Below are positions 1 to 64,000 of a stretch of DNA of 64,000 nt, piece by piece. The stretch is from Noviherbaspirillum sp. L7-7A (GTDB taxonomy: Bacteria > Pseudomonadota > Gammaproteobacteria > Burkholderiales > Burkholderiaceae_D). Position numbers and translations under genes: made by a program. The notes under the pieces were generated by a model. It made no database searches. It was not told where the DNA came from and was given only the letters and a program-made list of their open reading frames with translations. The stretch's first letter is position 1. Each line of letters starts with the position of its first letter. The DNA is taken from the NCBI RefSeq assembly GCF_019052805.1, contig NZ_JAHQRJ010000003.1, forward strand, positions 124,001 to 188,000, in the 5' to 3' direction.

Positions 1-118
1 GGAGGTAGTCATGAAAATTCCTTGAATTCAAAATTGCAAGATGGGTTTTCAAGAAATGTATTCTCTGGTGGAATCAATTTCCAATTTCGACTGGTGTTAT
101 CTGATATATGAAATTTGA

Positions 119-1123
119 ATGAATGCCGTACGTGCTCTAGTGCTGGGTTGCGCCGGTCTATCCTTGCTTTTCAGTTCGATTGAAGCGGATGCGAACGAAT
201 GTGCTAAAACCCTCCCAGACAATGCAGTCGGCAGCCAAATAGTCAGGGCTGCAATAAAGGAATATGCAAGTTTCAACGGACATCGGATTGATACTGCTGG
301 GCGTCTATGGAAATTTGGCTCGACTGAAACGGAGAATGAGTCATTGCTCAATGCCGTGACCGGCGAGCCCGACTCAAGCGATGCTCGCCATCTTGCATGG
401 CGGCGGGTGTGGGAATACTGGCTTGTACTAGATCGGCATGTTCCCAGTGTTGCTCTGTCACGCAAGGTGATCGCACACCCGGGTGCGCTTGATGGCGATG
501 CTGAGGACAGAACTGCAACTGAAAAGACGCTGCGTGAGCTTTTTGCGAGATTGGCCCTCGAGCCATCCGACGTGAATGAAAGCCTGCGCCAGGCTGCCCT
601 ACGCGCCGCGCTCAGCGATTCGCCGTGGTCGGCGGCATTTATCTCTTATGTGATGCATGAGGCAGGGCTTTCTGATGAACAGTTCCGGTACGCGGCCGCA
701 CACTGGCAATATGTGAAACAGGCGTTTGGTACTGACTCCCGCCGGATATATCGCGCTTGCGACCCTCGACATACTCCGCCGCGCGAAGGTGATTTACTTT
801 GCTATTCGCGCGGGTCACGGGCGCCTGAAAACTTTGAGGAGTGGCTAATTGCGGTAACTCGCCCAGGGTTCACGGCAGCATCTCATTGCGAGATCGTGGT
901 GCTCGTCGACCGGACGGCCAGCAAGATGGAGACCGTAGGCGGGAATGTCTTGCAGTCCATTGCGATGCGCCGATTGAAGTTGAACGGGAATGGCCTTCTT
1001 TCCGCGAGCCATTATACTGGAAACACGATCAGGCGTATGCCATCGGCTTGTGCTAAAGACAAAAGTTGCCGTGAGTGGGACTCCAACACGCAGCGATGGA
1101 GTGTCTTGCTAAAGCTGCGTTGA
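119..1123 (+). CDS. DUF2272 family exported protein
   Basis: This 334-residue protein starts with a hydrophobic stretch (about residues 5-22, then an Ala-rich cleavage-like region), so it is probably exported. The core region with SPWSAAFISYVMHEAG near residue 170, a following H-W-x-Y segment and a later ASHCEIVV strand matches DUF2272, a fold related to NlpC/P60-like proteins. The position where a catalytic Cys would sit is Ser, so hydrolase activity is not implied. A four-codon mini-ORF (108-122) ends across the start codon in an ATGA overlap, and no clear Shine-Dalgarno is visible. The gene lies beyond the partition locus and its base composition is lower in GC than the DNA after 7 kb. The biological role is unknown. 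Confidence 0.75.
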   Translation: MNAVRALVLGCAGLSLLFSSIEADANECAKTLPDNAVGSQIVRAAIKEYASFNGHRIDTAGRLWKFGSTETENESLLNAVTGEPDSSDARHLAWRRVWEYWLVLDRHVPSVALSRKVIAHPGALDGDAEDRTATEKTLRELFARLALEPSDVNESLRQAALRAALSDSPWSAAFISYVMHEAGLSDEQFRYAAAHWQYVKQAFGTDSRRIYRACDPRHTPPREGDLLCYSRGSRAPENFEEWLIAVTRPGFTAASHCEIVVLVDRTASKMETVGGNVLQSIAMRRLKLNGNGLLSASHYTGNTIRRMPSACAKDKSCREWDSNTQRWSVLLKLR

Positions 1124-1307
1124 AGATTAAGCACCGTGATGTGCAGTGTTTGAGAGAAAAAGTGCATTATCAATATAGCGATTTAAGGACCGTTTGAGGC
1201 GGGAACAATCTCCACTTTCGTTCAATTTCCAATAAATTCTATTAAATTTCAATGACTTGGGATTGTTAACCGCTTGGGCAGTGGCAAGAGTTCTGTTTAG
1301 GTTGAAA

Positions 1308-1322
1308 TTTTCACCGTGAAAA
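1308..1322. promoter_or_regulatory. parS-like centromere site 1
   Basis: The 15-bp palindrome TTTTCACCGTGAAAA has 7-bp arms around a central C. It resembles the chromosomal parS consensus (TTTCAC and GTGAAA arms) and lies 60 bp beyond the stop codon of parB. A second copy is centred 25 bp away. Binding by the adjacent ParB is inferred from position and resemblance. Confidence 0.6.
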
Positions 1323-1326
1323 AATA

Positions 1327-1353
1327 GCCAAATTTTCACGGTGAAAATTTGGC
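1327..1353. promoter_or_regulatory. parS-like centromere site 2, 27-bp perfect palindrome
   Basis: This is a perfect 27-bp palindrome with 13-bp arms around a central G. Its core TTTTCACGGTGAAAA is the same as site 1 except for the central base. The longer symmetry suggests it may be the stronger site. It sits 30 bp beyond parB, between parB and the DUF2272 gene. It could also act as a hairpin terminator for parAB, but the conserved core shared with site 1 favours a protein-binding site. Confidence 0.6.
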
Positions 1354-1382
1354 CATGTACCGCACAGATTGTGCGCCACTAT

Positions 1383-2315
1383 TTAGTCAGCTAGTTCCAA
1401 AAGTCGCGACAAAATTTCTTCCGGCGCATAACCATTTTTGCAGTTAATGATTAGCCGGCTTCCATCCACTACAACATCACCAAAATGTTGTCCTTTAATT
1501 TTCAAAGCGACAGCAGCTTGGGTGGTTTTGGATAAACGATTGACTTCACCCGTGGCCCAATTCACAGCACCTTGCTCAGATGCGCCATCGTGGCTTATCC
1601 GCCGGAGTGCCTGGATCACAATACGGCTGTGCCCCTTTTTCGCCAAAGTCACAAGACTTGCCGCATTTTTCGCGCCAATCAAATTCGGCTTTTCGTCAAG
1701 CATGGCGATCGCTTCCTGCGGCAAATCAAAGAACGCGAGACAGCGGCTAATAGTTGCGTCCGAAACGCCGATACGCCTAGCCAGTGTTCCCTGCGTCAAT
1801 GGCTTTCCGGCTTCCGTCGACATTGTGAGGGTCCGTCTGTACGCCTTGCCGCGCTCATAGTCACATAAGGACCGCTTGGCTTCATTATCGGCAAGCGCAC
1901 CTATTGCCGCATCTGTTACGGAAATGTTTTCCAGTACGAATGCCGGAATTTGTTGCTTGCCCAGAATCTGATGGGCACGCAAACGGCGTTCGCCGCCGAT
2001 CAATTCGTAACGGCCATTCTCTTTGGTCTTGACGGTTATAGGCGACATCAAGCCAGATTCGCTGATCGAAGCGGCCAGTGCATCGATTGCTTCGGGATCG
2101 AAGATCAGTCGTGGTTGATGCGGACTTTTATCTATCAATGCGATAGGAATCTCTGCCGCTGACGCATGGCTATGGCCGGATAAAGAAGCTGGGTCAGGCA
2201 TCGGTCGAGGTTCAGTTACAGCTTGCTCGTCCTGAAAAGACTTTGACACGGCTTCTGTCTGATCAAACGTTTTCAATGACGCCAAGGGCATCCGTGGTGC
2301 AAGTCGTTGCTTCAT
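1383..2315 (-). CDS. parB: ParB-family partition protein
   Basis: The 310-residue protein has the ParB/Spo0J N-terminal domain from about residue 55, with the CTP/DNA-clamp signature GGERRLRAH at 107-115, followed by a helix-turn-helix (LTQGTLARRIGVSDATISR, about 173-191). ParB binds parS and loads onto DNA as a clamp, working with ParA to segregate the replicon. The start is supported by GGAGG seven bases upstream. The parA stop and parB start share one base (TAATG), so translation is probably coupled. The C-terminal about 80 residues are poorly conserved and would hold the dimerisation region. Two parS-like palindromes lie just beyond the stop codon. Confidence 0.93.
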   Translation of the reverse strand: MKQRLAPRMPLASLKTFDQTEAVSKSFQDEQAVTEPRPMPDPASLSGHSHASAAEIPIALIDKSPHQPRLIFDPEAIDALAASISESGLMSPITVKTKENGRYELIGGERRLRAHQILGKQQIPAFVLENISVTDAAIGALADNEAKRSLCDYERGKAYRRTLTMSTEAGKPLTQGTLARRIGVSDATISRCLAFFDLPQEAIAMLDEKPNLIGAKNAASLVTLAKKGHSRIVIQALRRISHDGASEQGAVNWATGEVNRLSKTTQAAVALKIKGQHFGDVVVDGSRLIINCKNGYAPEEILSRLLELAD

Positions 2316-3469
2316 TATGCAGCCTCCATGTTCGTGCCTGCTGCCTGCTTCTTGGCCAGCTTCCCTGTTACCGACAGAACAAATTCTGTAAATAGACGAT
2401 ACTCCCCAACAGGTGCAGCCGTTGGTTGCTGCAGTGTGAGCGGCAGGTAGTTTTCTTGTGTTTTAGGGAAGAGTTCACTGGAAGAAATCACTGTCGGAGA
2501 CAAATTGGTTTTATAAGCCTGGAGTTGCTGCTGCATCCGAGATACCCTAGTGATGTTAGTTGAGTAATGCGTCGGCAATATCATTAGTTGAGGACGCACT
2601 TCCGGCGAACGCTCGGCAAGCCCATTGATTTCCGAGACGAGTCTGGATAGGCCTTTTACTGCAAAGGAGTCCATGCGGATGGGCGCGATGACTAAGTCCG
2701 CAGCGGCTATTGCATTTGTGGAAGAGAAGGAAATCGACGGAGGACAATCGAATATGACGAAGTCAAATTCGGAAACATTAAGGCCCGGCACTTGTCCGGC
2801 AGCTGAGTCCTTGAAAAGATTGCGAAACACCAGCTCCCGATTACCTTTAGCGTAGGTAAAGGCCTGTTCAAGGTCCCCAAGGAAGGTATCCGATGCGACC
2901 AATGCAGGGCCATGTATTCCAAAGGGGCGCTTGATCAGACCGGCAACGTTCTCCATTCGTGTGCCACGACCGCTTTTGCTCTCCATATACTGAGTGCAGA
3001 CAGTCGCAAATGTCCCAGTGACAATCCCATCTTCATTCAGGTCATGCTGTGCTGCCTCGTCCACTGTCAGGTCGCTTTCGTAACCCATCAGTTGCGTCAG
3101 GTTGGACTGGACATCGAGATCGATCATGAGGACCCGATACCCTAGTAAGGAGAGCTGGACGCCCAGCTCACCTGCTGTGGTTGACTTGCCAACCCCACCT
3201 TTAATGAGATCGACCGCAATCACAATAGGCGCGGAGGAAAGACGTTTTACCAGCTCCTGCTCCCGTCGCCACTGGGCCAGACGGAATATATCGGCAATGC
3301 TGAACAATCTGACTGCTGGCGATGCAGGATTTTTCTTGTTTGCCCTTTGTATTTCCAGACCGCTATCGCGCAAATGATTGCGTAGCGTGTTCTCCGAAAT
3401 ATTGAGCAATGCCGCCGCTGCTTTAAGTCGATAAACAACGTCATCCTGTAAGGCAAATGTCGATCTCAT
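2315..3469 (-). CDS. parA: ParA-family partition ATPase, type Ia
   Basis: The 384-residue protein has an N-terminal helix-turn-helix region (about residues 15-40, LLNISENTLRNHL) and a deviant Walker ATPase: KGGVGKST at 90-97, the Walker A-prime segment MIDLDVQSN at about 115-123, and Walker B VIFDCPP at 238-244. Length and the N-terminal DNA-binding part fit type Ia ParA proteins such as that of P1, which drive partition and repress their own operon. A GGGAGGG Shine-Dalgarno precedes the start. A palindrome 68-110 bp upstream (3537-3579) is a good candidate operator. The gene is first in a parA-parB operon transcribed away from the origin. Confidence 0.93.
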   Translation of the reverse strand: MRSTFALQDDVVYRLKAAAALLNISENTLRNHLRDSGLEIQRANKKNPASPAVRLFSIADIFRLAQWRREQELVKRLSSAPIVIAVDLIKGGVGKSTTAGELGVQLSLLGYRVLMIDLDVQSNLTQLMGYESDLTVDEAAQHDLNEDGIVTGTFATVCTQYMESKSGRGTRMENVAGLIKRPFGIHGPALVASDTFLGDLEQAFTYAKGNRELVFRNLFKDSAAGQVPGLNVSEFDFVIFDCPPSISFSSTNAIAAADLVIAPIRMDSFAVKGLSRLVSEINGLAERSPEVRPQLMILPTHYSTNITRVSRMQQQLQAYKTNLSPTVISSSELFPKTQENYLPLTLQQPTAAPVGEYRLFTEFVLSVTGKLAKKQAAGTNMEAA

Positions 3470-3536
3470 CCTTTCCCTCCCCTAGTTAACTACTAAAGCA
3501 CGCATTGTCTGCACCACCTATGCGTGTGTCAACTCA

Positions 3537-3579
3537 TTTGGTAGGTTTAACCTCGATTTGAGGAAAATAACCTACCAAA
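3537..3579. promoter_or_regulatory. Inverted repeat upstream of parA, putative operator
   Basis: Perfect 11-bp arms TTTGGTAGGTT (3537-3547) and AACCTACCAAA (3569-3579) flank a 21-bp spacer that itself holds a CCTC/GAGG inverted repeat (3551-3563). It lies 68 bp upstream of parA. Type Ia ParA proteins repress their operon by binding such a site through their N-terminal helix-turn-helix, so this is the likely parAB operator. That assignment is inferred. Confidence 0.5.
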
Positions 3580-4278
3580 AGCACCAAAGCTTTTTTATGC
3601 AGGCAACATCAGAAAGCGGTGAGGAAACCGCAGAGCGCCGCAGCATTCTCAGACGTCCATACAAAGTCTAATAAGCCGCTAAAGGTGAGATCCAACGGGG
3701 ACCTGTGTAGGTAGTCGGTCCTATAAGAGCCTCCCTGGTCGCCTTGGCGGGCTTCGGGCTACAAAACCCTTCAGGCTGTACAAACAAGATCAAACTCGCG
3801 CCTTTTTGGCCATATGGAACGGCTAGCTCGAGCCAATGGTGAGCTTCTACAGGTAAAGGCGGTTTGTCGCAGCTTCCTTTAATGAGTTATGGTGAGCTTT
3901 TGCAGGGATTGCTCCGTCCCAGTCGGATCACAGGGCTGGTTGACACGCGCTGGAGCGAATGCGAAAACTGGTAGTAGGAAACGCGAGGCAGGGAGGTTTG
4001 TAGAAATCCTGCTGGCCCACCACATGGTGCCGGTTGTTGCCTGCCGGCTTGGGCATAACGAACAGCGCCGCTCACTGAGCGATTGCAGTTTGACTTGCTT
4101 GAGCAAGACCGACGGGAACAATCCGGAATAAGACGCGGCGATGAGTTCTGGAGGGGATCGGGCGATTAGTCTTAACACGGTCGACGGGTCCACTGGGTGT
4201 TAACGACGGGGTGGGCATGCTGAAGCCGCTCTAAAGGTGAGACTCAGCAGGGATAACATTCGTGTCCAAAGGCAGTAT

Positions 4279-4328
4279 GGTGAGGCTTTACAGGGACATG
4301 CCGCTTTGAATACCCGTAAAGCCTCACC
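4279..4328. repeat. Inverted pair of iterons
   Basis: The direct iteron at 4279-4297 (GGTGAGGCTTTACAGGGAC) faces an inverted one at 4310-4328 (reverse complement GGTGAGGCTTTACGGGTAT), and the symmetry extends into flanking TAT and ATA. The only full inverted copy in the array therefore forms a dyad with a 12-bp spacer. It may be bound by Rep dimers or form a cruciform. Its role is unknown. Confidence 0.7.
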
Positions 4329-4841
4329 ATAAAGGTTGAAACAGGCTTTTTTGACGTCATGTTGAAGCAAGTTTTGCAAGCATTTTTTTATGGTGAGCCT
4401 TTACAGGGATCTCGGCTTAAGATCAGTCCCTGTTTATTATCACCATTGCGGCAGTTCAATCGTAGTTTGAGTAATAAGGTGAGTCTTTACAGGTAGCAGC
4501 CATGTCGAAATTATTTCAACAGCGCATCGCAAGCTGATCTTCCCAGTGAATGCGTGAAAAAGTCGGCGTTACAAAGGATATCCGCGAACTCATCCGTCGA
4601 TTGGTAGCTTTTATGCCCGTCTATGGTGAGCTTTTACAGGCACCGGACCTTTCCTGCTGGGCGGTTTTGCGCGTATCAAACGTTTCGCGAGGAGCGAACG
4701 ATCGTTGTTTTGTGGTTTGCGTGTTTGTGTATGAGTACGCCAGCCCGATGCCCTTGAGAGTTTGAATAAGTAAACACCTTAAAGCTTTGTAAACCTTAAA
4801 ACCCGGGAAGGGCAATACCAGTAAGGCCAAGCGCGAATTGA

Positions 4842-4990
4842 GGTGAGGTTTTACAGGGATCTTGGTGAGGTCGGGCAGGGACCAAGGTGAGACTGCACAG
4901 GGTTTGAGCGGGATTTCGGTGAGCCACCACAGGGACCTCGGTGAGTGGAAACAGGGAAAGAATCCCTTAAAGGTGAGAGCCTACGGGGAC
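4842..4990 (+). repeat. Helically phased iteron cluster, likely core origin
   Basis: Six iterons start at 4842, 4864, 4886, 4918, 4940 and 4972, giving steps of 22, 22, 32, 22 and 32 bp. These are close to two or three turns of B-DNA, so all copies face the same side of the helix, as expected of a minimal iteron origin. The cluster ends about 125 bp before rep. Confidence 0.75.
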
Positions 4991-5075
4991 CGTGATATCT
5001 AACTCCATCCTGGAGGGTGGAAATCATGCAACGACGGTGATTGCGTTCTTCTCACTTTTCGGGCACCATCCTCGC

Positions 5076-5106
5076 GGTGAGCCTGCCTGGTAGGCCGCTT
5101 CTCACC
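5076..5106. promoter_or_regulatory. Inverted iteron half-sites in front of rep, putative autoregulatory operator
   Basis: GGTGAG at 5076-5081 and CTCACC at 5101-5106 are the invariant iteron half in opposite orientations, ending 10 bp before the rep start codon. In plasmids such as pPS10 and pSC101 an inverted repeat related to the iterons in the rep promoter binds Rep dimers and represses rep. The same arrangement is inferred here. Confidence 0.5.
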
Positions 5107-5116
5107 ATATGACGCT

Positions 5117-6463
5117 ATGACAGCAAAAAAGAAAGCAGGTAAAACCAGCAGCGGCGGAAGTACCGAGCTCAAGGAATTCCGCAAGACAAACGAGGCAATC
5201 GGCTTGCGGGTGTCGGAGGGAAGGTTGTCGTTGTTGTCGCGCAAAATATTCAATGTCATGGTGTACCACGCGCAGCGCATCCGCCACAAGGGCGAGAACG
5301 CGCCGATCGATACCGAGGCCGCCAAGAATTATTACTGGATTCCCCTGGCCGAACTCGCACGCGACGCCGCCTACGACAGTCGCGACACCGAGTTGTTTAA
5401 GGAACAGGTGCAGGAACTGCAGAACATCCGGATCTTTTCCGAGGACGCAATCCAGTGGACCAGCGAGCGCCTGGTGTCGTCGGTGAAGCTGGTCAATCCG
5501 CGCGGGCTGAAGAAGCAGGGCGGCATGCTCTGGTTTGGCTTTGCCTTTCCACCTGAGGTGGAGAGCATGGTGATGGCGCCGGGATCCTATACCAAGCTGT
5601 CGGTGTATTACCAGGCCCTGCTGCGCTCAGGCGCCAGCCTGGCGTTGTATGAAATCTGTAGGCGCTATGCCACCAATCCTTCCAAGCTCACCAATCGGGC
5701 CGAATGGTCATGGTGGTATGGCGCGCTCACGGGCAATCCGGTCAGCGACGCGATTCCGGAGTACAAGTACTTCAAGCGCGACGTGCTGAAATACGCCATT
5801 AGCGAAATCAACATGGTCACCGACATCAATGTCGAGCTCATCGAGCATAAGCAGGGCCGCAAGATCGTCAGCCTGCAGTTCAAGGTGGAGCCTGCCCAGC
5901 AGGAAGCGCTGGCCCTGTCGGCGCCGCCCATCATCGATGGCGACCTGGTGCAGCGCATGATGGCCCTGGGCCTGTCGCAGGAGGACGCCTGCAATACCCT
6001 GGCGACCACCGAAGACGGCAAGCTGCGCGCGACGCTGGAGCTTACCGAGAGCCGTGTCAGCAATCCCCGCGCCGGTGCAATCGGGTCGCCGGCAGGCTAC
6101 TTCAAGCAGGCCTTGCGGGATGGTTATGCGTCGAATGTGGATATCGCGAGAAAGAATATCCAGAAGATGGAAAAGCCGCCCAGTGTGGAGGCGTCGATCA
6201 ATGCGATCCGCGAGCGTTTTCTTGCCGACCGGGCCAGGGATGCGCTGGGCATGTACAACGAATTGCCTGCCAGCGATCAGAGCGACTGGCTGTTCCGTTT
6301 CAAGGAGAGTGCGGCCGCCAAGGGCTTGAACCTGTCGCGCGGCTTGTCCACGGCAAGCGCGCGCTCCGCATTCAGCATGTGGTTTGCCGAGACGCAGTGG
6401 GCCGAACCGACCGACACCGACCTTCTGGCCTTTGCCGCTGTCAGCAGCATGCAGAAGGGCTAA
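5117..6463 (+). CDS. Replication initiator protein, Rep_3 (RepB) family
   Basis: The 448-residue protein carries the two winged-helix Rep_3 initiator domain in roughly residues 25-260, with segments such as LSRKIFNVMVYHAQ, the YTKLSVYYQALLRS region and a KYFKRDVLKYAISEIN helix typical of the second winged helix. It should bind the adjacent iterons and open the origin. It is longer than small-plasmid initiators (about 230-330 residues) because of a C-terminal extension of about 190 residues, as seen in initiators of large secondary replicons. No strong Shine-Dalgarno is visible. A three-codon mini-ORF at 5109-5120 overlaps the start in ATGA form, so coupled translation is possible. A strong hairpin follows the stop codon. 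Confidence 0.9.
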   Translation: MTAKKKAGKTSSGGSTELKEFRKTNEAIGLRVSEGRLSLLSRKIFNVMVYHAQRIRHKGENAPIDTEAAKNYYWIPLAELARDAAYDSRDTELFKEQVQELQNIRIFSEDAIQWTSERLVSSVKLVNPRGLKKQGGMLWFGFAFPPEVESMVMAPGSYTKLSVYYQALLRSGASLALYEICRRYATNPSKLTNRAEWSWWYGALTGNPVSDAIPEYKYFKRDVLKYAISEINMVTDINVELIEHKQGRKIVSLQFKVEPAQQEALALSAPPIIDGDLVQRMMALGLSQEDACNTLATTEDGKLRATLELTESRVSNPRAGAIGSPAGYFKQALRDGYASNVDIARKNIQKMEKPPSVEASINAIRERFLADRARDALGMYNELPASDQSDWLFRFKESAAAKGLNLSRGLSTASARSAFSMWFAETQWAEPTDTDLLAFAAVSSMQKG

Positions 6464-6474
6464 GCCGATAGCAG

Positions 6475-6510
6475 GGCGTTTTGCCAGCCGACAGAGGCTG
6501 GCAAAACGCC
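6475..6510. terminator. Bidirectional terminator between rep and the convergent gene
   Basis: A perfect 15-bp stem (6475-6489 with 6496-6510) closes a 6-nt loop and sits between the stop codons of two convergent genes. There is no long U tract, but the stem carries an internal GTTTT/AAAAC. Its position supports a terminator working on both strands. Confidence 0.75.
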
Positions 6511-6514
6511 ACCA

Positions 6515-7042
6515 TCAGAAGTACTTTTTGACCACTTCCGCAAATGCTTCCTCGACCGGCTTGCCTTTCTTGAGCAACTGGTCGATCTCGCCGGAATATT
6601 CTGCGATGCGCGCCGGCAGCGTCGCCCGGTTGGTCTTGAAATAAGCATAGCGGGCGGCTGCAACCTGCTCGTCCAGTCGCGCGGCGGCCGTCTTGGTCGG
6701 ACCGCTGGCGCTTTTCACGGCGCGGCCTGTGCGGCTGCCACCGCGGGCGCTGCCACCGTAACCTGATAGCGCCTTGTTGAGCTGCTCGGCATTCATCACC
6801 GGCGTTGCATTGGCGCCAGCGAACAGTTCCTCCTGACCCTGCAGCAGGTGGTGCTGACGGTCGAAGGCAATCGCCTTGCCCATGTCGTTAATGACCTGAT
6901 AGCTGGGCTCGATGCCGCCGCTGGTCAGTGAAAATTGTACCCGGTCGCCATAGGCGGCCATTTTTTCAAGTACGCCCTTGGCGTAGTCGGCTGGCAGGGT
7001 GGCAATGTCGCCATTCCAGCGCTTGGTTCTGGTTGCACTCAA
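6515..7042 (-). CDS. Hypothetical protein next to rep
   Basis: I do not recognise this 175-residue protein. It is soluble in appearance, with a Gly/Ser/Arg-rich linker at about residues 92-115 separating an N-terminal alpha/beta-looking half from a helical C-terminal half ending in EAFAEVVKKYF. It converges on rep and shares the terminator hairpin. A perfect palindrome (7081-7099) lies about 40 bp upstream of its start and could be its operator. The position beside the initiator suggests a replicon-maintenance or DNA-related role, but nothing in the sequence proves it. Coding is supported by length, codon bias and the terminator. Confidence 0.7.
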   Translation of the reverse strand: MSATRTKRWNGDIATLPADYAKGVLEKMAAYGDRVQFSLTSGGIEPSYQVINDMGKAIAFDRQHHLLQGQEELFAGANATPVMNAEQLNKALSGYGGSARGGSRTGRAVKSASGPTKTAAARLDEQVAAARYAYFKTNRATLPARIAEYSGEIDQLLKKGKPVEEAFAEVVKKYF

Positions 7043-7342
7043 TGTTCAGGTTCTCCGAGGGAATTAGCAGCAGGCTTAAAGGCTGGCATGATGCCAGCCG
7101 CCCGCCGTCGATCAATTTATGACACGGTCTTTGTCGCTTCGTTCTGATGCCGCTTCAAACCATTGAAGCAAGAAGGATTGCCGGCACACAGTTACGAGAC
7201 TTGGCCAGGCTGCCTGCTTGTCGCATCAGAGATCCGGGCCACCGGCCCGGTATGGCAGATGGGATTGCCTTCATGGCAACCGTGTCAGGACGGTATTGTA
7301 CCGCGTGACCCGGTCCGCCCCGAAAACAGCACCGGCATCCGA
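7043..7342. other. Intergenic region with palindrome and GC-rich hairpin
   Basis: No gene is seen here. A perfect 19-bp palindrome GGCTGGCATGATGCCAGCC at 7081-7099 lies just upstream of the hypothetical gene that starts at 7042. A compact hairpin CCGGGCC-ACC-GGCCCGG at 7234-7250 lies beyond the helicase stop codon and may terminate its transcript. Confidence 0.55.
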
Positions 7343-8785
7343 TCAGGACGCCTGCAGCTTTCCAGTCTGCACCGCGTCCAGCACTGCCTGCAGCTGGGGG
7401 TTCAGTTCCACCGCATGCCGCGCACGCGTCAGGGCGACGTAGAGCAGGTTGACTTCCTGCTCGAACGCATGCGCATCCATTGCACCCCGATTGGGCTGGC
7501 CTTTCTTGTCGACCAGATCATGGAAGTCGTCGTCAAGCAGCACCTGGTCGAATTCTAGGCCCTTGGAGCGGTGCGCCGTCATCAGCAGCAGGCTGGCCTC
7601 GCCTGGCTGCGCGCAGGCGCTGGCGCTGACCTGGTCGATCAGGCGGGGCAGGGCGGCGCCGTACTCCTTGACCACGGAAACAACCGACAGGATGTCCTTG
7701 TCCGCGGTCTCGCGCCCATACAGGGCGAGTGCATCGAAATCCACGAAGGCACGGTAGAAACCGTCCTTGACGAGATCCGCGCGTCCGCTCCAGAGATGGT
7801 GCACATCGGTCAGCTTGCCCAGCAGGTAGTTTTGTACGCCACCGATGAAATGGATGCGGCTGCGGTCGATGGCCTGCACCGCCCGCGAGAACACCGAGGC
7901 ATTGGTGCGGCAGATAATTGCATGGGGACGGGTGCGGTCGATACGGAAGGGCGATGCAGCCATTACGCCTCTGCCCTTGATCGACTGGCGTTCTCCCTTC
8001 AGCGCGTGCAGCAGCAGGCTTGCGACCCTAGCCACAGGCTCGCCGAAGCGCATCGAATGGGTCAGGTAATGCGCCTCGCCTTCGGGCAACCTGTCCATCG
8101 CATTGATGCTGCCCCGGAATCCGTAAATGGATTGATGGCGGTCGCCCACCAGCACTTTAGCGCAGCGCTGCGAAAAAACGATATCGGCGGTCACGGGATT
8201 GGTGTCCTGCGCTTCATCCAGCAGGACGATGTCATGCCGTCGCGTCAGCACCGGGCGCGACAGCTGGTAAAGCTTCAGATAACCGTCATGCGGCAGCGGG
8301 ACGGCCTTGTCGGCATCCGTCATGTCGTTCCACAGCCGCCGGGCCGCCGCGGCAAACTGCTGGCGGTCCGACATGGCCAGCTCGAACGGCACATGCTCGA
8401 TGCCGATTGCCACGTCGGCCGACACCATGAAGCTCTCCACGGTGCGCACCAGCAGATCGGCCATCGCGGCGGTGACGCCTTGGTAGAGCTGCATGATGTC
8501 GTTGGGACGCAGCGGCAACAGCTTGTGTCGGTAGCGGTGGCCCAGCGCTGTGTAGGCCAGCGAATGGATGGTGCGGCAGGTGGCGTTGGGCGGGAAGCTG
8601 AGCGCGGCTTCACTCGCGGTAGCCTTGTTGAATGCCAGATAAAGGATGCGCTGATCCGGGCGCGCCCGTGCGTATTCGCGCAGCGTGGTGGTCTTGCCGG
8701 TACCGGCATAGGCATTGACCACCAGGTTGGCGGCAGTGCTTTGCACCACCGCCGCCTGCTCTCCGGTCAGAACGATGTGATTCAC
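7343..8785 (-). CDS. UvrD-family superfamily 1 helicase, FBH1-like
   Basis: This 480-residue protein has all the SF1A helicase motifs: Q motif LTGEQ (6-10), Walker A AYAGTGKTTT (25-34), motif II DEAQD (190-194), motif III GDRHQSIYGFRG (214-225), motif V TAHRSKGLE (403-411) and motif VI NLLYVALTRAR (446-456). The spacing and signature blocks HDGYLKLYQLSRP, YLTHSMRFG and RIHFIGG match the helicase core of eukaryotic FBH1 more closely than bacterial UvrD or PcrA, which are about 700 residues long. FBH1 displaces recombinase filaments and processes forks. A similar 3'-5' repair role is inferred. It lies 40 bp downstream of an M20 peptidase gene on the same strand. Confidence 0.88.
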   Translation of the reverse strand: MNHIVLTGEQAAVVQSTAANLVVNAYAGTGKTTTLREYARARPDQRILYLAFNKATASEAALSFPPNATCRTIHSLAYTALGHRYRHKLLPLRPNDIMQLYQGVTAAMADLLVRTVESFMVSADVAIGIEHVPFELAMSDRQQFAAAARRLWNDMTDADKAVPLPHDGYLKLYQLSRPVLTRRHDIVLLDEAQDTNPVTADIVFSQRCAKVLVGDRHQSIYGFRGSINAMDRLPEGEAHYLTHSMRFGEPVARVASLLLHALKGERQSIKGRGVMAASPFRIDRTRPHAIICRTNASVFSRAVQAIDRSRIHFIGGVQNYLLGKLTDVHHLWSGRADLVKDGFYRAFVDFDALALYGRETADKDILSVVSVVKEYGAALPRLIDQVSASACAQPGEASLLLMTAHRSKGLEFDQVLLDDDFHDLVDKKGQPNRGAMDAHAFEQEVNLLYVALTRARHAVELNPQLQAVLDAVQTGKLQAS

Positions 8786-8825
8786 GCTGCTTTGTACCTT
8801 CTCCTTTCTGCGTACCCTGCCGGCC

Positions 8826-10064
8826 TCAGGCGGTCAAGAAATCGAGCAGGGTCATGGCAACGACCTTGGTGGCGGCGCGCAAGTCTTCCAGCACCAGATG
8901 CTCATCGGCCTGCTTGGCGTTGGATTCGAGCACCGTACGCGGACCGGCGCCGTACAGCACGGCCGGTATGCCGTGCTCGCTGTAGAGCCGGGCATCCGTA
9001 TAGAGTTGCGACCCGAGCACGGTGATCTCCTCGCCAAGCACTGCGCGCGCATTTCGGCGCAGGCTGCCGACCAGCTTTTCCTGGCCGGGCAAGGGTCGCA
9101 GCGCATGGGCCAGCAGCAGTCGCCGGATCTCGACCCGGATGCCCGGCACGCCCTGCACCGCTTCCTCGATCAGCCGTCGTACGCCGGCCTCGACCTGCGC
9201 CGGGTCTTCTTCGGGAATCATGCGCCGGTCCATCTTCAGAACCACCTTGCCGGGCACGACATTGGTATTGGTGCCGCCATCGATACGGCCGACAATCAGG
9301 GTAGGATGGCTGATGCCGGCAATCGCGGAACGGATGGACTTCAGCCGCGGCACTTCCGCATAGATCGCGTTCAGGACTTGGGTGGCGGCCTGCAATGCGT
9401 CATGCCCCGTTTCCGGAATCGAGCCATGGGTGGCCTTGCCATGCACCGTCACTTCGAACTGCAGGCAGGCATTGTGCGCATTGACCACGTTATAGCTGAA
9501 CCCGGCGCCGATCAGGTAGTCGGGCCGGGTGAGGCCCTGCGCGAGCAGCCAGCCCGGGCCCAGATTGCCGCCGAACTCCTCGTCGTAGGTGAAATGCAGT
9601 TCCAGCGCGCCGCGCAGCGGCAGACCCAGCGCTTCGATCGCGCGCGCGGCAAAGAGGTAGGTCGCGAAATCGGACTTCGACACCGCAGTGGCGCGGCCAA
9701 ACATCCGCCCGTCTTCGATTACGGCTCCATAGGGCGGCCTGGTCCAGCCTTCGCCCGGGGGCACCACGTCGCCATGCGCATTGAGCGCCAGCGTCGGTCC
9801 GCCGTCGGCATAGCGGCGGCGCACGATCAGGTTGGTGATGCTGGCCATGCCGTAATCATGCACCGCCTGCTGCGGCACCGGGTGCTGCTCGACCTGCCAG
9901 CCGAGCTGCCTGATCATGGCGGCCACCGCTTCGGCATGGGGCGCGTTGTTGCCGGGCGGGGTGTCGGTGGGAATGCGCACGATGTCAGCCAGAAAGCCGA
10001 CTTCCTCATCGAAATGCGCATCGATCCAGGAAGCCAGTCTTGCATGGGGTGAGGATGAAGTCAT
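8826..10064 (-). CDS. M20-family metallopeptidase (ArgE/DapE/CPG2 type)
   Basis: The product is a cytosolic zinc-dependent amidohydrolase or carboxypeptidase of the M20 family. NAHGDVVPPGEGW contains the metal-binding His and Asp, the YDEEFGGN segment holds the Glu-Glu catalytic and metal pair, and a long dimerisation domain follows (KATHGSIPE). The C-terminal ARLYSEHGIPAVLYGAGP motif is typical of ArgE/DapE-like members. I chose the internal ATG at 10064 (412 residues), because the longer frame to 10130 adds 22 residues with no family resemblance. There is no signal peptide. The substrate (an N-acyl amino acid or dipeptide) cannot be told from sequence. Confidence 0.87.
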   Translation of the reverse strand: MTSSSPHARLASWIDAHFDEEVGFLADIVRIPTDTPPGNNAPHAEAVAAMIRQLGWQVEQHPVPQQAVHDYGMASITNLIVRRRYADGGPTLALNAHGDVVPPGEGWTRPPYGAVIEDGRMFGRATAVSKSDFATYLFAARAIEALGLPLRGALELHFTYDEEFGGNLGPGWLLAQGLTRPDYLIGAGFSYNVVNAHNACLQFEVTVHGKATHGSIPETGHDALQAATQVLNAIYAEVPRLKSIRSAIAGISHPTLIVGRIDGGTNTNVVPGKVVLKMDRRMIPEEDPAQVEAGVRRLIEEAVQGVPGIRVEIRRLLLAHALRPLPGQEKLVGSLRRNARAVLGEEITVLGSQLYTDARLYSEHGIPAVLYGAGPRTVLESNAKQADEHLVLEDLRAATKVVAMTLLDFLTA

Positions 10065-10326
10065 GGGTCTTTCAGACATGCGATGGGCGGCAGTGCATGC
10101 CGGGAGTGAATGAAGGAGGGGCAAAGGCAACGGCCATTATATAAACTTTGCCGCGTACGGGTTGTGCAGAAGCGCTGGTGCGCTTTGTTAACGCAATGCA
10201 GTGCCTGGCGCTGGCCGGCGTTCGGAGCCTATCCTGTAAATACGCGGCTGCGAGGCAGTGCTTTGCCGGCAAGCATTGCTCGCCTTGCCGTGAAGACGCC
10301 TGCATTGTCATGCAGCCCGCCAGGGG

Positions 10327-10788
10327 CTACAGAAGCGGCCGCGCCGTGCGTGTGCGCGCATGTCCGAAGATTTCCTCGAAACGGTTGGCGGCGAGCTGGA
10401 ACTGCCTGAGTGTCCCTTCGTAATCGGCATTGGCCACGCCATCCTGCCAGCGGGTATGGTCCCAGCAATGAATGCACGTCTCGGACCCTGCCGCTTCGGT
10501 CATGCGCATGGTGTCAGCAAGTGAGCGGCCGATATCCGGCCCCGGCAGCAGGGTGCCATACAGCAGCGTCTTCAGGCAATAGTGTTCCAGTACCGATGTG
10601 CGGGAAACCTTCTTCATGAAACCGGGGCGGAACACGCGCTTGAGCGCCCGGCCGGTATGGTCCGGGCCGAGGCTTAACAGGAAAGTCGCATTGACACCAC
10701 GTGACTGAAAAAGCCGCAACAGTCGCGGGACGCCTTCCCTGGCGCCGCGGTAGGCAGCGACATCGACCTTCAAAACGATTGTTTTCAT
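10327..10788 (-). pseudogene. arnD: Truncated arnD, lipid A aminoarabinose deformylase remnant
   Basis: The 153 residues align along their whole length with the first half of ArnD (about 300 residues), the NodB-fold deformylase that makes undecaprenyl-phospho-aminoarabinose for polymyxin resistance. Shared blocks are YRGAREGVPRLL, LGPDHTGRALKR, the LLYGTLLPGPDIG region and IHCWDHTRWQD, which holds the metal His pair. The alignment stops at EEIFGHARTRT and the second half is absent, because an unrelated peptidase gene follows. In ArnD the first motif is DVD. Here it reads DVA, so a metal-binding Asp is also lost. No other arn genes are nearby. It is most likely an inactive remnant. Confidence 0.75.
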
Positions 10789-11118
10789 GTTGGATCAGGG
10801 AGTGGGAGCAGGGGACACAAGCCACTCCAGGCGGCCGGGTTTTGGCTACCTCATGCATAAGCACATCGAAGACGGAGCCGCGCATTCTAAAGCCGCCTGT
10901 GCATTTTTGTCATTTCCGTTGCGCAACCAGGAATTACCTGCACAGCGGGCTTCTGCCTTGCAGCTTGAGTATTTCTCCAGTGAGTATGCACAAGGAGTTA
11001 ACATTCCTAAAAGAATTGTTAAAATTATATGACATTCGCGTCGGGATTTATTACACAATTCCTGATGGATACCGTTTCACACAGGATATAGCTTTTAAAA
11101 ACAGTCACTTATAATCGT

Positions 11119-11133
11119 TGGCATGCTTCGTGC
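11119..11133 (+). promoter_or_regulatory. Sigma-54 promoter (-24/-12) of the PEP-CTERM gene
   Basis: TGGCATGCTTCGTGC carries the essential GG and GC doublets exactly ten bases apart and differs from TGGCACGnnnnTTGC at only two specified positions. It lies about 85 bp before the PEP-CTERM start codon. Upstream, 10998-11022 holds an imperfect dyad (TTAACATTC and GAATTGTTAA) that could bind an enhancer protein. The rest of the 10789-11118 gap shows no gene. PEP-CTERM/exosortase systems are known to carry PrsK-PrsR two-component regulators of the sigma-54 activator type, which fits. Confidence 0.6.
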
Positions 11134-11216
11134 GATTGTCGGTCACATACAAGGGAGATTGTCATCAGAGGGGCTGCAGAACCCACTCGCTGACCCGTTA
11201 TCTTATGAGGCTATTC

Positions 11217-11936
11217 ATGACCAAACTGACTTTTCGCATGACGCGCACATTGGCTGCAATCGGGCTGGCAGTAGCCGCCTCGTCCAGCCATGCGCTTATC
11301 CTGGCAGGTCCAGGTGATTTTCAGGGCACTGGATTGGGAGCAGTCAACACCGTTCTTACCTTGACCAGCCCGGCCAATACCACAAGCGAGACCGGTAGCG
11401 TAACCTGGACCGGCACCACCGCTACGACCAGCGGTAATGCCCTTACTGGCGCATCGCAGTCGAATACGCCTACCCTGGGCAGCCTAGGTGTAACCAGCCC
11501 ATCGTCGCTACGCATCGTGCTCAATGCAGCCGAGCCGGCCAATGCCACTTCCCTCACGGTAAGCAGTCTTGCGCTGAACATCTTCAGCCCGACCGGTACC
11601 AACGTGTTCACTTCTGACCCGTTCGCTGCGCGCACCCTGAATGCAGCCGACTTGGGCATCGGCAGTGCCGGCTTTGTATTTCAGTTGAGCGCTGCGGAAA
11701 TCGCCCGTGCAAACGGCGCCTTCAGTGCGAACAACCGTATCGGCCTGTCCGCAACCATCAACGACGCGACCGGCGGACCGGAGACTTTCTTCGCGGTTAA
11801 CTTCGCGGGCGCTGGCGGAGGCGGCACCGGAACCGGCGGTGGCGGCGGCAACGCCGTTCCGGAGCCGAGCACCGTGGCGATCTTTGGCCTCGGCCTGGCT
11901 GCGCTGGGCTTCATGCGGCGTCGTAACAAGGCTTAA
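11217..11936 (+). CDS. PEP-CTERM sorting-domain protein
   Basis: The 239-residue exported protein has a signal peptide (about residues 1-25, ending ASSSHA), a Thr/Ser/Ala/Asn-rich beta-type body, a Gly-rich linker, and a C-terminal sorting signal: VPEPST, a hydrophobic helix IFGLGLAALGFM, then RRRNKA. Exosortase recognises this tail and delivers such proteins to the cell surface or exopolysaccharide. The start at 11217 is set by GAGG six bases upstream. Longer in-frame starts lack one. No exosortase gene lies in the window. A sigma-54 promoter match precedes it and a strong terminator follows, so it is a single-gene unit. A role in floc or biofilm matrix is inferred from the family. Confidence 0.88.
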   Translation: MTKLTFRMTRTLAAIGLAVAASSSHALILAGPGDFQGTGLGAVNTVLTLTSPANTTSETGSVTWTGTTATTSGNALTGASQSNTPTLGSLGVTSPSSLRIVLNAAEPANATSLTVSSLALNIFSPTGTNVFTSDPFAARTLNAADLGIGSAGFVFQLSAAEIARANGAFSANNRIGLSATINDATGGPETFFAVNFAGAGGGGTGTGGGGGNAVPEPSTVAIFGLGLAALGFMRRRNKA

Positions 11937-11981
11937 GCTTAAGCCTGACAGCGCCTGACGGCGCTGGCTTTTCCTACCCGG

Positions 11982-12017
11982 ACAGGGCTGGCGATTCAAC
12001 GCCAGCCCTGTTTTTTT
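11982..12017 (+). terminator. Rho-independent terminator of the PEP-CTERM gene
   Basis: A 12-bp perfect stem (11982-11993 with 12000-12011) with a 6-nt loop is followed by seven T. It lies 45 bp after the stop codon and is a textbook intrinsic terminator. Confidence 0.92.
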
Positions 12018-12149
12018 ATCGCGTGCGCTTTTTCCGCTGCAGGAAAGCGCTGCGTAGGCATGACGCGCCGGGCGCGGATGGGCGCAAGCCGTTATGCTTG
12101 CGGTTTGGCGCGATCCGCGCCGCAACGCAGGCAATGCAAGGGAGGTGCC

Positions 12150-13079
12150 ATGTCCTGGCTGCTGCAGATGATCGAGCAGTACGGTATCGTCGCTGTATTC
12201 GCCAATGTGCTGGTGGAACAGGCTGGCGCGCCGATACCGGCTTATCCGACGCTGGTGCTGACCGGCGCGCTTGCGGCTGACGGCAGATATGCTACGTCCA
12301 CGCTGCTGCTGGTGGCAGTACTGGCTGCGCTGATTGCCGACACCGGCTGGTATCTCGCCGGCCGCCGTTATGGCCGCGGCATCTTGGCCCTGCTGTGCCG
12401 GCTTTCCCTGTCCGCCGATTCCTGCGTGCGCCAGACCGAAGGCGCATTCGTGCGCTGGGGCGCAGCCTCATTGATGGTTGCCAAATTCATTCCCGGCTTT
12501 GCATCGCTGGCCAGTGCGCTGGCTGGTGCTACCGGCACCGGCACGCTGGCTTTCCTGCTGTTCGACGCGATCGGCGCCACGATATGGGCTGGCTCGGCGC
12601 TTTACCTCGGCACGCTGTTCAGCTCGACCGTGGATGACCTGTTGCGGGTGCTGGAGCAACTCGGTCGTGGCGGCTTGGTGCTGCTGGCGCTGGGGCTGGC
12701 GGTGTTCGTTGCCGGCAAGTGGTGGCAGCGCTATCGCTTCATGCGCTCGCTGCGCATGGCAAGAATCTCTGTCGATGAGTTGTACGCGATGCTGCAGCAG
12801 GGCGAAAAGCCGCTGGTGGTGGACGTGCGCGCGCCCCAGTCGCAAGTGGAGGGACGCATTCCCGGCGCCATCACCGTCGGGCCCGACTTCAGCGAGTTCG
12901 TCGCGGGTGATATTCCGCTTGCTGACGAAGTCATCGTCTACTGCGCCTGTCCCAATGAGGCATCGGCGGCGCTGGTGGCCAGGGAGTTGCTCAAGCGCGG
13001 CTATACCCGAGTGCGTCCACTACAGGGCGGTATCGATGCCTGGCGGGAAGCGGGCTATGCCACTGATGGCACGCATTGA
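12150..13079 (+). CDS. DedA-family membrane protein fused to a rhodanese domain
   Basis: The 309-residue protein joins a DedA/SNARE-associated membrane domain (about residues 1-200, with the family Glu at FANVLVEQAGAPIPAYPTL and the KFIPGF motif) to a C-terminal rhodanese domain (about 205-305) with the active-site loop beginning at Cys in YCACPNEASA and the typical GGIDAW motif near the end. DedA proteins are implicated in undecaprenyl-phosphate or phospholipid flipping and proton-motive-force homeostasis. The rhodanese part would be a cytosolic sulfurtransferase or sensor. The start at 12150 follows a GGGAGG Shine-Dalgarno; an upstream in-frame ATG has none. The fusion is common in proteobacteria. 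Confidence 0.9.
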   Translation: MSWLLQMIEQYGIVAVFANVLVEQAGAPIPAYPTLVLTGALAADGRYATSTLLLVAVLAALIADTGWYLAGRRYGRGILALLCRLSLSADSCVRQTEGAFVRWGAASLMVAKFIPGFASLASALAGATGTGTLAFLLFDAIGATIWAGSALYLGTLFSSTVDDLLRVLEQLGRGGLVLLALGLAVFVAGKWWQRYRFMRSLRMARISVDELYAMLQQGEKPLVVDVRAPQSQVEGRIPGAITVGPDFSEFVAGDIPLADEVIVYCACPNEASAALVARELLKRGYTRVRPLQGGIDAWREAGYATDGTH

Positions 13080-13157
13080 TGGCATACAGGGAAAATTATT
13101 GTCCGTCGTCAAGTGCCTTGTCGACATTTTTTACAGGGCGCTCCGGCAACAGAATCT

Positions 13158-13541
13158 TTACGTAGGGTTTTGGGCGAGAAAGCGGTTGACGAAATCCAGC
13201 GCTGAAATCACGCCCAGCAGATCATGCTGGCGCATCACCACCACATGGTGTGCCTGCCGCTCCAGCATTTGTCGCGCCACTTCGGTGGCTGGCGTATCGG
13301 CATCGACCACGAGCGGCTTGTAGGCGCAGACCTGCCAGGCGTTCGGTATCCTGGCGCACCGCTTCCAGATGCAGGATGTCGGCCGCGCGCAGGACGCTCA
13401 GCGCCGTGCCGCCGGCTTTTCCGTCACCGGCATGAAGGACAGCCTGTGCTGATGCATCGTGGCAGCCACCGCGGCGACGGTCTGGTCGCCCTGCGCCGTG
13501 ATCACCGGCGTGGTCATCAGGTCAGCGGCGTGAAGATTCAT
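13158..13541 (-). pseudogene. CBS-domain protein, broken by two frameshifts
   Basis: Translation from ATG 13541, preceded by an AAGGAG Shine-Dalgarno (13549-13554), gives MNLHAADLMTTPVITAQ and continues as a CBS domain. At about 13413-13420 the frame must shift to continue with GGTALSVLRAADILHLEAV, and at about 13330-13342 it shifts again to reach YKPLVVDADTPATEV and LLGVISALDFVNRFL before the stop at 13158. Joined, the frames make one CBS pair of about 125 residues, a nucleotide-binding regulatory module. The intact Shine-Dalgarno shows it was once an independent gene. It now reads in frame from the upstream ppsA remnant. Two indels make it a pseudogene unless they are sequencing errors. Confidence 0.75.
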
Positions 13542-14906
13542 GGTGTTTCTCCTTGTGCATGCGAGCCCCGGTGGTCGCGGCTGGATGCCCAGCTGTTGCG
13601 CCACCTCCAGCAGTGTCCTGATCGTGGGGATCACCGAGTCCGGGTTCAGGCTGATGGAATCTTTGCCTTGCTTCACCAGAAAGGCTGACAGTATAGGATA
13701 GTCCGAAGGCGCCTGGCCGCAGATGCCGACATGGCGGCCGCAGCGCTTCTCGCCTTCAATGGCCAGCAGCAGCATTTCCAGCACGCCGGGATCGCGTTCG
13801 TCGAAGTCAAAGGAAACGATCTCCGAGTCGCGGTCCACGCCCAGTACCAGCTGGGTCAGGTCATTGGAGCCAATCGAAAAGCCGACGAACAGCGCGGCAA
13901 AGGCATCGATCTGGAGGACGTTGTTCGGTATCTCGCACATCGCATAGACTTCCAGCGCGTCCACGCCACGCGCCAGTCCCAGGCCCGCCATCGCGTCCAG
14001 CACCCGGCGCGCTTCGTTCACCCGTCGGCAGAACGCGATCATCAGCCGGACATTGTCCAGCCCCACGTCGGACCGTACCTTTTTCATTGCCCGGCATTCC
14101 AGCGCGAAACTATACGCATAGGCCGGGTGGATAGAACGCCCTGCGGCGCAAAAGCCTATTATCGGATTTGCTTCGACCGGCTCAAACCAGCGGCCGCCCG
14201 GCAGGCTGGCATATTCATTGGTCTTGAAGTCGAACATGCGCACAATCACTGCCTTGGGATCGAAAGCTGCGGCAATGGTACCCACGCCTTCCGACAGCCG
14301 GGTGACGAAATAGTCGGCCGGGCTGGGATAGGCGCTGGCCAGCCCGAGGATGCGCTTGCGTTCGGCCGGGTCGTCGACGCGCTCCGGATGCGCCAGCGCC
14401 ATCGGATGCGCCCGGATATGCTCGGCGACGATGAATTCCACGCGCGCTAGGCCAACGCCGTCATTGGGCAAAAAGCTCAGCTGGAAGGCAAGGTCGGGAT
14501 TGTCGACGTTGATCATCAGCCGCGTGCCGGGCATGGGCAGGTCGGAGAGGCCGGTGCTGGTCTTAAGGAAGGCAAGCGTGCCGCCTTCGGCGCAGAACAC
14601 TGTGACTTCGTCGCCGCTGCGTATCTTCCCGGTGGCATCATCGCAGCCCAGTACGGCCGGAATGCCGAGTTCACGCGCGACGATGGCGGCATGGCAGGTG
14701 CGCCCGCCGTGATTGGTTAACACGGCCGCCGCTTGCTTCATCACGGTGCCCCAGTCGGGCATGGTGGTAGAGGGCACCAGTATCCCGCCGCGCTGGAAGC
14801 GGCCGAGTTCGGACATATCGGCAACCACATTGGCCCGACCGGACACGATGCCGTCGCCCACCGCGGCCGCTGGCGATGGCAGTGCCTCGTGCGGGCCAGC
14901 GGTGAA
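13542..14906 (-). pseudogene. ppsA: Phosphoenolpyruvate synthase remnant lacking the ATP-grasp half
   Basis: The frame holds the second half of PEP synthase (normally about 790 residues). It has the phosphohistidine swivelling domain with catalytic His in NHGGRTCHAAIVARELGIP and the PEP-binding TIM barrel with GSNDLTQLVLGVDRDS and the catalytic Cys in GICGQAPSDYP. The N-terminal nucleotide-binding domain of about 390 residues is missing: an in-frame stop at 14907-14909 closes the frame, and the next gene ends at 14956. The first possible start is a GTG at 14861. At the other end the natural stop after LLEVAQQLG is absent, so the frame runs into the CBS gene. Without ATP-grasp it cannot make PEP from pyruvate and ATP. 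Confidence 0.8.
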
Positions 14907-14955
14907 TCAGGCAAGGGCCTGAACCCCGGCCGTGCCGGGCCCTTGTGCCGGGCCT

Positions 14956-16368
14956 TTATTGCGTTAGCGCCTTGACCATGCGGTACATGAACTCGCGGCC
15001 GTCGTACAGACGCGGTATCGCGACCCGCTCGTCCAGCCCGTGAGCGCGAGCATCGCTGGGCTCGCTGAAGATGCCGGAGACGCCGTACATTGGGATGTTG
15101 GCGTTGCGCATGAAGCGGCTGTCGGTGGCGCCGGTGCTCATTGCCGGTATCACCGGCACGCCGGGCCACATCTGCTCGGTCAGCTTCTCGATCACGCCGG
15201 TGATGTCAGGGCGCAGGGGTGATGCTGGGCTGCGCAGCGGCGGGTTGCTGGCGACCATGGTCAGGCGCTCGCCGCCCAGCACTTTCTTCAGGGTGGCATC
15301 CACCTCGGCCGGATCGTCATGCGGCAGGATGCGGCAGTTGACGACCGCCTTGGCCGATTGCGGCAATGCATTCTCGGCATGGCCGGCATTGACCTGGGTC
15401 ACCACGCAGGTGGTGCGCAGCAACGCGTTGTACAGCGGCGTGGCGGACAGGCGGTCGATGGCGGCATCGCTGCCCTTGCCGGAGGCTACCTCGCGCATGT
15501 CGTCGGCGCGCTGGCCGGTCTCGAACTGCGCGCTGCGCTCGAAGTAGGTGCGGGTCACTTCCGACAGCTTGGCCGGGAAGCGGTAGGCGCCAAGCCGGTT
15601 CAGCGCGGCGCTCAGCTCGTACATCGGATTGGTGGCAGTGGGCAGCGAGCTGTGGCCGCCGACATCCCTGACCTCGATCTTGTAGGTGGTGTACATCTTC
15701 TCGGCCACCTGCACCCGGTGCAGGATGGGCTTGCCCTGGTTGAGCTGGCCGCCGCCGCCTTCATTGATGCCGAACTCCGCATGGATCGCGGAACGCTGGT
15801 TGTTGACCAGCCAGAAAGCGCCGTTGCTGGGCACATCGCCCAGTTCCTCGTCGGCCGTCAGCGCCAGAATGATGTCGCGTTCCGGCGTGAAGTTCTCGCG
15901 CTTCAACTGGGACAGGATGGAGACGAAGGAGGCCGCCATAGCCTTGTCGTCGGACGAGCCGCGGGCGGTGAAGTAGCCGTCGTCTTCCTTGAGCTTGAAC
16001 GGGTCGGTCTTCCAATCCTCGCGCTTGGCCTCCACGACGTCGATATGGGCCAGCAACAGCACCGGCTTCTTGCTGCCGTTGCCGCGGTAGCGCACCACCA
16101 GATTGCCCTTGCGCGGGTACGGCTCGAACAGCTGGATATCTTCCGCCTTGAAGCCTGCCGCCAGCAGGTGCTTCTGCATGGCCTTTGCCGCTTCGGTATT
16201 GTCGCCAGTGGAGTTCGTGGTGTTAATCTCGACCAATTCCTTGTAGATGTCATGGAAACGCTGCTGTTCCGCGGTGAGGGGCGTGCCGTCGGGCAGGTTC
16301 TGGGCGCCGGCCCAGGCGCTGCCGGCCAGGGTGGCGGCAATGGCGGCGTTCATGATGGCTTTCTTCAT
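14956..16368 (-). CDS. Exported M20/M25/M40-family metallopeptidase
   Basis: The 470-residue protein begins with a clear signal peptide (MKKAIMNAAIAATLAGSAWA) and should act in the periplasm. M20 signatures are LLLAHIDVVEA with metal His and Asp, the bridging Asp in GSSDDK, the Glu pair in TADEELG, a dimerisation domain from about residue 230 with VGGHSSLP, and a late metal-ligand His in ARAHGLDERV. This subgroup comprises di- or oligopeptidases and carboxypeptidases. The substrate cannot be read from sequence. It is transcribed alone, towards the ppsA remnant, with a G+C-rich hairpin-like stretch (14925-14955) after the stop. Confidence 0.87.
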   Translation of the reverse strand: MKKAIMNAAIAATLAGSAWAGAQNLPDGTPLTAEQQRFHDIYKELVEINTTNSTGDNTEAAKAMQKHLLAAGFKAEDIQLFEPYPRKGNLVVRYRGNGSKKPVLLLAHIDVVEAKREDWKTDPFKLKEDDGYFTARGSSDDKAMAASFVSILSQLKRENFTPERDIILALTADEELGDVPSNGAFWLVNNQRSAIHAEFGINEGGGGQLNQGKPILHRVQVAEKMYTTYKIEVRDVGGHSSLPTATNPMYELSAALNRLGAYRFPAKLSEVTRTYFERSAQFETGQRADDMREVASGKGSDAAIDRLSATPLYNALLRTTCVVTQVNAGHAENALPQSAKAVVNCRILPHDDPAEVDATLKKVLGGERLTMVASNPPLRSPASPLRPDITGVIEKLTEQMWPGVPVIPAMSTGATDSRFMRNANIPMYGVSGIFSEPSDARAHGLDERVAIPRLYDGREFMYRMVKALTQ

Positions 16369-16631
16369 TGATTCTTGTCTCCGTGCTGGATGGCTGATTA
16401 CTGACAGGTATTGTCAGGGCGCGATATGCGCTTCGCGCCATACCTTAGCGGAAAGGCCAGTGCCGCGTCCAGAGCACGGACAAGAATGCATCAGGCGGCA
16501 CGGCTCACATGGCCTGGCTTATCGCTGCATGACGCCCTTAGCGTTATCGGCAGGCGTGAGAGGCGTTTTGCCTGGCATGCCGCAGCGCTGTTTGTGTACC
16601 ATAAAGCACCCATAACAACAGAGGAGACACC

Positions 16632-17855
16632 ATGCGACGCAAGATGCTTGCGGCAATGATCGCGCTCGGCTTCGCGGCCGGCACACAGGCGCAGTCCCGG
16701 CCGGCTGACGCGATTTCCAACGACGTCGTCAGGATCGGCCTGCTGCTCGACATGAGCAGCCTCTATGCCGACATCACCGGCACCGGCAGCGTGGCCGCCG
16801 CGCAGATGGCGATCGAGGACTTTGGCGGCAAGGTGCTCGGCAAGCCGGTCGAGCTGGTCCATGCGGACCATCAGAACAAGGCCGACATCGCGGCTTCCAA
16901 GGCGCGCGAATGGTATGACCGCGACAAGGTCGATGCGATCCTGGATGTGGCCGCCTCTGGCCCGGCGCTGGCGGTGGTGCCGATCGCCAGGGAAAAGAAC
17001 CGGATCGCCGTCTTCAGCGGCCCCGGCTCGGCGCGACTGACCAATGATGCCTGCACCGCCGTCACGGTCCACTATGCCTACGATACCTATGCGCTGGCCA
17101 ATGCCACCGCGCGCGCCGTGGTCAAGAATGGTGGCGACACCTGGTTCTTCCTGACAGCCGACTATACCTTCGGCACCACGCTGGAAAAGGATGCCAGCGA
17201 CGTGATCCGCGCCAATGGCGCCAGGGTGCTGGGCTCGGTGCGGCATCCGCTGAACGCGTCGGACTTTTCTTCCTTCCTGGTGCAGGCGCAGGGCTCGGGC
17301 GCGAAGGTGATCGGCCTGGCCAATGCGGGCGGCGACACTATCAGCGCAATCAAGGCGGCGCGGGAATTCGGACTCACCACCTCGGGCAAGCAGAGCCTGG
17401 CCGGCCTGCTGGTCTATATCAATGACGTGCATACGCTGGGCCTGGAAGCGGCGCAGGGCATGCTGCTGACGACCGGCTTCTACTGGGACCATGACGACGA
17501 GAGCCGCAAGTGGTCACGGCGCTTCTTCGAGAAGACGAAGAAGATGCCGAACATGAGCCAGGCGGGCCTCTATTCCTCTGTGATCCAATACCTGAAGGCG
17601 GTGAAGGCGGCCGGCACCGACGAGACCGGCGCGGTGATGCAGAAGATGCGGGAGATGCCGGTCAATGACATGTTCGCGAAGAATGGTCGCATTCGCGAGG
17701 ATGGCCGCATGGTGCATGACATGTACCTGTACCAGGTCAAGAAACCGTCCGAGTCGAAGGCGCCCTGGGATTACTACAAGCTGGTGGCAACCATACCGGG
17801 AGAGCAGGCGTTTCAACCGCTGAGCGCGTCCGCCTGTCCGCTGGTGAAGAAGTAG
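16632..17855 (+). CDS. Periplasmic substrate-binding protein of a LivK-type ABC importer
   Basis: This 407-residue type I periplasmic binding protein has a signal peptide (MRRKMLAAMIALGFAAGTQAQS). The mature start VRIGLLLDMSSLYADITG and segments such as VELVHADHQNKADIA match the branched-chain amino acid and aromatic-acid receptor family (Peripla_BP_6). GAGGAGA precedes the start. No permease or ATPase gene is adjacent, so it is an orphan receptor that must share a translocator encoded elsewhere. Many orphan members in Burkholderiales bind aromatic acids or amides. The ligand here is unknown. Confidence 0.88.
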   Translation: MRRKMLAAMIALGFAAGTQAQSRPADAISNDVVRIGLLLDMSSLYADITGTGSVAAAQMAIEDFGGKVLGKPVELVHADHQNKADIAASKAREWYDRDKVDAILDVAASGPALAVVPIAREKNRIAVFSGPGSARLTNDACTAVTVHYAYDTYALANATARAVVKNGGDTWFFLTADYTFGTTLEKDASDVIRANGARVLGSVRHPLNASDFSSFLVQAQGSGAKVIGLANAGGDTISAIKAAREFGLTTSGKQSLAGLLVYINDVHTLGLEAAQGMLLTTGFYWDHDDESRKWSRRFFEKTKKMPNMSQAGLYSSVIQYLKAVKAAGTDETGAVMQKMREMPVNDMFAKNGRIREDGRMVHDMYLYQVKKPSESKAPWDYYKLVATIPGEQAFQPLSASACPLVKK

Positions 17856-17893
17856 CTGGCTAATACATCGGGGCGCTGCCTGCCGTTTCGATG

Positions 17894-17937
17894 CACCTGC
17901 TCGCTGGCGCCCATCAGGACGCGCCAGCGAGCAGGTG
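17894..17937. terminator. Bidirectional terminator hairpin
   Basis: A perfect 17-bp stem (17894-17910 with 17921-17937) and a 10-nt loop lie between the convergent receptor and efflux genes. No U tract follows, but the position and stability support termination on both strands. Confidence 0.75.
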
Positions 17938-18013
17938 GTGTTGTCCAGCCTAGACCCGACGGCGACTATGCTTCCTCATTGCCGTGGGCACCGGCTAATC
18001 ATCCTACTGTCAT

Positions 18014-19456
18014 TCACCCGCCCTGTGCACCGCGCTGGAAGTCGCCGCCCAGGGCCTTGATCAAAAACACCGACGACAGCAGCCGCTGGCCGGCAAGCTG
18101 GGCCACCTGGCGCTGTGCAGTCAGCAGGTTCTGCTGCGCGCTAATCAGGTCGAGGTAACTGGCCACGCCGCCTTCGTAGCGCGCGGTGGCCAGGTCCAGC
18201 ACCCGGGCCGCGCTGTCGTTGGCGCGCAGCGCCTGCGCATGCGCACGCTCCAGCGAGGCCATGCCGCTGATGCCATCCTCGACTTCCTGCATTGCTGTCA
18301 GCACCACGCGGCGATAGCCCGCCACTGTAGCTTCATAGCCGGCTTGGGCGCCGGCCTGGTTGGCGCGGATGCGGCCGGCATCGAACAGCGGCTGGGCCAG
18401 CGAGGCGCCGAGCGACCATAGCAGGCTGGGCGCATCGAACAGCATCGGCAGCGCGCGCGATTCCACGCCGCCGGCGGCGCTCAGTGAAATGCTCGGATAA
18501 AAGGCCGCATTCGCCACGCCGAGCTGGGCATTGGCCACTACCATCGCGCGTTCTGCCGCGGCGACGTCGGGTCGGCGCTCCAGTAAGTCTGACGGCAGTC
18601 CCAGCGGCACGGTAGGCACCAGCGGCGACTGCGCCGGCAGCACGCGTGCCGCCAGCGTGAAGCCGGGCGCGCCGGCGCCGGTGAGCGTGCCCAGCGCATG
18701 TTCGAACTGGGCTCGCTGGCGCTTGAGCAGGTCAACCTGGGTCAGTGTACTGTCGAGCAGCGCCTGCTGCTGCGCCACGTCCAGGCCCGATACCGCGCCG
18801 AGGTCATGGCGGTCGCTGGCAAGTTCCAGCGCGCGCCGCTGCAGCGCGACCGAGCGCGCCACCACGTCCAGTTCCGTGTCGACGGTGCGCAGGTTGAAGT
18901 AGGCGGTGGCCACGTCTGCGGTCAGCAGCAGCCGGGCATTCTCCAGATCGATCGCGGACTGCTCGGCCGACGCGGTGACGCCGGCGATATTGCTGGCGAT
19001 GCGGCCGAACAGGTCGGCTTCATAGCTGACGCTGAGCTGGGCAACCGCGTCGTTCTGCACGGTGGAGAAGTTGGGCGATCTGTAATTGGTCAGAGGCCGG
19101 TTGGCCGAGATGCGCTGGCGCGCGCCGCGCAGGTTTAGGCCCAGTTGCGGATAGCGCGCAGCCAGCGCGGCATCGAGCGCAGCCTGGGCCTGGGCCAGGC
19201 GCGCTCCGGCCACGGCCAGCGTCGGGCTGTTGTCGAGCGCGCGCCGCTGCAGCACATCGAGCTCAACATCGCCAAAGCGCTGCCACCACGGGCCGCGCTC
19301 GGCGCCATCGTCGGGACGGGCTTCGCGCCATGGCGCTTCCAGGGTCCATGCGGCCGGCAGGTTGAGCACCGGCTTGCGCATCTCGGGTGGCGTGGCGCAG
19401 CCTGCCAGCAGGGCGGCGCCAGCCAGAAGGCCGGCCAGCCGGCGTGGCCGCCTCAT
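18014..19456 (-). CDS. Outer-membrane factor lipoprotein of an RND efflux pump (NodT family)
   Basis: The 480-residue protein has a lipoprotein signal (LLAGC, Cys about residue 19) and two outer-membrane efflux protein repeats of the TolC/OprM fold, with alpha-barrel heptads such as LDVAQQQALLDSTLTQVDLLKRQ and ARYEGGVASYLDLISAQQNLL. It should form the trimeric exit duct of the pump encoded just upstream. Its start overlaps the adaptor stop by four bases (ATGA), indicating translational coupling. It is the last gene of the permease-adaptor-duct operon and ends at a strong hairpin shared with the convergent receptor gene. Confidence 0.92.
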   Translation of the reverse strand: MRRPRRLAGLLAGAALLAGCATPPEMRKPVLNLPAAWTLEAPWREARPDDGAERGPWWQRFGDVELDVLQRRALDNSPTLAVAGARLAQAQAALDAALAARYPQLGLNLRGARQRISANRPLTNYRSPNFSTVQNDAVAQLSVSYEADLFGRIASNIAGVTASAEQSAIDLENARLLLTADVATAYFNLRTVDTELDVVARSVALQRRALELASDRHDLGAVSGLDVAQQQALLDSTLTQVDLLKRQRAQFEHALGTLTGAGAPGFTLAARVLPAQSPLVPTVPLGLPSDLLERRPDVAAAERAMVVANAQLGVANAAFYPSISLSAAGGVESRALPMLFDAPSLLWSLGASLAQPLFDAGRIRANQAGAQAGYEATVAGYRRVVLTAMQEVEDGISGMASLERAHAQALRANDSAARVLDLATARYEGGVASYLDLISAQQNLLTAQRQVAQLAGQRLLSSVFLIKALGGDFQRGAQGG

Positions 19457-20697
19457 GGCGCCGGCCGGGTCTGGCTGCCGTTGCCGGCCTTGGCGGCCGG
19501 CGCATCGGCCACCACCTCGACCAGGTCGTTCTCGGCCAGCGCATCGGGTGGATTCAACACCAGCCGGTCAGCCGCATCGACGCCTTCCAGCACTTCCACC
19601 GTCTGGCCGAAGTTGCGGCCGATGCGCACCGGCTTGATATGGACGCGCCCGGCCTGGTCCACCGCCGCCACCTTTGGCCCGGCGCTGCTGAAGATCAGCG
19701 CATTGGTCGACATCGTCAGCGCCGAACTCGTCACCGGCAGCGCCACCTGCACATAGGCGCCGGGCAGCAGCGCATTGTCGCGGTTGGGCAAGCCAATCTC
19801 GACCTGCATGGTGCGGGTCGCGCTGTCGATCGCGGCGGCAGTGCGTTCCACCTTGCCTTCGAAGTTGCGGCCGGCCAGTTCGGGCTGGCTGACCGTGACT
19901 TTCTGGCCAGCCTGCACAAGCTGCGAATAGGACTGCGGCACATTGACATAGATGCGCAGCGGATCGGTCTGGGTCAGCAGGAACAGCGCGCGGCTGGCGC
20001 CGCCGCCGGCATCGATCAGGTCGCCGACGTCGACGTTGCGGCGGGTGATCACGCCGGCGAAGGGCGCCGTTACCCGCTTGAAGGCTTCGAGCTGGCGCAG
20101 CCGCTCGATGTTGGCATCGACCGCGGCCAGGTTGGCGCGCGCCTGGGCATGGGCGCTGCGTTTCTCATCCAGGTCCTGCTGCGACACGGCGTCCTTCTTG
20201 CGCAGCGCTTCCCAGCGTTCCATCGTGCTTTGGGTCAGCATCAGGCTGGCCGCGGTCTGCGCCCGGGCGGCAACGGCCTGCGTCAGTTGCTGGTCGATTT
20301 CCGGAGTCTCGATCTCGGCCAGCAGTTCGCCCTTGGCGACACGGCTGCCGATATCCCTGGTCCAGCGTTTCAAGTAACCGCTGGCGCGTGCCGCCACCGG
20401 CGACTGGGTATAGCCCTGCAGCGTGCCCGGCAGCACCAGCGGCTGCCCGGCCGCGCCGGCCTTGGGCGAGGCCACCCGCACATGCAGCTTGCCGTTGCTG
20501 GCCGCCACCGCCTCCAGCGCATGCGCATTTGACATGCGGCTGACCATGGTGCGCGCCGCGCCCAAACCCAGCAGCACAAGCAGCACGGCCGCGCTGATCT
20601 TCGCGCGCCGCAGCAGCTGCCTGCGCTTGTGCATATCGGCGGCCTCATCCTCGTGCGGCAGATGCTGCGTCAGACCGGAATGGCGTTGCTCGGACAT
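19453..20697 (-). CDS. RND efflux periplasmic adaptor (membrane fusion protein)
   Basis: The 414-residue HlyD/AcrA-type adaptor has a long cytosolic N-terminus, one membrane anchor (ISAAVLLVLLGLGAARTMV), a biotinyl-lipoyl-like domain split by an alpha hairpin (VAARAQTAASLMLTQSTMERW region), then a beta-barrel. DVGDLIDAGG and GAYVQVALPV are typical. It links the inner-membrane permease to the outer-membrane duct. I chose 20697, preceded by AGAGGAG, rather than the longer frame to 20757, which would overlap the permease gene. The gap to the permease stop is 22 bp. Confidence 0.9.
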   Translation of the reverse strand: MSEQRHSGLTQHLPHEDEAADMHKRRQLLRRAKISAAVLLVLLGLGAARTMVSRMSNAHALEAVAASNGKLHVRVASPKAGAAGQPLVLPGTLQGYTQSPVAARASGYLKRWTRDIGSRVAKGELLAEIETPEIDQQLTQAVAARAQTAASLMLTQSTMERWEALRKKDAVSQQDLDEKRSAHAQARANLAAVDANIERLRQLEAFKRVTAPFAGVITRRNVDVGDLIDAGGGASRALFLLTQTDPLRIYVNVPQSYSQLVQAGQKVTVSQPELAGRNFEGKVERTAAAIDSATRTMQVEIGLPNRDNALLPGAYVQVALPVTSSALTMSTNALIFSSAGPKVAAVDQAGRVHIKPVRIGRNFGQTVEVLEGVDAADRLVLNPPDALAENDLVEVVADAPAAKAGNGSQTRPAP

Positions 20698-20719
20698 GGA
20701 ATGCGTCTCCTCTTGCGTT

Positions 20720-23700
20720 TTAGTGAGCTGCCGGCTGCATGCCGGCGCGTGCCGCATGGCGCGCGGCCAGGCGCTGGTGAACGGCTGCGTAGACCACCGG
20801 CACGAAGAACAGCGTCGAGACCGTGGCGAACAGCAGGCCGCCGATCACGGCGCGTCCCAGTGGCGCATTCTGCTCGCCGCCTTCGCCAATGCCGAGCGCC
20901 ATCGGGATCATGCCGATGATCATGGCCAGCGCCGTCATCAGCACCGGCCGGATGCGGGTTGCGCCGCCCTCCAGCGCAGCGGTGAGGATGGGTATGCCAT
21001 CGGCGCGCCGCTGCCGCGCGAAGTCCACCAGCAAAATGCTGTTGGCGGTGGCCACGCCCACGGTCATGATGGCGCCGGTCAGCGCCGGCACGCTCAGCGT
21101 GGTGCCGGTGATGAACAGCATCCAGGCAATGCCGGCCAGCGCCGCCGGCAGCGCGGCAATGATGATGGCGGCGTCGATCCAGGACTGGAAATTCACCACA
21201 ATCAGCAGGTACACCAGCACGATGGCCATGGCCAGGCCGGTGAGCAAGCCGGTGAACGACGACTGCATAGTTTCCACCTGGCCGCGCACTGCGATCTGGC
21301 TGCCGCGCGGCAGCTTGGGCCGTATCTTTTCCACCTCGGCACTGACCTGGCGCGCCACGCTGGCAAGGTCAGTGCCCTGCACGCTGACATACAAATCAAT
21401 CACCGGCGTGATGTTGTAGCGCGAGACGATGGGCAGGCTCTGTCCCGGCCTAGCCTCGGCCAGGTTGCCCAGCAACTGCGGTGCCGCACCCGGTGCGCTG
21501 GCGCCGGCCGCCACCGGGATGTTGAGCAGCGCATCGAGCGAATCGACCCGGTACTGCGGCGCCTGCACCGCGACGTTGTAGACCACGCCGTTCTGCGGAT
21601 TGAGCCAGAAGGCGGGCGCGGTCTGTGAGCTGCCCGACAGCGCGATCAGCAGGTTCTGGCCGACATTGGCCACGTTCAGCCCGAGCTGCTGCAGGCGCGC
21701 GCGGTCGACCTGCAGTTCCAGCGTCGGGTTGTCCAGCTTCTGGTGCACATGCACGTCGACTGCGCCCGGTATCTTGCGGATGGCCTTGGCCAGCTCGCCT
21801 GCCAGCGCGGCATTCTCGGCAATGTTATTGCCCGACAGTTGCACATCGATCGCGGCAGGCAGGCCGAAGTTCAGGATCTGGGTGATGATGTCGGCCGGCT
21901 GGAAGAAGAACTCCACGCCGGGAAAGCGGCGCGGCAGCTCGGTGCGCAGGCGGCTGATGTACTCCCCGGTCGGCCGGTGGCCTTCATGCAGCGACAGCAA
22001 GATCTCGCCATCCATCGCGCCGATGGTGCCGGCATTGCTGTAGGAGAGGTTGATGCCGCTGTTGGGCACGCCGAGGTTGTCGAGGATGGTGTCGAGCTGG
22101 TCGGCCGGAATCATCTCGCGTATCGCCACCTCGACCCGGTCGGCCAGCAGCGCGGTTTCTTCGATGCGGGTGCCGGTGGGCGCGCGCATGTGCAGCCGGA
22201 TCTGCCCGGCATCCACGGTCGGGAAGAAGTCGCGGCCGAGGAAGGGAAAAAGCAGCGTGGAGAGCAGGCAGAAGCCCAAGAACAGCATCAGGAAACCGCG
22301 CCGGCGCGACAGCAGGGTCGAGAGGATCAGCATGTAGGCCCGCCGCACCTGTTCGAAGCGGCGGTCGAAGGCGCGGTACAGCCGCTGGAGCAGGCTGGGT
22401 TTGGCGCCATCATGTGCGCCATGGCCGCGCATGAACAGCATCACCAGCGTCGGCACCAGGGTGCGCGAGAGCAGATAGGAAGCCGCCATCGCGAACACCA
22501 CCGCCTCTGCGAGCGGCACGAACAGGAAGCGCGCCACGCCGGAGAGGAAGAACATCGGCACGAACACGATGCAGATGCACAGCGTTGCCACCAGCACCGG
22601 GATGCCGATCTCGCCGGCGCCGGTCAGGATCGCGTCTTCCAGGCTGGCGCCGAGCTGCATGTGGCGCTCGATGTTCTCGATGGTGACGATGGCCTGGTCG
22701 ACCAGAATGCCCACCGACAGCGCCAGCCCGCCCAGCGTCATCAAATTCAGGGTCTGACCCATCAGGTACAGCATCAGGATGGACGCCAGGATGGACAGTG
22801 GTATGGTGACGGCAATGATCAGCGTGCTGCGCCAGTTCCCGAGGAACAGCAGCACCATGGCCGCGGTCAGGCCGGCTGCGATCACCGCTTCTGCTACCAC
22901 GCCCTTGATCGCGGCCTTGACGAACACCGACTGGTCAAACAGCGGCGTGACCTTGATCTCGGGCGACATCGTCTGCAGCGCCACTGGCAGCATCGCGCGC
23001 AGGTTGTCGACGATATCGAGCGTGGAAGCGCCGCCATTCTTCAGCACCGACAGCAGCACGCCGCGCTCGCCGTCGCGGCGCACTACATTGGTCTGGGGCG
23101 AGAAGCCGTCGCGCACCTGGGCCACGTCGCGCACGAAGGTGGTGGCGCCGGCGGCGGTACGCACCGGCATGTCGTTGAGCCCGGCAATGGCGTCAGGCGA
23201 GCTGTTCATGCGCACGTTGTATTCGGTTTCGCCAAACTTGGCGGTGCCGGATGGCAGGATCAGGTTCTGGGTATTGACGGCATTGACCACGTCGATCGGC
23301 GCCATGCCGCGCGACTGCAGCGCCTGCATGTCGAGGTCGACCGAGATCAGGCGGATCTTGCCGCCGTAGGGAAAGGGGATGGCCACGCCCGGTATTGTCA
23401 CCAGCTGCGGCCGCAGCTGGTTGACGGCGGCATCGAATACGGTCTGCTCGGGCAGCGAGGTGGACGACAGCGCCAGCTGGATCACCGGGATGCTCGATGC
23501 CGAATACTTGATCACCAGCGGCGGCGTGATGCCCGGTGGTAGCTGCCGCACCTGGGTCTGCACCGAGGCCACCGTCTGCGCGATCGCGGTCTGGATGTTG
23601 GCGGTGGGCTGGAAGAAGATTTTGATGACGGTGACGCCCGACAGCGACTGCGACTCGATATGCTCGATGTCGCTGACGGTGGTAGTCAGCCCGCGCTCGG

Positions 23701-23899
23701 TCTGCGCCGCGACCCGCTGCCCCATCTCCTGCGCCGACAGGCCGTTGTAGTTCCAGATGATGCTGATGACCGGGATGTCGATCTCGGGGAAGATGTCGGT
23801 GGCCATCTTGCGCAGCACGAATGGCGTGGCAAGCAGGATCAGCAGCGCCATCACGATGAAGGTGTAGGGCCGGCGCAGTGCGAGTTGGACCATGGACAT
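20720..23899 (-). CDS. RND-family efflux permease (AcrB-like)
   Basis: This 1059-residue inner-membrane proton antiporter has twelve membrane helices and two large periplasmic loops. The signature IPLSILASILMLYLMGQTLNLMTLGGLALSVGILVDQAIV marks TM3-4, and TVGVATANSILLVDFA marks TM10. In AcrB the proton relay uses Asp407-Asp408 and Lys940. Here the equivalents read Asp-Gln and Thr, as in an RND subgroup with a variant relay. I chose the start at 23899 (MSMVQLALRRPYTF), where family similarity begins. A longer frame reaches 23959. It is the first gene of a permease-adaptor-duct operon with no regulator beside it. Substrates are unknown. Confidence 0.92.
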   Translation of the reverse strand: MSMVQLALRRPYTFIVMALLILLATPFVLRKMATDIFPEIDIPVISIIWNYNGLSAQEMGQRVAAQTERGLTTTVSDIEHIESQSLSGVTVIKIFFQPTANIQTAIAQTVASVQTQVRQLPPGITPPLVIKYSASSIPVIQLALSSTSLPEQTVFDAAVNQLRPQLVTIPGVAIPFPYGGKIRLISVDLDMQALQSRGMAPIDVVNAVNTQNLILPSGTAKFGETEYNVRMNSSPDAIAGLNDMPVRTAAGATTFVRDVAQVRDGFSPQTNVVRRDGERGVLLSVLKNGGASTLDIVDNLRAMLPVALQTMSPEIKVTPLFDQSVFVKAAIKGVVAEAVIAAGLTAAMVLLFLGNWRSTLIIAVTIPLSILASILMLYLMGQTLNLMTLGGLALSVGILVDQAIVTIENIERHMQLGASLEDAILTGAGEIGIPVLVATLCICIVFVPMFFLSGVARFLFVPLAEAVVFAMAASYLLSRTLVPTLVMLFMRGHGAHDGAKPSLLQRLYRAFDRRFEQVRRAYMLILSTLLSRRRGFLMLFLGFCLLSTLLFPFLGRDFFPTVDAGQIRLHMRAPTGTRIEETALLADRVEVAIREMIPADQLDTILDNLGVPNSGINLSYSNAGTIGAMDGEILLSLHEGHRPTGEYISRLRTELPRRFPGVEFFFQPADIITQILNFGLPAAIDVQLSGNNIAENAALAGELAKAIRKIPGAVDVHVHQKLDNPTLELQVDRARLQQLGLNVANVGQNLLIALSGSSQTAPAFWLNPQNGVVYNVAVQAPQYRVDSLDALLNIPVAAGASAPGAAPQLLGNLAEARPGQSLPIVSRYNITPVIDLYVSVQGTDLASVARQVSAEVEKIRPKLPRGSQIAVRGQVETMQSSFTGLLTGLAMAIVLVYLLIVVNFQSWIDAAIIIAALPAALAGIAWMLFITGTTLSVPALTGAIMTVGVATANSILLVDFARQRRADGIPILTAALEGGATRIRPVLMTALAMIIGMIPMALGIGEGGEQNAPLGRAVIGGLLFATVSTLFFVPVVYAAVHQRLAARHAARAGMQPAAH

Positions 23900-24040
23900 G
23901 ATGACGGGGCGGGTTGAGCAAAAATGGCTTTGATTATACTGAGTAAGGGCTCTGTCCATCGTGGCCCCTTGTTTAAAGCCTGAAACGGCTGCGCCGGGCT
24001 CCCACTCGTTTTAACCAATGGTGGTAGGAGGTTATTAACT

Positions 24041-26848
24041 ATGTGTGGGCAAAGACAGTTGAGCTCGCGCCGGCGACGCTCAACTGTCGTACAAAAAGTA
24101 AAACAAGTCCACTCGCAGCAGCTTACAATTGTCGCGCCCGTTTCCCATGCGCTGACGACATTGACTTCCACACAACCGCTGCCATTCAGTTCCGCCGAGA
24201 AGCTGCACTACCTCAGCAGCAACCTGCGCGCATTACTGGTCTGGCCAGTGGTGCTGGGCGCGCTGGCAACTGCCCTGTGGAGCGGCGCCTTCTGGATCAT
24301 GGAAAACGAGAAGCGCGCCATCAGTCAGCGCGCCTTCGCCAATGCCTCGGCCCAGGCCAGGGCCTATGCCGAGCAGCTGGACCGCATCATCGGCCAGATC
24401 GACTACATCATGCTGAGCCTGAAATACCACTGGCAGAAAAGCGCTGGCGACGTACTGCTGGAAGAGCAGGTCAAGCAGGGCCTCGTGCCGGCCGCAGCCG
24501 GGCTGTCCATCACTATTGTCGATCGGCGAGGCATGCCGGTAACCAGCACCCTGGCGCTGGGCCGCAATGAGGCGTCTATTCGCGAGCGCGACTATTTCAA
24601 GTCGCATCGGGCAAAGGACCAGGGCCTGCTGTTTTCCAAGCCGATCGACGGCATGCGCACAAAACGTCCGGTGCTGATCCTCTCTCGCCGCCTCGATGAT
24701 GCCCAGGGTGCCTTCGATGGCCTGATCGTGGTGGCCATCGAGCCGGCTTACCTGACCTCGATCGCTGATTACACCGGCCTGGGCAAGGGCGACTTCATGG
24801 GGGCGCGCCGCGCCGACGGCGTGTTTCTCGCCGCCCGGATGATAGGCGTCGAGCCCACTGCCGGCCCGGTGCTGATGGAGGATCCGGTCCTGCCGGCGCC
24901 GGCAGGCCTGGAAAAGATGGCCGGCAGCCGGTTCGTCGATGGCCGCACCCGCTATATCGGCTGGCATCATGCCCGCAACTATCCCATGGTCGGTCTGGTC
25001 GGCCTGGCGGAACAGAACCTGATGGCTGCCTATGAGGACCGGCAGCACGAGCTGCAGCTCATCGCGCTGGCCGGCAGCGTTCTGTTGCTGCTGGTGGCCG
25101 GCACAGGCATGGGCTATTCCGCGTTGCGTGTACTGCGCCGGGAATACGCCAGGGAGGTGGAAACGGCATACCGCCTTGCCACCGAAAGCGCGCGCGAAGG
25201 CTTTTACATGCTGCGCCCGCTGTACGACCGCCAGCGCCAGATCGTCGATTTGCTGATCGAAGACTGCAATGAGCGCGGCGCCTTCTACCGGGGCTTGCCG
25301 CGCGCCGAATTGTTGGGAAAGCGCCTGTCGGCCACCGCGCCCCTGCTGTTTCAGTCCCACATGTTACCCGCCTGCCGCGTGGCGATGGAAAAGGGATTTT
25401 ATGAGGACGAGGTGCATGTGCCGTCGCATGAAAGCCGCCAGCCGCAATGGCTGCAGCGCCGCCTTGAGCGCTCGGGCATGGGCCTGGCCGTCACGCTGCG
25501 CGACATCACCGATGCCAAGCTGCAGCAGGAGGCCATGCATCGCCTGGCCAATGCCGACCCGGTGACCATGCTGCCCAACCGCCATTGGCTGATGAGCCAT
25601 CTGCCGGCCACTCTGGAGCAGGCCCGTGGCGCCGGCACGCTGGTGGCAGTGCTGTTCGTCGATCTCGACGACTTCAAGAATGTCAACGACACGCTGGGCC
25701 ATGCCGCAGGCGACGAGCTGCTGCGGGCGGCGGCGCTGCGCTTCAAGGCGCTGGTGCGTCCGGGCGACAGCATCGCCCGGCTGGGCGGCGACGAATTCAC
25801 CATCGTCCTGGCTTCGGCCCACAGCGAGGAAGACGTACTGCATGTAGCCGGCCGCCTGATCGCCGCGCTGTGCGACCCCTTCACCATCGGCGGCGGCACC
25901 CGGCATACGGTGCAGGCATCGGTCGGCATCAGCCTGTTTCCGCGGGATGGCAATGACGGGCCAACCCTGTTGAAACATGCCGACATCGCGATGTATGCCG
26001 CCAAGACCGGCGGCAAGGGCAATTATTGCCTGTACCGTCGCAGCCTTTCCGACATCCTGCTGCAGCGGGTGACGCGGCAGGCCGAGTTGCGGCATGCGCT
26101 GGAAGCCGATCAGTTTGAACTCTACTACCAGCCGCGCGTCGATGTCGCCACGGGCGAAATGACGAGCATGGAAGCCCTGGTGCGTTGGCGCCATCCGCAG
26201 CGCGGCCTGATACCGCCGGACGATTTCATCAGTCTGGCCGAGGAGAACGGCCTGATCGTGCCGCTGGGCGAGCAGGTGATCGCCAAGGCCTGCGCCCAAC
26301 TGGCGCTGTGGCGCGATGCGGGCCTGCCGGTGGTGCCGCTGTCGGTGAACGTGTCGGCGCGCCAGATCGACCGCGCCAGCGTCAGCGCCTGTCTTGGGGG
26401 CTGCATGGCGCGCCATGGCATTGACCCCAGCCAGATCGAGGTCGAGATCACCGAGTCGGCCACTGTGGCACAGGAAGGCACGGCAGGCGCCGAGCTTGCG
26501 GCCATCCGCGCACTCGGCGTGAAGCTGTATGTGGACGACTTCGGCACCGGCTATTCCTCGCTGTCGCAATTGAAGCGGTTGGACATGGATGGCCTGAAGG
26601 TGGATCAGTCCTTCACTGCGCAGATCGCCAATGGCCCTGAAGATCTGGCTTTCTTCACCGCCATCCTGGCGATGGCGCATGCGATCGGCATGCGGATAGT
26701 GGCCGAGGGCGTGGAAACAGCCGAGCAGTTGCACCTGCTGCAGCAACTGCAGTGCGACGAAGCCCAGGGCTACTATGTGTCCCCGCCGGTGCCAGCCGAG
26801 GAGCTCGCAGTCCTGCTGACCAGGCGCTTCCTGTTCCCTCGGACCTGA
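24041..26848 (+). CDS. Membrane-bound cyclic-di-GMP protein, Cache-PAS-GGDEF-EAL
   Basis: The 935-residue protein has a first membrane helix at about residues 66-90, a periplasmic Cache-type sensor domain, a second helix (about 337-360), a PAS-like segment (about 370-490), a GGDEF domain (about 500-670) and an EAL domain (about 683-930). The diguanylate cyclase motif GGDEF is intact (about 584-588). The phosphodiesterase motif is also intact (MEALVRW, DDFGTGYSS, KVDQSF, AEGVET). It may therefore both make and break c-di-GMP under control of a periplasmic ligand. AGGAGGT lies eight bases before the start. It is divergent from the RND operon with a 141-bp shared regulatory gap. Confidence 0.93.
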   Translation: MCGQRQLSSRRRRSTVVQKVKQVHSQQLTIVAPVSHALTTLTSTQPLPFSSAEKLHYLSSNLRALLVWPVVLGALATALWSGAFWIMENEKRAISQRAFANASAQARAYAEQLDRIIGQIDYIMLSLKYHWQKSAGDVLLEEQVKQGLVPAAAGLSITIVDRRGMPVTSTLALGRNEASIRERDYFKSHRAKDQGLLFSKPIDGMRTKRPVLILSRRLDDAQGAFDGLIVVAIEPAYLTSIADYTGLGKGDFMGARRADGVFLAARMIGVEPTAGPVLMEDPVLPAPAGLEKMAGSRFVDGRTRYIGWHHARNYPMVGLVGLAEQNLMAAYEDRQHELQLIALAGSVLLLLVAGTGMGYSALRVLRREYAREVETAYRLATESAREGFYMLRPLYDRQRQIVDLLIEDCNERGAFYRGLPRAELLGKRLSATAPLLFQSHMLPACRVAMEKGFYEDEVHVPSHESRQPQWLQRRLERSGMGLAVTLRDITDAKLQQEAMHRLANADPVTMLPNRHWLMSHLPATLEQARGAGTLVAVLFVDLDDFKNVNDTLGHAAGDELLRAAALRFKALVRPGDSIARLGGDEFTIVLASAHSEEDVLHVAGRLIAALCDPFTIGGGTRHTVQASVGISLFPRDGNDGPTLLKHADIAMYAAKTGGKGNYCLYRRSLSDILLQRVTRQAELRHALEADQFELYYQPRVDVATGEMTSMEALVRWRHPQRGLIPPDDFISLAEENGLIVPLGEQVIAKACAQLALWRDAGLPVVPLSVNVSARQIDRASVSACLGGCMARHGIDPSQIEVEITESATVAQEGTAGAELAAIRALGVKLYVDDFGTGYSSLSQLKRLDMDGLKVDQSFTAQIANGPEDLAFFTAILAMAHAIGMRIVAEGVETAEQLHLLQQLQCDEAQGYYVSPPVPAEELAVLLTRRFLFPRT

Positions 26849-27233
26849 TGGCCGTCGTGCCGGCATGGCGAGGTAAGCGCCGTGATGCCGCGCCGCGGTA
26901 CGGATGAGCTTGTCCTTAACTGCAGTCTTGCCAAGGATGCGTAGCAGTTGACGGTTTGGTGGAAGCATGTTTCCATGTGACGACTTCGACAAGATCGGAG
27001 CACAAGCATCAAGGCTTGATGAGCACCGGGCCGACAGGACCCGGCGCCAATAAAAGGAGACAGCAATGCACCCCGATCACAGATGGCGTTGGCCCGCCGC
27101 AGGCATGGCCACGTCCTTGCGCGCCATTGCCACGGGCGCCAGAAACGTTTCGGCAAGGCACCGTGACGACGCCAGCCATTCCCGTCAAGAAGTACTCAAG
27201 TACTCGACAATGCATTTACCCAAGGAGACAAGC
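26849..27233. other. Intergenic region, no gene seen
   Basis: No reading frame here has family resemblance or a convincing ribosome site. The open frame continuing upstream of the TAXI receptor to 27066 lacks a Shine-Dalgarno. The region presumably holds the promoter of the TRAP operon. Confidence 0.5.
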
Positions 27234-28193
27234 ATGTTCAAGAAATTACTACGCCTTTGCGCGGCCACCCTGGTGATTGGTTTCGCAGGAGTGGCGGGCG
27301 CCCAGAATCTGTCCATCGCCACTGGCGGCACCGGGGGCGTGTATTACCCGCTCGGAGGCGGCTTGGCGGCAGTGCTGTCCAAGCATGTGCCCGGCCTTCA
27401 GGCCACGGCAGAAGTCACCGGCGGCTCGGTGGATAACCTGAAGCTGGTCGGCTCGGGCCAGCCCTATGTCGGCTTCACCATGTCCGACGCTGCCCAGGAT
27501 GCCTACAAGGGCGAGGACAAGTTCAAGTCCAAGAAGGTGCCGGTGCGCACCATCGCCGTCCTCTATCCCAACCGCATGCACTTGGTAACGGTGGAAGGGC
27601 GCAACATCAGCAAGCTGGCAGATCTGAAGGGCAAGCATGTGTCGACCGGCTCACCGGGCAGCGCCACCGAGGTAATGGCCTTCCGCATTTTGGAGGCGGC
27701 TGGCCTGGACAAGGACAAGGATGTCAAGCGCGAGCGGCTGTCGGTGGCCGAGTCGGTGAATGCGATCAAAGACAACAAGATCGATGCTTTCTTCTGGGTT
27801 GGCGGCCTTCCGACCGCGGCCGTGACCGACCTGGCCAACACGCCTGGCACCAAGATCAAGATGATCGACCATGCCGAGACGGTGCCCATCATGAACAAGA
27901 AGTACGGCAACCTGTATGTGTCCGACACCATCCCGAAGTCCATGTACCACGGCATGACGGCAGACAACCAGCAGGCCACCGTGATGAACATCCTGGTGGC
28001 GAATGAGAACATGGACGACAAGACCGCTTATAACATCGCCAAGACCATCTTCGAAAAGCGCGACGAGCTGATCGCGGTGCACAAGGAAGCGGAGAACTTC
28101 AAGCTGGAAAACCAAAAGACCAGCGCCACGCCGGTGCCCTTCCACCCAGGCGCCGCCAAGTATTACGCTGAAAAAGGCATCAAGCTGAACTGA
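27234..28193 (+). CDS. TAXI-family TRAP transporter solute receptor
   Basis: The 319-residue exported receptor has a signal peptide (MFKKLLRLCAATLVIGFAGVAGAQ) and then SIATGGTGGVYYPLGGGLA, the diagnostic start of TAXI receptors, with later motifs GSGQPYVGFTMSDAA and GSPGSATEVMAFRILEAAGL. It captures a small carboxylate or amino acid such as glutamate for secondary import. AAGGAG at 27222-27227 sets the start. The fused TRAP permease follows 64 bp downstream, so the two form one transporter. Confidence 0.92.
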   Translation: MFKKLLRLCAATLVIGFAGVAGAQNLSIATGGTGGVYYPLGGGLAAVLSKHVPGLQATAEVTGGSVDNLKLVGSGQPYVGFTMSDAAQDAYKGEDKFKSKKVPVRTIAVLYPNRMHLVTVEGRNISKLADLKGKHVSTGSPGSATEVMAFRILEAAGLDKDKDVKRERLSVAESVNAIKDNKIDAFFWVGGLPTAAVTDLANTPGTKIKMIDHAETVPIMNKKYGNLYVSDTIPKSMYHGMTADNQQATVMNILVANENMDDKTAYNIAKTIFEKRDELIAVHKEAENFKLENQKTSATPVPFHPGAAKYYAEKGIKLN

Positions 28194-28257
28194 GTACTTT
28201 GATGCGAGCCTGATCCGGTCGCCCGCTGCTGCGCGCGGCCGGCGGACGGCAAGCCGC

Positions 28258-30327
28258 ATGTTTAACAACACCGGACACCCTATGACTGAAAGTAGCAAGC
28301 CGGACCCGGCACTGGCCGCCGGCGTGGACGAAGAGGCGTTGAAAAAGGCGGAAGCCTATATTGAGGAAGAGGAAGGCGCGGCCAACCGCATGACTGGCTG
28401 GATTGCCGGCTTTTTGACCCTCACCGCCGTGGTGATGTCACTGTTCCACCTCTACAGCGCCTATGCGATCGTGCCTACGCAGGTGCTGCGTCCGGTGCAC
28501 CTGGCCTTCGTACTGTTTCTGACCTTCCTGATGTTCCCGGTGGCGCGCCGCTTCCGCCATCGCATCATGTGGTGGGACTGGCTCGCGGCCCTTTTGTCGC
28601 TGGTGATTATTGCCTACGCCATCATGGGCGGCGACGACTTCAACGACCGCAACACCATGCCCGAAACCTGGGACATCGTGTTTGGCGCGCTGCTGATGAT
28701 ACTTGTGCTGGAAGCAATGCGCCGCACTGCCGGCTGGATCATGCCGGTGGTGACAATCGGCTTCGTACTCTACGCCCTGTACGGTAACTTCCTGCCGCAG
28801 CCCTGGACCCACAAGGGCTATACGCTGGGCCGGCTGGTAGGGCAGATGTACATGACGCTGGAAGGCATCTTCGGCGTGGCGCTGGATGTCTCTTCCTCGC
28901 TGATCATCCTGTTCACCATCTTCGGCGCCTTCCTGCAGTTCTCTAACGCAGGCAAGTTCTATATCGACTTTTCCTTCGCGGCCATGGGCGGCAAGCCAAC
29001 CGGCGCCGGCCGCACTGTGGTGCTGGCGTCCTTCCTGCTGGGAGGCCCTTCCGGCTCGGGCGTGGCAACCACGGTCACGCTGGGTTCGGTGGCCTGGCCG
29101 ATGCTGCAGAAGGTTGGCTATGAACGCAATGCCGCTGGCGGCCTCCTGGCCGCGGGCGGACTGGGCGCCATCATCTCGCCGCCGGTGCTGGGCGCGGCGG
29201 CTTTCCTGATCGCCGAGTTCCTGAAGATTTCCTATCTCGACGTGCTGCTGATGGCGGCCATTCCGACGGTGCTGTTCTACCTGGCGCTGTTCCTGATGGT
29301 GGAGATCGATGCGCGCAAATACGGCATGGGCAATACCGTGTTCGCCAAGGCCGACAGCTTGTGGAACCTGACGCGGCGTTACTGGTTCCATTTTGTGTCG
29401 CTGGTGTCGATCGTAGTGTTCATGCTGCTCGGCTATTCGCCGGTGCTGTCGGTGTTCTGGGCCACCATCGTCACCTTCTTCGTCAGCTTCCTCGACCGCG
29501 ACTGCGCGCTGCTGTCCTATGACCTCTTCCGCGGTAAGGGCTCGGTATGGCGGCACATCGCCGACTCGCGGCTGGTCAAGGCATTGGAATCCGGCTCCGT
29601 CGGCATGCTCAACGTTGCCGCCACGTGCGCCGGCGCCGGCATCATCGTCGGCGTAGTGACGCTGACCGGCCTGGGCCTGAAGTTCAGTTCTATTGTGATT
29701 GCCTATGCCGGCGGCTCGCTGCTGCTGACCGCTGTCTACACGGCGCTGGTGGTATGGATCGTCGGGCTGGCAGTGCCGGTGACGGCGTCCTACATCATCT
29801 GCGCGGTGATTACCGCGCCGGCGCTGACCAAGCTGGGCGTGCCTGACTTCGCGGCTCACATGTTCATCTTCTATTACGCCGTGCTGTCGGAAGTCTCGCC
29901 GCCAACGGCCCTGTCGCCATTCGCCGCTTCGGCTATTACGGGTGGCGATCCGTACAAGACCACGATGCAGTGCTGGAAGTACACGGTGCCTGCCTTCCTG
30001 CTGCCTTTCATGTTCGTGCTCGACCCCAGCGGCCAGGGCCTGCTGCTAATGGGCTCGACCAAGGCGCTGGCCAGCGCGAACTGGTGGTCCATCGCCCAAG
30101 TCAGCCTGACCGCAGCGGCTGGCATTGCGGCACTGGCGGCGGGTTTCCAAGGCTGGATGTTCATCCGCACCAACTGGCTTGAGCGCACGCTGTTGCTTGT
30201 AGCAGGATTTGCGCTGGCTTATCCGGGGACGTTCTACGACTTGCTGGGATTTGGCTTGCTGATTGCTGCGGTGGTGATGCAGCAGTTGAGGGGAAGGGCC
30301 GTGGTGGCGGGATCGCGTGCCGGATAG
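28258..30327 (+). CDS. Fused TRAP transporter permease (DctQM-type, TAXI-associated)
   Basis: The 689-residue membrane protein combines the small 4-helix and large 12-helix TRAP subunits in one chain, the usual form for TAXI systems. The DctM part is marked by GGPSGSGVATTVTLGSVAWP, AAGGLGAIISPPVLGAAAF and YYAVLSEVSPPTALSPFAASAITGG. It uses a sodium gradient to move the ligand delivered by the receptor. The start is uncertain: 28258 is the long frame, 28282 (MTESSKPDP) is an alternative, and neither has a strong Shine-Dalgarno. The N-terminal about 45 residues are cytosolic and acidic. Confidence 0.92.
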   Translation: MFNNTGHPMTESSKPDPALAAGVDEEALKKAEAYIEEEEGAANRMTGWIAGFLTLTAVVMSLFHLYSAYAIVPTQVLRPVHLAFVLFLTFLMFPVARRFRHRIMWWDWLAALLSLVIIAYAIMGGDDFNDRNTMPETWDIVFGALLMILVLEAMRRTAGWIMPVVTIGFVLYALYGNFLPQPWTHKGYTLGRLVGQMYMTLEGIFGVALDVSSSLIILFTIFGAFLQFSNAGKFYIDFSFAAMGGKPTGAGRTVVLASFLLGGPSGSGVATTVTLGSVAWPMLQKVGYERNAAGGLLAAGGLGAIISPPVLGAAAFLIAEFLKISYLDVLLMAAIPTVLFYLALFLMVEIDARKYGMGNTVFAKADSLWNLTRRYWFHFVSLVSIVVFMLLGYSPVLSVFWATIVTFFVSFLDRDCALLSYDLFRGKGSVWRHIADSRLVKALESGSVGMLNVAATCAGAGIIVGVVTLTGLGLKFSSIVIAYAGGSLLLTAVYTALVVWIVGLAVPVTASYIICAVITAPALTKLGVPDFAAHMFIFYYAVLSEVSPPTALSPFAASAITGGDPYKTTMQCWKYTVPAFLLPFMFVLDPSGQGLLLMGSTKALASANWWSIAQVSLTAAAGIAALAAGFQGWMFIRTNWLERTLLLVAGFALAYPGTFYDLLGFGLLIAAVVMQQLRGRAVVAGSRAG

Positions 30328-30641
30328 GGGAGTGGACACGCAGCGGCAGCTGCCTTTGTAGGGTGCGATACCCAAGGACATTGCACCGCGTTCGCAAACC
30401 GGGATCGCATCGTCAGCGGACTTCCCCGATTAACCAATGCTGCAATGCCCCTGCAGGGTATTGCAGCCTACCGACGTCGCACCTTATCCGCTTCAGGCAT
30501 GGGCGGCACGGCGCAATCAACAGGGGTCCACCGCAACTGCAACGATGTCGACTCAACCCACACCATGCCAGGCAAACCCAAGCTTGCACGGCAACGCGTG
30601 AAGGCAACGCCCCGCGTGGCGCCACGCCACACAAACCGACG
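30328..30641. other. Intergenic region between convergent genes, no gene seen
   Basis: Neither strand has a supported coding frame here. I did not find a clean terminator hairpin. Confidence 0.5.
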
Positions 30642-32189
30642 TTAACTCATGATTCCGATCTGCCAGGGCACGAACTCATTGTCCCCCAATCCCAGCAGCT
30701 CGCTCTTGCTGGCCTCGCCAGAAGCCGTGCGCAGCATGAGTTCGAAAATGCGTTCCCCCATCGCATTGATCGACATCGAACCATCCAGGATCGCGCCGCA
30801 ATTGATGTCCATGTCTTCCTCCAGCCGCTCAAACATCGGCGTATTGGTCGCCAGCTTGATCGACGGCACCGGCTTGGCGCCGAACATCGAGCCGCGACCG
30901 GTGGTGAAGGCAATCAGGTTGGCGCCGCCGGCGATCTGGCCTGTTGCCGATACCGGGTCATAGCCTGGCGTGTCCATGAAGACTAGGCCCTTGGCGGTCA
31001 CCGGCTCTGCATAACGGTAGACCTCCATCAGCGGGCCGGTGCCGCCCTTCATCGACGATCCCAGCGACTTCTCGAAGATGTTGGCAAGCCCGCCGGCCTG
31101 GTTACCGGGGCTGACCTGGCCATTGATCTGCACGTCGCGTCCGACGGAATAGACATCCTTCCACCAACGGATGCGCTCAAGCAGCTTTTCGCCAACCTCG
31201 CGGCTGGCCGAACGCCGTGTCAGGGTGTGCTCCACGCCGTAGATCTCGGGCGTCTCGGACAGGATCGCGGTACCGCCGTGGCGGGCCAGTAGGTCCACCG
31301 CCGAACCCAGCGCCGGATTGGCAGTAATGGAGGAAAAGCCATCCGAGCCGCCGCACTGCAGGCCCACGCACAGATGGCTGGCTGAGACGGTCTGGCGTCG
31401 TACTTGGTTGGCCGCCGGCAACAGCTCCCGAACCGCCGCTACACCGGCTTCAATGGTCTTCCTGGTGCCGCCGGTTTCCTGCATCACGAAGGTGCGCAGC
31501 AGCGGGCCGGCTTCCAACTGCTCGTCATCCAACAAGCCCTTCAGCTGGTTACGCTCGCAGCCCAGGCCTACCACCAGCACCGCCGCCAGGTTGGCATGCC
31601 GCGCATAGCCGGCCATAGTCCGCCGCAGCAACGCCATCGGCTCACCCGTCATTTCCATGCCGCAACCTAGGGAATGGCTGAAGGCCACCACGCCATCGAC
31701 ATTCGGATACTCGGCCAGCCGCTCTGGCGTAAACCAGTCGGCAATGCGGCGCACTGCGGTGGCTGAGCAATTGACGGTAGACAGGATGCCGATGTAGTTG
31801 CGGGTGGCGACGCGGCCGTTAGTGCGCACGATGCCCTGGAAGGTCGCGCGCTGGCCTTCGGGAAGAAGGTCGATTGGCGCAAACTCGGAAGCATGCGCAT
31901 AGTCGCGCTGGAATTCGCGGAACTCGGTATTGTGGCCATGAACCAGCGTGCCGGCCGGGATGTCGATGGCGGCAAAGCCCACCACCACGTTGTACTTGCG
32001 TATCGGCTCGTCCTTGCGGATCAGGCGCGATGCGATCTTGTAGCCGGCCGGTACCTGGCTGCGGCTGATGAAGCGCTCGGCCGGCACTTCGGTGCCTATG
32101 CCGATGTCGGTACGGGCAACCACAATGTTGTCGCCCGGATGCAGGCGAATCACCGGGCCGAGGAATTGTTTCTGGGAGGTTTCTATCAT
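30642..32189 (-). CDS. UxaA-family altronate/galactarate dehydratase
   Basis: The 515-residue protein has an N-terminal SAF domain (about residues 10-90, DNIVVARTDIGIGTEVP) followed by the UxaA/GarD catalytic region, with NYIGILSTVNCSATAVRRIAD, HSLGCGMEM, GLQCGGSDGFSSITANPALG and FTTGRGSMFGAKPVPSIKLATN. Members dehydrate sugar acids (altronate, galactarate, sulfolactate relatives) with a metal cofactor. Length matches GarD (about 520) and UxaA (about 495). The divergent LysR gene 142 bp away probably controls it. The exact substrate is not determined by sequence, so no symbol is given. Confidence 0.87.
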   Translation of the reverse strand: MIETSQKQFLGPVIRLHPGDNIVVARTDIGIGTEVPAERFISRSQVPAGYKIASRLIRKDEPIRKYNVVVGFAAIDIPAGTLVHGHNTEFREFQRDYAHASEFAPIDLLPEGQRATFQGIVRTNGRVATRNYIGILSTVNCSATAVRRIADWFTPERLAEYPNVDGVVAFSHSLGCGMEMTGEPMALLRRTMAGYARHANLAAVLVVGLGCERNQLKGLLDDEQLEAGPLLRTFVMQETGGTRKTIEAGVAAVRELLPAANQVRRQTVSASHLCVGLQCGGSDGFSSITANPALGSAVDLLARHGGTAILSETPEIYGVEHTLTRRSASREVGEKLLERIRWWKDVYSVGRDVQINGQVSPGNQAGGLANIFEKSLGSSMKGGTGPLMEVYRYAEPVTAKGLVFMDTPGYDPVSATGQIAGGANLIAFTTGRGSMFGAKPVPSIKLATNTPMFERLEEDMDINCGAILDGSMSINAMGERIFELMLRTASGEASKSELLGLGDNEFVPWQIGIMS

Positions 32190-32289
32190 GAGTCTCTCTT
32201 GAAGGCATGGCTACGCGGATGCCCGCCGGCCGGTATGCCGATTATTTGCCAGCACGATCGAAAATAAAAATTGATAATTCTGATGAAAC

Positions 32290-32306
32290 GATTCGAATCC
32301 CGAATC
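32290..32306. promoter_or_regulatory. LysR-type operator between uxaA-like gene and its regulator
   Basis: GATTCG-AATCC-CGAATC is a 17-bp interrupted palindrome containing the T-N11-A spacing (TTCGAATCCCGAA) typical of LysR boxes. It lies 26 bp upstream of the LysR start codon, in the divergent promoter region. Confidence 0.5.
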
Positions 32307-32331
32307 AATCTCTCCACTGGCCTGACAACGC

Positions 32332-33204
32332 ATGGACATTTCAACCCGCCACCTGAAAGCCTTTCTGGCGCTTGCGGAAAAAAAGAACTTCACCCGCGCT
32401 GCCGAAGCAGCGCATCTATCGCAGCCCGCGTTCAGCATGCTGATCCGCAGCCTTGAACAAAGCCTAGGCGTCCGGCTGTTCGACCGTGGCACCCGGCGCG
32501 TCGAGCTGACAGTGGAGGGCGGCACGTTCGCCAGGTCCGCCGCCCGGCTGCTGACCGAGTTCGACAGCGCGCTGGCCGAGATGCGCGATTACACTGCATT
32601 GCGCACCGGCCGGGTGGCAATCGCAGCGCTGCCTTCGATTGCGGCCTGGCGGCTGCCGCCGGTGATTGCCCGCTTCAGGGCAAGATATCCGCAACTCGAA
32701 CTCGTGCTGCGCGATGTCACTGCCGACGACTGCCTCGACCTCCTGCGGCGCGGCCAGGTCGACTTCGCGCTGACGGCTGCGTTGCCGTCTACTGAATTCG
32801 AGGCCGAGCCGGCATGGCCGGATTGCTTCTTCGTGGTGTGTCCGCCGGACCATCCGTTGGCGGGCAGGCAGGCGGTCCATAGCACTGACCTGCTCGAGTA
32901 TCCCCTGGTGCAGCAGGACCGCTACAGCAGCATCCGGCAACAGGTGGACGCAGTGATGTTCCCGCAGCGGCTGAAAACCGCCATGGAAGTATCAACCATG
33001 GCAACCGCGGCCGGGCTGGTAGCCAGCGGCGTTGGCATTGCCATCGTGCCGGCAGTGGCGATGTTCCATTTCCAGCATGCGCAGGTGGTGAAGATTCCAC
33101 TGTCCGACCCCGCATTCCAGCGCCACATCTGCATTATGCGCCAGCGCGGACGCCACGACTCGATCGCCGCCGCGGCCTTCCTCGCGATGCTCAACGACGA
33201 CTGA
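32332..33204 (+). CDS. LysR-family transcriptional regulator
   Basis: The 290-residue protein has an N-terminal winged helix-turn-helix (MDISTRHLKAFLALAEKKNFTRAAEAAHLSQPAFSMLIRSLEQ, about residues 1-60) and a LysR substrate-binding domain (about 90-290). It is divergent from the UxaA-family dehydratase, with a T-N11-A palindrome between, so it most likely activates that gene in response to a sugar acid and represses itself. Confidence 0.9.
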   Translation: MDISTRHLKAFLALAEKKNFTRAAEAAHLSQPAFSMLIRSLEQSLGVRLFDRGTRRVELTVEGGTFARSAARLLTEFDSALAEMRDYTALRTGRVAIAALPSIAAWRLPPVIARFRARYPQLELVLRDVTADDCLDLLRRGQVDFALTAALPSTEFEAEPAWPDCFFVVCPPDHPLAGRQAVHSTDLLEYPLVQQDRYSSIRQQVDAVMFPQRLKTAMEVSTMATAAGLVASGVGIAIVPAVAMFHFQHAQVVKIPLSDPAFQRHICIMRQRGRHDSIAAAAFLAMLNDD

Positions 33205-33234
33205 ATGACTGCGCCGGGAACGCCGTGAGCCGGT

Positions 33235-33462
33235 TCAGACCTCGGCGCTGGTGCGGATCACGGTAACCCGGCTGATCAGGAATTCCCCGTCCACCACCAC
33301 CCGATGCGGTACGCCAACGACATTGAAGCCCGGGCCGCCATCATCCAGCCATTGCTGCGCCAGCGTGTCGAATTGCTGCGGCTGCATGCGCAGCATCTGG
33401 GCGCTTATAACGAAATGCGCACCCGGTTTCTGCTTTCTGACAAATGCATCGATGGATGTCAT
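33235..33462 (-). CDS. Small hypothetical protein, 75 residues
   Basis: I chose the start at 33462, preceded by AGGGAAAG; the longer frame to 33621 runs through the leader of another gene. The sequence ends in VGVPHRVVVDGEFLISRVTVIR, a beta-rich pattern with good codon bias, after an amphipathic helix (LRMQPQQFDTLAQQWLDDGG). It converges on the LysR gene 30 bp away. Function is unknown. Confidence 0.6.
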   Translation of the reverse strand: MTSIDAFVRKQKPGAHFVISAQMLRMQPQQFDTLAQQWLDDGGPGFNVVGVPHRVVVDGEFLISRVTVIRTSAEV

Positions 33463-33613
33463 CGTTCTTTCCCTGTTCATGGATCCGGGCGCCAGTGTAA
33501 CGGCCATCCCGCAACGTTGTTGATGTCCTTCAAGGAATGGCCAATCCGTGGCGGTTATGCAGCCCGGGGGAAGTAGGATAGAATTCGCGACGTTCCGGCT
33601 TTTCCGGCGCTTG

Positions 33614-33659
33614 AAGCGCAAAACCCCGCCTGATCCATTGCATGCGGGGTTTTGCGCTT
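33614..33659 (+). terminator. Terminator-like hairpin in the leader of the SWIB gene
   Basis: A perfect 16-bp stem (33614-33629 with 33644-33659) with a 14-nt loop is followed by TTTTAT on the plus strand. It ends only 27 bp before the SWIB start codon. No plus-strand gene ends just upstream. It may be an attenuator within the SWIB leader, or the SWIB promoter lies in the short gap after it. Confidence 0.6.
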
Positions 33660-33686
33660 TTATATGACTGAACTTTGGAGTAATTC

Positions 33687-33965
33687 ATGGCAACAGCAGC
33701 AAAAAAAGAGAGCAAGCCAAACGCGGCGTTCATGAAGCCGGTGACGCCTTCGAAGGTGTTGGCTGAAGTAGTCGGCGCCGAGCCGATGCCACGCACCGAA
33801 GTCACCAAGAAAGTATGGGACTACATCAAGAAGCATGATCTGCAGGATGCTGCCAACCGTCGCATGATCAATGCCGACGCCAAGCTGGAAGCTGTCTTCG
33901 AAGGCAAGAAGCAGGTCTCCATGTTTGAAATGACCAAGCTGATCTCGGCACACCTGAAGGCCTGA
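33687..33965 (+). CDS. SWIB/MDM2-domain protein
   Basis: The 92-residue protein has a Lys/Ala-rich tail (1-18) and a SWIB domain (about 19-90): FMKPVTPSKVLAEVVGAEPM, RTEVTKKVWDYIKKHDLQD and the closing QVSMFEMTKLISAHL. SWIB domains are known from eukaryotic SWI/SNF remodellers. The bacterial single-domain forms occur in chlamydiae and many Burkholderiales and are presumed nucleoid-associated. TTGGAG precedes the start. A strong hairpin lies immediately upstream, which suggests control of its mRNA. Confidence 0.93.
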   Translation: MATAAKKESKPNAAFMKPVTPSKVLAEVVGAEPMPRTEVTKKVWDYIKKHDLQDAANRRMINADAKLEAVFEGKKQVSMFEMTKLISAHLKA

Positions 33966-34027
33966 GCCACTGCCGCCGCTGTGCCGCCCCTGGTGCGGCA
34001 GGCGGCCCGGCCTTCAAAAGAGGCTGC

Positions 34028-34351
34028 ATGAAATATCCTGTCACGCCCGATGGGCGTTACTTCGTAGTGCGCGGCAGGCTCTGGCGCACCAGCAATCCGG
34101 CATTGCCGCCCGAGCACCGCAGCGCGCTCACCCGCGAGCTGATGCGCGCGCGCCGGGCCGTGGGTGTCGCGCTGCGCGCCGACGACACCGATGCATTGCA
34201 GGCGGCGAGAGCGGCCGTCGATGCGGCCAAAACGGCGCTCGGCGAGCGCGGCCCGGTCTGGTGGACCGATGGCGCGCCCGACTACAACCGCCACATGGCC
34301 AAGAATTCTCCCTACAAAGACTGGTACGACGGCCTCGCCGCGCCGGACTGA
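34028..34351 (+). CDS. Conserved hypothetical protein, 107 residues
   Basis: The small soluble protein starts MKYPVTPDGRYFVVRGRLWRTSNPALP, has a central Ala/Arg-rich helix (HRSALTRELMRARRAVG to DAAKTALG), and ends WWTDGAPDYNRHMAKNSPY. I recognise the overall pattern as a widespread proteobacterial hypothetical, but know no function. An AAAGAGG Shine-Dalgarno fits the start. It lies 62 bp after SWIB and 5 bp before the DUF2784 gene, so the three are probably co-transcribed. Confidence 0.8.
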   Translation: MKYPVTPDGRYFVVRGRLWRTSNPALPPEHRSALTRELMRARRAVGVALRADDTDALQAARAAVDAAKTALGERGPVWWTDGAPDYNRHMAKNSPYKDWYDGLAAPD

Positions 34352-34356
34352 TAGTC

Positions 34357-34758
34357 ATGCCCCGTCTTGTCCTGGCCAACATCGTGCTCACGCTGCATGC
34401 GGCAGTGGTGCTGTTCATCGTCGGCGGGCTGGTGCTGATCTTCCTCGGCCACCGGGCAGGCTGGCGCTGGGTCAATGGCTGGTGGTTCCGCCTGGCGCAT
34501 CTGGGGGCCATCGCCATCGTGGTGGCGCAAGCCTGGCTGGGCGTGGACTGTCCGTTGACCACGCTGGAAGTCTGGCTGCGCGGTCCTGGGGGAATGGGCG
34601 ATGAGGCGAATGGCTTCATTGCCTACTGGCTCGGCCGGCTGCTTTACTATCGGCTGCCCGCCTGGGTTTTCGTGCCGGCCTACAGCCTCTTCGGCGGGCT
34701 GGTCATGCTGGCATGGTGGCGCTATCCGCCATTGCGGCGCGGCACCGACCGTGCTTAG
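34357..34758 (+). CDS. DUF2784 family membrane protein
   Basis: The 133-residue protein has about four membrane segments. It opens VLANIVLTLHAAVVLFIVGGLVLIFLG and then WRWVNGWWFRLAHLGAIAIVVAQAWLGVDCPLTTLE, both diagnostic of DUF2784. I chose ATG 34357, five bases after the previous stop. The longer frame overlaps that gene. Its end overlaps the convergent response-regulator gene by four bases. Function is unknown. Confidence 0.85.
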   Translation: MPRLVLANIVLTLHAAVVLFIVGGLVLIFLGHRAGWRWVNGWWFRLAHLGAIAIVVAQAWLGVDCPLTTLEVWLRGPGGMGDEANGFIAYWLGRLLYYRLPAWVFVPAYSLFGGLVMLAWWRYPPLRRGTDRA

Positions 34759-35129
34759 CAGTTTTCGCAATGCGCATGCGCAAGGGCGAACAGGCGTTCC
34801 AGACTAACTGGCTTTTTCAGCACGCTGCAATTGTAGTCGCGCTCGACATCCGCGATGTCGGCCGCGGCGGAAACCACCGCCACCGGCGTCTGGGCCAGCG
34901 GCGCTGCCTTTTCCCGGCGCAGGGCTTCCAAAAATTCCCAGCCATTCATCACCGGCATCATCAGGTCCAGAAGGATGAGGCAGGGCTGGCCATTCTGCTC
35001 GATCTGGCGCAGGCCTTCCCTGCCATTGCTGGCGGTGACGACACTAAAACCTTCCATTTCGAGCAGATCCTTCAGCGTCTCGCGCAAGTCCGTGTCATCT
35101 TCAATTACAACGATGTGCTTGCATGGCAT
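34755..35129 (-). CDS. Single-domain response regulator
   Basis: The 124-residue CheY-like receiver has the acidic pair in VVIEDDTDLRETL, the phospho-acceptor Asp in LILLDLMMPVMNGWEFL, the Ser in VVSAAAD and the conserved Lys in LKKPVSLERL. It has no output domain. The start at 35129 has GGAGA five bases upstream. It lies 13 bp after the hybrid kinase stop on the same strand, so it is the likely phospho-partner of that kinase. Confidence 0.9.
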   Translation of the reverse strand: MPCKHIVVIEDDTDLRETLKDLLEMEGFSVVTASNGREGLRQIEQNGQPCLILLDLMMPVMNGWEFLEALRREKAAPLAQTPVAVVSAAADIADVERDYNCSVLKKPVSLERLFALAHAHCENC

Positions 35130-35142
35130 CCGTCTCTCCATT

Positions 35143-37626
35143 TCATGTCGGCTGCGTTAATGTTTCACAGGCACCGCGGCTGGGCAGGTGCACGCGGAAG
35201 CGGCTGCCTTGTCCCAGGCGCGAACTCACCGTGATCCTGCCTCCCAGCGCCCGCACGATCTGGTCCACCAGTGCCAGGCCCAGGCCAACGCCCGGCAGGC
35301 TCTTGTGCTGCACCGGCTCCAGCCGTTCGAACGGTTGAAAAATACGGGTGGTATCCGCTTCGTCAATTCCCTGCCCAGTATCAGCCACTTCAAATACGTG
35401 TGTGTCATGTTCCGTCATCAATCGGACTGTTACCGAGCCCTGGCTGGTGAATTTCAGGGCATTTGAAATCAGGTTGGCCAGGACGATGCGCAGCAGGCGG
35501 GCATCGCTGACAATGGGTGGCACGGCTGCCTGCTGTGGCTCAAGCGATAGCGTGACTGCGCTGGCGGCCTGGTCGGCATGTGCCGACAGCACTTCCTGCA
35601 CAATCGCAGCAGCGTCCAGCGACTCCGGACGCGCCTCGATCCTGCCGCTTTCCAGGCGGGTATATTCCAGCAGGCTTTCCACCAGCCCGGCCAGTTGGCG
35701 CGTTGCGCGCGCCATGCGTTGCAGTCGGGCGGTGGCGGGAGTGGGCAGGCCGCCGCCGCGTTCCAGCAACTGCACATTCATATCCATGGTGGCAATCGGC
35801 GTGCGCAGCTCATGGGAGACCATGCCGAGGAACAGGCCCTTGACCCGGTTTGCGCGTTCAGCCTGCTCGCGCGCCACCTCGGCCGCATCGCGTGTGGTTT
35901 CGAGCTGCCGATGCCGCGTCACCAGTTCCGATGCCAGCCCCTCGATATCCAGCGATGCGCTGGCGAGTGCGCCGCGCAATTGGTCGCCGGCACGCTTGGC
36001 CGCAATCAGGTTGGCTGCGCGCGCCAGCAGTTCCTGCGGCAGGAAGGGCTTGGTCAGATAATCCTGCGCGCCTTCGCGCAGGAGTTTTACCCGCAGTGCA
36101 TCATCGGCCTTGGCGCTGAGCAGCAGGATGGGCGTGGCCGCAGGTGCGTCGTTGCTGCTGCGTATGGCTTTGACCAGCTGCTCGCCACTCATCAGGGGCA
36201 TCATGATGTCGCTCACGACCAGATCAGGCTGCAGCGCCTGGAAGCGTTGATAGCCTTCTTGGCCGTCGGCGGCGGTGACAACGTTATAGTACGGTGCCAA
36301 GGTCTCGGCCAGAAAGCGGCGCATGTCCTGGTTGTCTTCGACTACCAGCACCGACGGCCGCTGCGGCAGTGGCGCCTCAGGCTGCTCGGCCGCTGCAGCC
36401 GGGGCCAGTTCCTCCAGCATGGTCGACAGCGCCAGCCGGGTTGCGGGACTGGCTGCGGGTGCGGCGCTCTGTACCGCGGCGTCGACACCGGCGGTCAGCG
36501 GCAATTGCACCGTGAAGCGGGCACCGCCGGCAGCACTGGCATCCACTTTCACCGAGCCGCCATGCAGGCTGACCAGGTCTTTCACAATGGCCAGGCCAAG
36601 CCCGGTGCCGCCGTATTGACGGGTGATGCTGCCATCCGCCTGGCGGAAGCGTTCAAAGATCAGCTCCCGCGCCTCTTCTGCGATGCCGGGGCCGCTGTCG
36701 GCGACGGTGATGACCACATTGCCGTCGCCGCGCGCAAGCCGCAAGCGCACTTCGCCGCCCGCCGGCGTGAATTTGACTGCATTGGACAACAGGTTGATGA
36801 CCACGCGCTCGATCATATCGGGATCGGCTTCGATCAGCATGGCTTCGTCGGCAGCCACATCGAAGCGCAGCCCGCGCTGACTGGCAACCTGTTCGAACTG
36901 CGCGGCGATGTCCGTGAGCCAGGGCTGCAGGTCGAACCGTGTCCGCTGCGGCTGCATGTCATGCGATTCCAGCTTGGCGATATCCAGCAGGTCGTTGACA
37001 TGGCGCAGCAGGCTGCGGCCATTGCGGCTGATCAGGTCCAGTTCACGACGTTGCTGCTGGTTCAGGCTTGCATCTTCGCGCATGCGCTCGGCCGGGCCCA
37101 GCATCAGGGTCAGTGGCGTGCGCAGCTCATGCGAGACATTGGCGAAGAATTGCGTCTTGATTTCATCAAGCTCCTTGACCTTGCGGTACAGGGCTTCCAG
37201 TTCCGTGTGGGCGCGTTCCAGTTCCACACGGCGCTCTTCGGAAAGACGTGCCGCGGCCACCGTTTGCTCGATCTGCGGCCGGACGTACAGCAAGCCGATG
37301 GCGGTCGCGACCGATGCGGCCGCGGTGGCAACCTTGACCAGGCCATCCAGCAGATAGTCCGGATGCCATACCGTCCATATCTTCATGAAGTGGGTAAGGC
37401 CGCACAGGCCGATGAACAGGCCGAAGGCAATAAACACCGGACTGAAAGGCAACCTGATCCTGCGCACCAGCAGATAGAGGACCAGGGAGATGCCAAGGTA
37501 GGCCGTGCCGATCAGCGCGTCGGACACCACATGCATCCAGAGCAGGCTGGGGATCCAGAGGTAGCAGTGCCCATGCGGCATGAATGCGCTGCTTTTTTCG
37601 GAAATCTCGTTAAGCCAGTTTGCCAT
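35143..37626 (-). CDS. Hybrid histidine kinase with ethylene-receptor-like membrane domain
   Basis: The 827-residue protein begins with a three-helix membrane domain (residues 20-125) resembling the plant ETR1 and cyanobacterial Etr1 ethylene-binding domain. Residues equivalent to ETR1 Asp25, Tyr32, Ile62, Cys65 and His69 are all present (Asp36, Tyr43, Ile72, Cys75 and His79, the last two in LCGLTHF). A coiled-coil linker follows, then a first HisKA (phospho-His about 166) and HATPase_c (NLLSNAVKFT, GGTGLGLAIVK), a receiver (Asp about 472 in VVSDIMMPL), and a second HisKA (His about 604) with its own HATPase (NLISNALKFT, GVGLGLALV). There is no PAS or GAF. The start has GGAGA five bases upstream. 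A single-domain regulator follows. Ethylene or copper binding is an inference. Confidence 0.88.
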   Translation of the reverse strand: MANWLNEISEKSSAFMPHGHCYLWIPSLLWMHVVSDALIGTAYLGISLVLYLLVRRIRLPFSPVFIAFGLFIGLCGLTHFMKIWTVWHPDYLLDGLVKVATAAASVATAIGLLYVRPQIEQTVAAARLSEERRVELERAHTELEALYRKVKELDEIKTQFFANVSHELRTPLTLMLGPAERMREDASLNQQQRRELDLISRNGRSLLRHVNDLLDIAKLESHDMQPQRTRFDLQPWLTDIAAQFEQVASQRGLRFDVAADEAMLIEADPDMIERVVINLLSNAVKFTPAGGEVRLRLARGDGNVVITVADSGPGIAEEARELIFERFRQADGSITRQYGGTGLGLAIVKDLVSLHGGSVKVDASAAGGARFTVQLPLTAGVDAAVQSAAPAASPATRLALSTMLEELAPAAAAEQPEAPLPQRPSVLVVEDNQDMRRFLAETLAPYYNVVTAADGQEGYQRFQALQPDLVVSDIMMPLMSGEQLVKAIRSSNDAPAATPILLLSAKADDALRVKLLREGAQDYLTKPFLPQELLARAANLIAAKRAGDQLRGALASASLDIEGLASELVTRHRQLETTRDAAEVAREQAERANRVKGLFLGMVSHELRTPIATMDMNVQLLERGGGLPTPATARLQRMARATRQLAGLVESLLEYTRLESGRIEARPESLDAAAIVQEVLSAHADQAASAVTLSLEPQQAAVPPIVSDARLLRIVLANLISNALKFTSQGSVTVRLMTEHDTHVFEVADTGQGIDEADTTRIFQPFERLEPVQHKSLPGVGLGLALVDQIVRALGGRITVSSRLGQGSRFRVHLPSRGACETLTQPT

Positions 37627-37756
37627 GCATTCTCCGCGGTGATTCGTGAGGGGCGTACAAGCTTTCGGGTTGGTACACGGTGCCGGGCATGATTATAAGG
37701 CTTGGTGCGACTCGGCAAGGTAGGGCAGAGGAATGACGTGGCGCCATTCCGGACAT

Positions 37757-37796
37757 AAAAAACCCGCTTGCCGGCGAATCGCGCGGCAAGCGGGTT
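37757..37796 (-). terminator. Rho-independent terminator of glcB
   Basis: Perfect 13-bp arms (37761-37773 and 37784-37796) with a 10-nt loop are followed on the minus strand by a run of T (complement of 37757-37762). It lies 50 bp after the malate synthase stop codon. Confidence 0.88.
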
Positions 37797-37846
37797 GGCG
37801 CTGCGGCGTGCCGGGGCACGCTGTGTCCGGCCCGGTCAGCGGCAGC

Positions 37847-40072
37847 TCAGCGACGCGCCGCCTTGACCTTCAGGCGCCATGCATGCAGCAGCGGCTCGGT
37901 GTAGCCGCTTGGCTGCGTCAGGCCCTGGAACACCAGGTCGCGCGCGGCGCGGTAGGCATAAGAAGCCTCGAAGTCCGGCGCCATTGGCGTGTAGAACGGG
38001 TCGTTCTCGTTCTGAGCATCCACCACGCGCGCCATGCGCTGCAAGGTTTCCGTGACCTGCGCCTCGTTGACCACGCCATGCAGCAGCCAGTTGGCGATGT
38101 GCTGGCTCGAAATGCGCAGCGTGGCGCGGTCTTCCATCAGGCCGACGTTGTGGATGTCGGGCACCTTGGAGCAGCCCACGCCCTGGTCGATCCAGCGCAC
38201 CACATAGCCCAGGATGCCCTGTGCATTGTTGTCCAGTTCCTGCTGGATTTCCTCGGCCGGCCATTTCGCTTGCGCTACCACTGGAATCTGCAGCAGTTCA
38301 TTGCGCAGGCGGTCGACCTCGCCGGCATTGGCGGTCTTTTCCAGCTGCTGCTGGATCTCGGCCACGTTCACCTGATGGTAATGCAGCGCATGCAGCGTGG
38401 CACCGGTCGGCGAGGGCACCCAGGCGGTGTTGGCGCCGGCCTTGGGATGGTTGATCTTCTGCTCCAGCATCGCTGCCATCATGTCCGGCATGGCCCACAT
38501 GCCCTTACCGATCTGGGCGCGGCCGCGCAGGCCGCAGGACAGGCCGATTAGCACGTTGCTCTTCTCGTAGGCGGTGAGCCAGGTGCTGGTCTTCATGTCG
38601 CCCTTGCGCATCATTGGGCCGGCCTGCATGGCGGTGTGCATCTCGTCGCCGGTGCGGTCCAAAAAGCCGGTGTTGATAAAGGCCACGCGGCCGGTGGCTT
38701 CGCGGATGCAGGCCTTCAAGTTGACGCTGGTGCGGCGTTCCTCATCCATGATGCCCAGCTTGACGGTCTCGGCCGGCAGTCCCAGCAGTGCCTCGACGCG
38801 GCCGAACAGTTCGCTGGCGAAGGCCACTTCGGCCGGGCCATGCATCTTGGGCTTGACGATATAGACCGAGCCGGTGCGTGAGTTGCCGATCTTCTGTTCC
38901 GGCTTGCGCTTCAGGTCATGCAGGGCGATCGCCACGGTGACCACCGCATCCATGATGCCTTCCGGGATTTCCTTGCCGCCGTCATACAGGATGGCCGGGT
39001 TGGTCATCAGGTGGCCGACATTGCGCAGGAACAGCAGCGAGCGGCCATGCAGCGTGACCACGCCGTCCTTGACATCAGTGGCGCCGACGCCAGCGGTGTA
39101 TTCGCGGTCCGGGTTCAGGCTGCGGGTAAAGGCATTGCCGCCCTTGGTGATGGTTTCCGACAGGCTAGCCTGCAGGATGCCCAGCCAGTTCGAGTAGGCC
39201 AGCACCTTGTCCTCGGCATCGACCGCGGCGACCGAGTCTTCCAAGTCGAGGATGGTCGACAGCGCGGCTTCGATCACCAGGTCGGCCACGCCGGCGGCGT
39301 CGCCCTTGCCGATCGGGGTGTTGCGGTCGATGATGATGTCGACATGCAGGCCATTGTTCTTCAGCAGCACCGAGGTCGGTGCGCCGGCGTCGCCGCGGTA
39401 GCCGACGAACTTCGCTGCATCGGCCAGTCCGGTGGCGGCGCCGTTCTTCAGCGCCACGGCGAGCTTGCCGCCCTCGACGGTGTAGCCGGCGGCGTCGTGA
39501 TGGCTGCCCTGTGCCAGCGGCGCGATGCGGTCGAGGAAGTCACGGGCAAAGCCGATCACCTTGACGCCGCGCACGGGGTTGTAGCTTTCGCCGTTCGGGC
39601 CATTGCGGGTGGCGCCGTCGGTTTCGGCGATGGCGTCGGTGCCATACAGCGCGTCATACAGCGAGCCCCAGCGCGCATTGGCGGCGTTGAGCGCGTAGCG
39701 GGCGTTGAGGATGGGCACGACCAGCTGCGGGCCGGCCTGCACCGCCAGCTCGGCATCGACATTCGCGGTGGTGATGGTGAAGTCGTCCGGCTGCGGATTC
39801 ATGTAGCCGATCTTTTCCAGGAAGGCGCGATAGGCCGCGGTGTCTCTCAGCGGGCCAAGATTGGCGCGGTGCCAGTTGTCCAGCTCGGTCTGCAGCCGGT
39901 CGCGTTCGGCTAGCAGCGCGATGTTCTTCGGCGCCAGGTCGCGCACGATGGCGTCGAAGCCTTGCCAGAAGGCGGCGCTGTCGACGCCGGTGCCAGGCAG
40001 CACGCGGTCTTCGATGAAGCGGTAGAGCGGGGTGGCGATCTGCAGTCCGTGGCAGGTAGTGCGGTCAGTCAT
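37847..40072 (-). CDS. glcB: Malate synthase G
   Basis: The 741-residue enzyme condenses glyoxylate with acetyl-CoA to malate. Length fits the monomeric G form (about 723), not the A form (about 530). Recognisable segments are [52 protein letters not shown], the hallmark [17 protein letters not shown], and [25 protein letters not shown] lies seven bases before the start. It is 43 bp downstream of a haloacid dehalogenase gene on the same strand and ends at a clear terminator. It consumes glyoxylate from glycolate, purines or the glyoxylate bypass. Confidence 0.96.
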
Positions 40073-40115
40073 GGTTAAGCCTCGTGTTGTCGTTATTTAA
40101 ATCGGAAAGGAAAAA

Positions 40116-40811
40116 TCATCGGGTAGCGCCGCGGCGTGCATCAGTGGCGATGAAGGCCGGCAGGTCCGACAGCAGCCGCGCCTGGCCGCTGGGCGTGACA
40201 CCCAGCTCCTCCATCGGCGCATCAGCGCGGTTAACCCAGAATGTCTTGTAGCCAAACCAGCTGGCGCCGCAGATGTCCCAGCCATTGCTGGAGACGAACA
40301 GGATGTCGCGCGCTGCCATGCCCAGCATGTCGGTGCCGAGCTGGTAGGCTTCCGGCGCGGTCTTGAACTTGCGTACCGCATCGGCGGAGAGCACATGGCT
40401 GAACAGGCCCTCCATGCCGGCATTCTGCACGGCGGCCGCTAGCATTTCGGGATTGCCATTGGAAAGAATAGCCATCTTCATGCCGGCGTCCTTCAGCTGG
40501 CGCAGCGCGGTAAGATTTTCCGGGAAAGCCTGCAGCTTTGCGTACTGGCCCATCATGGTGTTCTGCGCTTCCAGGTCCAGTTCCAAGCCCAGCTTACGGC
40601 ATGAAAATACCAGTGCGTCCTGCGTGATTTCCCAGAAGGGCTTGTAGGTGCTGCACAGGGTGCGCAGCTGGCTGTACTGGATCTGCTTGTCGCGCCACAG
40701 TTCGGCCAGCGATGCGCCCTTGCCGGGATAGAAGCGCTCGGCCAGTGCGCCGATGGAATAAACGTCGAACAGGGTTCCGTATGCGTCGAAAAGAATGGCC
40801 CGCACTGGCAT
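40116..40811 (-). CDS. Haloacid dehalogenase, type II
   Basis: The 231-residue HAD-superfamily enzyme has the nucleophile Asp9 in FDAYGTLFDV, motif II Ser in AILSNGNPEML, the motif III Lys in AVRKFKTAPEAYQLG and motif IV FVSSNGWDICGASWFG. The last motif is specific to L-2-haloacid dehalogenases, which hydrolyse L-2-haloacids such as chloroacetate to 2-hydroxyacids. Length matches the family (about 225-230). It is immediately upstream of glcB, which suggests that glycolate formed from haloacetate could feed glyoxylate metabolism. That link is inferred. Confidence 0.9.
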   Translation of the reverse strand: MPVRAILFDAYGTLFDVYSIGALAERFYPGKGASLAELWRDKQIQYSQLRTLCSTYKPFWEITQDALVFSCRKLGLELDLEAQNTMMGQYAKLQAFPENLTALRQLKDAGMKMAILSNGNPEMLAAAVQNAGMEGLFSHVLSADAVRKFKTAPEAYQLGTDMLGMAARDILFVSSNGWDICGASWFGYKTFWVNRADAPMEELGVTPSGQARLLSDLPAFIATDARRGATR

Positions 40812-41000
40812 GGCTGATGATCTGGTTGGCTAAGGTGCGGGGAGTATAGCCAATCTAAAAGTCAATAGCGCTAATGTTTTGTCGAATCACCTGTGCATTT
40901 TGGTTAAAGATCTCATCGGACTCGCTGCTGTTCTCGCAGCCAGAGACGATTTGAGGCAGGCTTGGTAACTGCCCGGAATCGCCGCCGGGACAGCAAACGC

Positions 41001-41423
41001 TCAGCTCGACGCCTGATCCTTGATCGAAGCCAGCAGCGCGTATTTCTCGCGATCTATTTCACCACGCGTACGCACGCCAAGGTAGCGCAGCACTGGCAGC
41101 GGCGGACACCAGCCGCGCAGACCATGCTGCAGTAGGAAAGGCAGCACGATGCCAGGCAGGATCAGCCATTTCTTGTTCACGGTCGCGCCCAGCACCAGGC
41201 CAGTCAGCGCCAGGGTTGATGCATTGACTTCCAGCATGCGCTCGACATCCCACTCATGCTCCAGTTCCTCGACGCGCTCGCGGATCACTTCCGGCGTGGC
41301 ATTGAGGTAATGCATGATGTTTGCTTCGGTCTGGCGATCGATCTGGCGGTTCACATCGAGCGCGGTCGAGCGGCGCACACGGTCGCCTTCATCATCTTGG
41401 ACGGTGGTTAAGGCATGGCTCAT
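41001..41423 (-). CDS. DUF2892-like small membrane protein
   Basis: The 140-residue protein has an acidic soluble N-terminus (about 65 residues, with HYLNATPEVIRERVEELEHEWDVERMLE) followed by two hydrophobic segments (TLALTGLVLGATV and WLILPGIVLPFLLQHGLRG) and CPPLPVLRYLGVRTRGEI, resembling the YgaP-type DUF2892 membrane hairpin. GAGG supports the start. It lies 151 bp downstream of putA on the same strand. Function is unknown. Confidence 0.72.
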   Translation of the reverse strand: MSHALTTVQDDEGDRVRRSTALDVNRQIDRQTEANIMHYLNATPEVIRERVEELEHEWDVERMLEVNASTLALTGLVLGATVNKKWLILPGIVLPFLLQHGLRGWCPPLPVLRYLGVRTRGEIDREKYALLASIKDQASS

Positions 41424-41574
41424 CGGTTTCCTCTTCTGGGTTGATTAATTGGCAAGCTTCGTTTGACGTTGCCTGTCGCAAAAAGTGCCCGAGTCCACGC
41501 AGCGCACGGAAGACATGGCGCTGGGGAATGCGGCTGCATGGCCAGTGCCATGCCTTCGGGAAGTACCTTATGGT

Positions 41575-44500
41575 TCAGGCCGGCGCCATCGTCATCAGGC
41601 TCGCATTGCCGCCGGCGGCGGTGGTGTTGACCGACACGGTGCGCTCCGTCACCAGACGCCACAGGGCAATCGGTTGGCTGCCATGGGTTTGCGCAACTGG
41701 CGTCAGCGCGCCTTCGCGTGCCGCCAGCATGGGCAACTGGGCTGCGCAGCAAGCCTGGTCGCACAGGGCCAGTGATATTGCTGGATGGCTGGCCACATCG
41801 GCCACGATGATGATTCTTGCGCTGACCGGCTGCGGCAGGCCCGCCGGCAGCATGGCGTAGGCAGCAGCGCTCATCAAAGCCTGGTTGCCGGTCGCCAGCA
41901 CGGCCGCCAGCTGGTTGACCAGCGCGGCACGATCGGCCGCCGCGCACAGCACGGCGCCACGGGCGCCAAAGCGCAGGACGTTGCTTTCGCCGGTCGGGCC
42001 CGGCAGGCTTAGTGCGCGGCCAAGCAGGCTGTCCTGTGCATAGCGCTGGGTCAGCGCCATCAGCACCATGTCGCCACTGGCCCGCGCCCATTCCTGCAGC
42101 GCCTCCAATCCGGCATCCCTTGCCGGCGCTTGCATGGCTAGGTTGGATGCCAGCGGGCCGCTATCTAGAGCATGCTGCAACCGGCGCAGGTACAGCGGCC
42201 CTCCGGCCTTGGGACCGGTGCCCGACTTGCCTTCGCCGCCGAAAGGCTGCACGCCGACCACTGCGCCGACCATGTTGCGGTTCACATAGATATTGCCCAC
42301 ATGCGCCCTTGCCACGATGTTTCCCACCGTGTCATCGATGCGCGAATGAATGCCCAGCGTTAGCCCATAGCCGCTGGCATTTATCTGCGCCAGCAGCGCT
42401 GGGAGCTGCTCGCGACGGTAACGCAGCACATGCAGCACCGGCCCAAACACCTCATGCTGCAAGCGGGAAAAATCGTCGATCAGGATCACCGTGGGCGCAA
42501 CGAAGCTGCCACGCCGGCAGCTGTGCGGCAGGGGCAGCTGAAACATCTCCAGCGCATGGCCGCCGGCGCGGTCAATGTAATCCGTAAGAGCGCGGCGTGC
42601 ATCCTCGTCGATAACGGGGCCGACATCGGTGGCGAGCCGGTCCGGCACGCCCATGCGCAGTTCCTGCAGCGCGCCCTTGAGCATGCCAAGCACATGGTCG
42701 GCGATATCCTCCTGCAGACACAGCACCCGCAACGCCGAGCAGCGCTGGCCGGCGCTGTCGAAGGCTGACGCCAGCACATCCTGTACGACCTGTTCCGGCA
42801 GCGCCGAGGAGTCGACAATCATCGCATTCTGGCCGCCGGTTTCCGCGATCAGCGGTAGTGCGCAGTCTTGTGTCGCACCACGCTGGGCAAGCCGACGGTT
42901 GATCAGCGCAGCCACCTCGGTAGAGCCGGTGAAGAGCACGCCGCGGATGCGCGCATCGGCCACCAGCGCCGCGCCAACAGTGTCGCCCGAGCCGGGCAGC
43001 AATTGCAGCGCGGCGCGCGGTATGCCTGCCTGGTGCAGCAGCGTGGTGGCCAGATGCGCAATCAGCGGCGTCTGCTCCGCCGGCTTGGCCAGCACCACAT
43101 TGCCCGCGGCCAGCGCGGCGCTCACCTGGCCGATGAAGATCGCCAGCGGGAAATTCCACGGGCTGATGCACAGCACCGGCCCCAGGGCCGGCGCGGCTGG
43201 CGCCTGGCTGGCCTGGGCGGCGTAATAGCGCAGGAAATCAACTGCTTCGCGCACCTCGGCCAGCGCATTTGGCAAGGACTTGCCGGCTTCGCGCACTGCC
43301 AGGGACACCAGGGGCAGCCGCTCCCGTTCCAGCAGGTCCGCCGCGCGCAGCAGCGTGGTGGCGCGGGCTGCCGGCGTCATTGCCTGCCAGTGCGGTGCTT
43401 CCTGCGCCGCCGCGGCCAGCGCCGCTTCCCTCTGCGTCACGGTGGTATCGCACACCAGGCCAACTTGGTCCGCGCGGTCGGCCGGGTTGGTGACGGGCAT
43501 ACCGATAGTACCCGAGGCCAGGTCGCCATGCGCCAGTAGCGGCGCGGCATGCCAGAAGCGCTGGCCGAGCGCCTGCAGCACCGGCGCGATCTTGAGCAGC
43601 ACATTGCGGTCATTGAAGTCCATGCCGGACGAATTGCGCCGGCCGGGGCCGTACAGTGCCGCCGGCAGGGGAATGGCCGGATGCGGCGCGCCGTCAGACT
43701 GATGCGCCGCCTGCACCGGGTCGGCCAGCAGCCGCTCCAGCGGCATCTGCTCGTCGACGATCTGGTTGACGAAGGAGGTATTGGCGCCGTTTTCCAGCAG
43801 CCGCCGTACCAGGTAGGCCAGCAGGGTCTGGTGCGAGCCGACCGGGGCATAGATGCGGCAGGCTTGGCCCAGGCCGTCCTTGCCGACCACCTGGTCGTAC
43901 AAAGTTTCACCCATGCCATGCAGGCACTGGAACTCATAATCCGTTACGCCCAGCCGTTGCGCATCGGCGTGCACCATGGCCAGCGTCAGCGCGTTGTGAG
44001 TGGCAAACTGGGGATAGATCACGTCGCTTGCGGCCAGCAGCCGCTGCGCGCAGACCAGGTAGCACAGGTCGGTATGCGCCTTGCGGGTGTAGACCGGATA
44101 GTCCGGCATGCCATCCACCTGGGCGCGCTTGATTTCCGCATCCCAGTAAGCGCCCTTGACCAGTCGCACCATCAGTCGGCGGCCAGCGCGCCGGGCCAGG
44201 TCGACGATGCAGGCAATCAGTGCCGGACAGCGCTTCTGGTAAGCCTGCACCACGAAGCCGATGCCGTCGAAGCCGGCGGTGTCGGCATCGAAAGCCAGCG
44301 CTTCGAGCAGGTCCAGCGAGAGTTCCAGCCGATCGGCTTCCTCGGCATCAATGTTGATGCCGATGTCGTAGCGCTTGGCCAGCAGCACCAGCGTCTTCAA
44401 ACGCGGCAGCAGCTCCGTCATCACGCGCTCTCGCTGGGCCACGCTGTAGCGCGGATGCAGTGCCGACAGCTTGACCGAGATGCCCGGACCTTGGCGAATG

Positions 44501-45276
44501 CCGCGCCCGGCGCTGGCGCTGCCGATGGCATGGATGGCGTCTTCGTACAGGCGGTAATAGGCGTCGGCATCGGCCATGGTCAGGGCCGCCTCGCCCAGCA
44601 TGTCGAAGGAATAGCGATAGCCGCGTTCCTCGTTGGCGCGGCCATGCGCCAGTGCTTCCCCGATAGTCTGGCCGGTGACGAACTGCCGTCCCAGCATGCG
44701 CATTGCAAGGTCTACGCCGCGCCGGATCAGCGGCTCGCCGCCGCGCGCGATCAGCCGGCCCAGCGCCGCACCCAGTCCCTGCTCGCTGGCGTCGTGCGGC
44801 GCGACCAGTTTGCCGGTCACGACCAGCGCCCAGGTGGCGGCATTGACGAACAGGGACGGCGAGCCGCCCAGGTGGCGTTGCCAGTCGCCGCGGCTGATCT
44901 TCTCGGCGATCAGGCGGTCCGCGGTGTCATGGTCGGGAATGCGTAGCAACGCCTCGGCCAGGCACATCAGCGCAATGCCTTCCTGCGAGGACAGGGAAAA
45001 TTCATGCATCAGCGCATCCACGCCGGAGGCGCGGGCACGGCGGCTGCGCACGGTTTGCACCAGCCTTCTCGCCAATGCATGCGCATGGCCTGCAACGTGC
45101 GCATCCTGAGCCACCTCGGCAAGCAGTGCCTGCACCGCATCTCTCTCGTCGGGACGGCAGGCTGCGCGCAGGGCCTGGCGCAGCGGGTCCGGCTCGGGGC
45201 CGGCCTCGGCCACCAGCGCGGCAAAGGGCGGCAGGGAGCCAGCGGGCGTGAGCGGAACGGCATCGGGCTTGTTCAT
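41575..45276 (-). CDS. putA: Bifunctional proline dehydrogenase / P5C dehydrogenase
   Basis: The 1233-residue enzyme oxidises proline to glutamate in two steps with substrate channelling. The FAD-dependent proline dehydrogenase barrel is in about residues 120-500 (GPGISVKLSALHPRY, the RLVKGAYWDAEIK motif). The NAD-dependent aldehyde dehydrogenase follows (about 555-1015), with SPWNFPLAIFIGQVSAAL, catalytic Glu in ETGGQNAM and Cys in SAGQRCSALR. A C-terminal ALDH-like domain follows, as in long type-B/C PutA. It lacks the N-terminal ribbon-helix-helix repressor domain of E. coli PutA. Control probably falls to the divergent Lrp-family gene. I chose 45276, eight bases after GAGGA. 45282 is possible. 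Confidence 0.94.
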   Translation of the reverse strand: MNKPDAVPLTPAGSLPPFAALVAEAGPEPDPLRQALRAACRPDERDAVQALLAEVAQDAHVAGHAHALARRLVQTVRSRRARASGVDALMHEFSLSSQEGIALMCLAEALLRIPDHDTADRLIAEKISRGDWQRHLGGSPSLFVNAATWALVVTGKLVAPHDASEQGLGAALGRLIARGGEPLIRRGVDLAMRMLGRQFVTGQTIGEALAHGRANEERGYRYSFDMLGEAALTMADADAYYRLYEDAIHAIGSASAGRGIRQGPGISVKLSALHPRYSVAQRERVMTELLPRLKTLVLLAKRYDIGINIDAEEADRLELSLDLLEALAFDADTAGFDGIGFVVQAYQKRCPALIACIVDLARRAGRRLMVRLVKGAYWDAEIKRAQVDGMPDYPVYTRKAHTDLCYLVCAQRLLAASDVIYPQFATHNALTLAMVHADAQRLGVTDYEFQCLHGMGETLYDQVVGKDGLGQACRIYAPVGSHQTLLAYLVRRLLENGANTSFVNQIVDEQMPLERLLADPVQAAHQSDGAPHPAIPLPAALYGPGRRNSSGMDFNDRNVLLKIAPVLQALGQRFWHAAPLLAHGDLASGTIGMPVTNPADRADQVGLVCDTTVTQREAALAAAAQEAPHWQAMTPAARATTLLRAADLLERERLPLVSLAVREAGKSLPNALAEVREAVDFLRYYAAQASQAPAAPALGPVLCISPWNFPLAIFIGQVSAALAAGNVVLAKPAEQTPLIAHLATTLLHQAGIPRAALQLLPGSGDTVGAALVADARIRGVLFTGSTEVAALINRRLAQRGATQDCALPLIAETGGQNAMIVDSSALPEQVVQDVLASAFDSAGQRCSALRVLCLQEDIADHVLGMLKGALQELRMGVPDRLATDVGPVIDEDARRALTDYIDRAGGHALEMFQLPLPHSCRRGSFVAPTVILIDDFSRLQHEVFGPVLHVLRYRREQLPALLAQINASGYGLTLGIHSRIDDTVGNIVARAHVGNIYVNRNMVGAVVGVQPFGGEGKSGTGPKAGGPLYLRRLQHALDSGPLASNLAMQAPARDAGLEALQEWARASGDMVLMALTQRYAQDSLLGRALSLPGPTGESNVLRFGARGAVLCAAADRAALVNQLAAVLATGNQALMSAAAYAMLPAGLPQPVSARIIIVADVASHPAISLALCDQACCAAQLPMLAAREGALTPVAQTHGSQPIALWRLVTERTVSVNTTAAGGNASLMTMAPA

Positions 45277-45430
45277 CGGCATAGTCCTCAGGCTGAAGGC
45301 GCAGGCCGGTGCGCCTGCATGTTTTTCCATTCTAGGAGAAATAAACCAATATTAATTCTAGGAATTTGCCGCATTTGCTTAAATAAATCTGGCTTAAAAT
45401 TGATTAGCAAAATTAAATTTACTCAAGACC

Positions 45431-45895
45431 ATGACGCTGCTTGACAAGATCAACAAGAAAATTCTGGCTGAACTCCAGCAGGACGGCCGTATCTCCAACC
45501 TCGAACTGGCATCGCGGGTGAACCTGTCGGCGGCTGCCTGCCTGGAGCGGGTGCGCAAGCTGCATGAAGCCGGTTATATCCTCGGCTATACGGCCAGGCT
45601 GAATCCGGATCTGCTGGATGTGGCGCTGCTGGTGTTCATCGAAGTCGTGCTGGACCGTACCACGCCGGATGTATTCGACGAATTCAGGCGCGCCGTCCAC
45701 AAGGTGCCCGAGGTGCTGGAATGCCACATGGTGGCGGGCGGTTTTGATTACCTGATCAAGGTGAGGGTAAAGGACATGGCGGCTTACCGGACGTTTCTCG
45801 GCAAATCGCTGCTCCAGCTCAAGGGCGTGCGAGAAACCCACACCTATGCCGTTATCGAGGAAGTGAAAAACTCCAGCATCTTCCCGATCCGCTGA
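45431..45895 (+). CDS. Lrp/AsnC-family regulator, probably of putA
   Basis: The 154-residue protein has the winged helix-turn-helix of Lrp (LDKINKKILAELQQDGRISNLELASRVNLSAAACLERVRKL, about residues 4-45) and a RAM ligand-binding domain (about 68-145, with VLECHMVAGGFDYLIKVRVKD). It is divergent from putA across an AT-rich 154-bp gap that contains the direct repeat ATTCTAGGA at 45329 and 45355. PutR/BldR-type Lrp proteins activate putA in response to proline in other proteobacteria, so the same is inferred. Confidence 0.9.
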   Translation: MTLLDKINKKILAELQQDGRISNLELASRVNLSAAACLERVRKLHEAGYILGYTARLNPDLLDVALLVFIEVVLDRTTPDVFDEFRRAVHKVPEVLECHMVAGGFDYLIKVRVKDMAAYRTFLGKSLLQLKGVRETHTYAVIEEVKNSSIFPIR

Positions 45896-46136
45896 TGAAT
45901 GCCGAGCATGCAATTCCTGTATTGCGCGGCGCGACGGGCGCCAGGTGGTAGTTATTAAAAACCTGACATTGACCTGCGTCCACCTGAAAGCGGAAAGTAC
46001 TAGCGCGACAATGCGGGATGAATAATCGTTGAATCTCCCCCTGTCGAATAAATAGAGGGTTTATTCAATTGCAAAATTTCTTCTCCGATAAGCGGATTAT
46101 GGATTATTTATACCGCTGACTTGATGCGCAAAAAAC

Positions 46137-46164
46137 AAAATGCCAGCACATTAGCTGGCATTTT
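46137..46164 (-). terminator. Rho-independent terminator
   Basis: 11-bp perfect arms AAAATGCCAGC and GCTGGCATTTT (46137-46147 and 46154-46164) with a 6-nt loop are followed on the minus strand by TGTTTTTTGC. It lies 46 bp beyond the small minus-strand gene that ends at 46210. The remainder of 45896-46209 shows no gene. Confidence 0.82.
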
Positions 46165-46209
46165 GATTTCGGCTCGTCAATCCGCCGCGGCGGATTGACT
46201 GGCATGCAA

Positions 46210-46413
46210 TTAGATGCTTGCAGCAACTGCGCGGAGGCGGTCAAGCTGCTTACTGCTGATGCGGCCGGTGGAGGGCACGGAAGAAGCCATCGCCAGTGCG
46301 CCTGCTGCAATGTTCAGCCAATCACGCAGCGACAGGCCAGGGCGCGAAGCACCTTGCTTGGCGAAAAAGGAAGGAATGGCGGCGCCGGAATAGGTCATCA
46401 TGGAACTGGTCAT
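46210..46413 (-). CDS. Small hypothetical protein, 67 residues
   Basis: GAGG six bases before ATG 46413 and an intrinsic terminator just after the stop support a real single-gene unit. The protein starts MTSSMMTYSGAAIPSFFAKQG, has SLRDWLNIAAGALAMASSV (an amphipathic or weakly hydrophobic helix) and ends ISSKQLDRLRAVAASI. I do not recognise the family. It could be a membrane-associated or stress-type small protein. Confidence 0.6.
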   Translation of the reverse strand: MTSSMMTYSGAAIPSFFAKQGASRPGLSLRDWLNIAAGALAMASSVPSTGRISSKQLDRLRAVAASI

Positions 46414-46937
46414 TTTCTGCCTCGACTTTGCGATTTGTTTCGATGGTTCCAATATAAGTGTTCATGTCATGGCTTTCCAATTCCCAATTGTGTTACCCAT
46501 TATCATCGCAATGAATATGATTGCTTTAGGATTAATGCCATTTCTGAAATGACGACATGAACGGCGGCACTTGTGCCGGAATTGCAATATCGCTGAAGCG
46601 GACATTTTTGCTGGTTGCGGTAGGCAGCTTGTTCTCCGCCTACAGCCCTAGTCGCGCTGTATGGCCCAGCCAGACAGTGCACTCTCCTGACATTTGACAA
46701 CGTTGCAATACGAGGCCCGGTTTAATTGTAAAACCGTCGGGTTTCAACGCTTTTTGCTGCGTTTTGTCCCCAAGGCGGTGCTGGCACGCGGTATGCGATG
46801 ACTGTTGTAAGCCCGGCTGCAACAACCTGGCTCAGATCCCGGCATCCATGCCTGTGCAGGCGTCACACGCGCCGCAGCAGCTTGAAACACAGACATGGCA
46901 CCGGGAATCAAGCCTTGATTTTTTACCTTTGAAGACG
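46414..46937. other. Gene-free stretch
   Basis: No supported frame is seen on either strand. The 139-codon plus-strand frame from 46764 has no ribosome site and its first 58 codons look non-coding. The AT-rich part at 46420-46560 probably carries the promoter of the small gene ending at 46210. Confidence 0.5.
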
Positions 46938-47340
46938 ATGATGACTGTCAACCACGTGATCGGCGCCGCCGCCCTGCGGGCCGCAGCCGCTTCCTCTTAC
47001 GTCGGGCAGGCCGAGTTTGTCGCGCCTGATACCGGCTTGAGGCCGTCGATGACGCGGGCCAAGGTGGATATCTACTTCGGATCAATTGCTCGGCCGAAGC
47101 GAAACATAGCTCGACAGCGTCGGGCCATGTTGTTTTGGATCTGGCTTTCGCGTCGCGCTGCGACCCGCGAATGGCTTCAATGATTTCACTATCTCCGGCA
47201 ACGCAGCCTGGACAGCGTGCTCGGACACAGACATTTATGCGATCCATTCGCAGGCAAGCGCTGCGTCTTCATACGGCGTCGCCTGTGCCGATCACGGCAT
47301 CAGCGTGAAAACCGATGTTGGAAAGCATCGCGGGCGCTAG
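46938..47340 (+). pseudogene. Remnant of an exported, possibly beta-barrel, protein
   Basis: From ATG 46938 the frame gives a signal-like NHVIGAAALRAAAASSYVGQAEFVAP followed by LRPSMTRAKVDIYFGSIARPKRNI. About 47100-47340 then codes in another frame for NGFNDFTISGNAAWTACSDT and SSYGVACADHGISVKTDVG before a stop. These pieces look like the N-terminus and an inner part of an OmpA-like outer-membrane barrel protein joined by frameshifts. The identification is weak and rests on pattern only. Confidence 0.35.
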
Positions 47341-47365
47341 GCTAACCGCGATTAACCGAATGCCT

Positions 47366-47527
47366 CTAACTGCGACCGGGGCTCCCATTCTCTTCATGGC
47401 AACTGGCCTGATGCCAGCCCAGCTGCCTGCGGATTTCATGCGGGTCGGGCGGCGGTCTGTGCAAGGCAATTTCATGCCTGAGCCACTGGCGGACCTGCTC
47501 CCTGTCTGGCTTGCCTGACTGGTACAT
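47366..47527 (-). CDS. Small hypothetical protein A with PPP-EIRRQLGW motif
   Basis: AAGGAG six bases upstream sets the start of this 53-residue protein. Its core PDREQVRQWLRHEIALHRPP is followed by P-DPHEIRRQLGW. The 52-residue protein encoded at 48341-48499 on the other strand has the same layout (KEQVREYMERR, PPP, QEIRRQLGW), so the two are paralogues. The pattern is two short charged helices separated by a triple proline. I know no function. Its Shine-Dalgarno and paralogy make it a real gene. Confidence 0.65.
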   Translation of the reverse strand: MYQSGKPDREQVRQWLRHEIALHRPPPDPHEIRRQLGWHQASCHEENGSPGRS

Positions 47528-48070
47528 GGCGGACTCCTTGCGGATGCTGAACCTGCGTTCCAGTTCGTTCAATATGGGCTAGCGGAATGCAGAACCGTTT
47601 GCGCAATATCATTCCCGCAGGGAGCCTGCGCGATGTTGTCTTGCAAAAGCAACGGTCCTGCGGGCTGCTGCGTTCATGTCTCCCTAAACGGCAGATGAGC
47701 CTGGCGAGCAAGACCTCGCCTGGCCTTTGCGTGCCCGGTATGCCGAAGAAATACAGCTCCTGCGCCAATCCGTTTTCAGGCTGTCGATTGAAGAGGCACT
47801 TGCACTGTCAGCCTTGCATGCATTCAGCAGCACGGTACAGCGAGACGCGACCGCGACTGAAAAAGTGTCTGCCAGGACCATACTGGACGCAGGCTAATAA
47901 GATGCCTTTTCTCCAGCATCACGCCTTCTTTGATGTAGCCCATCATCGTTTTGCCCCGTCAGCAAGGCTTTTCCCGCGGTTTTGCGACCTGGCACGGGCT
48001 ATGCCATAGGGAGTGCGAGCCCAACCAAAAGCTCACCAACCCAAACCCACCACCGTCAAGGAGCTTCATC
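47528..48070. other. Mostly decayed stretch between small genes
   Basis: Apart from the gene remnant at 47676-47897, no supported frame is seen. The 140-codon plus-strand frame at 47587 looks non-coding (Cys- and Arg-rich, no ribosome site). Confidence 0.45.
47676..47897 (+). pseudogene. Small gene remnant with an early stop codon
   Basis: One frame reads ATG-Ser-Pro-stop, then 69 open codons to 47897. The open part includes WPLRARYAEEIQLLRQSVFR, RLSIEEALALSALHAFSS and TEKVSARTILDAG, with coding-like composition and a helical pattern. The TAA at 47685-47687 interrupts it near the start, and no other good start or Shine-Dalgarno is visible. It is either a recently broken small gene or a chance frame. 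Confidence 0.3.
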
Positions 48071-48189
48071 ATGCTGAACATCAAAGATCTGGCTGTCGCC
48101 ACTTTCCTGCTGCTCAACAAATGACTGCCATCTCCGGCGGCTTCAATGCCAACCTGTCCCAGCTCGGCACGAATGGGGAGGAAATCTAA
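48071..48189 (+). other. Two overlapping peptide ORFs or one frameshifted small gene
   Basis: AAGGAG (48058-48063) precedes ATG 48071, which opens MLNIKDLAVATFLLLNK and stops at 48124. A second frame starts in the ATGA overlap at 48121 and codes for MTAISGGFNANLSQLGTNGE and two more residues, ending at 48189. Joined by a one-base shift, they would be a 39-residue protein with a hydrophobic helix, a GG and a polar tail. Whether it is translated as two coupled peptides, a broken gene or nothing is open. Confidence 0.35.
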
Positions 48190-48340
48190 GCGCTGGCCGC
48201 GCCGTAACACACTGAAACAGTAAAGGCCTTTCCTTGCGACGGACAGGCACTATCTTATGGTCATGCACAACGACAAGCCGGCGTCCATGGCATCCCTGGA
48301 CCGTCTTGCCTGCCTGGTGCTGCACCGATGGAGGTGGCAA

Positions 48341-48499
48341 ATGGTCAATACTTCAAAACCAAGCAAGGAACAGGTGAGGGAGTACATGGAACGCCGGCAG
48401 GCGCAGCACCAGCCGCCGCCGAGCTGCCAGGAAATCCGCCGCCAGCTGGGCTGGGAACTGGTGGAGGCGGAACGGGAGGAAAGGTGCAGGCGGCGCTGA
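48341..48499 (+). CDS. Small hypothetical protein B with PPP-EIRRQLGW motif
   Basis: The 52-residue protein starts at ATG 48341 behind GGAGGTGG (48330-48337). Its core SKEQVREYMERRQAQHQPPP is followed by SCQEIRRQLGWELVEAE. It is the paralogue of the protein at 47366-47527 about 0.8 kb away on the opposite strand. The ORF could extend upstream to 48257, but only 48341 has a ribosome site. Function is unknown. Confidence 0.68.
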   Translation: MVNTSKPSKEQVREYMERRQAQHQPPPSCQEIRRQLGWELVEAEREERCRRR

Positions 48500-48609
48500 T
48501 ACGCCTTGCGGCCTGCGCCTTCAATCCGGCTCGGGCCCCATCGCGCGATTCGCCATTCAAACCTACAGGCCATGGCCGACATCTGCTTTGCCCGGGAAAA
48601 GGAAGAAGC

Positions 48610-49773
48610 CTAAGCCCGCAGGATTTCCTTCGCAATCGTATTGCGTTGTATCTCGCTGGTGCCGGTGACGATGCGGTACAGCCGCAGCCGGCGAAAAATG
48701 AATTCGACCGGATGGTTCTTCGTCACGCCCACATTGCCGTGGATCTGCATGGCCCGGTCGGCGATTTCGAAGCAGCGCTCGGAAACGAACAGCTTGCACA
48801 TCGAGGCTTCCTTGCGGATGTCCTTGCCCTGGTCGGCCAGCGCGGCCGCGGCCATCACCATGCTGTCGCAGGCGAACAGCGCCGTGGCCATGTCGGCCAG
48901 CATGTGCTGGATCGCCTGAAAGCGGCTGATCGGGCCGCCGAACTGCTGGCGGTGTTGCGCATAGTCGACCGACATCCGGTATGCCTGTCGCGCCAGCCCG
49001 GTCATGGTGGGGCAGTGCAGCAGCCGGTTCACGCTGATGCGGTCCATTGCGATCTTGAAGCCGGCGCCTTCGCTGCCGATCAGGTTGGCGGCCGGCACCC
49101 GTACCTGCTGCATGTCAATGTCGGCGTCCACATGCTGGCCCGTCATCGGCAGGTAGTCATGGGACAGGGTCACGCCGGGCCGGTCGAGGTCGACCAGGAT
49201 GGCCGATATGCCGTCGGCGCCCTTGTCCGCGTCTGTCACGCACATCACGATGGCGAAGTCGGCGAAGGCCGATGCGGTGATGTAGTGCTTGCGCCCGGTG
49301 ATGATATAGTCGTCGCCGTCCCGCACCGCGCGGGTCTGAATGCTGGCCGCGTCCGAGCCGGAGCCGGCTTCGGTCATGGCGAAGCAGGCGCCCTTTTCGC
49401 CACGTATGCAGGGCAGGATATAGTTTTCCACCTGGTAGGGCGTGGCATGCCTGACCAGGTTGCCGATGCGGGCCGGCCCGCCCCAGTCGCCCAGCACATG
49501 CGGGAACAGCACCGCGCCGGACGCGGCAACATCATCCTTTAACAGACATAGTTGCGACACCGACAGGCCGGCTCCGCCCAGCGACTGCGGCAATTGCGGG
49601 CCATACAGGCCAAGTTCGCGCGAGCGCTGCCACAGGCCGCGCACGGTGTCCCTGGGCAGGCGGTCTTCATAGCCGATGCCATGCCGCTGTTCAAACGGCA
49701 GCAGTTCGTCCTGCAGATACGCATGGAGCCGCTGGCGGAGGGCGGCAAAGTCGGGCTGGACGGTATCGTTCAT
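48610..49773 (-). CDS. Acyl-CoA dehydrogenase family protein
   Basis: The 387-residue FAD enzyme has the usual three parts: helical N-domain, beta domain with FAMTEAGSGSDAASIQTRAV and GRKHYITASAFAD, and helical C-domain with RQQFGGPISRFQAIQHMLADM and the closing TGTSEIQRNTIAKEIL. It oxidises an acyl-CoA at the alpha-beta bond and passes electrons to ETF. At the usual catalytic Glu position before GTSEIQ it has Val-Thr, so the base must lie elsewhere, as in some subfamilies, or the reaction differs. A divergent LysR gene lies about 100 bp away. Confidence 0.9.
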   Translation of the reverse strand: MNDTVQPDFAALRQRLHAYLQDELLPFEQRHGIGYEDRLPRDTVRGLWQRSRELGLYGPQLPQSLGGAGLSVSQLCLLKDDVAASGAVLFPHVLGDWGGPARIGNLVRHATPYQVENYILPCIRGEKGACFAMTEAGSGSDAASIQTRAVRDGDDYIITGRKHYITASAFADFAIVMCVTDADKGADGISAILVDLDRPGVTLSHDYLPMTGQHVDADIDMQQVRVPAANLIGSEGAGFKIAMDRISVNRLLHCPTMTGLARQAYRMSVDYAQHRQQFGGPISRFQAIQHMLADMATALFACDSMVMAAAALADQGKDIRKEASMCKLFVSERCFEIADRAMQIHGNVGVTKNHPVEFIFRRLRLYRIVTGTSEIQRNTIAKEILRA

Positions 49774-49871
49774 GGGAGGCTCGCATCAATGGTTGGGATG
49801 ACCCATGTTGACACTGCCAAAGCCAGCGTGTGATTATGGCCAGCGGCATTTCGATAACGGGCGGGAATGAA

Positions 49872-50765
49872 GTGAGACTGGAAGACTTGGATTATTTTCT
49901 GGCCGTTGCCCATGCCGGCCATGTCGGCCGCGCCTCCGAAGCGGTGGGCGCCACCCAGCCGGCCCTGACCAAGGGTATCCAGCGACTGGAACGCGAACTG
50001 CAGATCCCCCTGTTCGAGCGCACCGCCAAGGGCATGGTGCTGACCGTCGCCGGACAGGCTTTCCATGACCGTGTCAGGGCAGCCCGTTCTGGGCTGGATG
50101 AAGCCGTCAAGGAAGCCAATGACCTGTACCTGGGAAAGGTGGGCCTGATCAGGGCCGGCATCTCGCCCAACTATGCCGAGCATTTCTTCGCCGACGCCTG
50201 CGCCGCATTGCTGCGCCAGCGCCCTGCGGCAAGAATGCAGGTAACGGTGGGGCTGAACGACAAGCTGTTCGCCGCATTGCGCCTGGGCGACCTCGATTTC
50301 TGCATCAGCGCGCTGAAGGCCGTAGAGGACAGTGATTTCGAGCAGCAGCCGCTGTTCACCGATGACCTGCGGGTGGTAGGGCGCGAGGGCCATCCGGTGT
50401 TCTCCGCACCGCAGTTGCGCTTCGACCACCTGGGCAGGCAATCCTGGATACTGGCAGGCCCCAATGTGATGGCGCGGCGCGCGGTGGAAGCCCGTTTCGC
50501 CGAGCACGGCCTGCCGCCGCCGAATGTGGTGATCGAGTCGAATTCATCGATCGCTTCGCTGATGAGCGTGGTCAGGGCAACCGATCTGTTGAGCGTGACC
50601 GGCGAATCGACCCTGAAGCAGCACTTTGGCCAGGGCCTGGCAAGCCTGTCGCTGAGCGAGGCGCGCTGGCCGCGCGTGGTGGGCATCACCACGCGGCGCG
50701 GCGCCTACCTGTCGCCGCTGACGGTGCGCTTCATTGAATTGCTGCGCCAGCATTGCGCGGCGTAG
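49872..50765 (+). CDS. LysR-family transcriptional regulator
   Basis: The family normally starts right at the first helix, which here is VRLEDLDYFLAVAHAGHVGRASEAVG. I therefore chose GTG 49872 (297 residues). In-frame ATGs at 49830 and 49836 would add a tail of 12-14 residues. The winged helix-turn-helix covers about residues 1-60 (TQPALTKGIQRLERELQIPLFER) and the effector domain about 88-297. It is divergent from the acyl-CoA dehydrogenase and probably controls it. Its end lies 13 bp from the convergent DUF6544 gene. Confidence 0.88.
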   Translation: MRLEDLDYFLAVAHAGHVGRASEAVGATQPALTKGIQRLERELQIPLFERTAKGMVLTVAGQAFHDRVRAARSGLDEAVKEANDLYLGKVGLIRAGISPNYAEHFFADACAALLRQRPAARMQVTVGLNDKLFAALRLGDLDFCISALKAVEDSDFEQQPLFTDDLRVVGREGHPVFSAPQLRFDHLGRQSWILAGPNVMARRAVEARFAEHGLPPPNVVIESNSSIASLMSVVRATDLLSVTGESTLKQHFGQGLASLSLSEARWPRVVGITTRRGAYLSPLTVRFIELLRQHCAA

Positions 50766-50778
50766 CTTTGCCGGCGCT

Positions 50779-51633
50779 TTATTTCGCGGCCTGGTATTCG
50801 ATCGCAGTGATGGTGCCGCGCCAGTAGGGCAACGCGCCTTCGGCGGTGAGCCACGACACTTCGCCTTCCAGCGGTACCAGCATGCCGGAGCGGGTCTGGT
50901 AATTCCAGAACCGTCCCTGCCACGGCGTGGGAACGATGCGCTTGCCTACCGTGCGGCCGCGGACTTCGGCCTGCACGGTATCGATCAGCCCGTCGGCATT
51001 GAAGCGGAACTGCAGGGTGACGCTGACCGGGCCGTCTGCCAGCGTCGCCCGCGCCTGGTAGGCATCGACCGCTTCCCAGCGCACGCCTTGGCCGGGCAGC
51101 AGCGCGGTCGGATACCAGGCGGCCTCGGCCAGGAAGCGCATCAGTTCGCCCTGGGCGATGCCGGCGCCGCCGTGCATGTCGGCCAGCGGCACAAGGCCGA
51201 GCAGGGCGGCATGCAGCACGCCCTCGCCAGCGGCGTAGGCATCGTGAACATGGACGGGCAGGCCCGGCATCATCGCGATCCTTGCATCCCAGTCAAAACC
51301 GGGACGGCGGGTAACGACCAGCTGATCGGACTCGAACGGTTTCCAGCTGGCTTCCTGGCTGCCCATGTTGAACATGCCGCGATGCTGCATCCGCGCGCTG
51401 GCCAGCATGGGCATGCCCTGCCGCAGCACCGTGCGGAAATAGCGCTGCACCGGCGCGGGCAATCCGTCGAGCGCATCGAGATCGACGGTCCGGGGCATCA
51501 CAGGCAGGCGCGCCGCCTCGATGCGCTCGCGCAGCGCTTTCGTGCCGGCTTCCCAGCGGCGCTTGCCCAGCGTTGTGGCCGCCAGGGATATCGTGGCGAG
51601 CATGCCTGCCGCAATCAAGAGCTTGCCCAGCAT
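50779..51633 (-). CDS. DUF6544/DUF6920 family protein
   Basis: The 284-residue protein has an N-terminal membrane anchor or signal (LLIAAGMLATISLAATTLG) and the family signature LPAPVQRYFRTVLRQGMPML, followed by MQHRGMFNMG and WYPTALLPGQGVRWEAVD. The body is beta-rich. AAAGGA precedes the start. It lies 28 bp downstream of the Bug receptor gene on the same strand, so it may share its transcript. Function is unknown. Confidence 0.82.
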   Translation of the reverse strand: MLGKLLIAAGMLATISLAATTLGKRRWEAGTKALRERIEAARLPVMPRTVDLDALDGLPAPVQRYFRTVLRQGMPMLASARMQHRGMFNMGSQEASWKPFESDQLVVTRRPGFDWDARIAMMPGLPVHVHDAYAAGEGVLHAALLGLVPLADMHGGAGIAQGELMRFLAEAAWYPTALLPGQGVRWEAVDAYQARATLADGPVSVTLQFRFNADGLIDTVQAEVRGRTVGKRIVPTPWQGRFWNYQTRSGMLVPLEGEVSWLTAEGALPYWRGTITAIEYQAAK

Positions 51634-51661
51634 CGCCGCATCCTTTCAGGCCGGGGCGCCG

Positions 51662-52639
51662 CTACTGCGCCATGATCTTGTTCTCGCGCACGACCTTGCC
51701 ATAGGCCTCCACTTCGCTACGCAGCTGCCGGTCAAATTCCGCCGGCGTAGAAGGTGAGAGCTTGAAAGCCATCTCTTCCAGCTTGCGGCTGCTGGCGGGA
51801 TCGGTTAGGAAGGCATGCACGATGCCGTTCCAGCGCTGTACGATATCGGGCGGCAAGTTCTTCGGCCCGGCCAGGCCCATCCAGCTGCCGGCATCCAGCG
51901 CCGGGTAACCCAGCTCCGACAGCGACGGCACATCCGGCAAGGCCGGCGAACGGGCCTTGCTGGTGACGGCCAGCGGCCGTATGCGGCCGGTGCTGATGAA
52001 TTCCTTCGCGGGCGCCAGCGCGACGATGCCGGTCTTGACCTGGCCTGCAGCAAGGTCGGCCAGCATGTTGGCGCCGCCCTTGTACGGCACATGCAGGATA
52101 TCCAGCCCGTAGTTGGCCTTGATCATCTCGAAGGTCAGGTGCATGGAGGTGCCGATGCCCGGGCTGCCGTAGCTCAGCGTGCCCGGGCTGCGTTTGGCAA
52201 GGTTGACCAGTTCCGGGAAGGTGTTGACGGGCAGCGTGGCATTGACCAGCACCACATGCGGCGCCACGGTCACCATCGAGATCGGCGTGAAGTCCGTGTC
52301 GATGCGAAAGCCCGGCTTGGCATAAAGCGCCTGGGCAATGGTGTGGTTGCCGCCCAGCGTCAGCAGGGTATAGCCGTCGGCCGGCGCGGTCGCGACCTTG
52401 GCGGCGCCGATGTTACCGCCGCCGCCGGGTACGTTCTCGACAATGACTGCCTGCCCGAGCTCCTTCGAGGCGAACTGGGCCAGCATGCGGGCGGCAATGT
52501 CGAACTGGCCGCCGGCCGAAAAGGGCACGACCAGCTTTACGGGCCTGTCCGGATATTTTCCGGCGGCACTGGCCAGCGCGGCGCATGACAGCATGGCGCC
52601 GGCGGCGAGCATGCGGCTCTGTCGTTTCAATCCGATCAT
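51662..52639 (-). CDS. Bug-family tripartite tricarboxylate transporter receptor
   Basis: The 325-residue exported receptor has a signal peptide (LAAGAMLSCAALASAAG) and then YPDRPVKLVVPFSAGGQFDIAARMLA, the hallmark of Bug proteins, plus VENVPGGGGNIGAAKVA and HVPYKGGANMLADLAAGQV. Bug receptors bind carboxylates or amides for TctAB-type carriers. No tctA or tctB is nearby, which is usual for the expanded Bug families of Burkholderiales. AAGGAG seven bases before 52639 sets the start. It is divergent from an acyl-CoA synthetase gene, so its ligand may be an acid that the synthetase activates. Confidence 0.92.
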   Translation of the reverse strand: MIGLKRQSRMLAAGAMLSCAALASAAGKYPDRPVKLVVPFSAGGQFDIAARMLAQFASKELGQAVIVENVPGGGGNIGAAKVATAPADGYTLLTLGGNHTIAQALYAKPGFRIDTDFTPISMVTVAPHVVLVNATLPVNTFPELVNLAKRSPGTLSYGSPGIGTSMHLTFEMIKANYGLDILHVPYKGGANMLADLAAGQVKTGIVALAPAKEFISTGRIRPLAVTSKARSPALPDVPSLSELGYPALDAGSWMGLAGPKNLPPDIVQRWNGIVHAFLTDPASSRKLEEMAFKLSPSTPAEFDRQLRSEVEAYGKVVRENKIMAQ

Positions 52640-52856
52640 CTTCAGTCTCCTTGGAATCGTTATGCCGGGATCAGGCTGTATTGTCCGACAGCGATGGCCA
52701 GGCATCATTCCGTCATGCCGCCTGACGATGCCGCCGCGTTATCGAGCTGTGGCGACGCGCCATTCCGCAAGGTTATGAAAGCAGCGCAGCGCATTATCAG
52801 CCGGCCCGGACGGCGCTCCTATCATCACTTCCACCGTTGACCAACAGGAGACTTTC

Positions 52857-54413
52857 ATGAACCAAGGGCGTTTCATCACACGCTGTGCGCAATACTGGCC
52901 CGACCGCCCCGCCATCATTTTCAATGATGCGATCACCACTTTCCAGCAGCTCGACGAGCGCTCCAGCCGGCTGGCCAATGCGCTGCTGGCACTGGGCGCA
53001 AGGAAGGGCGACCGCATTGCGGTGCAGTCCTGGAACCGGCCGGAACTGATCGAGCTGGAATGCGCGCTGTACAAGGCTGGCCTGGTGAAGGTGGCGCTTA
53101 ATGCGCGGCTGTCGAAGGCCGAAGTGCTGGACACCGCCGGCAATGCCGAGCCGGTGCTGATGCTGTCCGAGCCGGCGCATGCCGCCGCCATTGCCGACCT
53201 GGCGCCGTCGCTGCCGAGCGTGCGCAGGTTCATCGCCTTCGGCGCAGCCTGCGAGGGCTTCCTGGACTACGAAGCGCTGCTGGCGCAGTCCAGCGCCGCC
53301 AGCCCGGATGTCGAGATGGCGCCGGAGGACCTGGCGGTGCTGCATTACACCTCGGGTTCGACCGGCAAGCTCAAGGCAGCCATGCAGACCGTGGGCAACC
53401 GCATGGCGTCGCTGCGCAAGGTGGTGATGAACCGGCTGCGCGCCGAACCGGGCGATGTGCTGGCCCTGGCCGGGCCGATCACCCATGCCAGCGGCATGTT
53501 CATCCAGCCCTACCTGTTCCAGGGCGGCGCCATCCTGCTGCATGAACGCTTCGAGCCCGAAGCCTTCCTGGCCTCGATCCAGCGCTACCGGGTCAGCGCC
53601 TGCTTCCTGGTGCCGACCATGATCAACATGCTGGTGGCGCATCCGCGCGTGAAGGACTACGACCTCGGTTCACTGAAGCAGGTGACCTATGGCTCGGCGC
53701 CGATGGCACCGTCGCGCATCCGCGAAGCCTGGCAGGTGTTCGGGCCGGTGCTGTCGCAAGGATATGGCGCCGGCGAGACCACCGGCGGGCTGGTGGCGTT
53801 GAGCACGCAGGACCACCGCATCGCGCTGGAGGAGGGACGCGAGGAATTGCTGTCTTCCTGCGGCCGCATCTTCAGCGAATCGGAACTGCAGCTGGTCGAT
53901 GATGACGGCAAGCCGGTCGCGCAGGGAGAGATAGGCGAGATCGTGATACGCGGCCCGGATGTGTTTGCCGGCTATTGGCGTGAACCGGAACTGTCGGCCG
54001 CAGCCTTGAAGGACGGCTGGCTGCATACCGGCGACCTGGCGCGCATGGACCGGCACGGCTACCTGACTATCGTCGACCGCAAGAAGGAAATGATCATCTC
54101 CGGCGGCTTCAATGTGTATCCGTCAGAGATCGAGCAGGCGCTGTATCGCCATGCCGCCGTCTACGAAACCTGCGTCGTGGGCGTGCCCGACCCGGTATGG
54201 GGCGAGGCGGTGAAGGCGGTAGTGGTGCTGCGCCCCGGCCACACGGCGAGCCAGGCCGATCTGATGGCGCATTGCAAAGACCTGCTGGCCGACTTCAAGA
54301 AGCCGCGTTCAATCGATTTCGTCAGCGAGCTGCCAAAGAACGCGAATGGCAAGCTGTCGCGCAAGGAAGTCAGAGAGCGCTACTGGGTCGGGCAGGAAAG
54401 GCGCGTCGCGTAG
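52857..54413 (+). CDS. Acyl-CoA synthetase (AMP-forming, ANL superfamily)
   Basis: The 518-residue enzyme activates a carboxylic acid to its CoA thioester via an acyl-adenylate. Motifs are the P-loop YTSGSTGKLKA (about 164-174), GYGAGETTGG, the hinge GDLARMDRHGYLTIVDRKKE, IISGGFNVYPSEIE, and the catalytic Lys in NANGKLSRKEV. AGGAG precedes the start. Acid specificity (medium or long chain, or aromatic) is not readable. The divergent Bug receptor and the nearby acyl-CoA dehydrogenase suggest a carboxylate uptake and beta-oxidation type unit. Confidence 0.92.
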   Translation: MNQGRFITRCAQYWPDRPAIIFNDAITTFQQLDERSSRLANALLALGARKGDRIAVQSWNRPELIELECALYKAGLVKVALNARLSKAEVLDTAGNAEPVLMLSEPAHAAAIADLAPSLPSVRRFIAFGAACEGFLDYEALLAQSSAASPDVEMAPEDLAVLHYTSGSTGKLKAAMQTVGNRMASLRKVVMNRLRAEPGDVLALAGPITHASGMFIQPYLFQGGAILLHERFEPEAFLASIQRYRVSACFLVPTMINMLVAHPRVKDYDLGSLKQVTYGSAPMAPSRIREAWQVFGPVLSQGYGAGETTGGLVALSTQDHRIALEEGREELLSSCGRIFSESELQLVDDDGKPVAQGEIGEIVIRGPDVFAGYWREPELSAAALKDGWLHTGDLARMDRHGYLTIVDRKKEMIISGGFNVYPSEIEQALYRHAAVYETCVVGVPDPVWGEAVKAVVVLRPGHTASQADLMAHCKDLLADFKKPRSIDFVSELPKNANGKLSRKEVRERYWVGQERRVA

Positions 54414-54430
54414 CGTGGGGCCTTCCCTGC

Positions 54431-55417
54431 TCAGGCAGGCGTCAACGGCAGGCCTTCAGCCCGCGCCAGCCTTTCCATCGCGTCTTCCAGGATCGCCATC
54501 GCCTGGCCGGCCGCCAGCTGCAGCGCCTGATGCAGCTGCGCATCGGGCTCGTTGCGCGATGCGCACTGCGCGCTGTAGCGCTCGAAGCTGCCCACCGTCA
54601 TCAGGATGTCAGCCAGATGGCGCGGACATTCGCAATCCACGCTGTTGGCGGCGCCAGCTAGGGCCAGCAGAGCCTCGTCGCTAAACCTGCGCGGCCGCGG
54701 CGGCGCAGGGACGGGACGGCGTTCGCGTAGCGGCGGCCGGGCATTCGCCAGCGCCGCCCGGCACAATAGCAGCAGCTCGCCCAGCTCGGGTGGCACCCGC
54801 GCTACCAGGCAACCCTGCGCGCGCAGATGACGTATCGTGGCGCTGGCGCAGAAGCGGTACAGCACCACCACTGCCACGGCGCTGCAGGCGCGCCGGGCGG
54901 CGACGATGCGCGGCACGGCGCTGTCATCGAGTTCCGAGAGCTCCACCAGCAGCAGGTCGGCATCCGCATCCTGCAGCACCGTTTCGGCCTGCGCCAGCTG
55001 GGTGCAGCTGGCGCGCACCACCAGTCCCAGGCTATCGCGGCCGCCAGCAGCGAGTCGCCGGATGATGCTCTCCCCCAGCAAGGCGACTCGCATCATCCGG
55101 CCCGTGTCTTCCTCGGGTAACGCCTGCGACACTGTCATTTCCTCCAGCTGCCGCATCGGCAGGCCGGCCAGCACGCCGATCGGATGGCCCTGATCCACCA
55201 GCTGCTTGAGCAGGCCAAGGCGGCGCACCTGTTCGGCCGAGTAAAGCCGCTGTCCATGGGCAGAGCGCTCGGTCTCGGACAGGGCGTAGCGCCGCTCCCA
55301 GACACGCAAAGTCTCCACCGGCAAGCCGGCCAGCCGCGCCGCGACACCGGTGCGGTGCATCGCCTTGTGTTCTGCCTGATCTTCGGCAACTTCATTGATC
55401 TGGATCGACTCTGACAT
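54431..55417 (-). CDS. MerR-family regulator with CarH/LitR-like layout
   Basis: The 328-residue protein has a MerR winged helix-turn-helix (about residues 22-90: RTGVAARLAGLPVETLRVWERRY and RLYSAEQVRRLGLLKQLVDQG), then a Rossmann-like region (about 108-225) as in CarH/LitR photoreceptor regulators. It lacks the DxHxxG cobalamin-binding motif, so B12 binding is not indicated. Two TTGAACCGT repeats lie directly upstream of its start codon, suggesting autoregulation. It is divergent from a fasciclin gene, a neighbourhood often seen with light-responsive MerR regulators; that connection is inferred. Confidence 0.8.
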   Translation of the reverse strand: MSESIQINEVAEDQAEHKAMHRTGVAARLAGLPVETLRVWERRYALSETERSAHGQRLYSAEQVRRLGLLKQLVDQGHPIGVLAGLPMRQLEEMTVSQALPEEDTGRMMRVALLGESIIRRLAAGGRDSLGLVVRASCTQLAQAETVLQDADADLLLVELSELDDSAVPRIVAARRACSAVAVVVLYRFCASATIRHLRAQGCLVARVPPELGELLLLCRAALANARPPLRERRPVPAPPRPRRFSDEALLALAGAANSVDCECPRHLADILMTVGSFERYSAQCASRNEPDAQLHQALQLAAGQAMAILEDAMERLARAEGLPLTPA

Positions 55418-55419
55418 AT

Positions 55420-55439
55420 TTGAACCGTAATTGAACCGT
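55420..55439. promoter_or_regulatory. Tandem TTGAACCGT repeats, putative MerR operator
   Basis: TTGAACCGT occurs at 55420-55428 and again at 55431-55439, 11 bp apart, and ATTGAACCG recurs inverted at 55508-55516. The tandem pair abuts the MerR start codon. CarH-type regulators bind 11-bp direct repeats, so this may be its operator for both itself and the fasciclin gene. Confidence 0.45.
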
Positions 55440-55675
55440 TATCATCGTCATTATACCGAGACAAACACTGGACAGAGCAGTTTTTAAAGCCTAAGTTGCA
55501 GACCTAGCGGTTCAATGTGACCCGGGACGCCGAATCCAGCAGATCGGGGCGTGCCTGGCATGCATGGCTGTTGCGCTCGCCTGGCACGGCGGGTATGGCT
55601 TGGATCGCATGGTTCCGTTTGCAGCGCTCAGTTGCGCTGTTCTGTCGTTCTGATGTTCATACGAAGGAGTAGACA

Positions 55676-56131
55676 ATGAAAAAAATCATCATCGCAGCTG
55701 CACTAACTGTCGCAACCGGCTTTGCCCAAGCGGCCGATATCGTTGACACTGCCAAGTCGGCGGGCTCGTTCAACACGCTGGTGACGGCGGTACAGGCGGC
55801 TGGCCTGGTCGACACGCTGAAGGGTCCGGGGCCATTCACCGTGTTTGCGCCGACCGACGCGGCATTCGCCAAGATCCCCAAGGACAAGCTTGATGCGCTG
55901 CTCAAGGACAAGACGTCGCTGACCAAGGTGCTGACTTACCACGTGGTGCCGGGCAAGGTGATGGCCAGCGATGTCAAGGCCGGCAAGGTCAAGACGGTGG
56001 AAGGCAGCCCGATCACCGTCAGCATGAACGGCGGCAAGGTGGGCATCGACAATGCCACCGTCGTCAAGGCAGATGTGGCCGCCGACAACGGCGTGATCCA
56101 TGCAATCGATTCGGTGATCATGCCGCAATAA
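55676..56131 (+). CDS. Fasciclin (FAS1) domain secreted protein
   Basis: The 151-residue protein has a signal peptide ([20 protein letters not shown]) and one FAS1 domain with the H1 motif [15 protein letters not shown] and the H2 motif [16 protein letters not shown]1 proteins are exported adhesion or surface proteins. GAAGGAG lies seven bases before the start. It is divergent from the MerR-type regulator. Confidence 0.93.
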
Positions 56132-56347
56132 GCTTGCAGTAAGCCAGTGCGGGTGGGCATCCCGGCCTCGAGGCCTGCCCGCGCTGGTCCCTATCGGGCT
56201 GTTGGCCTGACTAGCCTGCCGATACCGGCCAGATTGACCCTGGCGCTGCGTTGCAGCGCTTCGCCGGAACCCCGCAACGACGATCGCCGCATCCTGTTTC
56301 AGGGCCAGTGTACCCCGGTCTCGTCCAGGCCAGTCAGGCCAGCAGCG

Positions 56348-57127
56348 CTAACGCCTGCGCCAGCTTGCTACAAGCTGGGGATGCCGGATGCAGAATGTCA
56401 CTGCCTGCACCGACAGCGCGCAGACAAGCGCCAGCATGAAGCTGGCTGCGATGCCCAGCCGCGGCAATGCCATCCCCACTACAAAACAAAATGCACTGAA
56501 GGCATACAGCCCGCCCACCACGCCGCCAAGCAGGCGGATCGCATGCGTCGGCCCGGCATGCAGATGCGAAAACACCGCCAGCACCAGGCTCATGACCGGA
56601 TACACCGTCAGGATGCCGCTGACATGCGGCCCCAGGCGCTGCGCCAGGAAGGTCACCATGGCAACCATGGCCGCGCCGGCCAGCATGCGCGCCGGCAGTT
56701 CGCCGCGGGCGGGCGTTGGCAGCGGGGTAGTAAGCTGCACGCGCGGAAAGGCGCGCGGCGCCAGGAACAGGCCGGCCAGCGTCAGCGCCAGCGCCGGCCA
56801 CGGCGGCAGCGGATGCCAGGACAGCGCCAGCGCACCGGCGGCAAAGCCGATGCTGCCGGCCACCAGGCACAACCACCAGGGCAGGCATCGCGCAGCCCAT
56901 GAATAGGCAATGCCGAAGCAGACATTGGCCAGCACCACCGACAGCGACCAGAGCGCCGCATGCGAGGCAAATGCCGGCCCCTGCTCAAGCGCGATCAGCA
57001 GGAGGATCGGGCCGGCGACGATGGGAAAGCCAGTCAGCCAGCCAGTCACTGCCGGGCCCCAACGGCGGTCGGCCAGCGTCAGCAGCACCACCAGCAGTGG
57101 CACCAGCAGCAGCCTCATCAGCAGCAT
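56348..57127 (-). CDS. Conserved integral membrane protein
   Basis: The 259-residue protein has about eight hydrophobic helices in two similar halves. The first half contains VTGWLTGFPIVAGPILLLIALEQG and the second VSGILTVYPVMSLVLAVFSHLHAGPTHA, which suggests an internal duplication of a T-G-hydrophobic-P motif. I do not know its function. It ends the TRAP gene group, 39 bp after the large permease, and may be co-transcribed with it. Confidence 0.75.
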   Translation of the reverse strand: MLLMRLLLVPLLVVLLTLADRRWGPAVTGWLTGFPIVAGPILLLIALEQGPAFASHAALWSLSVVLANVCFGIAYSWAARCLPWWLCLVAGSIGFAAGALALSWHPLPPWPALALTLAGLFLAPRAFPRVQLTTPLPTPARGELPARMLAGAAMVAMVTFLAQRLGPHVSGILTVYPVMSLVLAVFSHLHAGPTHAIRLLGGVVGGLYAFSAFCFVVGMALPRLGIAASFMLALVCALSVQAVTFCIRHPQLVASWRRR

Positions 57128-57166
57128 GCGCCGGCTTTCAGTTCGGGGCCGCTGCGCGCGCCCGGC

Positions 57167-58471
57167 TCATCCGCCGGCCCGCATCGAGCGCGGCAGGCCT
57201 AGCACTAGGTCAGGGAAGAGGTACACCAGCACCAGGGCCGCGATCATCAGGAAGAACATCGGCAGTGTGACTCTGGCGATCCACGGAATCTGCTTGCTGG
57301 TCATGCCCTGCAGCACAAACAGATTGAAGCCCACCGGCGGCGTGATCTGCGCCATCTCCACCACCAGCACGATGAAGATGCCGAACCAGATCAAATCGAT
57401 GCCGGCCTTTTCCACCGTGGGCAGAATCACGCCCATGGTCAGCACCACCATCGATATGCCATCGAGGAAGCAGCCGAGGACGATGAAGAACACGGTCAGC
57501 ATCGCAATCAGCATGGCGGTGGACAGTCCCAGCGAGGCAATCCACTCTGCCAGGTGGCGCGGCAGGCCGAGATAGCCCATCGCCAGCGTGAGGAACTGCG
57601 CGCCGGACAAGATCAAGGCGATCATGCAGAACAGGCGGGTTGCGCCCAGCAAGCTGTCCATGAAGGTTTGCCGATTCAGCGATCCCTGCGCGGCCGACAG
57701 CGCCAGCGCGCCCAGCACGCCTACGGCAGCCGCTTCGGTTGGCGTGACCCAGGGCGAGTAGACCGCGCCCAGCACCAGCACGATCAGCAGGCCGACCTGC
57801 ACCAGGTGGCGCGACGCATACAGCTTCTGCCGGAAGCTCAGTTTCTCGGCGGCTGGCGGTATCGCATCCGGGTGGCCCAGGGCCCATACCACGATATAGC
57901 CGGAAAACAGCGCCGCTAGCAGCAGCCCGGGCACGATGCCGGCGATGAACAGCTGCGCGATCGAGACATTGGCCGAGACGCCATAGACGATCATGATGAT
58001 GGAAGGCGGTATCAGGAGGCCCAGCGTGCCGGCGCCAGCCAGCGTGCCGATAATCTTGTCTTCCGGGTAGCCGCGCCGGGTCAGCTCGGGAATGGTCATC
58101 TTGCCGATGGTGGCGCAGGTGGCGGCCGACGAGCCTGACACTGCGGCAAAGATGGCACAGCCAATCACATTGGTGTGCAGCAGCCGGCCCGGCACGTTTT
58201 CCAGCCATGGCGCCAGGCCCTTGAACATGTCTTCCGAGAGCCGGGTGCGAAACAGGATCTCGCCCATCCACACGAACAGCGGCAGGGCAGTCAGCGTCCA
58301 GGAAGAGGATGCGCCCCAGATGGTGACGGCCATGGCGTCGCCGGCGGGACGGGCGGAGAACAGCGCCATCGCGATCCAGGCCACGCCCGACAGGGCCAGC
58401 CCGATCCAGACGCCGGAAGCGAGTATTGCAAACAGCACCGCGATCAGCAGCGCGGTAATCAGGAGATCCAT
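57167..58471 (-). CDS. TRAP transporter large permease (DctM)
   Basis: The 434-residue protein has about twelve membrane helices. It carries the DctM signatures FAAVSGSSAATCATIGKMTIPEL, GTLGLLIPPSIIMIVYG, and GCFLDGISMVVLTMGVILPTV. It forms the sodium-driven channel of the DctPQM system encoded with the small subunit (31-bp gap) and receptor upstream. Confidence 0.94.
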   Translation of the reverse strand: MDLLITALLIAVLFAILASGVWIGLALSGVAWIAMALFSARPAGDAMAVTIWGASSSWTLTALPLFVWMGEILFRTRLSEDMFKGLAPWLENVPGRLLHTNVIGCAIFAAVSGSSAATCATIGKMTIPELTRRGYPEDKIIGTLAGAGTLGLLIPPSIIMIVYGVSANVSIAQLFIAGIVPGLLLAALFSGYIVVWALGHPDAIPPAAEKLSFRQKLYASRHLVQVGLLIVLVLGAVYSPWVTPTEAAAVGVLGALALSAAQGSLNRQTFMDSLLGATRLFCMIALILSGAQFLTLAMGYLGLPRHLAEWIASLGLSTAMLIAMLTVFFIVLGCFLDGISMVVLTMGVILPTVEKAGIDLIWFGIFIVLVVEMAQITPPVGFNLFVLQGMTSKQIPWIARVTLPMFFLMIAALVLVYLFPDLVLGLPRSMRAGG

Positions 58472-58501
58472 GGATGCCTTGCCCTTCTTGGTTGCCAGCG
58501 T

Positions 58502-59011
58502 TTATTCGTTGCGCAGTTGCTCGGCGCTTGCCCGCACTACCCGCTTGCCGCGCAGCTCCAGCACCAGGTCGTCGAGCAGGGCAACCAGCAGCACGACGGC
58601 GCCCACCGCCATGCTCACCTGCGGCATCCACAGCGGCGTGGCATCGTTGCCGGTGGAGACGTCATGGAATTCCCATGATTGCCAGGTCAGCTTGATGGCG
58701 TAGAAGCTAAAGGCCGCAGCCAGCAGGCTGGCCGCGAACAGCGACCAGATCTCCATGGCCCGCTGCATGCGTGGCGACGCCGCCTGCAGCAGCAGCGACA
58801 CCCGGATGTGCTCGCCGCGCTTGAAGGTATGCGCCAGCGCCAGGAAGCCACAGGCTGCCATTGCATAGCCGGCATACATGTCGGTGCCGCGCCAGCCCAG
58901 TGCCAGCGCGCGGTCGGCGATGCCGGCAACCACCATCAGCAGCGTGGCCACCATGAAAAAGGCCGCGGCATAGCCGGCGGCCATATAGAGTCTGTCGAGT
59001 AGAGCGCGCAT
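58502..59011 (-). CDS. TRAP transporter small permease (DctQ)
   Basis: The 169-residue protein has four membrane helices, with DMYAGYAMAACGFLALAHTFKRGEHIRVSLL and the WMPQ segment before the last helix, typical of DctQ. I chose ATG 59011, because the longer frame adds about 30 residues without family similarity. It lies between the receptor (100-bp gap) and the large permease. Confidence 0.9.
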   Translation of the reverse strand: MRALLDRLYMAAGYAAAFFMVATLLMVVAGIADRALALGWRGTDMYAGYAMAACGFLALAHTFKRGEHIRVSLLLQAASPRMQRAMEIWSLFAASLLAAAFSFYAIKLTWQSWEFHDVSTGNDATPLWMPQVSMAVGAVVLLVALLDDLVLELRGKRVVRASAEQLRNE

Positions 59012-59111
59012 GGTGGTCCGTGAGGTGGTCCGTAATGAGGCCGATTTCAGGAAAATCAAAAGCCAGCAAGCGCCATGCCATGCACGGCGCCTGCTGGCCA
59101 TCGGGCGCCAG

Positions 59112-60083
59112 TCAGTTCTTGCGGTAGGCGTCCATCACGGCCTGGCCTTCCGGCCCGGCCTTCTTCAGCCAGTCTGCCTGCATCACCTGGCCAACCTGCT
59201 TCATGTCGGCCTGCAGCTTGGCCGATGGCTTGTGGATCGTCATACCCTTTTCCTTTAGCGCATTGAGGTACCACTCGTTCTTTTCGGCCGACACCTTCCA
59301 GCCGCGTGCCTCGGCGGTCTCGGCGGCGTTCAGCAGGGCGTCGCGGGTCGGCTGGTCGAGCGCGTCGAATGCCTTCTTGTTGACGATGATCGCGTTCTTC
59401 GGCAGCCAGGCCTGGGTGTCGTAGAAGTTCTTCACCTGCTCATAGACCTTGGAGTCGTAGCCGGTTGAGCCAGAGGTCATGAAGGAATCGACCACGCCTG
59501 TGGCCAGCGCCTGCGACAGCTCGGATGCCTGCACCGTGACCGGCTGCGCGCCGACCAGCTCGGCGATCTTGCTGGTGGACGGGCTGTAGGCGCGCCATTT
59601 CAGGCCGCGCATGTCGGCCGCCGACTCAATCGGCTTTTTTGAATAGATGCCCTGCGGCGGCCAGGCCACCGCATACAGCATCATCATGCCCTGCTTGCCC
59701 AGCAGGTCGTTCTGCGCCTTCTTCGATGCCTTGTACAGCTTCATCGATTCCTCATACGAAGTGGCCAGGAAGGGAATGCCGTCGACGCCATAGAGCGGAT
59801 TCTCGTTCTCGAAATTGGCTAGCAGGATCTCGCCGATCTGCGCCTGGCCGCCCTGCACCGCGCGCTTGATCTCCGGCGCCTTGAACAGCGAGGCATTGGC
59901 ATGGACGGTGATCTTGAGCTTGCCGCCAGTGGCCTTGTCGACATCGGCGGCGAACTGCTGCACGTTCTCGGTATGGAAATTATTGGGGGGATAGGCGGTT
60001 GGCATGTCCCACTTGGTCTGGGACTGGGCCGCGGCGCTAAGGCCGATAAAGGAGAGGGCGACTGCAAGCTTGCTCAAACGCAT
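59112..60083 (-). CDS. TRAP transporter solute receptor (DctP family)
   Basis: The 323-residue exported protein has a signal peptide (MRLSKLAVALSFIGLSAAAQS), then WDMPTAYPPNNFHTENVQQFA, the DctP core with GLKWRAYSP and the substrate-contacting Arg, VDSFMTSGSTGYDSKVYE, and a long C-terminal helix. DctP receptors bind organic acids through that Arg. I chose 60083, where the signal peptide begins; longer frames lack support. It is the first gene of the dctP-dctQ-dctM operon and is divergent from the fused oxoprolinase gene, so the ligand may be a cyclic amide or related acid. Confidence 0.92.
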   Translation of the reverse strand: MRLSKLAVALSFIGLSAAAQSQTKWDMPTAYPPNNFHTENVQQFAADVDKATGGKLKITVHANASLFKAPEIKRAVQGGQAQIGEILLANFENENPLYGVDGIPFLATSYEESMKLYKASKKAQNDLLGKQGMMMLYAVAWPPQGIYSKKPIESAADMRGLKWRAYSPSTSKIAELVGAQPVTVQASELSQALATGVVDSFMTSGSTGYDSKVYEQVKNFYDTQAWLPKNAIIVNKKAFDALDQPTRDALLNAAETAEARGWKVSAEKNEWYLNALKEKGMTIHKPSAKLQADMKQVGQVMQADWLKKAGPEGQAVMDAYRKN

Positions 60084-60289
60084 GGGTAATCCCGTGGTGA
60101 CTGGCATGTTAAGGAAAGAATCGCGCGGCAAGAGTAGCGCTAACGGCTGCTTTTCTCAAGGGCAAGCGTGGGCAAGGGGCTTGTGCCATCGCAAGCCACT
60201 TTCCTGTTCCGCGCGGCTGCCGCTATCATGGCCGGTGCCGGGCGAAAGATGATGGCTGCCCGCCAACCAAACTGAAAGGGTGGTTTCGC

Positions 60290-63200
60290 ATGCAACGCTG
60301 GCAATTCTGGGTAGACCGGGGCGGCACCTTCACCGACATCGTTGCGAAGCGGCCGGATGGCAGCCTGACGACGCACAAGCTCTTGTCCGACAACCCTGAA
60401 CAGTACCGGGACGCGGCGGTGGCCGGCATACGGCACCTGCTCGGTCTGGGTGCTGGCGACACGATTCCTTCCGACCTGGTGGAAGCGGTGAAGATGGGCA
60501 CCACGGTGGCCACCAATGCACTGCTGGAGCGCAAGGGCGAGCGCACCGTTCTGGCCATCACCCGCGGCTATCGCGATGCGCTGCGCATCGCCTACCAGAA
60601 CAGGCCGCGCCTGTTCGACCGCCATATCGTGCTGCCGGAACTGCTGTACAGCCGGGTCATCGAGATCGACGAGCGCGTCGGCGCCCATGGCGAGACAGTG
60701 CTGGCGCTGGACGAGGCGGGCGCTGCGGCCGCGCTTCGCCAGGCCTATGACGAAGGCTATCGGGCGCTGGCCATCGTTTTCATGCATGGCTACCGCTATA
60801 CCGCGCATGAATCCGCGGTTGCACGGATGGCGCGCGAGATTGGGTATACCCAGGTATCGGCCTCGCACCAGACCAGCCCGATGATGAAACTGGTCTCGCG
60901 TGGCGACACCACCGTGGTCGATGCCTACCTGTCGCCCATCCTGCGGCGCTATGTCGACCAAGTGGCGCAGGAGATGCCGGGCGTGCGTCTGCAATTCATG
61001 CAGTCCAGCGGCGGCCTGACCAATGCCCATGCCTTTCAGGGCAAGGACTCGATCCTGTCGGGGCCGGCCGGTGGCATCGTCGGCATGGCGCGCACCAGCG
61101 AACTGGCGGGCTTTGACAAGGTGATCGGCTTCGACATGGGCGGCACCTCGACCGACGTTTCCCATTACGCCGGCGAGTTCGAGCGGGTGTTCGAGACCCA
61201 GGTTGCCGGCGTGCGCATGCGTGCGCCGATGATGAGCATCCATACGGTCGCCGCGGGCGGCGGCTCCATCCTGCATTTCGACGGGGTGCGCTACCGGGTC
61301 GGACCCGACAGCGCTGGCGCCAATCCCGGCCCGGCAAGCTACCGCCGCGGCGGGCCGCTGACCGTCACTGACTGCAATGTCCTGCTGGGCAAGATCCAGC
61401 CGGCGCATTTCCCGACGGTGTTCGGCCCCAACGGCGACCAGCCGCTAGACCTGGAGGCAGCGCGCACCGGCTTTGCCCGCATGGCCGCCGAGATCGGCCA
61501 GGCCACCGGCAGGACGCCCTTGCCCGAGCAGGTGGCCGAAGGCTGCCTCGCCATTGCGGTGGCCAGCATGGCCAATGCGATCAAACAGATCTCGGTGCAG
61601 CGCGGCCATGACGTGACCGAATACGTGCTTGCCACCTTCGGCGGCGCCGGCGGCCAGCATGCCTGCCTGGTGGCCGACGCCCTAGGCATGACGCGGGTGT
61701 TCTGCCATCCGCTGGGCGGCGTGCTCTCGGCTTATGGCATGGGCCTGGCCGACCAGACCGCGATGCGCGAGGCCGCGGTCGAGGCCAGGCTTTCCGACGA
61801 GGCGATGGTGGCGGTGAAAGAGAAGCTGTCGCAGCTGGCGGAGGCGGCCAGGCAGGACCTGTTGGCGCAGGGCGTGCCGGCACAGCGCATCATCGCGCTG
61901 CGCCGGGTTCACCTCCGCTATGAAGGCACCGATTCCGCGCTGGTGGTGCCGTTTGGCACGCTGGCGGAGATGCAGGCCGGCTTCGAGGCAGCCTATCGCA
62001 AGCGATTTTCCTTCCTGATGCAGGGCAAGGCGCTGATCGTGGAGGCCGTGTCGGTCGAGGCGGTGGGGCCATCCGACGCGCCGCGCGAGCAGCCGGCGTC
62101 GCGGCCGCTGCGCCATGGGCCCCTGCATGCGGCGCAGCCGCTGCACTTCTATTCCGGCGGCGCCTGGCAGGAGGCTAATATGTTCCGGCGCGATAACACC
62201 CGACCCGGGGACCTGATCCGCGGCCCGGCCATCATTGCCGAAGCCAATGCCACCACGGTGGTAGAGCCGGGCTGGCAAGCCGAAGTCACTACGCTGGACC
62301 ACCTGGTGCTGACCCGCCTCGAGGCCCGGCCCGAGCGGCGCGCGCTGGGCACTAGTGCTGACCCGGTGATGCTGGAGATCTTCAACAACCTGTTCATGTC
62401 GATCGCGGAGCAGATGGGCCTGCGGCTGCAGAACACTGCCTACTCGGTCAACATCAAGGAAAGGCTGGACTTTTCCTGCGCCATATTCGATGCCGGCGGC
62501 CACCTGATCGCCAACGCGCCGCACATGCCGGTGCACCTGGGCTCGATGGGCGAGAGCATCAAGACCGTGATGCAGGAAAACCGCAGCGCGATGCGGCCGG
62601 GCGATGTCTTCATGCTCAACGATCCCTACCACGGCGGCACCCATCTGCCGGACGTCACCGTGATCAGCCCCGTATTCGACGAAGCCGGCGAAACCATCCT
62701 GTTCTACGTCGGTTCACGCGGCCACCATGCCGACATCGGCGGCACCACGCCGGGCTCGATGCCGCCCGATTCCACGGTGATCGAGGAAGAGGGCGTGCTG
62801 ATCAATAACTTCAAGTTGGTGGAAGCCGGTCGCCTGCGCGAAGCCGAGACCCGCGCGCTGCTGGAAGGCGCGCGCCATCCGGCCCGCAATCCCGAACAGA
62901 ACATGGGCGACCTGCGGGCCCAGATCGCCGCCAACCAGAAGGGCGTGGAAGAACTGGGCAAGATGGTGACCCACTTCGGCCTGGACGTGGTGCAGGCCTA
63001 CATGGGCCATGTGCAGGACAATGCCGAGGAAGCGGTGCGGCGCGTGATCACGGCGCTGCATGATGGTAACTACACCTACGCGCTCGACAACGGCGCGGTG
63101 ATCAGGGTCGCCATCAGGGTGGACCGGGCCACGCGCAGCGCCGACATCGATTTCACCGGCACCTCGGCGCAATTGCTGAACAATTTCAACGCGCCGTCGG

Positions 63201-63892
63201 CGGTCTGCATGGCGGCGGTACTGTATGTGTTCCGCACCCTGGTCCACGACGATATACCGCTTAATGCCGGCTGCCTGAAGCCGCTAAACGTGATCATCCC
63301 GGAAGGCTCCATGCTTAATCCGCGCTATCCGGCGTCCGTGGTGTCGGGCAATGTGGAAACGTCCACCTGCATCACCAATACGCTGTATGGCGCGCTGGGC
63401 GTGATGGCCGCGTCGCAAGGCACGATGAACAACTTCACCTTCGGCAATGCCCGCTACCAGTATTACGAAACCATTTCCGGCGGCTCCGGCGCGGGCAAAG
63501 GCTTCAACGGTACCGACGTGGTGCAGACCAATATGACCAACTCGCGCCTGACCGACCCGGAGATCCTGGAGTTCCGCTTCCCGGTCAGGCTGGAGAGCTA
63601 CGAGATCAATCCCGGGACCGGCGGCCGCGGCAAATGGCATGGCGGCAACGGTGGCATCCGCAAGGTGCGCTTCCTTGAGCCGATGACGGCATCCATCCTG
63701 TCGAACAACCGGCTGCATGCGCCGTTCGGCATGGCCGGCGGCGAGCCGGGTGCGAAGGGCCGCAACTATGTGCTGCGGGCCGGTGGCGCCAGGGATGAGC
63801 TAAGGCATGTGGACAAGACCGAGATGCAGGCCGGCGATGTGTTCGTGATCGAAACGCCGGGCGGCGGGGGTTATGGCAAGGCGGAGGACTAG
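60290..63892 (+). CDS. Fused hydantoinase A/B, 5-oxoprolinase family
   Basis: The 1200-residue protein joins a HyuA-like ATPase half (about residues 1-690) to a HyuB-like half (about 700-1195). The A half opens [19 protein letters not shown], with the ATP-binding [14 protein letters not shown] and [20 protein letters not shown]. The B half has [39 protein letters not shown] and the C-terminal PGGGGYGK. Full-length fusions are ATP-dependent 5-oxoprolinases (L-pyroglutamate to glutamate), but hydantoin or caprolactam ring opening also occurs in the family. It is divergent from a TRAP transporter that may import the substrate. Confidence 0.9.
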
Positions 63893-63893
63893 G

Positions 63894-63928
63894 GCGCATC
63901 CGGCCTAAGCGGATCGGGCCGGACGCGC
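63894..63928. terminator. Bidirectional terminator hairpin
   Basis: A 12-bp stem with one mismatch (63894-63905 with 63917-63928) lies between the convergent stop codons of the oxoprolinase and the final partial gene, two bases after one and one base before the other. Confidence 0.6.
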
Positions 63929-63929
63929 T

Positions 63930-64000
63930 TCAGTGCGGCGACGAGGCGCAGTCTATGCGGCCGCGTACCACCTTGCCGATGGTCAGGCCCTGCACCAGGA
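63930..64000 (-). CDS. C-terminal end of a probable CPA1-type cation:proton antiporter (partial)
   Basis: Only 22 codons before the stop are in the window. They read LVQGLTIGKVVRGRIDCASS then Pro-His. LVQGLTIG is a common ending of the last membrane helix of NhaP/CPA1 sodium:proton antiporters, followed by a short cytosolic tail. The rest lies beyond the window edge, so the call is tentative. Confidence 0.5.
   Translation of the reverse strand, partial: LVQGLTIGKVVRGRIDCASSPH

Follow-up and report, generated by a model that had tools for sequence, protein, structure and literature searches.

A serine-type sensor of the ethylene-receptor family on a double-kinase protein in Noviherbaspirillum sp. 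L7-7A

We found that an 827-aa sensor kinase encoded in a 64,000-nucleotide stretch of the Noviherbaspirillum sp. L7-7A genome (the window) is, judged by its sequence, a genuine ethylene-receptor-family protein, and that ethylene should not be taken for granted as its ligand. The copper ligands of the family are kept, but the position of the essential proline Pro36 of Arabidopsis ETR1 is occupied by serine, and the sensor is joined to two kinases that flank a receiver. We read the protein as a copper-dependent sensor of a small molecule, with a remodelled pocket, that would feed a four-step phosphorelay; ethylene is a possible ligand, and we give this reading a probability of roughly 0.62. In a literature search of open PMC papers, we found neither Ser-type nor double-kinase ethylene receptors described, nor the sub-clade that combines the two features.

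The kinase gene lies on the minus strand and starts with ATG (35143..37626). Its Pfam ETR1_N match at residues 28-119 scored 107.1 bits against a cut-off of 27 (E 5.7e-31). Since the same profile matched none of 14 control genomes, a match of this strength is far beyond chance, and it is the sole ETR1_N match in the 5.22-Mb genome. Behind the sensor, Pfam placed HisKA and HATPase_c twice each and a single receiver. Together with a residue check, this defines a first kinase core with phospho-acceptor His166 (residues 151-380; 36487..37176, minus strand), a receiver with phospho-acceptor Asp473 (residues 426-536; 36019..36351, minus strand) and a second kinase core with phospho-acceptor His605 (residues 586-815; 35182..35871, minus strand). 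No PAS domain was matched by Pfam in the protein at E <= 0.001. All 11 catalytic or phospho-acceptor residues that we checked, including His166, Asp473 and His605, are present in each of the 12 double-kinase receptors read. Opposite the kinase gene, the plus strand has a 704-aa open reading frame (35578-37692), most likely a by-product of GC-rich coding sequence.

The sensor domain (residues 15-117; 37276..37584, minus strand) consists of a conserved PHGHCYLW segment followed by three membrane helices. When 207 distinct domains were aligned, the window residues D36, Y43, I46, I72, C75, H79 and K98 fell in conserved columns. On the minus strand these include Asp36 (37519..37521), Tyr43 (37498..37500) and the copper ligands Cys75 (37402..37404) and His79 (37390..37392), which correspond to ETR1 Asp25, Tyr32, Cys65 and His69. 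We carried this numbering over through the 525-aa counterpart of AzoEtr1 in Azospirillum brasilense MTCC4039 (L187), rather than by direct alignment to ETR1 or Slr1212. L187 has D35, C75, H79 and K98, and in AzoEtr1 these residues have been equated with ETR1 D25, C65, H69 and K91 (PMC11819568). An earlier note on this DNA had proposed an ethylene-receptor-like hybrid kinase and had named Asp36, Tyr43, Ile72, Cys75 and His79 as the matching residues. The alignment confirmed all five in the named columns, the copper ligands proved conserved together with Asp36 and Lys98, and the ETR1_N score bears out the family membership. The protein is indeed a kinase, but "hybrid kinase" understates a build in which two full kinase cores flank the receiver. 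The note mentioned neither the residue at the Pro36 site, nor the second complete kinase, nor the neighbouring receiver gene.

The predicted fold agrees with three membrane helices. Three hydropathy peaks lie at the N-terminus, and AlphaFold2 run on a six-row alignment of six sensor domains placed membrane helices at 26-57, 62-87 and 91-141 (mean pLDDT 77.4), the third of which extends past the end of the sensor domain. A PDB fold search gave 0 matches at E <= 0.001, and a PDB sequence search at E <= 1 gave two weak glutamate-receptor matches and no solved structure of the domain. Across the 12 double-kinase receptors, D36, Y43, I46, I72, H79, K98, T101 and S105 are invariant, and C75 is present in 11. 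The exception is a receptor from the cyanobacterial sample (L268:1737-4154), in which Gly replaces the copper Cys and the His is retained. We consider it likely that copper is held in the sensor.

To the equivalents of D25, Y32, I35, F61, I62, C65 and H69, all of which are kept in the window, the literature adds one position that is not. The ETR1 residues listed as essential for ethylene binding include I35, P36, I62, C65 and H69 (PMC6586836, citing Wang et al. 2006), and a Pro36Leu change in tomato ETR3 is reported to make the plant ethylene-insensitive (PMC6727826). At this site the window has Ser47 (37486..37488, minus strand), and L187 has Pro at the corresponding residue 46. When Pro36 is counted, the window kinase therefore does not match a canonical receptor, while the other binding-essential positions named in the cited literature are kept. 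Among the 207 distinct domains, the residue at this site is P in 159, S in 26, A in 14, L in 5 and T, G or V in one each; in the 161 domains that keep D, Y, C and H, P is found 138 times, S 17 times, A 5 times and L once. For the ethylene sensing suggested earlier, family and copper ligands thus hold up, but the case is weaker than stated, with serine at the essential proline both in the window and throughout its sub-clade.

Next to the serine, other residues differ as well. We compared the 12 double-kinase domains, all of which have Ser at position 47, with the 138 intact Pro-type domains. Position 40 is Gly in 10 of 12 double-kinase domains and Ala in 110/138 Pro-type domains, position 44 is L, V or I in 12/12 against Y or F in 126/138, position 67 is Ala in 11/12 against Leu in 101/138, and position 80 is Phe in 10/12 against L, V or I in 123/138. 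On a helical wheel of helix 1, positions 40, 44, 47 and 51 lie 40, 80, 20 and 60 degrees from Asp36. The differing positions 45 and 53 lie at 180 and 260 degrees, off the Asp36 side, as do several differing positions in helices 2 and 3, although such wheels are crude. These data suggest that the Ser-type receptors have a changed binding pocket.

Two explanations compete at this point. The window kinase may be a plain ethylene receptor that copes with serine in place of Pro36 and binds ethylene in much the same way as AzoEtr1. The seven kept positions favour this, and so does the constraint on the window-type sensor, which equals that in Pro-type receptors. Against it stand the reports that Pro36 is essential in ETR1 (PMC6586836) and that its change to leucine leaves tomato insensitive to ethylene (PMC6727826), as well as the company that the serine keeps at positions 44, 40 and 67. 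We hold this explanation to be a serious one, at somewhat below even odds. Alternatively, the pocket may have shifted towards a different ligand of Cu(I), for instance an olefin of greater size or polarity or some other small gas. The changes are correlated clade-wide, the helix 1 positions 40, 44, 47 and 51 lie within 20-80 degrees of Asp36, and the residues at 40, 45, 47 and 67 are smaller or more polar. However, position 45, position 53 and several positions in helices 2 and 3 face elsewhere, and position 80 is enlarged to Phe. We regard the change of specificity as a tentative possibility. For ethylene itself as the natural ligand of the window kinase, we put the chance a little short of even.

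We then related the serine to the build of the proteins. All 12 receptors of kinase-receiver-kinase build carry Ser at the Pro36 site, and this build occurs in 0/139 complete Pro-type proteins, of which 57 measure 790 aa or more; a further 20 Pro-type proteins that end at the edge of a fetched stretch were left out of the 139. The association runs in one direction, as Ser domains are also found in other builds (14 of 26 overall, 6 of the 17 that keep D, Y, C and H). The kinase and receiver models behind these counts were seeded with the window's own domains and 29 of the 139 Pro-type proteins showed none, so that diverged kinase or receiver domains may be missed. The 12 receptors comprise the window kinase, five found by full-protein search, one by sensor-domain search and five by the Pfam model (L205, L206, L207, L264 and L268).

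The genome searches covered 1298 genomes, repeats included. ETR1_N matches were present in 31/145 sampled genomes of the window's family, in 27/399 of its order and 29/398 of its phylum, and in 45/146 genomes of the cyanobacterial and 14/194 of the Verrucomicrobiota sample. Matches that were not fetched are mainly weak or fragmentary cyanobacterial ones, with a few from the family and phylum samples. In the order-wide sample, the 25 domains besides the window's are all Pro, and no additional double-kinase receptor was found. Within the window's family, D, Y, C and H are all kept in 23 of the 35 distinct ETR1_N domains read. Six family receptors (L101, L105, L107, L108, L109 and L110) have lost the copper Cys and/or His and still have a kinase ATPase domain attached.

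In a careful tree from which the Pro36 column had been removed, a branch with support 100/99.8 sets 14 Ser receptors apart, although the bootstrap was unsettled (correlation 0.960). These rows, 11 double-kinase and 3 single-kinase, span three phyla and derive from the window's group plus Polaromonas, from Cyanobacteria and from Verrucomicrobiota. The tree has 86 rows, with every second Pro row kept and 8 long rows excluded; 11 of the 12 double-kinase receptors are in it, L268 being removed by the Cys filter. We named the 14-row clade with the first tree already in view, and the Ser rows L212, L130, L244 and L257 are not counted in it. Replacement at the Pro36 site has been recurrent, as this tree requires 8 changes there in all. 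A quick tree, which includes the long-branch rows, was built from 157 domains of at least 95 aa with both Cys and His; it has the double-kinase rows in two groups and needs 4 changes.

The kinase-receiver-kinase cassette is not tied to the ETR1_N head. In a 23-row cassette tree with 11 other-headed members, grouping the 12 sensor-bearing double kinases as their own clade was rejected (p-AU 3.4e-5), and heads were therefore swapped or joined more than once. Proteins from Caenispirillum (L004) and Acidobacteria (L007) have the same cassette, nested in the same tree, and no ETR1_N. The head of L007 is a receiver and that of L004 is PAS-like by eye, whereas the window's is ETR1_N.

We also assessed selection on the individual segments. 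Between the window and the same-genus genomes G055 and G015, dN/dS of the sensor is 0.059 and 0.058, compared to 0.147-0.397 for the kinase and receiver segments. Against G058 and Polaromonas glacialis, the sensor values are 0.107 and 0.148, and those of the other segments 0.28-0.43. When pairs sharing 60-97% sensor identity are compared, similarity is higher in the sensor than in the first kinase for 27/27 double-kinase pairs (mean gap 0.22) and for 431/434 Pro-type pairs (mean gap 0.21); the group that lost the copper site contributes one pair, in which the sensor is less alike than the kinase. The sensor is thus the slowest-evolving and most conserved part of the protein. This disfavours a degenerate, ligand-blind domain that merely anchors the protein in the membrane and dimerises it, a view to which the loss of Pro36, the loss of the copper Cys in L268 and the loss of copper ligands in other receptors of the same bacterial family would lend something. 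With the sensor under the strongest purifying selection in the protein, and with the copper Cys in 11/12 and the His in 12/12 double-kinase receptors, we judge it very unlikely.

Downstream of the kinase, a second minus-strand gene (34755..35141) encodes a stand-alone receiver protein of 128 aa with Asp59; its ATG lies one base after the kinase TGA. A receiver gene follows the kinase in 6/6 double-kinase loci from the window's family plus Polaromonas, namely the window, G055, G015, G058, P. glacialis and a Polaromonas MAG. In two cyanobacterial double-kinase receptors, a receiver-only ORF lies upstream of the kinase gene (L189:3641-4081 and L264:3857-4264). Pfam found no output or DNA-binding domain in the 128-aa protein at E <= 0.001, and for this reason it probably works through contact with another protein.

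The surroundings of the kinase pair are conserved at close range. Upstream lie malate synthase G and a HAD hydrolase (37847-40811), downstream SWIB, a 107-aa ORF and DUF2784 (33687-34758). The same flanking genes surround the pair in the same-genus genomes G055 and G015, and none of them was matched in the fetched G058 and Polaromonas loci. Farther out, a TRAP fused permease above cut-off is found near a 515-aa dehydratase (28258-32189) that resembles galactarate dehydratase with a score below half of the cut-off, and a 1251-aa PutA (41575-45330, minus strand) scores 1704 bits against a trifunctional cut-off of 1750 and passes the bifunctional one. A search of the window's genome for ACC deaminase gave nothing above cut-off (best 267.6 vs 392 bits), so nothing else found in the genome points to plant ethylene. 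The neighbourhood also bears on whether copper(I) itself is the signal. The conserved ligands and the very tight binding of Cu(I) by ETR1 (PMC6586836) agree with such a copper sensor, but binding this tight fits a cofactor better than a signal, and none of the nine neighbours whose families were looked up is a copper-handling gene. We consider it unlikely.

Under the copper-dependent reading that we prefer, the dimeric sensor domain would hold Cu(I) via Cys75 and His79, and the loaded sensor would bind a small unsaturated compound, either ethylene itself or a closely related one. Ligand binding would alter autophosphorylation of the first kinase at His166. The phosphate would then pass from His166 to Asp473, on to His605 of the second kinase and finally to Asp59 of the separate receiver protein, which would act by touching another protein. 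We have good confidence in this order, in which the direction of transfer and the partner are inferred from TodS, a protein of transmitter-receiver-transmitter order with a four-step His-Asp-His-Asp relay (PMC4321377). What speaks against the preferred reading, at the level of residues, is that the proline reported as essential in ETR1 is Ser here, and that the copper Cys is replaced by Gly in one of the double-kinase receptors (L268).

Comparison with known systems delimits what is new. Arabidopsis ETR1 and Synechocystis SynEtr1 (Slr1212) share the sensor domain and copper ligands with the window kinase. ETR1 combines a GAF domain with a single kinase and a receiver, and it carries Pro36 in place of Ser47. 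TodS/TodT of Pseudomonas putida likewise pairs a transmitter-receiver-transmitter protein with a separate response regulator. However, TodS has PAS sensors and no membrane helices, while the window kinase has the ETR1_N membrane sensor, and TodT has a DNA-binding domain of the kind that was not found in the window's receiver protein. AzoEtr1 of the heterotrophic, plant-associated A. brasilense is a demonstrated ethylene receptor, which binds ethylene and alters biofilm and root colonisation, and whose gene end is overlapped by a 135-aa receiver gene (PMC11819568). Like the window, it combines a heterotrophic host, an ETR1_N sensor that retains D, Y, I, I, C, H and K, and an adjoining stand-alone receiver gene, which is also seen by eye in L187. 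It differs in its PAS domain and single kinase (PMC11819568), where the window has two kinases around a receiver, and in the Pro at residue 46 of its counterpart. ETR1_N with varied outputs has been described from many proteobacteria and cyanobacteria (PMC7700396). Given AzoEtr1 and this wide occurrence, there is nothing new per se in finding a kinase of the ethylene-receptor type in a heterotrophic betaproteobacterium, and the notion that it would be remarkable because the host is a heterotroph is not borne out.

The pairing of the Ser-type pocket with a putative double-kinase phosphorelay suggests a joint change in pocket and output. A broader idea, about which we are rather doubtful, is that the Ser-type double-kinase receptors form a second sensory class on the ethylene-receptor fold in at least three phyla, which would have kept the copper site, would bind a Cu(I) ligand other than ethylene through a pocket without the proline, and would signal into a built-in four-step phosphorelay. 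The name ethylene receptor is readily given to bacterial ETR1_N proteins. In conclusion, with the essential proline lost and the copper site still strongly selected, the Ser sub-clade offers a natural test of the role of this residue, and of whether that name suits the family as a whole.
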